Shown here: positions 1-64,000 of the stretch, one piece after another
How the letters are laid out: each line of letters begins with the position of its first letter
How positions within the stretch are numbered: the stretch's first letter is position 1
Source of the DNA: Rhea pennata
Lineage: Eukaryota; Chordata; Aves; Rheiformes; Rheidae
Reading direction: 5' to 3'
Assembly (NCBI RefSeq): GCF_028389875.1
Contig: NC_084670.1
Location: 16,339,383-16,403,382, forward strand
Length of the DNA: 64,000 nt
Notes under the pieces: model-generated
The model's input: only the letters and a program-made list of their open reading frames with translations
Told to the model about the DNA's origin: nothing
The model's database searches: none
Made by a program: the position numbers and the translations under genes

Positions 1-15710
<15,710 letters not shown>

Positions 15711-17865
15711 TAAGGAGTAAGAGGACAAGATGACATCAGGGCTCACATTGGGATCTTTGCACTCTGTTAACAGATGAGGTGGAGCTGAGACCGTCATATG
15801 TCAAAACAGTTACCTAGTTACTTCATTCCACAAAGCTGACTGAGGTCTTTATTGCCATCTTCCATGTGTGCGGTTTGCACCAACCCTTCTAACTAGGCAC
15901 AATTAAGCAAGCACTGTTTGTGCAGTAACACAGAATGCTAGACCACTTTCCTACTTAACTTTGGTTTCTGTCGTTCCTTTGTTTCTGTGTATTGTTCATT
16001 TTCCCCCTTTAAAATGAAGTAGTTTTTTACCCAAGAATGCTCCATTTTATTTTGAATAATGTATTTTTTGTGCGAGTGAAATGGAAGGTGTTGCGGCTAG
16101 TGTGATTTAGACTGAAGTGAAAGATAATTGTTGCTTCTAGTCTGTGCCAGCCAATAATTCTTGTCTGTCTTGTGTCTGATGCTACAATTTATAATAATTT
16201 TTTTAGTAGCTCAGACTAAATCTAGCCAACATTTTTAGCATTTTTGAAGGTAGTATTTATCGCCATATAAATGTCTGCTAAATTAACTTTAAAACATTTC
16301 TTCCTGGAGACTGACCAAAATCAGTAGAATCAATTGGACGGCTTAAGTAGGGGACAGTAGCTAGACCCCGTGCCTTGGTTTTCTAAATCCCTGCAGTTTT
16401 TGTCACTGCCTCCTTCCTTTGTATTCCCCACCTAGGCAGTAGGTAAATTACCGTAGCCAGACTGTACCATGGAGAGCTTACAGTCTCATGAGAGGGAATA
16501 ATTCCACCTGGTCTGGACTTTGGACCACGTTTAACCAAGTCAACTTACCAGCATCTCAGTTGGCAGGTATTAAATGGCTTTTTTAAAAACGAGAACCTTA
16601 AACTCTTAAAGGAAGTTTTGGTCAGTATTGTAGAGAATTAATCATTTTGATTCGCTTTTTTTTTTTTTTAATGCCAATGTTGGGGCTCCCAAAGTATTCC
16701 TTGTTTCAAGCCTTTTTAATAATAAATAAAAATAATAAATAAAAAGGCATCTGTTTCAAAAAAATAAAAATCAAAATGTGCTCTGCCATTAGCGATGAAA
16801 AAACAAACGGTTTAGCAAATGCAAACTCATGTTATGGATGCATTGCTGGATGAACACAGTTATTTTTTGTTAGCTGTTTAAAAGAGGTTATTGCCAAGTT
16901 TTTATTCTGGTATACTATATTAGTAAACCGAAGATGGAGTACTGCTACAATCATTTTCTGTTTAATTACAGCACTTCATTCACAAGGAAAAGAGACAAAG
17001 TTTAAAAACTGCCACAGCTGGGTTTATTTTAGTTGCATTGTGTCTTTATTTCTAACCTACTTTTTTCAGTCGAACAGAATGTATTGGTCACGCAGGTATA
17101 AGTATTTGGGCTTAATTAACATTTTGTATACTCTCACCAACTGACTTAAAAGATACTGCTACCATGTGCTAGCTTTGGGCACTTTTACACATTTATTTCA
17201 ACGTTAATAATCAGTGGCTCAGCACTTTTTTGGGAGTTGCTTTTAAACTTACTCATAGTAGTTTTATTTGTACACTTGATTCTGGCTATCTCAGTGACCT
17301 GTCTTAAAACAGCACATCTAAACAGTTTAAACTCGACTCGTATTTTATGATCAACTTACATGCATACAAGGATGAATTGTTTTTAATAAAACTGAGCTAT
17401 ATTGATACATAGCCACTGTATCTGTTTGAATGTCAGTGAAAATAAACTGCTGACATTACTTCCTTTTAGTCTGTATGACACTCCTTTAAGAAAAGCCTTT
17501 GTAGACATTTTACAAAACAATATGAAGTGTAACATCCAACATTCTGTATGTTTAGGTTGTTGAGCATTTTTGCACAACGTCATTAGGAGGCTGACACTGA
17601 ATGCAGTCTTTGTCCACCCATATTTACATATGTGCGAGAAAAGTATAAGATACTTTGCTGTAGCAAATTTTATGTAACAAAGATATATCGTCACATTAAT
17701 AAATTTAAAGAAATCCTTTGTATGAAAATGTTAAAATCTTTTGTATTTCATTTAGACCAAGGACATGCTGTTGTATGCTAGCTGTATGCGATAAATTCTA
17801 CAGTAACTTTGTTGTCGTTTATGAACTTTAAAAGATTTTAATAAATGCTGGAGATCACAATTTGA
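15711..17865 (+). other. PRKACB: PRKACB 3' untranslated region
   Basis: The region is AT-rich, has no sustained reading frame, and contains several ATTTA-type motifs. A cluster of AATAAA-like hexamers near 16725-16742 could give a shorter form. The best terminal signal is AATAAA at 17840-17845, followed by a T/G-rich stretch. The end near 17865 is inferred, and longer forms into the next kilobase cannot be excluded. Confidence 0.7.
17840..17845 (+). terminator. PRKACB: Probable PRKACB polyadenylation signal
   Basis: A canonical AATAAA is followed about 25 bases later by T-rich sequence with TG steps. It lies about 2.1 kb after the stop codon, a normal distance for this gene family. Confidence 0.6.
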
Positions 17866-20800
17866 TTCTGTTATGATTTTAATTTTCAATCATTACATTT
17901 ATAATATTCAGAGATTTTCTGTTTTGTAAAATACTGTAATCATTCATCTTGTGTGTACAATAAGACAAAAGTCTAGGAAATTGGTTCTGATGTGTGTGTC
18001 TGTTATCCAGATTAAATTTTACATGGGCATAAGTGGAAAAGTCATCTTAATTCCATGATATTATGCAATTTTTTAATTTTATGAAATCCTGTTAGAAAGT
18101 AAAATTCTTTTCCAATATGGCATAATAGACTTCAGTATGGAAATGAGATTGTATTTTGGAAAAGGAGAGGAAGTGTGCAGTTTCCAAGGCATTAGTGAGT
18201 ACATTTGATAATGTGAGTATTATTCAACCCTCTCATTTAAACACAATCATAAAAATATAACTACAGAATATTATGTTACTTGTATTTAATTTCAAAAATC
18301 CTTTTCACAATATGGAAAATTGTATATCTATGACAGTAGAGGCTTGTTAATTTTACACATTTGAGGAATTCAGTGTTGAACTATATGGTATATTTTAATT
18401 GTACTCTAGTTGTATGTAACTTTCATTTCCAACATAAAGGATTGTATCTCATTAAGTAAATTGCTTTTTTATTATCTTGTCAGTTGCATTAAAACCCTTA
18501 TTTTTAAATCCTTTAAAGTATTTTACTAATTTTTGCAAATAATTAGATGTTTTTAAGTGCTGCAATAGTGTGCAATATAGTAAACATTTATATACAGAAG
18601 TGCAAATTAAATTATGTACAACACTGCATGAAATATTGTGCTGCTTCTTTGTGAATCAGAATGTTGTATGATAATTTGTTGCATTCCACCATACACTGCA
18701 AATAGAGTTTGAAAGCAAGATGAAAAGATGAAATCTGTACTGCACATAATAGTTGGGACCCATTAAGCTTCACACTAACTAGGGTGTTTGAAGAACGTGG
18801 TATAGATTAAAGGCACTGTGAGAAGTCTGTAAGTTGGACTTAGACAATCAAGAGAAAATAAGATGATCATTATCTGCAATAACATTTGTCTTCATATTTT
18901 CACATTCAGACTTACTGTTTTTTATTAAAGATAATTGCCTGTTTTTAAATTGTCTGCAGATCCCTGCTGTACAAACCTTGTGCTGTGTCTCATTGTGCTG
19001 TGAAACAACTGATAGAAGTAAAGACTGTTAATAGTCTTGGCATTGTCTGTCTTGAGGCTTTTTCTGCAAGTGGTGTTCGGAGAGGCTTTGATATCTGCTG
19101 TCTGTAACGCAGCTCCTCCTTTTCCTGCCATGCGATCAGGGCTTCAGCCTCTTTGCTTACGCTGTTGTATGCCTACTGACTGTCGTTTTGTGTTTTACTT
19201 GGTTTCATAGTATAAATGCTATATTATATTTAAAGACTTTTGTACTTTTTCTAAAGATGATCTAAGCAACTGCAAAGAATTTTTCTCCAGTTTTGACCAC
19301 AATTCCTGTGCAAACACAGCATGTCAAGCAGCAGATATGAAGCTGTCATTCAGATCTGTTGTTCTTATGTCTTGCCACACTTACAGAGGAGAAACTGGTA
19401 AAATGATGATTCCATTCTCAAACTGGGATGTGGATAGCTGATCTGGATGTTTGATCAAAGGGAAAAGGGGAAAAAAAAATCAATTGCCAGCATTGCTATA
19501 CAAGGGAGTCTTGCATGACATTCTAAAAATGTTTTGATTTGACAGCTTGAGCAATCAGCTGATTTAAGGTTTCTGACATAAGGGGTAAAATATAAGGGTC
19601 CAATGTCAGGCTGGGCAATGGTTGCTTCCAGCAGGAGGGCTGGCAGTTCCACAAGGATGTGTAAATGCCTGTAGATAGTAAACACTTCTTTTCATATATG
19701 AGAGTTAGGTGAAAGGTGAGGGGGGGGGGGTTTGGTTTTAATGAGGACAAGATAGCCATCTCAGGGTGAGATAACGCTCTCTGAAGATCGCTTCCCTTTC
19801 CCATTTTAGAGGTTGAGAGTGAATGAATAAAGGGCTGAATTAAACTTGAGGGCTGTTAACATTTCTACCCTTTGCTGGGGTTTTTTCTTTCTTCTTTTCT
19901 GGACTCCAAAAAAGGTACGTCTGCCTGAAAGAAACTTGCGTATCTTCAAAATGCAGTATATTCTTATGATTTACTGCTCCAGAAAGCTCCTACCGAAGTG
20001 GCCTTAACAGGAACCTAAGGATGCTGTGAAATCATTTGGATGAGTTCCCAAAACATTATTTCTAAGCTAGTAAAATTATTTTTAAAAACTTACAATCTGG
20101 ATGTCCTGTTCCCTCTGTCAGAGTCAAATACAAATTATTTGCAAAAATAATTTCTAAAAATTGTGTTCACTTGGCTCTTTAAATTTCAAAGGCAACGTAT
20201 TTGTGATGTACATTTGCATTAGCTCGTGGTTGGTGAAGCATGTCAGAAAAAACTTGCACATCCCTTATTAGTGCACAGCAGTAAGATTTTGATAGATAAC
20301 ACAGTAACTAGGTACTAGCAATCAAGCATCTAATTTCAAATTCTGCTCTTTGCGTTGAGAAACAGCCTGAGAATGTCTAAGGACAAAACAGAGAAAACGG
20401 TCTAACACACGGACACGGTTGCTGCACAAAAGCTTTCTTTAGGACGTAACGTTCTGTTTGGAAGAAGCCGAGAGGCCAGCGATCTGCTCCCAAACATAAA
20501 CGGCCACAGTAGCAGATGTTCTCCTTTGCTGGGAGACAAAGGTCAGATGCTTTTCCTCCTTTGCCTTCGCTTCCAAGATTCTGTGGAAGATTCAACAGGA
20601 CACAGTCTCAGGTACGTTTACTCCAATGGAACAAAATTTTAACGCTTGGTGTGTGGTGCAATATGACTTTCTATGACAGTGTCCAGTCAATTTAAAAAAA
20701 AAATTAAGAATACTGTTGATTATAGCAATAAAGAGAAAACAGGAACGATGGAAAAGCTTGGTGTATTCCTTCTCCTCACCCCCCACCCTTCCCAACATTT

Positions 20801-22924
20801 GATGCAGGAGGTAAAGAAGTTTTACTGCATCAGCAGTAACTCAGCAGGTCATTTAATGCTCGTTCCAGCTGACACACGTAACATAAGCCTGTTGATTGAA
20901 GAGTCAGCAATGCAACGTAGGAGCATGTTGGATACTTTCACAGACTTGAGTGTCTGCAATAGGTCACTTAAAATCAAGAATTTTTAAGTAAAGGTGAGGT
21001 TGAGGACTGATGCTGTACTGTTTTTTTGCCATACTGGTTTCCAGTGAGGCCATTTAGCTTTGCCAAGTCAGTACTTTTTCATTTAATGGAAATCATTCCC
21101 ACTTAATGCTACATGTAGAGAAATGTTTAGGTGAAAGGAGCAGCAGGTTTTTAGGTGAGTGGCGAGCAGGATACCTGTGATTTCTCCATGCTTTCTTCAA
21201 GACCCTCCTGCCTATGCCAGTGTGGTGGCTATCGAAATGTTGGTGATAAGAATTTAAAATAAAGCAATTTACCTTACTAAAAACTTGGGCTCAGATAGTA
21301 TCCTTTAAAATATTGATGGATTCAGAGACAGAGCTATTTCCACCACCTTTGTACCTTGTCAGAAACACGGAGAGCCTTCTGTAAAATCTACTTGTGGTAG
21401 CCTGGTTTGAATCACGGGTCTTTGATTTTTAGATGTCTTTTGTTCATGTACACAAAAAGCACCTGAGAGGCTGGATCTTTCTCCTTTCTCAGAAAAAGTT
21501 AACTTTATATCCAAAACTAGAGGCTTTTTTCAATTGCTTTCTTTGCTGTAAGATTTTAAATATTAAAAAGTGGTGAAATTAAAGCATTTGTATTATGTAA
21601 ACATCTTGTAAATAGAGAATATTTTAAATGACTTACAAAGTAACTGCATCCTATAGTGTATATATCCTTTCTAAATATGTTGATAAACCTTTGTGGAAAG
21701 GAATCTTGTATAACTTAAATGCATTCAATAATCCTACTCCTATCTTAACCACCTCTTTAGAAAGATGCTATCACGATTTTGTGTGTGCTTTTCACTTTCC
21801 TTGTGTCACTCTAGAAATTTATTCCTTTTCTTTACCACTGCTCTCTGGTTATCATTAACCTTTTGAAATTCTTCTGCCATCGTGATAATATAATTAAAAA
21901 AAATAACTTTTCTTTTACAGTTAGCAGTGTATCAGGTTTGCAGAGCTGTATTGCAAGAACTATTTTCTATTGAATTTTCCTTGTTGTGTATCTATATTGA
22001 TACCTAGGATCTGTATATAGTTATGTAGGTAATTGTCAGTTCAGCAAAATGAATGCTTGATTAGAAAATCCTTTCAGTTTCTTTCTTTACAGTTTCTACT
22101 TGATGTGTTGTGTAAAGCAGCAATCTGAGAGTCAGGACTCTAATGACAGGAGGAGATGCTTTACTTAGCCAAGGGGTTACCTATCTGACAGGCACATTAA
22201 CTGATGATATTAAATATGTTAAAGTTGTCAGTTCATAGGAATTAGTTGTGCAAGATGTGACACTGTAATCAATATTCAGTCATTTCTCAAATGTAAAATA
22301 TCTCCCCTCTTTTTTTTTTTCCTGTCACCATAGTTTAGCATGTGTCCCCAGTAAGTATGTTCCCTTCATTCCCCATCTATCTCAGGATGTATTAAGAAGT
22401 TTACATCTGGCAGTGTTGCTTACTGGTGGGTAAAAAACTAAGGGGCGAGCTGAATGGTCACCTTAATAAAAATATTATGTTGCATCAGATACTGATGGAA
22501 GAATCAGTGTCTATATGATATAAGGGGAACATGTGTATATCGTAAGAATATGGTTGGTTAATGTCAGTACGTTAGTTCGCATCAGGAGTGCACTTCTGAG
22601 GTAAAATTCGCAGTCATTACCAGTTACTGTGAATGTAACTGACTGGTCTTGGAATTTATGAACCAGATTTCTTTTGGATGAAATTAAACTGGAGGTTGTG
22701 CTCCAGAAGGGCATCTAAGGTACTTCAAATGCTACCGGGCAGTCTGTCCATTGGGTCAGACTAGGGCTAATGCACGATAAACACCCTGAAAGATGTAATG
22801 TATGTGGATATTGGGTCAGTGATACTGTTTTGCTTTATAATTCCACTCCTGTGAGGCTATACTGCTTGCTAATGGAGACATAGCTGCACAGCTCTGCTTG
22901 CCCCAGCAAGCTTTTCTTTAAGAA

Positions 22925-23020
22925 AAGAGAGAGGGAGAGGGGAAGAGAGAGAGAAGGAGAGGGAGAGGGGGAGAGAGAGAGAGGAGGAGAGGGAGAGGGG
23001 GAGAGAGAGAGAGAGAGGGA
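22925..23020. repeat. Purine-only GA minisatellite, about three 30-bp units
   Basis: A pure A/G strand in which the phrase aggagagggagaggg recurs at 22955 and 22985, with a diverged copy starting about 22925. This gives a period of 30 bases. The reverse strand would read as a serine/proline/leucine repeat, which is a by-product of composition. Confidence 0.85.
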
Positions 23021-24376
23021 GGAGCAGTTACACCCTCTTATATTTAATGGGGCCATAACCCAAATATATTTTGCTGCTTTTTATCCTGGTAACTGAAGAA
23101 ATGAAATCCTATCGTGCTGTCATTGGTACATTTGATGTACCCACCACAAAGGCAATTTACACAAGATATGAATGCTCTTCCTGCTTCCAAGATCAGGATG
23201 ACACTGTGGAAAGGTTTCTCACAGCCTTTAATGCCTTAGAATACCTCAGTGCTGTGTCGCAGAGCTCTGTAACACCCCAGGTACACCTAGCCAGAAAATG
23301 CATGGTGCATTTGAGACTGCTGCCTGCCAGATTCTGCAGTCCAGCACACGTAAGGTGCCTGAGGAGGCAGCTATAGATGGCACAGTGGTGAATATGTCGG
23401 GGTGGCAGCAGCCATGGGGAGGTCTGCCAGCTCCATAGGCAAGGCCATGTTCAGTGCCATAGGACCTCGCTGTTCATAGTTGGAAGAGCCTGTCTGTTAT
23501 CACGAAATACTCTGTAAGAATGAGCTCTTATTGGATTAGCCAAGTTTGAAGAACTGGAGCTTTCCTAAATGCAGCTAGTGATTACATGAAATCCATCTTC
23601 AGGTAATACAACAACAACAACAAAAAAAACCTATCTTAGTAACAGTGTGTGGCTCAGCCCTTCTTTATGGGATTGTTCACCACAGTGTGACGGAGAGGAA
23701 CACTATTTCATTTGTGCCACTTTCAGTCCTTACAGCCCAAAGGAGAGTTGTCTCATTGATTTACAGTGAAGATCGTGAAGTCCTATTTACAGATGATGAA
23801 TATCTCAAGCAAGACATCGCTCATTTACAATACAGTGTGAACCATTTCAGATGAGATGGAATATAATACAGTCAGATGCCTTCACCTTTCTGCTCTGGTA
23901 AGTCCATCATTGCACATTCCTCCCTAACTTTTTGAATCAACAGAAGTAAACTTGCAGTTGCCATCATAAGAGGTAGGAATTTGTTGAACTTAAGTGAACA
24001 AGTCAGTTCAGTTTTTCTGATTACGTGCTCTCACACATTGGTCAAGGAAATGCATTTCCTTCTTGAGGTCTTGAGTGAAAATTCAAGTATGTTCACTCCT
24101 TGCTATCAACAGAAAAACGGGTTTATGGAGACTTTACCAGAGAGTGTGTATTTCCATCAGGCCAGATTGCAGACATCAAAACTGTGCAGATGGCTTTTAT
24201 TTAAACAAATGAAAATGTCACACAGGAAGAAATTTGAGCATGAAAGAAATGATTTGGTTCTGTAACAGGAGACTATACGGAAGTGAACAGCTAACATTTG
24301 CTGTGGGCTAATGGATAGAGCGTTGGGGAACAGACAGTATGAATGTAGAAATGGAAATCTGGACAACAATTTCAGT

Positions 24377-24523
24377 TTATATATACATATATACACACAC
24401 ACACATATCTACATACACACACACACACACATAGCACGTATGTAGTATAATATATACCATATATAGTACGTATTATATATATAGTATATACTATATATAA
24501 TAATATTTTGTATATATAATATG
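24377..24523. repeat. Compound TA/CA microsatellite
   Basis: Runs of atatac, acacacac and then tatatatagtata-type words. The second half is rich in self-complementary TA palindromes. Confidence 0.85.
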
Positions 24524-27500
24524 TCTCAGGAAAGCCCCTCATTTCCTTCCTTATTTATTCTGTTGTATCTATTCTGAGCAAATGAAATCTTAAGTTTAAG
24601 AAGCTGCTTTTAGCAGGAAGCTATCAAGTGTGACTAGTTAATTATTCATATATGTGAAATGTAAAATAGGCAAGGAATGTTATATCACCATTTAGTAACT
24701 AAGGGCTGGAATTCTCTTCTCTGTGCACAGCATATAGTTTTGAACTCTTTGGGAAAACTTTATTTGCATCAAGCAGTCTACTCGCTGTCCTGCCCGGGCT
24801 TTGGCAGAGGGCAATTCCAGATCAATCTCTGTCTGTTTCAAACTGTTTGAGCGTTGTTTCCTGTGTCTTATATTTCTGGACTGGGACTTTTTTGAAGCTG
24901 TCATAGTGCTAACTCTGTTAGCAGGAGCAGAGAGGTACTCCATAAGGCCAAATCCACCCATACCTTCTTCATTTGAGAAAGGTATTTCATAGCCTGGCTG
25001 TCAGGTGCAAAGTACATTACCTGCTAAGAGAATTGTAGAAAATACTGGGGGGAAAAATAACTCCTAGTGGTAATATAAATTAGTTAGTCTTTTTTTTTCG
25101 TATAAACCACACAAGGAAACATCATTTGAAATATCAAAACGAATGCCTTTCTACTCTTTCTACACCAAACAAGTTCAGTAGCTCTTCTTGAGCAAGTACT
25201 GCTACCCAAATTTATGTTTTGGGGCTTTGGTAGTATTATGTCCAAAGTTATTAAACTGGTCTTACTTCTGCCACTGCTTATTAACTAGCAAAACTCAACT
25301 CTGACTTCTCTTGAGCTTTGTTATTATGCTCTAAATTACTTCAAAAACCTGTAAACTAAAATGAATCATGGGTCCACCTTACACTGGTCTCTCTGTAACA
25401 AAATGCCGCAATTGCACTCGTTTGCCAGTAGATGGCATATTTGTATGGTGTGGATCAGTATACACAAGAAACAGCTACAGTACTGTAGAGCTTGTATGCT
25501 GTGTAGTACTCTGTAGCTTTTGCCTTTAAATACTTTTATAATTAACTGTTAATTAATTCTTGTAGTTCTTTTTTTTACTGTTTTTGTATCAGTTTTTAAT
25601 ACAACTATAAAAGAAATGCTTGACACTAATTTGAACAGAAGTATTTTTCATACTATGTACAGAAGTTGCACTAAAAAGTCCCTAACTGATAAATCCTGTT
25701 TTAATTAGAGGCTAGGATCAATTTTCTTCTGTTTTAATAACACACTATCCATTTCTGTACTATGTGTACTTGAAAGTTCAGAAAACTAGGGAGTTTAACC
25801 AAAACCAAAGACTTCTTGTGAAAAATTCATTGAAAAGTGCCTCTAAGGTGGACGATTAAATAGATAGTATTTATAATTGAGAGGATATATATCTTCTAGA
25901 GAGTTGGATGCTGATCAAATTTAGGTGCAGCTCTATCTGGTTATATAACTATAGCAATAGTGTTTACAGGCAAAATTTGTTGTCCAGTATTTTTCTGAAT
26001 GATGTGACCACAAGAGCAACTGTAAAGAAGGTAAAATGTTAGAGTAAATGTGTTATTGAGAGCATCTCTGATCAAAGCCATATCAGCCAATTCACAGCTG
26101 AGCATTTTTCATTTTTGATTTCCTTTTCACATTAGGACAGGACGAATGTATACATTTTTAAAAGTTCATGACATTTATAAACTTACTGCATAACTTTTGA
26201 ATGTCACGTCTGATCATGCTCACGTTTGAACATGTGTTTGGTTTTTTGTTTTATATCAAAGGACAGACAAGAGAGGAAACAAGGTTGCCTTCTAATGTGT
26301 AACTGGAACATTTACCCAGCTGTGAGAATGGTTCCTTTCTTGAAATCAAGGTGCTGCTTTTTTGCAATCACTGTTTGCCAAGCCACACATGCATCCTTTG
26401 ATCTTCCGTATCTCCACCTAACGTGTAGGGTTGTCATGTTTTCTTTTTGTTTCCTCATAGTCCAATGTCTATGGAGCTAGGTGAGAGAGAAGAGAGAGTC
26501 CATAGACGTCCCTGACACCAGTGTCTCAGAATTGCAGAAAATACCTTTCAACGTTGCTTTCTATGCGCTGAGGAGTAGCATCCTCTCTAGCTGATCAATA
26601 GGATAAACACATTATTCTGGTCTTCCACACTCAGTATTGGCTCTGGCTGTATCAGGTTATATCAAAACTGTAATCTATTAAGAAGATGCCAGGGGGTACT
26701 AGGACATGCTTTACAAATCTTGCAAATCAGGATGTTTCTGAAGCAGGCTAATGCTGCCTGCAGTGTACTGGACATTTGGTGGAAAAACTTAATCACCCTA
26801 GGAAATCACTGAATGATCCACCTGAATATCAATGAAATATGATTGCTTTAGCTGTTCACCCTCATATATGGCAAAAGCTAACAAAGCTGCAGATCTTTTA
26901 AGGGCTTGCATCTGTCCAAGTGTTGTGCAAAGCTCTGTGCATACTCAGAATATTTCTTTAGAAGAAAACCATAAAGGGATTGACTGTTTCAGATGGACTT
27001 CTGCTACCAGGATGAGCCTCAGTGCCTCTTTTCCTTACTGAAACTACACAAGGTCCTGTATCTTACTGATTTCGACTTCTAAGTCAAAGCATCTTGATGG
27101 GAAAGTGATACAAGAATGTTTCAATAATGCTTTTAAGGGAAAATCTACAGCACTTGGAAAGCCTGTGTTAGGATCCAAGAGAAATTTTAGCAAGCACATA
27201 AGGAAAAGGCTCTTAATGAATGTCTCCAGGTTGAAAAAAAAGAAGAGCTAAACCCAAATGGTCTGGAGCATTTTGCTGCTGAAAGATGGCTACTGAGGAA
27301 AATAAATGTCTGTCCTACCTATGGCAAAAATTGGGTATAAATTAGAATCTTTAGGAATAAGACCTCTTTCTATCATGAATTATTTTGGGTTGTCCCTACA
27401 GGAAGTATTTTCCAGCTTGTGAATCGAGTACCTGTGGCAGGTGTTCTCTCTACCCAAGTGGGGTCTCTTCTGCTTCGTGGAAAGATGCTCCATGACTACT

Positions 27501-29404
27501 GTGCAGACTTGTAGGTGTATGTGCTTTCACAGGGTATTTTACTGGCTCAGTTCTGAAGTACAGTGTCCAGGGAAGTAAAAGCTCATATGCAAGACTGGCC
27601 AGATACCTGCAGTAAATTTTGCAGTCAGGCTTGTCTTGTTATTAAAGGGATGACAGCCTTGCCACTGCAAACATTATCTTGAGAATGAGAAGGATCAACA
27701 GAAGTGCGTGGAGCTGACTAAGACCACTGCAGGGGAAAACTGTCCAGTAGGAATCTTATGTTTCTGCTTCCGTTGCAGCTAATGGATTTGTAACTTACAT
27801 TGTCAGTACTAGTCACCAAGTGAATTATTCGGTCTCCTTTGTTTCAGAATTAGGATTTTAATGGCTTTCCGGTGATTATTCATTATTGATTATGGTGTTG
27901 CTGCTCAAAAAGCCACCAAAGCATTGTTGATAGCCAGAAGGAGGAGTCTGTAAGATCAGTCTCGGCTGGGATCATTCCTCTTAGAACACACAACTTACCA
28001 GCAAAGTGAAGGAAAAACCTAGCACCAATATGTTGATGGAGTCTTTAAAATACAGATGAAATTTCTGATTGCTTTTATTGACTGTTTCTCCTCCTGCCTA
28101 TCACTAGTTTTGTGGTTTTGTGTGTACAAGCATGTTGAACATTTTCATTCGCTTCATTTCATATAGTCAAGCTGCTACCTTTTCAGATTTCCCACAAATT
28201 TAACAGCTATTTCACTGGGTTATCTCTGACCTATATTTATATAAAAGATTTTATTAAGCTGTATTCTGTTTTACACTGTTGGTCTCTCATACGAATATTT
28301 TAAAAAACTTCTTGCTACATTATCACTAGCTAGGCAAATAGCAGTTCTTACTGGTAGTATGGGCAGAATAAATTGTACAATTTATGAATTGTACAAATAC
28401 AATTTTTTGAAATATAAGTTTAAGATAACTAGGGTTTAAATCTGGACAGTAGCTTTATTAAATATGGGACAAATTACCATAATAACAACGAGCAGAGCAA
28501 AATAAGTAGGGCAGGAAATTCTAAGTGAAGTGGATATAATTCAAATGCAAGGAAGATTTGCTTAAGTAGTTCAGTCTGGGAAACCACAGGAAAAAAGAGC
28601 AGAAACCTATCGCTGCCCTTGCATTGTAGTAAGTTTCTGTACACATTCATTTTTAGCCTGATATGAAGAAGGTGCAATTCTGGTCATTTTATTGGAGATT
28701 CATATGTTCTCAAAGAGACTAAATATTGCTTGTTGTTTGAAAAGGATCTTAACATACTAAAGACAGGCATTTGAAGAATGGGCTCATAAACTGCGAGGAC
28801 AGAGTTAAAAAGCTCTAACTCAGTGAAAGGACAAGCCTTTTATAATGCTGCATCACACAGCAGCCAGCGGGAGCACAGTTTCCGAAAGAGAAGCCAGTTG
28901 TAAATCCCCCAAGGCGCAGCTAGTGGAAGTGCGAGACCTTTATTAGAAAGCACCCAAAAGCCAATACTCCTTGTCCATCTCTAAGAATGCTCCAGTTCAA
29001 TATAGTAACAAAACCAGTACAAAACAGGAAAAGCAGACTATGTAACTTAACACAATTGTCTATTTCAACCTCCTCCTACCCATTATTTTTCTTTTACAAT
29101 TTAAAGACCTGTAAAAAGGAGGTTCTTACTGATGCCTGCTCAACTTTGTTTCCATTGAAATTCATGCGATGTGAATAAAAACAATCAACAAGTTCTGAGG
29201 GACCCTCCACCAAGCCAAAACGGGGGCTGTGCCCTCCTGTCAATTACTGTCCTGTCAGTCAGCCCCAGTGATGCTCCTCCCCACCAGCCTTGCAGCAAGG
29301 GGAGCTGTGTTGCTGATTCAGCACTCTGCACCTGCAGAGCTTTTAACCCTCTGATTCTAAACGACAGAGCTCTTGCAAGACTTCCTGCACCCCTATGGGA
29401 TCTT

Positions 29405-29421
29405 TTTATTATTATTATTAT

Positions 29422-29456
<35 letters not shown>
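29405..29456. repeat. (ATT)n followed by a 34-base poly-A tract
   Basis: About five ATT units lead directly into an uninterrupted A run at 29423-29456. No retrogene body was recognised upstream, so I treat it as a simple repeat. Confidence 0.85.
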
Positions 29457-29457
<1 letters not shown>

Positions 29458-31199
29458 ACACATTGTAAGAATCTACCCAATTCACTGCATGGAATATAAA
29501 TTGAGGCTGACTGGCCCTTGTGCTATGACTTAGTACTTAAACATGCATTTAATTAAGTGCTTTAGAAATGAAACAAGTCACTCTACTGTTTTCTTGCACA
29601 GGTTTTCTGCCTACCTTCCCCCCACACCTCCTTTACACCATTGCTGGCTTTGGCCTTTTGGCTAGGCTTTATGCAGAATTTCAGAGCAATGTCACAGTGC
29701 TCAGTCATGCAGAAAACCCTGGCAGGTTAGAAAGGGACCGTGAAGAAGATGCAGCACAGCTTTCAGGTGATCTTTCTTGCCAACAGAGGAATCTGAGTGA
29801 TAAGCTTTGTTGCTGGATTCAGTCAGAGGACTGGAGTATCTTGCTGGGAACACCCTCCAAGAAAGCCCAGGGAGGGAAGAAAGAGCAACAGGACAATCAA
29901 TATTTAGCTGTTGATGCTACAGATCAAGGTAAGTGGCAAAATTCCTTTCAAACGAACTGGAAAGAAAGTAGGAACTGGAGCTTTGTCCCTAGCTGAGGAA
30001 GGAGAGTTTGCCGGGAACAGAGAAGGGTGTTGGAAAGGCATGATCGGGGCCAGTAGCAGGGATTTCTCATCTTTCTGGGTGTTCAGAAGTTGGCAGTGAC
30101 TGTGAAAGAAGATGACCCTGGGCTATTCACTGATCTCAGGATGACTAAATGCTTCCAGTGCAATATGGGTGTGATAAAAGACAAGGGCAGTCTGGACCCA
30201 AGGGGTATTTAGAGCTGAGAGTGCAGGAGGGCACGTGGTACTTGTAAGACCCTAGGGTGCAGCTCCAAACATCTGCTCCTGAAAGGTCAATTTACAGGAA
30301 AGAGGAATGGGGAATGAGTTCAGGGAGTGGAGAGCTTATATCACAAAGAGAATGTAAAAGGGCTAAGATCATTCAAATAACTCAGTCTATAAAAGCATGT
30401 AAATACTAGACAAATGGAGAGGAAACAATTATTACAATATTACTACAAGAACAAACAGGTATAAACAGTCTTTATATTTTCCAGTTGTAAAGTAGAAGTT
30501 CTTGACCACCAGTAAAGGGGACTTGATTTGGCCTTTCTGACTGGAGAAGTGGGGTAAGAATTCTTGCAGGCTCAAGATCAGCTCTAGATAACGATTCAAC
30601 AGCAACTGCATGACACGTTTGTCTGTGACAGCAGGAGATCAAACTCCGTAGCCCGGAAGGTCCCTTTTTAGTCCTGTACTCATAGGAAGGAAATGATGCG
30701 AAGAACTTTTTAGGTAAATGTTGTTACTAATAGTTTGGAAATAGCTATAAATTAATTCAATTTGGGTGGCAAACTCTCATCATGAACCAGTGTCAGCGTC
30801 AAGCTCCAGTCAACATCCTGTGATAGGAGTGACTTAAAAAGACATAATCCTCCCTCCCCAAACCACTGAATCCCCAGTGATTTCTTCAGCGCCCAGTGGC
30901 TCTGACTCCCCTGTGGTGCTGCACTTGAAGAGGAGCTGGGAATTTTTGTCTTCTAATGGCGCTCAGGTGAAATCTTTCCGCCCTCTTTGGCTACCAGTCC
31001 TCAGGAGTGAACGGGGCCCATGAGGAGAACCAGCGCGAGCAGCTGAAATGTCTCCCTGGACAGACACCTCAGCACAATCCCGCGCTCCTAGAGCCAAAGC
31101 GCCTCCCAGCGTTTATTCCACGCTCCTAACTATTTCAGTGGGCAGGAGCGACTAGCTCGTTTTAAAAGTCCCGTCGGGGGCTCCTCACAACCAGCGCCC

Positions 31200-31440
31200 T
31201 TGAGACGAGGCGAGCTGCCCTGGGCACGGCCCTGCCGCCCCCGCACTACAGCTCCCAGCACGCCCCGCGGCTGCCACGCCGGCTGCCATTGGCGGGGCCG
31301 CGCGCGGGCGGGGCGCCCCGCCCCCTGCGGCCGGCCGTTACCGCCGCCGCCCGCGCAGAGCGGCGCCCCGCGGGCGCGCGACCTCTTCTCAGCGGCGTCC
31401 TCTTCTCAGCGGCGTCCTCTCAGCCTCCGGCGCCCGCCAT
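31200..31440. promoter_or_regulatory. CpG-island promoter candidate
   Basis: A sharp rise in GC and CpG content includes GC boxes (ggcggggccg, gggcggggcg, ccccgccccc near 31291-31324), an inverted CCAAT box (attgg at 31288-31292) and a ZNF143/SBF-type element at 31245-31264. An imperfect direct repeat of gcggcgtcctcttctca lies at about 31391-31422. A plausible donor (ccgccat|gtgagg) at 31440 would end a noncoding first exon. It most likely serves SAMD13 or a noncoding transcript. The direction is inferred. Confidence 0.65.
31245..31264 (+). promoter_or_regulatory. ZNF143/SBF-type promoter element
   Basis: ACTACAGCTCCCAGCACGCC fits the ACTACAATTCCCAGCATGC-type element found in many vertebrate CpG-island promoters. 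There are few mismatches and the CCCAGCA core is intact. Confidence 0.7.
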
Positions 31441-32278
31441 GTGAGGATCTAGGACTTGCTTTTGCCTCCAGCATGACTCTAAAACATTTGTTCGTTACTG
31501 ACAAAAAAATAGAATATATTTTTATAAATCAATATAACCCGTTCTACTATATAAAGCTTGTTTCTTTAGGCAGAGGAGCTTAGGTAGGAAAACAAAATTA
31601 CAGAGGAAAAAGTGCTATATTGTGCTGTTGCTTGACTTTCCATGTCAAAGTGTATTTATCCATGTTTTTACCCAGGACGTGGGAAGAAGAAAGGTGTTTG
31701 CCTTTATCTTGCTCACAGAGAGCTGAATTCTAGTGTCTTGCTGTTCAGCTGGCAGGATGCTACGCCTCCCTTTGCCTTGTGCAGTGTGTTTCATCTTCAC
31801 ATACTGCTGTTACTTTAGGGACAAAGAAAACTTGTCAGTAGAAAATTGGCATTTTCTAATACTCAGAAATGATCCATTAGTGTCCAGAATCTGCACTGAT
31901 TTCTACATGTTTCATCTTTAGTAATAGAAGAAATTTAGGAACATCCGGGGTTGATCCCTCAAACTGGATTTCCGAGCTTGGGTTTCAGTTTGTTCCTTGC
32001 ACAACCTGAGAAATCCTTTTTGCCAGAAGCAGGATGCAAATAGTCAGAAGTCTATGTCACTTTCCTGCTTTATCTCTCTGCAGACATAATCTCATTCTAA
32101 TTGAATGACCTTATTGCAAAACTGAATGAAAATACAAGCCATAGATCATACTCCACATTGAAGTTTTCCACAGCTCATTTTCTTAAAATTTCTATCTCTA
32201 CTGTTCCAAGATCTTTTAGAAAGAATGCACATACTGTGTGAGCCTTATTTTAAATACTCTAAGGATTAATTGGAGAAC

Positions 32279-32300
32279 ATGATGGAAGGAATGAGCGAGT
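32279..32300 (+). CDS. SAMD13: Candidate first coding exon of SAMD13
   Basis: ATG-ATG-GAA-GGA-ATG-AGC-GAG-T is followed by a strong gtgagt donor. The exon ends in phase 1, exactly what the exon at 35983 needs (it starts with TT). The join would read MMEGMSEF, then [11 protein letters not shown] remember the human long isoform starting with about ten residues ending LLEGVF before AEVKEPCSLP, so the split phenylalanine codon fits and the total would be about 120 residues against 122. This is inference from splice phase and a short resemblance. A competing exon at 33996-34086 also keeps frame. Confidence 0.35.
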
Positions 32301-33826
32301 GTGAGTAAAATAGCTGGCTTATATTTGTATCCTCAAATGTCAGTTCATTACCAAAGTTAGAAACCAGCTGATGCAGAAAATTCAGTATGTCCTCATTTAG
32401 GCTATTTATTTCTGGAGAAACAAAAAAGAATTTCCTTGTGCAGCTTATTTTACAGCACGTTTTGGGATGTTAAGAGGATTTTCTTTAGTGTGCATCTGCA
32501 TTTGTTTATCTGCATTTATTTAAAATCCAAAGCAGTGAAGACTCCCACTGCCATCAGTTATCAGCACTCATATTTAATGCATGTTCAAATTGTATTATTT
32601 GCATTTTTCTGTGAGCTTTGGTTATTCATTTACCAGCATGTAAGTTAGGCAAAATGAAATTATCAGTGAAGCCTTGTCAACAGTCCCCTTTGCACAAAAC
32701 TACACTTTTTCCTGCAATTTTAGTGTTTGTAACTTAAGAGTTTGAGTTAGGAGCTTGGTCACTTCAACCTCTGTTCTCAAGACAGGTAGCAGTCCTGTAA
32801 ATGTTTCTATCATTGTGCAGCCAGGATGTGTAAGCTGCTTGTAGTGTGAGACAGCTATGCAGTGCCTGGGACAGCCCTGCACCGCATACTCCTCCTGCCA
32901 GTGCCAGCTGTGGGAGCTGTTTCCTGAAGTCATGACTTTTCTGCAGAAATGAGGCTGAGGTCACTAGCTCATTTGGTATGAATCCCCAAGTAGGTAGTTA
33001 TGCCTCCCTGAGATGGCTAACCTGGTCTCACATTGAACTAGAAGGGTGTAATTTTGAGTGGTTTGTCTTAGAAATACTTCTGTAAGTTACACATTCCACC
33101 AATCTGTACTAATTCAGGCTATTAAGGATGCCTAAAAGGAGCATTACAGTCCCTCTGAACTGTGACTAAGACACAGAAGGGAAGTTTGCAAAGCATTTGT
33201 GCAGAGAGAACAGGATGTGTTATTTGTTACTGTTTAATTTTCCTACTGCTAATGGCATATTACCTACATAATGGTTTTGTACAATTAGAAAATGTCTTAA
33301 ATCAATGTAAAATTGGAAGTAGTAATTTAAAAAAGTTTAATACAGAAAGGGGGGAGGAGAGAGGAGAAATTGCTGGAGAAAACTGCCAAAATTTGTTTTA
33401 ATCCGCAATGACTACATTTTTTTTCTGGGTGGGCCAGACTTCACGGGTGCTGTGAGTTGTACCTCAGTGTAAAAGACAACCCATGGATATCTGGGAGTCT
33501 ATTTGTGAAATAAGATATGACGCTTACGTGAATAAGAGCCATAATCCGTCCCAGGGAATTGCTGTCTCCATCTCCTCTTTGTGTGGTCCCTGCAGTGGCA
33601 CAGCTGTGGTGCCCTTACTCAATCCTCCTTTCTGCCATCCTGAACCCAAAAGGGTCATTTCGAAGAAAGCCAAGTGTCACTTGTAAGTTGATGAGCTCAT
33701 TTCAGAAATTAATTTTATGTGACTTTTATACTTTTATCAGTTCTTCCAGATCTGGTTGTTTCTATTTCTCACTTTGCTTTAAAGATTTCCTGCTATAAGT
33801 TACTTTATACTTTGAAAGTGGTTGCC

Positions 33827-33846
33827 TTTTTTTTTTTTTTTTTGCC

Positions 33847-33886
<40 letters not shown>
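33827..33886. repeat. Poly-T tract facing a poly-A tract
   Basis: T17 (33827-33843), a six-base spacer and A37 (33850-33886) form a potential long A:T hairpin. Such tracts are also prone to sequencing-length error. Confidence 0.85.
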
Positions 33887-33889
<3 letters not shown>

Positions 33890-33995
33890 ACTCTTACTAA
33901 ATACATCCCATTTGGTAGGAGGAGTAGAAATGTTTACAAGGAGGTCCCAAGAAACTCAGGTCATGAATCTTGCATTGAGCGCTACTCTCTTGCAG

Positions 33996-34086
33996 CGCGG
34001 TACAGGAGGATTTGCAGCTCTCCTGGCGGGCAGCCTTTCCAACAAAGAAACGGCGAAAACTGTGCCCTCGGGAGCTCTTCCCACAG
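33996..34086 (+). other. Candidate alternative upstream exon of SAMD13
   Basis: A 91-base segment is flanked by a good acceptor (ctctcttgcag) and a good donor (cacag|gtaaat). In the frame that continues into the 35983 exon it is open for 30 codons, ending PSGALPT. It contains no ATG, so it would need a start upstream or would be untranslated. Its protein does not resemble the mammalian SAMD13 N-terminus, which argues against a coding role. Confidence 0.3.
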
Positions 34087-34099
34087 GTAAATACTGCCG

Positions 34100-34500
34100 C
34101 AAGGAGCCCGATCCTCCGCAGCTGTTCGAGCCCGCTCCCCCGCCGCCATGCCCAGCCCGAGCAAACTTGCCCGGTGCCCTTCCTAACGGCTGCTGCTGTA
34201 GGGGCATGGGGGGACCCCCCGCGCCGGGCCCTGTCAGCGGGCCGGTGGCAAATGGCTCCCGCGCGGCAGGCGCGGGCACCCGGCGGCGGCGAGGCGGCGC
34301 CGCGCTGCGCCTTTAAAACGGCCGCCATGACGCGGGCGGCGGTTGGTGCGGGCCGTGTGTGGCGCCCGCGTCACGCGGGCCGGGAGCCAGGCGGGGCTGC
34401 TGCCCGGTGTCAAACTGAGCCGCCTCGGAGCGCCCCGCTGCCGGCGGGGGGGCGGGGGCCGGGGGCTCCGCCGCTCCGGAGCCGCGGGTAGCAATGCTTT
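34100..34500. promoter_or_regulatory. Second CpG-island promoter candidate upstream of SAMD13
   Basis: GC- and CpG-dense sequence with a YY1-like element (gccgccatga at 34321-34330) just after a short AT step (tttaaaac). It also has GC boxes and a G-run array (34441-34466). CpG-rich sequence trails on to about 34800. Its position 1.5 kb before the first certain SAMD13 exon suggests a promoter for SAMD13. Long GC-rich reading frames on both strands here look like composition artefacts. Confidence 0.65.
34441..34466 (+). other. Potential G-quadruplex
   Basis: G-runs of 7, 5 and 5 separated by one or two bases provide four or more GGG tracts within 26 bases, inside the CpG island. Structure is predicted from the pattern only. 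Confidence 0.5.
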
Positions 34501-35982
34501 GGTTTAGTTGCTCGTAGGTAGGTTTTTCTGTCTTACTTTCCCCCCACCCCCAGCCAAAAAAATGACAGTGTGGTGTAATGCTGCCTGGCGAATGGTTTCT
34601 GAGATGCTTGTAAAATGGTGAACGTGTGTCACACAGTCCCCGAGGGAGCCGTTTCCTCGCCCGCTGGGGGAGAGGGGGAGCGCTGGGCGCCGGCGCTGCC
34701 CCCCAAGTTGGGGTGGCGGTGTGGGGCTGCGGGCTTCGCCGACAATACCCCGCACGAGAGCTCGGTGTCGCCTTTGCGTTTGGTTTCGCGGTATCGAGGA
34801 GAACGCTTTGCAAATAGGTTGTGGCAGTTGTCATTTTGCAGCCACCTCAGGTGAACTAAGAAGTGGTTTGGAAGAATGCATTGAGTTATTTGGTGAACAG
34901 TACTGAAGAAATGCCCTTTTGATTAGTTTGTAGCTGTTGGTTTTGGTGTTTTACATGCTGATAACTGTATAATGAATGGTCCCCTTAAAAAAAAAAAAAA
35001 CAGCAGTATTATATATTATTATTGTCATCATCTATTTCTGCAAACTTTAGCTGAAGAGCATGATTTCCCTATTCTGGACTTCCCAGAGCTGTATGACATT
35101 TCTGGCATCCATTAATGCTACAGCAAAAACATCCTGAGTCCTTGGTCAGTTGCTTAGTGTTCTGTGAAGTAGGAATGACTTATTTAAGAGCAACAGCAAC
35201 AAAAAGGCCTGGATCATTTCTGCATATTCCATGAAGCGGTAGAAAAAACTGTGTAGTAGAAATAGTCCAGCACACTACGAGTAGGGAAACAAATTGGATT
35301 TTTTTTCCCCCATGCTCATTGATGCCTTTCCTCTGCTGAATTCAGTATACCTATAGAAGAGGTATAGTGCAGGAAGGATGACCTTATGGATAAAGTACTG
35401 ATTTAGGCCTCAGGAGTTTGGGGCTCAATTTGTAACTCTGCTTACCGGCTTTTTGTGACTTGTGTATAAATCATTTTGCTCATCTGTACCTCAGCTTCCC
35501 AATTTATAAAACAGGAATACAGTTTTCAGAATCTCACCAGGGATAAGATCGTACATCTATTTGGGATCCTTAGTATAATAGGGTGACTGGAGGTACAATG
35601 AGCCCACTTGGTATGTGACTATATATGTATAGTATGTCAGTCTTTCTTTCCTTTTCTCTCCCTGTGTGAGTGTGAATATACAGTTTAGGTTAAAGTTTTT
35701 AGTTTACCAAAGGATCAAAATTAACTTTACCATCCTTGATTTTCAGGCATGAAGCATTTCTTGTGTTTGAAACGCAGTTCAGCTTTTCCTGTTTTATTAG
35801 CTATTATCAGCTATTATCAGCCTTGCCAGGCTTCTGAATAAATCAGTCCGTAATTGCACTTTTGCTCTCAGGTGGAAATATGCTTGTGTCTCTGTAGAAT
35901 GCCTGTTTCTATTGTATTATGTTGCTGTTTTCATACTGCTGATAATTAAACGCAGCTTTTTTTTTTCCTCCTTATTGATTAG

Positions 35983-36067
35983 TTGTTGAAGTAAAAGAAA
36001 CCTCTGTCCTCCCCATGCTAACTGTTGACATGGAAAACAAGGAAAATGGCTCTCTGGATGTCAAAAA
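35983..36067 (+). CDS. SAMD13: SAMD13 exon: N-terminal segment
   Basis: The 85-base exon follows acceptor cttattgattag and precedes donor gtaagt. It reads [19 protein letters not shown]..., with an internal ATG at 36015. It ends in phase 2, and the split AA|T codon gives the asparagine of VKNSVENG on joining to 40252. Confidence 0.88.
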
Positions 36068-38256
36068 GTAAGTGAATCCATAGTGTTTAGTTTTTGTGAA
36101 CGGAACATGGAATTGGATTTTAGTTTTTCTTTGACTGACTTTATGTAGCTGGCAAGGGTTGGTGCCTCCATCTTGGCTTGTTTCAAAGTTTCTCTCTTCT
36201 CAATTCCCTTTATTATATTTCAGCTTCAAAATAGAAGAGTCTTGGGCACCGAATTGATTAAAGAGGGGTATGTGGGAGGGCTGTATAGTAATTGAGAGAT
36301 GCAGAAGCTTGAAGCCTAAGTTGGAGTGTCTCCTTTGACTTAGCCTTTCAACCGGAGAGTAAAGTAAGTAGTATTGTAAGCAATAGTCCACCTCCACTCA
36401 GCTGCCTGCTGATGTGAGGGAAGTTCCTTTCACCATTCAGTTGGACTGAAGAGATGAAACTCCTCAGGAAGGGCTTGCAAAGTGGAAGCAAGAAAGCAAG
36501 TGGTGCTTGAGGAGTTTAAGGGTCTTTGTACTTCCAGCTAGTGCTTTTTGCAGAAGCAGTTCCAAGTGGGAGGAAATGTCCTGTGTCGAAGTCTCCCCTC
36601 TCTCTGTCTTTTTTTAAAGAAAGACAGGTATCTTTCCCTGGTGACTGCCCTGCCATCCAGAGCTAAGAAGTAGTAGCAGCAGTGTACGTCTTTCGTGACA
36701 GTTCTTCTCTGAAACAGGTATTCTAAACTGTTTGCTGAAGAAGCCCTAAACTGCTGGAGTGGAAATAAGACAAAGCTCCACATGGTATGCATTGCCCTAC
36801 GATACTCCTCAGTGTGATGAACTGCTTGCTAAGGGGGAGAAACTGTTTTTGGAGAAGTTTCTGTATCCCTGAAGATCAGCAGTGCTTAGATTAGGAGCAG
36901 CAATCCTAAGTAATCCTGAGACCCAAGAAGCAGGGCTCTGATGTGAAAAAAATGAGCATTACATCTCTAAGGGTTATAGATGCTGTGCTGATATATAACA
37001 CAAAGAGAGGAGCTGGAGAGTTCCTAGTATCTCCTCTTGGACTGCAACGCTTCTGCAAAACTGCATCTTGTGCTTCTCCTTCAGATTTCTTTGCCATGAG
37101 CTTTACAAGAAAACTTGGTAATGCCTAGAACCCTGGGTGGTAGAGTAATATAAACAATAATAAAAATTATAGTTGCTTTAGGATGGTGATGAAGCACCTG
37201 ATTATGACACAGGATCAAAAGATCTGATGACAGCCATTAAAATCAGTATGTTCCCCCTCCACTTGAGTCATTGGTTACACCACACTAATATAAAACGCAT
37301 TTGCCTAGTCAGTGAATACACATAAATTATACCATATATGTCCCTCAGAAGCCACCCTCAATTAGCAGTCTTTCTTCTACAATGGAGACTCCATGGGAGG
37401 GAAACAGGGAAAAACTCGCAGCTTATATTTAATTATTTTCCCCTGAGGCTTAGGTGATAAAGGCTCAACTACTAATTGTGAAGGTGGCCTTTTAAGGCTG
37501 ATGGGGACTGTAATTAAACTGAACTGAAGCTGTGGTTTCAAAATGAATGCATGCAATATGTAAGCGTACATGTCTGCAAAGCAAGTATTTGGCACTTTCT
37601 TGAAGTGGTTATAAATAGCTTGGATAAGATCTGTTTGTTCACAGCTATATCCTACCACATGATGGCAATAAAGGCACAGGGACAGTGGTGAAAAGTAGAC
37701 AAGCCAAATCTGTTCATAATCAGGGCATCTGGTATCCGGTTGTACAGCCTAAGATGCCAGCCCTCTTAAGGTTTTACAACATTCAGGATGTCTGGTGCAT
37801 GGTTAAGCCATGGCTCTTCTAAATTCAGTTTCCTTGTCTGAAGAGTAGCTGTATGCAGCAGCAAGGCAAGGAGACTGTCAAAGTCTAGAAGTCCAAACAC
37901 CATCTGTGTGCATAGATGGGTTAAAATCCAGCCAGTTTCCGAAAGTCTGTCACATGTCCTTGAGTCTGCCCTTGCAGCTGTAGCTGTGGAAATTGACTCC
38001 ACTTGAGGTTGAGCATGATGCTATTGCTTGAGGCAGGAACTTTTAGTTATTTCCTGGGATTAATCTATAGCAGAACCTGTGAAGTCATTGCAGTTGGGCC
38101 TGGGATGGGGCTGGACCAGTCATTGTATTTCCTTGTACTACAAGAGCTACGTGAAGAACCAATAAACTTGAAGTAAAATACAAAATTGTGAAAGGGCGGG
38201 TTTGGGACCATAATTAGCTTGAGATTAAAACGCTTTGGAAAGTAAGCAAAAAAAAA

Positions 38257-38289
<33 letters not shown>

Positions 38290-41200
38290 ATATATATATT
38301 TACAGATTGAATCTTTTATTTGCTGTTTAGGATAAATTAAATAAAGTTCAACATCTTTAAGATTTATTGTGTTTTTTTTAATGCTGAGTTGTTGGGTTTT
38401 TTGTTTTTAAGTAGGAGATGAGACATTCAAAATGATAGTGTATGTCTTAGGAATGCATATCTTATGCAAAGATTTAAACGTGATTCTTCAAACGCTACTT
38501 CAATAAGTATGTATAGGTTTTTTGTGGTTCATAGCACATTTTACTTTTTAAGCCTCAGAATATACGCAACACCAAAAATTGAAAGGCATATTTTTGATTT
38601 AAAAAATAAGTGCAGTTCTGATAAGGCGAGAGAGTCAGATATTCAGTTCTGTAGAGTGTTACCTATTTCTGTAATTGCAGTCAGTGAAGCAGTTCATAAA
38701 GTAAGGTATTACTTGATGAGTAAGAAACTCTAGTCCCTAGCTCATTGCTCTCGAATATGTTTATATTTTAGAGATAAATGAAAATAACAGCTTTTAGAAG
38801 GGTAATTGCAGCATAAAGTGTGAAATCTGGGTTGCCATATGAGTCTGTAGAGCAATAATTTTCTTGCCATATTCAAAGGTACATCCTAAGAGTCAGGGGA
38901 GAAGTGAAAATCACTGTGTTCGTGAGTCCTCCATCACAGGATCAGCTTACTCATAGTAGTTGGGATGTTGTTGAAATGAAGTGACTTGAGGTACTATCTG
39001 TGATTCTGCCCCCTTCTCATCATGGGCTGGTTAAAAGTGGTGGGCCCTTGATTCACTCAGATGTTTTGCTGAAGACATACTTAATAACGTTTTTCTGAAT
39101 CCTAGTGACCTGCCATTGTTGCTTTAGGGCAGCCATTTACTAAGCCAAGCCAACACATGTTAAGGTGATGGTAGTTAGAAAAGAAAAATTTGAAGAGCAG
39201 GAAGAAAGATGCTGTCAGGAGAATATTACGTGTGTTTGTTCTCCAGCTATTGCTACTGAAAATCAAGATCATATGTTTAAACTTCAGGGCCTGAAATGGG
39301 TAGGACTCTGGCATCTGCCCTGCTATGTACACATTTGTTATTTCATCATTAGTGTTACAGTTAAGCATGCATGACAGTGGAAAATATTCAGGATGAACTT
39401 GAAGGTGAAATGAGACCTCTAGTTGGAGAAGCATGTTCTAAAAGTTGTATATTTTGAAATGTATCTTGCTCTTCATGCCTCTAAATTGCTGCAGGAAAGG
39501 CAGTCAAGTTTCACTGTATGTATTTTTCACCAAGAATTTGCAGATACGCAAAGGTTATCTGAGATAGCAAAATGGAAGGTTGAGCATAAGGATACCAATA
39601 TGGATGTTTAGTTGTTTCTGTTACTGTGGAAAGCAATTGCCTGAGGTCAATCAGAAGGAATTTATTCTGATTGTGTTTAACAGCTGCTTTCCAGGATTAA
39701 TAGCTTTTTAAAAAGTCCATAGATTTGTCCAAAGATGAGTCCAAAAGCAATTTTGGAATAGGTTTTATTTAGAGCTATTGGTGCAGTCAATGGTGGTTTT
39801 GTTTTTCTGTTTTACAAGGTAAAAGTGGTTTCCAATAGTTCCTACCAATGTTACAAAGAAGTATTATGTCATCTTGGAAAAGACTAAGCCACACACTGCT
39901 ATTCTTTATAAGTATTTGGTGGTTGAAAACAGAGGTCTCAAGTCTGGGTTTTGGTATCTCAGACATGGCAAAGGCAGCCACTCCACAGGTGAAGGTCGTG
40001 ACTGATTACATTTGACTGATGTGAAGATTCCTATATTTTCCTCTTTTCTGAAGAGAGGTATCTCAGTGGTCCCCATGTCAGGTCTTTGAAATGGAAGAAA
40101 CAGGAGTGACTGTTCTGTCTTGGAGATCTCGAAGGATACTTTCCCTGGAGAAATGGAAAGGGAAAGGATGTACGTGGGTTGTGCACAAAGAAGCAACTGC
40201 ACATAGTCTGCACATACTTAGTGATTATTCATCTGTATTTGCATTTTGCAGTTCAGTAGAGAACGGGAGACCTCCAGACCCTGCTGACTGGGCTGTTATT
40301 GATGTTGTGAATTACTTCAGAACAGCGGGATTTGAAGAACAAGCCAATGCTTTTCAAGAACAGGTAAATCTGTTAGGAAACATGCATTCACCCTTTGACT
40401 GCCACCACCTTCTCACACTGCACATTTTTGCAATGGATCTGATTATTCAGTTAGTAGGTAGTAAAGTGTTGTGAAGGATCCTTGAAAATTACTGTTAGGG
40501 GGGTGAAAATCCATGAGACTGTTTTGATCTTTTAGTAACAACCTTGCTCCACAAGATGTGGATAGTGGGATGAAAATGGAGTATGTGTTTAAAGCACTCA
40601 TCTGAAAGCTGAGGAGTCTAAACAGATTTTCTGGCTTAGTCTCAGACTATACAAGCCATTCAGTTCCACTGTTTTGTTGTTTAAGATGAGGATGGTAGTT
40701 CTCTTCTTAAGTGCACTATGCAAATACGCTCATGAGTTTATAAAATCCTGGGATCCTAAGAAGCAATTTACTTTCGAAGACCTAGGATGAAAAAAGGCTG
40801 CTGTGTCCCATTGGCTTGACAGTGCAAGCAAACAGGAAGAGGGGAAGTTGATGATAAGGGGGAAAATATCTTTTCTTGCACAGGAGCAACGTGTTTGCAG
40901 GACTCTGAGAAGAAAGGTCAGGCGTTCCTTTTTGGGTCTTGTGGGAGGAAGGCAAAAGATTGTGTTGGTGCTTTTAAGCCTGAATAAGATCTGGAGAGTC
41001 TGTTTCCTGCAGCATATCTGTGAGCTGAGGAGAAATCGTGAACTGGAGAAAGCAGCCCTGTTTTCTGTGAAAAATTTCTCCTATCTGCCTTTGCTTGACA
41101 AAGTAATGTTACCAGAGAAAAGTCAATTAAAGGGGCTGCTATAAATTGCCTTCCAGAGAAAATGATGGCTGAAACACACCTTTTTTCACAAGTTGCTGCT

Positions 41201-44200
41201 TCAAATGTAGCCTTTGTGGTGCAGACATCAGGGATAGTTTTAACAGCCCATGTGCACGAGTGCGGTCTCTGTTTATCTCAGTGTAACAAGTGTGGTTTCC
41301 ATTATATCTGATGCTAATGGATAGATTTTTCTGGCAGTTTCAGTCAGCAAGGAGCTTTAACAATTGTATGGCTCCTTGTGACTGGATTACCAGCCCATGG
41401 GTGAAGTGTGTTAGTGGGACAGGATAGGGTGGTTTTGCTTACTTGGCCTACCGTGCTCTTCCACAGAGAAGGAGCTTATGTCTCCAGATCTTTCACTCCA
41501 GCATCTTCTCTGATAAGTCCATAAGTTTGCATGTGAGAACAAGGAAATTCGTTACCAACACTTGTATTTTGTAACCAAAATAGGTGACCTGACCTTTCAA
41601 GGTGCTGAGTCAGTGCAAGTTATTGGCAGCTCTGCAGGAAAACAGTGCATCTAAAGTGAAATAAAGTCAGCCTCTTGGTCAGGTTAATCTTGCTGACCCT
41701 CAGCACCTGGACAGTGAAACTAGATCTAATTGTAACTGATGAGTGTAAGACAGTATCTAAATTTAGCTCTTTGTCCTAGTGGATAAAAAGCCTGTTATGG
41801 GTAATTCTCTGGATGGGTGCAGGGAGAAGCTCTTCCTGCAGCTGCTGCTAATTTTTCAGAATTTGAATACACTCTAGACTGTTTTTTGTTGTTTACTCAT
41901 CTTCATTCCTTAATATCAGCATTCATGTCTCTTCAACAACACCGGAAGAGTGTCTTAAGAAAAACACAGGCCAAAAAAAATTGAGGATTCTGGGCTTTTT
42001 TTTCTATACGCTGATAGATACCTCTGACTTTCATCAAATATCTTAATCTCTGCACCTCAGCTGGCTTGTCAATAATACTGCAATAATTACTACTGATACT
42101 GTAGCAGAAAGGTGAGGCTAATACATGAGTTTTGACAAAGCAATTTGCAGCAGCCTAATGGAAGACAGCATAGAAGTGGAGTGTACAGATTTTATTAGTA
42201 TTTTGCAATGAGGGCTAGTGGCTTTGGGGGGAAGCTGAAGTAAGGTTCTTTTCAGCAATCTACTGCCTGGTCTCTGCTAGGAGGGTAGGCAGTAAGCTGC
42301 CATGGGCAGAAATGTGGCTGAGCTTTCACTGCCAATGTCACTTGATACGCGATCTTTAATGAGAGAGAGGCTGACAATTGCCGCCAAGATATGGCCAGGA
42401 GACATGGGGCAGACACTCCTTACAGCGGAAGTTATTGCCACTTTTTTCCCCCTCAATTCCCTCAGTAGCATTGAGAGCAGCTACTGTTTGGTTCTCCATC
42501 CTAACTCTGCCCAAAGTCTGCACCAGGAAAGAGCCCAAACTGAAACCCTGTCCTGACCTCTTACCAGTCATTTTCTCCATTTCCTCTACGCTGCTTAGAA
42601 GCCACTAGTTTTAACTCTGTACTTCAGATAAATATTACCAGGATCTCAGAAAGTCTCTGGATGTGGCAATGCTGCCTGGTTCACTTTGAACTGTTAGCCA
42701 CCCCCTGTGTGTGGAGTCACAGAGCACACAACTGAAGCTGTGGCTGTCTGTGAATTTCCCTACTCTTTCTTCAGCAGCTTGCTCAGGCATCAGAAACTTA
42801 AATTCGTTTGGTTTGCTGCTCCCCCAAAGCGGACTGGAAGGTGAATGGGTTTGTAAATACCAAGGGAAAGTATCCCATTTCATCTACAATGTTGTGGGAA
42901 ATTGTTTTCCACTGAACAGCTTCAGCAGAGGTAGCAGAATGGTTTCCCTGTCGTCCAGAATGCAGTCATGAGATCTATTGTTACATTTACGTAACAGTAA
43001 CTCAATCCACGCATTCTTTAAATAAATTCTGAATAAATGGATACTCTTTTTCCCAAAGCAAATAGCTCAATAATCTTGTAAGACTTGAATATTTCTTACT
43101 TAGAGGAAACATTTTAAGGACTATAGAATGTTTTTTAAAACTGTATTATAAATGCTGGTAGGTGATGATGATGATTGTATTTCCTTCTTGGAGTTCCAAT
43201 GATGTCAGCAAGACCAAAGATCTTTCTGATGAAAGCAGATTCAACTAAAAGAAGGTATCGCCCAATTATGAAAACCAAAATTTCATCAAGCAACTCTTTC
43301 CAGCTGATCCAAGGAGTTGAGGATACAGGACAACTGAAGAGAGAGGCAGAACAGATGAGAGATGAGGGTGTGAGCGTCTTCAAAGAACTGTTGTCTGCCA
43401 AGTACATTGCTGAGGTTTTTGTACTAGCCTTGGTAGCATGCAAGGTCACGGCTCACTCTAAGACTGAAGCCATTTGCTTTGCCTCAAGACATGCTAGCAT
43501 TACTACTGGCACAGCTTCTTAACCAGTAGTGTTGCAGTACCTCAGTGAGTCAAAGGAACCTGTTAGTGGTTCAGTGGCCTCACTGTTGTGTCACAAAAGC
43601 TCCCTGCAAATGGTTGTCCTCAGTGAGCAGGAAAGCTGGGGTTGGACACCAGCTGGTGTCTGCTGCCACCTTCTAGCAGAGCTGCAGCATAGTGGAGTGC
43701 AGGCACTGAGACCCTTCTGGGACTATGAGGAATTAGTGTAAGGCTCTAGGAGTGCCTTTGCAGATGATACAAAACAGGCATACTGAAAGCTGTCATTGAA
43801 GTTCCATCCTCACAAATAATCCAGAAAACAAGTAGCAGAGAAGAAATTCACAGAAGTCACTAAAGCATATGAAGCCTTGTCTGATGCCAGAAATATGAAA
43901 TGACTGACAAATCTATGGAAGCAGGTTTACATGGAAAAGCAAAAAGATCTAGAAGTAAAGGTGGAAAAAAGAGATAGAGCTTATGATAGACACAAAGATG
44001 TAACACACTTGAATTCTGAATTCATATTCAGTCATCTGCACCCATACGTGTTTAGAGAGAATCTCTATTCATTGAAAGCCTTATATCACCTAGTTCCTAA
44101 CTCTTCTAGAATACATGGGGAATCCTGTGGAGGAAGGAGAAAGGAAAGGAATAGATACTCTTTTCCTGGTTTTGGAGTTTCTCCCATTCCAGGCACTGGA

Positions 44201-46092
44201 TTTACTTTGGTTCCCACCAAGTTGAAGCTGTTCTTCATCCTTCATTCCATCACTGAACAGCATTGGAAAAGGCAACTTTAGATCAGTCATAAGAATGAGC
44301 AAAATAGTCAATGGTGTCAGAATTCCCACAAAAAGAATTGTGACAAGTGGAAGAGAGAGAATATAAACTGTTTCTAATTATTAACATTCTCAACAGTAAC
44401 TGGAAGGAGGCATCTGCTATAACCGGGTAAAACATTACTGAAAATATTTTTTTTAGAAATGCTAAGTTATGTTCTGCTTCATGTGAGAGATTAACAGTCA
44501 TATCTGATAAGACTTTAAAGCAATTCAACTCTCAGTTGATCTTTGATGATATTATGTTTTTTTCATACAGTTTGTATTTATAAATCATATCAAATGATAG
44601 AACTCACTTTGGGCAAATTAATGCTAAACTGTAATAAGTCTCCCTTGTATTAGGGTGATCTGGGACATTTGCAAGACAACATTTAATAGTTGTAAAGAAG
44701 ATACTGCAGTGGAATAAATTGATGTGGGATGTTTATATATAATGCTTTAAAAAATATATTTATAATAATATTATAATGCTTATAAAAATACAAATTACAG
44801 TTTGATAGTTAACTATATTGTGATGGACAACAACCATATATGCAAGCAGCTGAATCAGTTGTTGGCTATTGCTACCAAACTCAAAATTGTGTTTGCATGT
44901 TTTATTAAAAAACTTTAAAAAAAAAAATTAAAGAAAAAGGAACAAGATGAAGCCCAGTGCAGGAGAATACCATAAGACCATGTACTTTCTTGGGGTGTGG
45001 TGACCTTGGGAGCTGTGACACACTAGTGATGCACTGTTCTGTAGGTGTAGCTCATGTTTTTGTGATAGTATAGTATGATTGAGCTGCAGAGCTGTGTAAA
45101 GACAAGGACAGTCCCATGTCTTAAAATTAGGTAGAAGCTGAGAAATGCATATTTTTTCTCTTGCTTTTTGACCTTGAAAAAATCACTTACAGTTGATTTG
45201 CAACAGTATGACAAGGTTTTAAGGTGGAAAACTCCCCAAAGCTGACAGGATTTCTAATCTAAGTAGATCAGAAAGCCAGAGTCTGAGAGAAAAAGTGTAT
45301 TATCAATGATTTAAAGGTGGAATTTTAAGCACAAACAGGTAGGGGGTGTTGAGAATCGCACTGGAAAGTCGCTCCTCTTAGCCTCTTTCATTGTCAGTGG
45401 AGGAGGAAAAGTTCCTCCAGAGGGTTAAGTTCCAGTCAGATTTCTTTTAAAATTTCTGATTGTAGAAATCCTTTTTTTTTTTTTTTTCCCACAGAGACAT
45501 GTGAAGGGTAGCCTTTTAAAGTAAGGCACCTGAAGTTGTTAGCAAATCATGACAAGACTAGTCCAAACTTGCACATTGCTGTCAATAGTACTTCTGATAT
45601 GCAGTTCACTGCCTTCTTCCCATGAACATCTTTCCTTTTATGATGGAAAAGTAGACAATCTGCACACATGTACCTATTAATTTGTAACAGATTTAAAAGG
45701 AAAGAATTTTGAAGTGAGGTAGCTTCGGGTTTTGTGCTTGACTAAGTAGTATTTGTGCCTTAGCACAGATAAGCACTTGAAAATCAGACTACTAGAAGAA
45801 TTTAACAATTAAAACATAGTTTCAGAAAAATAAATGCTACTATTTATTTTTTCATTGATCCTCTGTAATAATCTTCCATTTGTTGCATTACTGTTCTCAC
45901 CTGTTAATTTCTGCATTGTCTTCATCAATTCTTTAATTCTTCTTATAGGAGATTGATGGCAAATCATTGCTGTTGATGACAAGAAATGATGTACTGACTG
46001 GACTTTCATTAAAACTGGGGCCTGCGCTGAAAATCTATGAATATCACGTAAAACCTCTACAGACACAACATCTAAAGAACAACTCTTTATAG
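35983..46092 (+). CDS. SAMD13: Sterile alpha motif domain-containing protein 13 (three recognised coding exons)
   Basis: Exons 35983-36067, 40252-40363 and 45949-46092 join in frame at GT..AG introns. From the ATG at 36015 they give a 102-residue protein beginning [13 protein letters not shown] and ending QHLKNNSL. Residues about 29-95 form a SAM domain ([10 protein letters not shown] ... [16 protein letters not shown] ... [14 protein letters not shown]), a helical protein-interaction module. The match to mammalian SAMD13 as I remember it is close across the whole length. The frame is open upstream of ATG 36015 ([10 protein letters not shown]) and resembles the human long isoform. The ATG also has a weak context (C at -3), so translation probably starts in an upstream exon. 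The cellular role of SAMD13 is poorly known. Its position after PRKACB in the same direction is the conserved arrangement. Confidence 0.93.
36068..40251 (+). other. SAMD13: SAMD13 intron
   Basis: About 4.2 kb, with one TA microsatellite at 38248-38300. No other exon or transposon is recognised. Confidence 0.8.
38248..38300. repeat. A-run plus (TA)n microsatellite
   Basis: About ten A bases lead into some 20 TA steps with a single phase break, so the sequence is self-complementary along its length. Confidence 0.9.
40252..40363 (+). CDS. SAMD13: SAMD13 exon: first half of the SAM domain
   Basis: The 112-base exon follows gcattttgcag and ends with a gtaaat donor. It encodes [13 protein letters not shown] and [20 protein letters not shown], and leaves in phase 0. 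Confidence 0.95.
40364..45948 (+). other. SAMD13: SAMD13 intron
   Basis: About 5.6 kb. It includes a moderately long open frame at 43175-43522 and a T-run near 45472-45487. The protein from that frame resembles nothing I recognise and has no splice or conservation support, so I treat it as chance. Confidence 0.75.
45949..46092 (+). CDS. SAMD13: SAMD13 last coding exon
   Basis: The exon starts after ttcttcttatag, reads [18 protein letters not shown] and continues to LKNNSL with a TAG stop at 46090-46092. It completes the SAM domain. Confidence 0.96.
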
Positions 46093-46475
46093 CGAATTGT
46101 CTAATTGGGGTCATGTTGTGCCTCAAACAATAAATAAGCAATTTGGTTTCATGTAATGGAACTTTGTAAAGAGAGAATATATCTATTAAGAATTTAAACC
46201 AAATTACAATGATATATATCCTATTGGATAGAGCTGGCAATATAATATATACTAAGTCTGAACTGAGAGAGGTGGTGTGTATTTTTTCATGGTGCATAAC
46301 AATTTTCTCTTTTAGGATTTGTCAGTAAGTGTATTGAGATAGCTACATCACTGTATCCAGAACAAAAGGGAAGTATGGTCATTCTCATTTTTGAGCCAGA
46401 TATATTCTTTTTTCATGAGTTAAAATACCAAAAAGAGAACAAAGATAAAGTTTACATGCATCTTTGGGAGAAAGA

Positions 46476-46485
46476 AATAAATAAA
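46476..46485 (+). terminator. SAMD13: Probable SAMD13 polyadenylation signal (proximal)
   Basis: Two overlapping AATAAA hexamers lie 384 bases after the stop, with gttctggtgt about ten bases downstream as a GU-rich element. Confidence 0.5.
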
Positions 46486-47085
46486 AGTATGTTCTGGTGT
46501 ACATCAAAGACCTACCGAAATTATTACTGCTTATAATTTTGGGATGAGACTGAGACTTGCCAACTCACCCTTTTTTGCAGAGGGTCCTATTTTTGACCTT
46601 ATTAAGGTTTACTTGTGGTATGCTGCAATGTTTAAAGCTGTACATAAACTAACATAACCCCTTCGATAGCAGAAGGCGTTGCTGACAGGTGAAACTGGAT
46701 TGTGTATTTTTTGCTGTCCCTTAAATTTTCAGCTTGTTTCCACCTGTTTTTAATAGTAGTTCTATGTAAAGTATAGTTGGTTTTTAAAAGTTTGTGTTGC
46801 TTAGCAAAACAAAAAACTTCATTTTATTCTTTTTTTAATTTATAATAACTGTTTTCTAACATGCAGAAATTTGTAAAAAGAGTAAAATTCTGCACATTTT
46901 TAATATTATTGTCTGTCATAGTGTTGTAACAACTGATCTTTTTTTTGATGCTTTACTTACAATTTGAATACTTGTTTTAAAAAACTGAAAGAAGCTGTCT
47001 TGTCATCATACATCTCTGTTAAAAGAGAGTCTTGTTCAGTCTGTTTGTACCAGTTCCCTATTTGATAGGTTGCTTGCTATATCCC

Positions 47086-47091
47086 AATAAA
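47086..47091 (+). terminator. SAMD13: Possible distal SAMD13 polyadenylation signal
   Basis: AATAAA is followed by tatgtttgg within 20 bases. It is an alternative to the proximal signal. Confidence 0.35.
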
Positions 47092-47920
47092 ACATTGCTT
47101 ATGTTTGGATTCAGTTTACTTTACAGCTTTTTTTTTTACTTTCTCTGTTTCTTTATTGCAGAGTATCAGAGGCTCCCCCTCTTTCTTTTCTTTTCTTTTT
47201 CTCCTCCATTTTCCTATTAAAAAGGTACCAAAACTTACTTAATATCCTATGTTCTTGTGGTTACTTCTAACACCCTTTGCCAAGAATTTAAAGATTCAAT
47301 TGTTTTTTCCTTTTGCTTTTGCTTAGGCAGTGCTGAAGGTGAGAATCTGAAGCTCTGGTCACAGTTCGCCAGTAACACCTGTGCTTCTCTTACCCCCTCT
47401 AGAGCTCCCAGTGGTGGAGAGGTCCTGTGCTGGCCCTGGTATAGCAGGGTGAATTACCCCAAAGCGGCTGGGAAGTATCCCACAGATAGTGCTAAGCACT
47501 CTCCAGACTCACCATCATCTCTGACCCAGGGAGCTTTGTGATGACCCCTGAAACTGCAGCATGGGGTTACGTCAGTGAAGCTGAGCAGAGGAACTGGGAA
47601 GTAGCAAACAAGCAGAAGTGTGGTGAATGTGGAAATGGGATGGGAGGAGATGGTGAGGGGATTTAGCTAAGAAGGGAGAAGAGAGTGCAGCACTGTCAGC
47701 CGGATGGGGGCAAAGCGATAGGATTCAGTGAGAAGAAGCAGAAGCTTCTGTGATCCTGTCTGGATGGTGCCTTCACTGCTGGCTTGGCCAAGTGCAAGGA
47801 GGCTGTGGATGCTACAATGCTAGGGGAATTGCTTATTTCTTGTGTTGAGATTTGAGAGGAGGTGAAACCACATTAATAGCATAGCTGGACTGTGGGTAAA
47901 GCTCACAGTGAGCTGCATAA

Positions 47921-48035
47921 TACGTAAACTGTACATCAGTGTGCTTTCTTGTATAATTGCTAAACTTTACACTGTACTATATGCTGTTTTCTCGTGTAGA
48001 TTCTAAACTTTACACTGTATTGTACACTATTTGGA
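47921..48035. repeat. Imperfect tandem repeat, period about 43 bases
   Basis: The phrase ctaaactttacactgta occurs at 47960 and again at 48003. A more diverged relative (cgtaaactgtacatc) lies about 37 bases before the first. Confidence 0.6.
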
Positions 48036-50783
48036 ATTTGAGACACATGGTAGAAGGCAGGGATGTATTCACTGCTTTTTTCACTGTGCCTTGTACTGTA
48101 TTCATTTTTAGGTATCAATCTATTAGCAGCAGGTTTGTATTTCATAGTCTATTCTTCTTACAGCTTTTTTATTTATAGCTTTGTAGCATCCAGGGATACC
48201 TGCTGGGAGCAGGGATCTTCTGGAAAGCTTGATTCAAACAGAGACTGTCATCTTTGTCTGGAGAGTTTTCAGGTACAATCTGTATCTGACTAGTTACAGG
48301 CTGCAATTGAAAAATTGTACATTAAACTACTAAATATTTTAATATAGAACTAGTTCTGTTTATGAAAAGGATTATGTGAAGCAGCTGCCTGCAGTAGTCA
48401 GTAGCTCCCTACCAGCCCTGTATTCCTGGCATTGCTGGAGTAGATTGCTTAGGACTGCATTACTGAAAGATGAATTGAATAGTCTCTTTTTCTCCATTTG
48501 CGTTTGGAGTGATAGAGACACATTTTGTAAATCTATGAATGATACAAAAGTATAAGTAAAATATTCCATCAGAAGTAAAAACCTCCACTGTATAGCTGTA
48601 AGGACTCATCTGGTAATTACTGAGCACTGCACTTTCTTTTTACCATGTTTTAGTAAGCAAATGAATTGAATTTAAAAACATCCAGATTGTATTCCTCTTT
48701 TGATCAACACCACTAAGTAGTTCATACAAGTAGAGGCATAACAGAAAGCTCAGTGTAAGCCTGAAAGGGAATTTGGAGGATGTTATACAGACAGAAGTAA
48801 TTTTTTTTTCTGCTGTCTCTGATCTTCTTTGTGGTTTCCTACTGTTACATGAGCTTTCTAATGCTGCCATTCTCTTTGTGCAGGTGACCAGCCTGGTTTT
48901 GTCTGTTACAGTCTCCTTGCTGCTTCTGGGAAGAAAAAAAAAAAAAAAAGAGTCTTTTAAAAACAGATTGAATGTTTTGAAAGAGGAAGTCAAAACCAGG
49001 TTATTTTTAGCTACCATTCCTCTTGCAGAAAACACAGCTGCTGTTGAGATGAGGAAGCATGAGGAAGCTAGTGGGCATTACTGGATACTGTGTCAATGCT
49101 GCAGTTCTGATATGCGCAGAGCCATTCAGGACTCCAATTTAAAATGTGTCCTTAACACTGCAGTTGGGAGATTGCCTTTTCCTTAAAAGCCATCCCTGTG
49201 CTTTAGGTGATGTTTAAGCTGCCAGCTGTCCAACTGCCCAGCATATTTGGGGTATGAGAGTGAGGACAGTCTCAGTACTGTTGGCCTCCTTGTTTTTACT
49301 CTGAATGAGCACTTCAGAGAGGGGCCTCCCCTCTCCTGGAGCAATATTTGGAGGCAGCTTTATGGAGCAAAGCAGCAGTCAGCTTCCCTGACCTGCTGTA
49401 GGTCAGCACAAGAGCAGAGATGCAGCCAAGTTCCTGTTCCCTCTTCCTGCCTTGCCCCTCTCCTAATACTGCTAGTGCTTGTCTATCCGAATCTGTATAA
49501 TGTTTTTCAAAATGATTCAAAAGCACTACAGTATTTCTTTTTTGGTACAATAGATGTGAAATATGTATTGGTATGCATTAGTTTTGATGTAAGGAAGTAG
49601 TTCACTGTCCTCTCCAATTGTGAATGCATAAGGCATAGCATGTTCTCTTTGTGTCCAAATATAGTGCTAAGTACCATAAATTAAGCATTTATAAGGCAAC
49701 TAGCAGCAAGGTATGAAGGCTGTGGTTGTGCCAGCAAGGTCACTCTCTCAACCCAGAAAAAATTGTTCTCTGCTTGTTGATCTTTCTCATGCCTGTATTT
49801 ATAGTTGTTCTCTTTAGAACAGTTTACCTTAATGTGCTGCACATTGTTAATAACAGGACAAGACTCGGCAGCTGTAGTGAAGGGAGTATCACCCACCTGG
49901 TTAGGAAGGGCCCAGGAAAATGTCACATTAGGCCCTCACTGCCAGCAATTGCTTGCTGAATTAACTCTTCTTTTGCTGCTTTTTTCAATATTTTCAGCTT
50001 CTACCAAGTCCCTCACCTCCTCCTCCTCTTAAAAATCAGCATTTAACTGGGTTTTCAACACTCTTTCCCTTTCTCCTGACACACTGAAATTACAGTTGTA
50101 GTTAAATAACTGCAATTAGCAGAAAAAGCAGAGGGCCCTTTTTTATATGAGCACGGGAGAAGCTACAAAGCTGGTTAATGTTTTCCATTTTTATGACAAT
50201 ATTGTCTTACATAGCCCTAAGTGATCAAAAATGTGAAAGCAGCGATTGAGCAGGAACAGAAAAACATTTCATTTTGTGTCCGTTCTGGCTCTTGGCTTCC
50301 AAGTCAGAGCAGTAGTTCCTTCCCTTCCAGTAATGGGGTTTGGGCCCAAAAGATGTGTGGAAAGTACAGTGACTCTCACCATGTAAGTGAAAATTGTAGC
50401 TGTCACGGGCTCAATAGGAAGAGTCTGCTCTGCCCTCTCTCGTCCAGCTCAGAGGCAATTATCTGGGCAATGGATTGGCATTGCTTCATCTAGCAGAGAA
50501 CTAATGGACTCAGACTTGGAGATGTCAGCCAGGAGAGTCTGTCTATTTCTTACTCCATTGCACTGAAGGCCTCCACACAATTTCCCATCTGTGTCCAGCC
50601 TGCAGTTGTTGAGTTGCAAGAGCAGCTTCCCTCAAGGGTTTCAGAGAGCAACGGCTGATTTAACCCACTGGTAGCCCGCAAGAGCAGTCACCATTGGAAC
50701 AACTGGCAGACTGCTTTAGTAAGTAGTTTTTCTTTCTGTTGGGAAAAGCTGTGTTTTGTTTAATATGCTAATATGAAAAGATC

Positions 50784-50808
50784 TTTTTTTTTTTTTTTTT
50801 TTTTTTTT
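50784..50808. repeat. Poly-T tract, 25 bases
   Basis: Uninterrupted T run with no recognisable element attached on either strand. Confidence 0.85.
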
Positions 50809-52907
50809 GCTTATCCTCTGTAATTAGGAAAATGCTGGACCTAGTGATGTTCCTTTGGATCCCAGCTGTGTGTTCAACTTAGCCCCACAATAACATTAGC
50901 TGGTAGATGCTGTAAACTTGAGGAACACGACCATAACATCAAATACCTGGAGAGCCCAATGAGGGCATCATGAAGACTGTAAATGGCCTCTCACCTCTCT
51001 CTGTGTGAGGGTTTCGTCACTACTGAAGGCTGCTGGTGAGTGTGGGGACTGAGGTTGTATTTACATCCTGCTGCACTGAGAGTAATTGCTAAAGGAAAAA
51101 TCAGCAGTTATAACTGCTTTATCATCAGGTCAGCTGATTTCTTGGTCGTGGCAGACTTGCACTGACCTGAAGGCATTTTCTTCCCCCTTACAGATGATTA
51201 CTATAAACCAGCTTCCTCTCTACAAACCCTCTACAATACTTTGTATGTTGAAGGCACCCCTGACTTTGCGATGGTTAAAGTATATCAGAAGAGTCAGGGA
51301 AAACTGATGAATCAAGTGCAGTGCTGTATCATCTTCTGCTAGTGGACTGCAGCAGGAGGAAGGAAGTAAAGGTGAGGGAATGTGTAGCTGAATTTGCATC
51401 CCAACTGGTGGGTGGCCAAACAACAGGGAGAAATGTGGAAGGAGGTGTGTACCTAGGTGTAGCAATGCAATGCTGTTTTGTAAGGATACATCTCTTCAGC
51501 TCCCTCCTCCCTTGTGCATAAATGCTATGTGTCAGCTTGCCTAGGCTTCTCTATGCTGGAAATGTCTGTAATCTAGAAGATTTCGAAATTTGCAAGAGCA
51601 CAAGCTCATTAAAAGTTGAGTTCTTGTCTTTTTCCAATTGGACATGATCCTAAGCGTGGGAATTCATGCCTAATGCCACTGTTACGTTAGGTGGCAGAAG
51701 CCCTCGGTACTTTGTCACCCTGGGCTCTGCTGTTCAGTTTCTCTCTGCACCAAAAATTTGTGTATCACCCTCTTTTTCTAGTTTTGAGTCCCTCAAGTAC
51801 TGTTTTGAGTTTGTGTTTTCAGTTCTGAAGTGCCTAGATACTTGTATTCACTGATTTGTAGTTTTCTGTTCTTTCCCTTACTTGATTTGCCTGATATTTT
51901 TTTTCTATCGCTGTATTTCTTCCACTCCCTACCAGTTACCTTGTTTCCTCCTTATCGTCTAGTCTCTCTTGTCTCTCATCTTATGTTCCCATTCTAGGCT
52001 GGCAGCACCGTGTGCCTCCATCCACCAAGGCCTGGGCTGTAAATGCTTGTCCCTCAGACAAGCATTTACTTGCAGGAAAACTGCTGTCTTGATCTGTAGT
52101 TTGGGCTAGAGCTACATGGAGACATGTCAGGCTGCAGCTCAGAGAAAGCAAGCAAATGTTAACTGGAAGATCCAGAAAAACTTATTCTTATCCTAGCAGA
52201 GGGAATGCGGTGGGCAACACCAGTGCTCGGAGCTGAGATATGCTTTTACCTTGAGAGCAGTTTGCAGGGTAGGCAAAGCCAGTAACAGAATTGTTATTGC
52301 TCCTTGCTGAGATGCATATAAGCTTTTAGATTTTTTTTCTGTCCCCCTAAAAACATGCGTAGTGCTCTTGTGGGATATGTGGTGAATTCGTTACAAAACT
52401 GGGCTGCCTCCCCTGCCTGTGCACTATGAGATAATGCCCATTTCTGCTTCAGCCTATGCCTTCGAGGTACGCAGGAGTAAACATCTTACCCTCCACCCAC
52501 CTGCAGCGTCACAGTGAGAAGTGATCATGCTGTCCTTGCTGTGATCCCAGAGATGGCAGTCACCCAGCAGGGAGGTGAAAGAAACCTGTGCTTTTTAGCT
52601 GCAACAAAAAGCAACCACAGTAAAGCAAACCACAGTCTCGTCAGATTCAAATTCAGCCTGTCTTAGCAATGTAGCGCAGCTACAAACTACAGGCTTAACC
52701 TTTTGCTTTGATAACTGGTGTTAAAGAGCAATGGAGTCCTAGCTTGCCAGTCAAAAAAGGGTAAATGAAAAGTGGGTAACTTGAAAAAAAAAATTTTGCA
52801 AGTCTGCAGTAAATCTAGATCACAGCTAACCCCTCCATCACAATCAACATTCTGATTCTTACCTGATTGCTGTAGTTCAGTCATGGGACAGCCAACTCAG
52901 TCAGTGC

Positions 52908-52977
52908 CATGCATATATGTGTACATATATGTCATACATATGTGTGCATACATATGTATGTATGCATATACATATGG
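52908..52977. repeat. Alternating purine-pyrimidine (CATA/TGTA) repeat
   Basis: Tandem variations of atgtacata and catacatatg, rich in short palindromes. It is a degenerate microsatellite. Confidence 0.8.
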
Positions 52978-55581
52978 GAGCAGGTGTATATGCACACTCA
53001 TGAACATGCATGTGTCCTTTCTAGGCCATCTTTGATGAATGGTTATGTTCTATCTTGAACTCTCAGAACAGTTTATATTCTGATTACAGCTGAGACATGA
53101 GTGACATTTTTGAGCTAGAAATAGTTAATAGTTTTCCTTTCAGGATACAGCTTTCTAGGGAAAAGATGGTCAGCTGTTATATGTGCTAAAATAGCAAAAT
53201 TCTAAATTCAAAAGCATTTATGTTGAGATATGTAGCCACTAAGTGTTTTTTTTTTTCTCACCTTAGGTCAGGTCAGTTAAGCTTAGAATCAGGATTCTGC
53301 ACTCCTGATAAATGCAAGATTTTAAAAAGGGCCTTTAAATAAGAAGAAAACAAAGTAGCTGAAATAGCTATTAAAAGCTAACAGGTCTAAATGTGTGTTA
53401 GGAAGCAGGTAAACTGAATATATGTAGAATAATGTGGCCAGTGAAAACAAATCACTTGTACTGACTCTGACAGTGACTTTTTATTTCTGTGTTAGATATT
53501 GGCTAATGAATTTGGCTAGCGCATTTTGTCTTTACATGATGTTGGTTACACATGGAACGTGATCAGCAGCAGAGGAGGAGTCTGGCTGCATTGTCCTGGG
53601 AAGCTATCAGAACTGAATGGAAACAGGATATGAAAGAATCAGACACTAAAAGGGTCATAAGATGTTTGTGCACATTAAATATTTGTTTCTTTTTCTCTGA
53701 AGGAGGTTCCAGGCATCCTAGAAAAAATTGCTAGGATATAGTCCAAGATTAGCAAGGTCCATGTTATCATCAGGAAAATCTATTTTGAAGAGCAATTTTA
53801 CAAACAATCTAGTAGCTGCTGTTTGTTTTCCTTATGTGTGACTTCAGCAAAGCATTACAGCCACCTCTGAGTGAAACACAGTAGGCAACTTCAGTAGCCC
53901 CTTAGGGCAGGAATTAAAAAAAAATTCTCCCAATTAAAACAGTGCAAAGTCTATTGTGGAGGCAGAATCTAACGAAGCCAATGTGAATTTGGTCAGGGCT
54001 GAGGCCAAGTAAATTATGTGGCTAAGTCCTATTTTCAAGAATGATTTATGCCGTCCCTGTCTGCATCTAATCGCCTTTTGAGAGATGTAGGCTTATTCCA
54101 AGTGCCTTAGTCCTTTTCTTGGAGGGAATCTGCTCATGTTAGTAGTAACTCAGGCCTTGCGGTGCTAGGTAGAGCTATGCTGAGATGCCTTTAAAGAGCT
54201 GCCAAAAGTCCACACGCCTGTGGAGATCTAGAGAAACCACATTGCATGAGTGTACATGTGTGCTTGTAGCCACAGGAAGCTCTGAATTTCTCCTCATTCT
54301 ACCATGAACGTTAATCCATTACTACTTTGCAAGCCCACAAATGACACACAAATAGTAATGATAAGAAACCTTCCGTCCACGGTAGTGCATTTTTTCATAA
54401 GATAGGAAGAGCAGAACAAATGATCTACTTTGTTTAGAAATATTGAAATGTTTAATAATATCTTTCTTGCTCCTTTTTTTAATAACTGGTAGAGATCCAT
54501 CTTTTGGAACAAGATCGGTTACCTTTTAAGGTAAAATTTTCGGAACTAAAATTTACTTACAATGTTTGCATTCACATATAAAAAGTAAATGGTTTCATTT
54601 CTTATTTGGCAAGTAGTCATAAACTAGTCTGTTTGTTTTTTGATATTGCTCTTTATTTGCCATAAAAGATACGTTAATAAATTACAAGCCACTAGAAATA
54701 GCAGAAATAGTAAGACACAAAGCCACGCATACAATACAACACAATTCTAACAAGGTAAGAAACAGTGTTCCCAGACAAAGCGGAAAGTGCTATAAATCAA
54801 GCTTTTTGAATCAACAGGTAACCAAGGAACAATATATCTGGGACATTTGTCCTGTTGTTTTTAGGGAGATGCTTCAGGCTCATGAACAAAAACATCCTGT
54901 CTTCATGGTTTTTTATGTCCTGCTGACCAAGGCAAGAAGAATTCCTGTCCTGCCAAGTACAAGACATGTTGCTCTTTTTCAGTGCCTGTGAATTTAATGA
55001 TCATACCCAGAGGAGTTTTGTAGGCCTGCCTAGACTGAGAAGTTGCAAAGGAAACTGAATTGTTGATTTCAGAAGTAACTTTGAGCACTTCCCATTGGAT
55101 TTACACTCTTGTGTCACACAAAGTTCTCTGAAAATGACATGCTGGGAAACTGAAAGTAGCAGTCAGAAGTTGAGCAGGATTTCTGTGGCAAATGTAGTAG
55201 TTGCAGTTTGTGAGACAAGAGAATTGCTTGTTGTATAATTTGATATCTCTGCTGAAAGCTCTCACCTGGGGTAACTAAACTCACTGAAAATAAGATAGAC
55301 ATCAACTGTCTATCTTCTTGCCCCTCCCAAAAGTAGTAGGATTACTTAGGCTGATTCGTGCCTGTGCAGAAGTCATGACTATTAGACTAAAGAAAACTAT
55401 TTCATTAAGCTAGAGAGATAGCCCAAAACCTCAAACACCTCAGTGGTTAATATAAGAATAGTTTTATAGTAACTGTATAGTCTGATGAACCACAGCAGCA
55501 GACATATAATCAGAACTCTTGCAGAAAAATTAGTCAACAGCAGTGTCTATTCACGCTGCAAAGGAAATACAGTACGTACTT

Positions 55582-55587
55582 TTTATT
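55582..55587 (-). terminator. UOX: Possible UOX polyadenylation signal
   Basis: TTTATT on the plus strand is AATAAA on the minus strand, about 520 bases after the UOX stop. It is the first such hexamer I see downstream of the gene. The assignment is weak. Confidence 0.3.
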
Positions 55588-56108
55588 CGTATACTTCACA
55601 AAGCAATAAATGTCTGAGTCTCCATTCAGCTCTGTAGAACTTGGCATCAAGGTGTCACTACAGCTTGCATTAATGAAATGTCTGGTCTTATGCCTGTATA
55701 TTAATTTTAGTGGAGGAAGATTAATAAATAGAATATTCAGAATTGATCATTTTGCATATCAAAAGCATGCTATAGATGTTATGAAATTAATTGACTGTTT
55801 CATTAATAGGGGAATAACTGGCTTAAAAATTCACTAGAATGTTTCCAGCTGGGATTTTCAAGAAAGCCTAAGGAAATTCAATCTGCAAATCACACTGACA
55901 TTCAGGGAGATACTTTGATATTCGAATTTCTGAGACTTCTTTGGAAATCCTAGACTCAAGAATTCACAGAGGCAAAAGCAGTCAGGAATGGAAGGGGCCA
56001 ATAATCGGTATACATTGATAGGAAAACTACATTAAGTTTTTCAGGAATTTATAAGTGGAGCAAAGAGGTGTAGTTTGTTTTCTGGGCAGCTGCCAATCCA
56101 AAATGACT

Positions 56109-56210
56109 TTACTTCTCATCTTTTAACACTTGGCCTTGTGCTTCCAAGAACTTCTTTCTGCCAAGTGTGCAAGTGCAGGAACCATAGGGCGTTTCCACTG
56201 GAACGAGAAC
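56109..56210 (-). CDS. UOX: UOX last exon with altered C-terminus
   Basis: The acceptor is gttcttctcag. The exon reads VLVPVETPYGSCTCTLGRKK, matching the usual VLLPLDNPYGKITGTVKRK, and then a nine-residue longer tail ending LKDEK with TAA at 56109-56111. None of the three frames at this point gives an SRL-type ending. Confidence 0.9.
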   Translation of the reverse strand, partial: VLVPVETPYGSCTCTLGRKKFLEAQGQVLKDEK

Positions 56211-59200
56211 CTGAGAAGAACAAGCAGAATCATGGAGGTCATTCCTGAGGCAAGGATGTGCCAGCGCCATCAGAGGAGCATGGTACTACAGTAGCTGGCC
56301 AGCAGAAACTGCAGCTATTCACTTCCTCTGAAAATCATTCCCCTTTCCTTTCCTTATGAATATTAATGGTAGGTTTTGCTTTTATCTCAAGTGAAAGCAC
56401 ATTTGAAGTGTTCACCCAAAAGAGAACAAGGAACATTGCAGGAGAATCACAAGCATTAGGGAGGGAGACTAGAGAATGAACAGACCATAGACTATTGATC
56501 AATCAAAATCACTGTTGCAAAAATGAGTAACCCAGTTACTCTGAGATATTCACATGAGGATAACATTTAGACAGATTTTCAGCTGAACTTAGCCATCAGC
56601 TGGAACAGCTGTGGAGGAGGGAGTAAATCTTCATGTCCCCTAATCTTCAATCCAAGGCTAATTCCTTGTCCACTGCTGGGCCAGTCTGCCTTGGCTCCTA
56701 TCAGCTACAGGAACAGTCTGTCCCTTCAGCACTCTAGGACCATGCTGATCTTCTGTCCACCTAGAGATTTAAGCCCATGGATTTAGTTAACCTAACTGTT
56801 ACACTGCTGCAGCAAGGGGAAATGACCATCACTGGCCTCGATGCTACTGCCAAAGAAGAATTATGTTAGGAAAGATAGCCATATTGGGCTAGCATTTCAG
56901 ACTGGCTATGTGAATGGACAATCTGATGTGTTCTGCTGATTGCAAGTGCAGAGGTTGACGTTATCACTAAAAGTCAAATTCGGCAGAGAAAACAGGAACG
57001 ATTTCTCAGATGGCTTCTGTGAGTGTAGTTACAGACTCTTTCAACCTCCCAAGAATTCTACCCTGCTCCTTGAGCTTTTATCAATAACACAAGAAAGCCA
57101 TTTGCTTTCTCTTGTAATCAGTGTAAATTTCGTATAAAGTTAGTATTCTCTTTGGTCAGGGTGGGAAGATTGCTCCTTTAACTCTGCTCTATGTAGAACT
57201 GCTGCCGTGGTTGAAAGGCGAGTATTTTTTTCTAGAGTCCTAGCAAGTTGTGTTTTGAGCATTTACTTACTTCTTTGTCATTGGTCAAGCCTAGATTCTT
57301 CATGTCTACAACATTGTAAAAAATGTTGTTCAAGATGACTTCAATGATCTGTACCTGAAACCATGCAAATAGGTAGGACAATGAATTAGTGCACCTTCTT
57401 AGCCAATGCCCTGGCAATATTTGCACATGTTGGAAAGAAAAACAATTGAAATCCTCAAAGAAAATCTGTGACGTTGATAAAATCCAATCTATTGAACATG
57501 TGAATAATTTTTTTATACCACCTCTTTCACTTTTAGCCTGGCCCTGCCAAGCATTGACTTTTTTCCCATTTTTTTTCACAGCTAGTGTTAACAGCTCTCA
57601 GGTCTGAACTTCTGGGTGCATTCACATTTGTTCAGACCATCTAGTTGTACCACCAAAAGGTTTCCAATCTGAGAACTGCCGTCAAAATAGGCTTGTTCTG
57701 GTCTTCTGAGTCCGATTAGTATTCAATATCATTTAAGTAAAGTGTTGACAGGAGGAATGAAGATACCTGTGACACTTTAGAAAGGATGAGCATCTGGATA
57801 CAGTTGACAGTCTTCTGGTAAGAGGGCGAATACTGCCCAGAGTCAGGTGGCCCAGAGAATGCCTCAAGGATGCACTCGCGGACTTTGTTCCTAGAGGTAA
57901 CATAGGCCATTACAAAATCTTGTATTAGGTGTCTGTGTCTATACTCATAATATTTTACTGTGTTTTTTTATTTTAAAAAATTTTCTGTGTCTTTTCTTAC
58001 CAACACATAGCATACGAGATTTCATGAAAGAATAATTTCTTTGTTCTGTCAAGTGACCCCAACTTACCAACCAACTCTATAATTTGCAAATAAGTGTTTT
58101 GCTTAAAGTATTTAACAAAGTAGGTGTAAGCGCATTCTCCTAAAGTATTGTGTATTGAACTACAAGCTACCCATTTAAATATTGTCCATTGGTGCACCAT
58201 CAGAGAGAGAAGCTAATGTATCCCTAGAGGTTTACTTTGAGCAGAAGATTGCCTTACACCCACGGGTATCAAGTAGGTAGAACTTCTTCTGAGATTCATG
58301 AGAGTGGTTGGTGGTCAGCAGATCTGGTCCTTATGCCTGCTGTGTTGTTTAGAGGAACTTTGGGTTCATAAATTAGGTGATAAATATATTCAATTTGACA
58401 TATACCATATGCAATCAAAGTCAAAATCTCTGCATTCGCCGTATGACCATTTGCAGAAGAGCTCTCCGCATAAAATCCTGTCCTTCCTTTCAGGAAGTGT
58501 GGTATGTTCGTTCTTATAGAAGCCTTCAAATCCAGACTGTGTTGTCTTCATAACTTTCAGATCTTTAATTCCAGCAAAAACAATCAGAGGACCTGCGATT
58601 CAAAAATACGAGACAGTATGAGCTCCTTTTTAGTCAAAGTGAAGGGAACTGTCTGGATGTGTACGTTTGCAACAGCAGCTCCAGAACCGTTAAGGATTCT
58701 CTCTGAGATACGGTTGTGCTTCTGGTGCAAGCCTCGTTACTTTTAAAAATTATTTTCTGGACTAATGTTAGTAGGAAGGTGAGAAATGAGACAGGAATTT
58801 TAGCTTTAAAGTCTGTCTCTTCAGGATCATGAAACTCTTAGTGAAGTCAAATGGAACTTTGTTTATGCATGGCGTGCAAAAATAGTAAGCATGTTCTGAA
58901 ATACTTATATGTGAAAAATGATTTGCATATAGACTTCAGTGCTTGTGTTCAAGTTAGCTTGATTTGCAGCAATGAAATTACATCTTTCTTAAAAATAAAA
59001 CCAAGGCATGATGACAGGTAACTGCAAACTAAGCAACTGGCCTATAGCAGTAAGGTTTTGTGGTATATTCTGGTAGGGTAATGTTAATAGTGAAAATGTA
59101 GGCTATAGCGTAATGCAAAAATGTAAGCAAACTGCTTACAGCAGGCTATTAAATCCTGTGACAATATATAAGAGTTTTGTTGTATGTATAATTATAACTA

Positions 59201-61146
59201 GTATGTGTTTCAGCTACATGTATAAACATAAGACTAGATTTCTTCTTCAGCTATGTCTAAGGGATCAAGGACTATAAAATTCAATCATAAATGTTTTCTG
59301 TGTTTTAGACCTCTGGAGAAGCCCTTTAACACCTTTAACTATCTCTAAAGCCATCTTCATCTATCATCAGTGGAAATATTTATAGAAAAGTAGGGAAAAA
59401 TAAAAATTCTCACCATTTCGACACTGCTCAGCTTCACAAAAGCGAATCCCATCAGGAACATATATAAATGAATGGATATGAGGAACGCCATTCTACAAAT
59501 ATGGAGCAGACATGTAAGTAAAAGTGCAGTGAATTGTATCCAAACTTGAAAAGAGGAACTAAAAAAAGCAACAAATGGCTCGAGCATAAACAAAATCAGC
59601 ATATTAGCATTTTAGATACCTCATGTAGACGTTGCCATGGTACTTCTTGAACGTAGGCTTTGACATACATCACTTGGCCAAATGTTGTCATGAAGTGTTT
59701 GCAGATATCAACAGCAAATTGTTCTAAAGTTTGGATCTAAGGCAACAAAATACAGTTAGAACTCAGCAATTACTTCGTCTGCAGGAGTAGATTGTTCTAA
59801 TTGTTCTAAATGTTTGGGAAGGATCAGTTTGGTTCAAATACTTTTTTTTTTTTTCTTTCAATTCTGGTTTTGCACACTGTATGCCTAGTCATTTGATCAG
59901 CTAGCAGCTACAGATTCACATCAAAAATCTCCTATTCCGTGCTGTAGTGAGCTGAAGTTTTTGGACTGAGAGAAACTGCTATGCAAGCCTGATCCTTTGA
60001 GGATATAATGTTAAAAAATCATAGTGATACTCTGGTTCAGCTGTACAGGCTAAAGATGGGATTCCATTAATGAGACTGAGGATTTGATCCACAAGTTGTC
60101 ATTATGATAGATGGAACTGGGGGAGTTAACACCGTGCATAGAACTAAGAGAAGTCTTATAATGCAGTATTATGTGCTATTACATTAAAAAAAGAAAAAGT
60201 ATATATACTAGAAAGCTACCCCAAAATACTTCTAGTTTTGTGAGAAAAAAGGCTGTGGAAAACTAAGGAGGTGTCCATGTTTCTGTGGTCAAATGCAGAG
60301 ATGGGCACATAACGTTTTCAAATTTGAGGTTACTCAGGTTTGAAAGGTTTGTCTGTTCAGTGAAAAATAAATTATGAGAGGGCAAGTTAACCAACATTCA
60401 AATTGTCAGAACAGGTCAGAGTGCTTCAGTTATCCTCTGTACTGAGGATAATTACTGGGGGAAGAAAAATCTCTTCTAAATCTTTGAAGGTGACAGTGCC
60501 AATCTAGCATATGTGGAGAAGAGAAGATTCTTTTGATGCATTTTGGAAAAAAAAATATATATATATAACAAATACTTCCAAATAAAGTCATAAGTAACAG
60601 CGAGGCTATTTTAAAAAAATTTAAAATACCCCATTTTTTTTGGCCAACACAAGGACAATATTCTTTATGGTGTCTGTGGGTATCACAGCAGAATTATCTC
60701 CCTCCAGGTACTCCTGGGCAGAAGTCAGCCGGATATGCGTGCACACTTCCACTTCTTTAATGAAGTGCTTCTTCCCTTCTCTTTTAACACGAAGGAACTT
60801 AATGGTGTTCTTGCCATATTCACAGTTGAGGACTTCTATATCTTTAATCTGCAATGAAAGCACATGATGGTGATGGATGAACTGGATGGAAGGATGAGCT
60901 ATCCTGAATCAATCAAACATAATTGATGTTTAGCGTTTTATTTCTATGGTTACCTGTGATAATGGGAATATTTCCATTATAAATTGCAAAGTCCTGATGG
61001 GAAGAAAAAATGCTTTAAGAAGATGTTATTACTTTGGTAACAGCTGTGATAGAATTTAGAACTTGAGTAGTAGTGAACAGCCATCTCTGATTTATCTTCT
61101 TTGGATTAATCCTGACTGTATATACCTTTAAGTCTTCCTCTACCAT
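56109..61146 (-). CDS. UOX: Urate oxidase, cysteine-rich avian form (complete, eight exons)
   Basis: Classical uricase oxidises urate to 5-hydroxyisourate and H2O2 in peroxisomes. Exons on the minus strand, in order, are 61126-61146, 60630-60848, 59620-59736, 59414-59492, 58406-58592, 57767-57890, 57271-57354 and 56109-56210. All are in frame and give 310 residues (the usual length is about 300). Family landmarks include YGKN (Lys20), DNSAVIPTDTIKN (Thr65), TTQSGFEGF (Phe167), the arginine of KDRIL (Arg184) and Gln240. The usual PNIHYF motif reads NNIFYN, so the active-site His is Phe261 while Asn259 is kept. The C-terminus has no SRL peroxisomal signal and ends LKDEK. There are 13 cysteines (16, 43, 92, 138, 143, 187, 192, 199, 206, 214, 238, 289, 291). 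The reading frame has no break, so this is not a pseudogene by sequence. It matches the cysteine-rich urate oxidase I recall from chicken, reported as weakly active and expressed in skin. The function in this species is inferred. Confidence 0.94.
56211..57270 (-). other. UOX: UOX intron 7
   Basis: About 1.06 kb between the last two coding exons with gtaagt...ttctcag ends. Nothing else is recognised. Confidence 0.8.
57271..57354 (-). CDS. UOX: UOX exon 7: altered active-site His segment
   Basis: The 84-base exon (28 codons) reads VQIIEVILNNIFYNVVDMKN and then LGLTNDKE before gtaagt. In uricases this segment carries N-x-H, and here it is NIF, so the histidine codon is TTT (Phe). Confidence 0.93.
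57355..57766 (-). other. UOX: UOX intron 6
   Basis: 412 bases with gtatct...tttcag ends. No other feature. Confidence 0.8.
57767..57890 (-). CDS. UOX: UOX exon 6: Gln segment
   Basis: The 124-base exon completes the split tryptophan codon and reads NKVRECILEAFSG, then GQYSPSYQKTVNCIQMLIL. The glutamine of CIQ corresponds to the substrate-binding Gln228 of the Aspergillus enzyme. Confidence 0.95.
57891..58405 (-). other. UOX: UOX intron 5
   Basis: 515 bases with gtatat...cctctag ends. No other feature. Confidence 0.8.
58406..58592 (-). CDS. UOX: UOX exon 5: Phe/Arg substrate-binding segment
   Basis: The 187-base exon completes the glycine and reads PLIVFAGIKDLKVMKTTQSG, FEGFYKNEHTTLPERKDRIL and CGELFCKWSYGECRDFDFDC. 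The phenylalanine of SGFEGF and the arginine of KDRIL are the expected urate-contacting residues. Four cysteines cluster in the last 21 codons. Confidence 0.96.
58593..59413 (-). other. UOX: UOX intron 4
   Basis: 821 bases with gtgaga...aatcgcag ends. No other feature. Confidence 0.8.
59414..59492 (-). CDS. UOX: UOX exon 4
   Basis: The 79-base exon reads NGVPHIHSFIYVPDG and then FCEAEQCRN plus the first base of a glycine codon, before donor gtgaga. Two cysteines lie within six residues. Confidence 0.93.
59620..59736 (-). CDS. UOX: UOX exon 3
   Basis: The 117-base exon (39 codons) reads IQTLEQFAVDICKHF to EVPWQRLHE. It is in phase 0 at both ends, and the acceptor is gttgccttag. Confidence 0.94.
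59737..60629 (-). other. UOX: UOX intron 2 with a small TA repeat
   Basis: 893 bases, containing an A-run followed by (TA)n at 60547-60567 and a T-run near 59842-59854. No exon is seen. Confidence 0.8.
60630..60848 (-). CDS. UOX: UOX exon 2: catalytic lysine and threonine
   Basis: The 219-base exon (73 codons) starts after ctttcattgcag and ends GGG|gtattt. It contains YGKN and the DNS...TDTIKN signature that supply the catalytic lysine and threonine. Confidence 0.95.
61126..61146 (-). CDS. UOX: UOX exon 1 (seven codons)
   Basis: Minus-strand ATG in strong context (gaaATGG) reads MVEEDLK and then a gtatat donor. Phase 0 agrees with exon 2, which begins IKDIEVL. The mammalian first exon is similarly short. 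No homology check is possible on seven residues, so the call rests on position, Kozak context and splice phase. Confidence 0.65.
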
Positions 61147-61552
61147 TTCTTTTTGAAGGCGGAGGGTCCCAGCCCAGGCAGTCACCCCAGTTACAGCCTT
61201 GCAGAGGGTGGCCGGTACTTATCCCAGCGCGCCCTGCAGTCGTTGCACCCGCGCTAACTGTGCCTGGCTGGGCCGGGCTTCTCTCGGTGCAATTTCTGAT
61301 TTTCCTTTGCAACAAGAACAGAGTTTCACCACTTCCTACTCTCCTGGCTCTTGGCTTCCACCACTGCTGTAAAGTTTTGCACATGCACGGCGCCGAGCGC
61401 TCTCCGTGCCCCCTCCGAAGCTGGCAAAGAGCGCGTGCGTCTTGGGGGAGAGGAGCGGCAGCGCGCGGAGCGGAGCGGGGCGAGCCGCGGGCCCCGGGCT
61501 GCCTCTCCGTGCGCGGCGCGGACCCGCTGCGCGGAGTCGGCGAGCGCGAGCC
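61147..61552. promoter_or_regulatory. CpG island between UOX and DNASE2B, probable bidirectional promoter
   Basis: GC- and CpG-rich sequence, densest at 61385-61555, lies directly upstream of the UOX start codon on one side. On the other side it ends at a good donor (gagcc|gtgagt at 61553). That donor could close a noncoding first exon of DNASE2B. No TATA box is evident. Shared use by both genes is inferred from the head-to-head layout. Confidence 0.6.
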
Positions 61553-62847
61553 GTGAGTATCGAAGCGGTGCTTCGGAAAGGGGCGGGAAGGTTGCTTTGT
61601 AAGTGGGCAGAGCTTTCCAACAGAAAATGAAAATGGCTGGGGGGTTCTTCGCAGATTTGGTATTTTATTACCCCGCTTATGCGTGTTGTGTTTCCCAGGA
61701 GAGGGGAGAAATTAAAAGACCAAGCTGGACTGCTTGAAAATGTTTTGTCACAATTTTTTTATAGTGCTGATCTCTCTCAAAGGGAATCAAAGGTGGGTTT
61801 GAGCAGAAAAAAAATCAGATCAGGATCTACATCTCCAAAATTCTGTTTTTTCTGGGATCGCTGGTCTGGTTTATGTTAAACTCTGTTCAGTTCTATCCTG
61901 CTTTAGTCAAACACAGCCCCGTTTATACATCTCTTACAGCACTGGCAAAGGAGATAAAAATACCATGAAAGTTGTGAGGATTTGTAATATACTAAAACAT
62001 TCAGAGCCTATCGCAGTAAACTTTCCCTGAAGTTGAAACAGCCCATACTTGATAGCAACGTCTTTTAATTTAAGCATAATGGAGAGGAAGAAAGAATTTT
62101 TCAGCACTAAAAAATAAATTGAAGCTTTTTATTCGTATGCTGCTGAAACCATTAGATGTAAAATTGCTCAATTCAGATGTGTTCATTCTGAAGAGAAATG
62201 CTTCTGCCTTTAAAAGAGAATTTTTAGAAATAATTAACTAACTGTAAGTAAATTACTGTATTCAGAGAGTTTTCTCTTACTGTCTGTAGGTTCGGTTCCT
62301 ACAGGCAAATTAAGGATTGCCTCACTGACAAAGTCAGGATCTGGGAGAGTTCAACATTTTGCAAGAAATCCTGTTCTCTTTACAGAAATGGCGCAAACAC
62401 TGTACTCACGACAAGGCCTGGATGGAAAAGCAATGAGATCAAAACAAACTGATTTTCTTTTGCTTGTCTGAAAACTAAAGCTTCTGAAAACTAAAGTTTT
62501 TCACATAGTTGTAAAAAATTCATGCTTCATTCACGTGGCAGTAAAAAGAAAAATGGGAATTTCAGTATCTACAGCTTCTTTGAAAATGGAATGCATTAAG
62601 TATTTTAAGTATTCAAAATAACTTCTAAAATATAAAAGTACATGCGACATTTCCAGCCCTTCTGCAGAGTACCTCAGCCCCTTCGCTGGGTGATGTCATG
62701 CTAACAAGAGTGTGTTTTCTCAGATGTGTTCTGCAGTCTCAGGCAGCTGACTGTGGTATGTTTACTACATTGTGGCCAGAGCTGACGGTAAATGAAACAC
62801 GAATCAACTTCTCCTTTTACGATCTGCCCTTTTCTCTCTCTGTGCAG
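61553..62847 (+). other. DNASE2B: Probable first intron of DNASE2B
   Basis: Runs from the gtgagt at 61553 to the strong acceptor (ttttctctctctgtgcag) at 62847. It holds a perfect 7-bp inverted repeat at 62284-62304. No coding sequence is supported. Confidence 0.5.
62284..62304. repeat. Short perfect stem-loop
   Basis: ctgtagg and cctacag enclose the loop ttcggtt. Position and size suggest no known element. Confidence 0.5.
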
Positions 62848-62973
62848 CTGTCAAACCAAAATGACTGCGGAATCTGTGTGGTGTCGCTTTGTATTGCTAT
62901 TACTTCTTTCCACCACATCCCTGTGGGCAGCTGAAATTTCCTGCAGAAATGAAGATGGAGAGCCAGTTGACTG
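62848..62973 (+). CDS. DNASE2B: Deoxyribonuclease II beta, first coding exon (gene continues beyond the window)
   Basis: DNase II beta is a secreted/lysosomal acid endonuclease, known in lens fibre cells for removing nuclear DNA. The exon has a pyrimidine-rich acceptor before 62848, a start at 62861 (context aaaATGa) and a gtaagt donor after 62973. It encodes a signal peptide with hydrophobic core FVLLLLLSTTSLWA. The mature start AEISCRNEDGEPVDW closely resembles the human ISCRNEEGKAVDW that I remember. The tryptophan codon is split by the intron. An in-frame ATG at 62792 lies before the acceptor and is unlikely to be used. The catalytic HxK segments are in later exons not present here. The location next to UOX is the conserved one. 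Confidence 0.88.
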
Positions 62974-64000
62974 GTAAGTAAATAAAAGATATATTGGAAG
63001 ATTAAAAAATGCGTAAGATTAAACTGTGTGAAGTTGGTGGATCACTGAGAAGTAACGCGTAATAATCACTGTTTTAATCCTGTCTGCCTGAAGTGTGGTA
63101 TTTGAATTTTGCATTTGGAAAATCTAGGATAAATTATTGAAAGCTGAACAACTAACCACACTACTGCATCATGATTAGCTGCAAAATAATCACTGGTTTA
63201 CAAAGTGTTCATTTTTCATGATCAAATGAGTGTGACATGCACATGCCTAAGCTCCAGATCTCCTGTAGTAGTTCTCTCTGCACCCAAGTTATGGTAAAGA
63301 CAACAGCATGTGGCTTGTCTGGCTAAACAAACTGATCTGAGGAAAATTGTCACTGTCTTGGCAATAACTTCATTCTCATATCCAAGCAGCAGCTTGTCCG
63401 TGATTTGTCTCCTTCCTGCAGTTGTTGCAGAGGCCAAGAGCTGTTGGAAAAATGAAGCTGAACCATCTCCAGGATGGATCAGGGTGAGGCACAAGGAATG
63501 CAGACAGACCTGGCAGCGTGGGAAAACACTCTTTGTGGGTTGTGACTAAGGAGATGTCATTCTCCAGCCTCCAGAGCAACCAGCACTTTAGAACTGCTAG
63601 CAGTCACACCGGCAGCAGTGAGCATGAATTTGGGCATTAAATGATTAATTAGATTACTGCACTTTGAAGATGACAGATGCAAAGTATAATTACTATTCAT
63701 AATATCCAACCCAGGTTTGAAAAGTGCGATGAGTGCTCTTAAAAAACAAGTGCAGCCTCCCAAAGATAAGCATCGACTAATTTAAAATGGAAAGAGTTTC
63801 TCTCACAGAACAATGATTCATTTGGATACAAGAGATAAAGAAGTAGACACTGTTCCAGTAATACTTAAACGTTCCCTTTCTTTATATATAGACCTAATCC
63901 CAAGGAAGACAAAGAGCTAGCACACTGTAGGTAGCATGGTAGATCAAACATAATGATGCTAACTGGCTTAACATCAAATGTTATGAGGGTCTGGTCCATC
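62974..64000 (+). other. DNASE2B: DNASE2B intron, partial
   Basis: Begins gtaagt and runs to the end of the window. I looked for the next exon (a segment like FTFYKLPK) and did not find it. Confidence 0.7.

Follow-up and report, generated by a model that had tools for sequence, protein, structure and literature searches.

The urate oxidase gene of Rhea pennata as a bird ortholog of the cysteine-rich urate oxidase of sauropsids

Introduction

That organisms excreting urate possess an intact but repurposed uricase is a striking example of co-option, described in 2023. The protein in question, cysteine-rich urate oxidase (CRUOX), is characterized in the accessible text of that report as weakly active, redox-sensitive and expressed in skin (Mori et al. 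2023, PMC10517255). The first-pass annotation of the locus considered here had pointed to such a protein of chicken and reptile skin, and the published account agrees with it on all three points (PMC10517255). According to the same text, sauropsid CRUOX is enriched in cysteine about five-fold (about 5% vs 1%) and has a C-terminal extension of about 20 residues without a peroxisome signal, and in reptiles the first exon of UOX lies beyond DNASE2B (PMC10517255). In the chicken protein Cys98 cross-links tetramers in crystals and under peroxide, a property that is described there for chicken and termed sauropsid-specific, but is not made defining, while the cysteines are said to be 'not always conserved across species'; in the chicken crystals the C-terminal 18-20 residues show flexibility, and a low Ka/Ks is cited from Keebaugh and Thomas 2010 (PMC10517255).

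The CRUOX interpretation itself was published earlier (Mori et al. 2023, PMC10517255), and, judged by title and the start of the abstract, we found no other work on the function of bird uricase. The additions made here are a corrected first exon, a missing Cys98 and a shorter tail, of which the last two may already stand in the published supplementary alignments.

Results and discussion

Exon structure of the rhea gene

The window analyzed here is a stretch of 64,000 nucleotides of Rhea pennata DNA (16339383-16403382 of contig C8), in which an eight-exon, in-frame urate oxidase gene had been proposed on the minus strand. The eight predicted segments, when spliced, give 933 bases (310 codons and a stop) with GT and AG at 7 of the 7 junctions. 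Exons 2-8 (60848-56109) indeed join in frame with GT-AG sites into an uninterrupted uricase frame, and this part of the proposal stands together with all seven junctions and the absence of an internal stop; its exon 1 (61146-61126) almost certainly does not. In chicken numbering, exon 2 (60630..60848, 219 bases) carries Cys14, Tyr16, Lys18, Cys41, Pro62, Thr63 and Asp64, exon 3 (59620..59736, 117 bases) carries Cys90 and a Gly where chicken has Cys98, and exon 4 (59414..59492, 79 bases) carries Cys136 and Cys141. Phe165, Leu176, Arg182 and the cysteines 185, 190, 197 and 204 are encoded by exon 5 (58406..58592, 187 bases), along with a Phe where chicken has Cys149; Cys212, Cys236 and the triplet Ser229-Tyr230-Gln231 by exon 6 (57767..57890, 124 bases), with Ser223 and Leu240 where chicken has Cys. 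Exon 7 (57271..57354, 84 bases) has a Leu where chicken has Cys270, and exon 8 (56109..56210, 102 bases) ends the frame with Cys287, Cys289 and a TAA stop (56111-56109).

The Pfam Uricase profile (PF01014) scores 180.4 bits on this gene against a curated cut-off of 25. Profile searches covered 1.27 Gb in 180 contigs, and the Uricase search gave three matches (four candidates scored), within exons 2, 5 and 6; since they fall solely in this gene, the uricase appears to be single-copy. Rfam at gathering scores had no match anywhere in the window.

The first coding exon

The exon 1 of the first-pass annotation (61126..61146, minus strand; MVEEDLK, followed by the donor GTATAT) is almost certainly wrong. 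It shares zero identical residues with the chicken N terminus, and the chicken alignment extends only into its last two residues. The 1.1 kb that precede exon 2 hold seven in-phase ATG-to-GTR openings, which begin at four ATGs, that of MVEEDLK included, and none of which has a strong donor. Openings of this kind are thus common there, and the MVEEDLK stretch is probably a chance one and not an exon of the gene.

A chicken-like exon 1 lies on the same strand 15.3 kb outside the window, at 79290-79276 in extended window coordinates (C8:16418672-16418658). It reads ATGAGCCAAGAGACA followed by the donor GTAAGT, that is, ATG AGC CAA GAG ACA or MSQET, where the chicken CRUOX chain begins, after its cloning tag, with MSQVT. 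The start context is GCCACCATGA / GCCACCATG, and a TATA-like element, TTTTTATAGAG, begins about 82 bases before the ATG. The exon emerged from a search of 24 kb of the minus strand, from 61001 onward, with a pattern composed of a chicken-like start and a donor: in 23.5 kb, MSQET with GTAAGT was the sole site within one mismatch of the chicken-derived pattern, and also the sole one within two, the expected numbers per shuffle of these 23.5 kb being 0.0 and 0.33, respectively (100 shuffles). An ATG with up to 150 bases and a GTAAGT donor occurs four times in the 23.5 kb, and MSQET alone of the four is chicken-like.

The plus-strand matches to DNASE2B extend as far as C8:16411588 (72206 in window terms), 7.1 kb short of the distal exon. 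Judging from five codons and a donor site, the true exon 1 is likely MSQET beyond DNASE2B, and a first coding exon in this place, a feature of sauropsid CRUOX, is thus present in rhea on sequence evidence. The protein therefore most likely has 308 residues, in the register of the chicken numbering.

Comparison with chicken CRUOX and conventional uricases

Among 25 matched solved sequences, the best was chicken CRUOX (8ofk, 620 bits; second best, 348). The alignment with the Gallus gallus protein (GgUox; PDB 8ofk, 8oh8, 8oih, 8oiw; Mori et al. 2023) is free of gaps, with 263 of 308 residues identical (85.4%) and 45 different. The two birds have the same residue at each of the 11 active-site positions that Mori et al. 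list (16, 18, 62-64, 165, 176, 182, 229-231; PMC10517255), which taken alone is not significant (p = 0.17). Among these residues is Tyr230, a sauropsid CRUOX feature, at a position where the published description of conventional uricase has an aliphatic residue; that description also gives conventional uricase a peroxisomal tail signal and an exon 1 in a bidirectional promoter with DNASE2B (PMC10517255). Like the chicken gene, the rhea gene has its exon 1 beyond DNASE2B and lacks a peroxisome signal. Together with the match to chicken and the active-site residues, these features identify the gene as CRUOX, as the first-pass annotation had proposed. As another bird sequence, read independently, it bears out both the displacement of the first exon and the core set of cysteines.

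The conventional vertebrate uricases 4mb8 (ancestral mammal type) and 5ll1 (presumably the zebrafish enzyme) belong to the same family and are 50.5% and 45.3% identical to the rhea protein over 289 columns. The enrichment in cysteine that had been noted from the sequence is evident in these columns: rhea has 13, and the two non-reptile rows have four (4/289) and five (5/287). Nine of the 13 are missing from both rows, and the content of the whole rhea protein is 13/308, or 4.2%. Positions 16, 43, 92, 138, 143, 187, 192, 199, 206, 214, 238, 289 and 291 of the original numbering were all recovered, named clusters included, in the spliced translation; two less gives the chicken numbering (14, 41, 90, 136, 141, 185, 190, 197, 204, 212, 236, 287 and 289). 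The clustering itself lies within chance expectation, both for five cysteines in 28 residues (p = 0.13) and for six spacings of at most 10 (p = 0.18), and was discarded as evidence.

Chicken has 18 cysteines and shares all 13 of rhea, including Cys14, Cys287 and Cys289, which lie nearest to the urate site, and Cys41, Cys141, Cys197 and Cys204, which are oxidized in the chicken protein. At the five other positions rhea has Gly98, Phe149, Ser223, Leu240 and Leu270. Leu is found at 240 and 270 in both outgroup rows, which by parsimony makes these two cysteines gains in chicken. The rhea residues at 98, 149 and 223 are unlike either outgroup, and their codons (GGC, TTT, TCT) are each one base from a Cys codon; this is the pattern expected, short of proof, if the three cysteines were lost in the rhea lineage, as may be the case. 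With Gly at the site of Cys98, the cross-linking residue of chicken CRUOX, disulfide cross-linking of the chicken type cannot use residue 98 in this bird.

The proteins differ further at the C terminus. The rhea TAA stands at chicken Gln309, and the rhea protein ends in -DEK, which we take not to be a peroxisomal signal. The chicken sequence continues past DEK with QSQFGLVAAQ, and its length of about 320 residues (a 343-residue chain less a 23-residue tag; 308 in rhea) implies two more. Rhea has an extension at the C terminus, but one at least 10, probably 12, residues shorter than that of chicken. Behind the stop (56073..56108, minus strand), the reading SHFGLAAAQ agrees with the chicken coding tail SQFGLVAAQ in 7 of 9 residues; the common ancestor therefore probably translated the tail, of which the stretch is probably a remnant. 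At least one bird, then, seems able to do without Cys98 and the tail end, and this constrains the aggregation model.

Pattern of selection

That chicken shares 13 of 13 rhea cysteines is not significant (p = 0.12), and this was rejected as sole evidence for selection; the chicken cysteine positions change no less than the others (5/18 vs 40/290, p = 0.16). We compared the spectrum of the changes with a neutral simulation, in which the 303 codons from exon 2 on received random mutations up to a total of 44 residue differences, with 600 runs for each of three mutation settings, without indels and with stops counted but undone. The observed mean BLOSUM62 score of the changes is 0.59, compared with simulated means of -0.34 to -0.39 and a maximum of 0.48 among the 1800 runs. 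The share of changes with a positive score (0.52) is also above the simulated means (0.33-0.34), but in two of the three settings individual runs came up to it (maxima 0.52, 0.50 and 0.57). The probability of meeting no stop was 0.06-0.07, and that of keeping all 24 active-site and cysteine positions 0.013-0.022 (0.019 by the hypergeometric distribution).

The differences between the birds are not those of neutral change, and the spectrum supports selection against decay; a mean score beyond all 1800 runs speaks for the original proposal that selection rather than decay has shaped the gene. Simulated from the rhea coding sequence, a gain of five or more cysteines with none lost, the pattern of chicken relative to rhea, has a probability of 0.002-0.003. 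The cysteine difference is hence not a neutral draw, and could reflect loss in rhea or gain near chicken. Where one bird keeps the outgroup residue (20 differences), rhea keeps it in 12, the remaining 19 of the 39 differences in residues 6-294 being uninformative; the rhea lineage has thus not been faster than that of chicken.

Possible role of the protein

The explanation as a whole, a bird ortholog of sauropsid CRUOX that would oxidize urate slowly, reduce 5-hydroxyisourate and act in skin and feather outside peroxisomes, has in our estimate a probability of about 95%. It is hardly conceivable that the gene is a conventional urate-degrading uricase kept for purine breakdown. The active site is intact, as such an enzyme would need, and the family of the next enzyme, hydroxyisourate hydrolase, is represented on C13 by two exon matches; they and a weaker match on C2, which we assume may be transthyretin, all stay below the curated cut-off. 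The third enzyme of the pathway, OHCU decarboxylase, had no match in the genome (one profile, six frames, exon by exon), and, with exons searched singly, the two results fit a lineage without uricolysis. The missing peroxisome signal, Tyr230, the richness in cysteine and the relocated exon 1 also speak against a conventional uricase, as do, in the accessible text on the chicken ortholog, a kcat over 100-fold lower and the absence of liver transcripts (PMC10517255).

Early decay, in which the gene has lost its importance for this bird and the core simply happens to be still unbroken, is very improbable as well, if less so. On this account the short tail and the missing Cys98, Cys149 and Cys223 would be the first steps; the TAA at Gln309 with coding-like sequence behind it and the five absent chicken cysteines agree with it, and the rarity of a simulated five-cysteine gain makes loss possible. 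Against it, none of the 1800 neutral runs attains the mean similarity of the changed residues, the frame of 308 codons and its splice sites is unbroken, the rhea lineage keeps the outgroup residue in 12 of 20 cases and is not the faster one, and the lost tail belongs to the flexible 18-20 residues of the chicken crystals.

As a CRUOX, the rhea protein is predicted from its sequence to adopt the uricase tetramer fold, with urate bound at dimer interfaces by the Thr63/Lys18 dyad, Arg182, Gln231 and Phe165. It would slowly oxidize urate to 5-hydroxyisourate and hydrogen peroxide and, as measured for chicken, could reduce 5-hydroxyisourate back to urate, perhaps via the nearby thiols Cys287, Cys14 and Cys289. 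The gene would be driven by a promoter and exon relocated beyond DNASE2B, from which expression is expected in skin and feather epithelium and not in liver; the protein is expected outside peroxisomes.

More tentatively, the retention of the urate-site thiols (Cys14, 287 and 289) and the oxidizable set (41, 141, 197 and 204), with Cys98 lost or never present and the tail end gone, might mean that the conserved role is thiol-driven cycling of urate and hydroxyisourate or sensing of peroxide, self-aggregation being an elaboration on the chicken side or proceeding via other cysteines; we regard this as possible, but doubtful. If true, a comparison of birds would separate the two roles proposed for CRUOX, thiol cycling or peroxide sensing on the one hand and self-aggregation on the other.

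Other features of the locus and the genome

Several further observations concern the neighborhood of the gene. The DNase II profile has four matches in the genome, all at one gene, DNASE2B, which adjoins the UOX locus; this is in line with the loss of DNASE2 in birds, as stated in the accessible text of the published account (PMC9208542). On the minus strand of the window, a 170-codon open stretch, from stop to stop, lies at 45812-46321 outside any assigned gene. An exon of a cAMP-dependent protein kinase catalytic subunit (11059-11472, plus strand; best match 1.8e-33, to PKA alpha chains) contains a shorter piece without a Pfam match, and by synteny we take it to be probably PRKACB. Similarly, an exon with a SAM-domain start like that of SAMD1/atherin (40052-40471, plus strand; 1.5e-7), of which a short piece had no Pfam match, presumably belongs to SAMD13, again by synteny.

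Genome-wide, the beta-keratin family has at least 150 matches (the best 150 of 178 candidates scored), many with equal scores, in large, regularly spaced arrays at C26:6188589-6479220 and on C2, C10 and C41. Genes of this family occur in other reptiles too.
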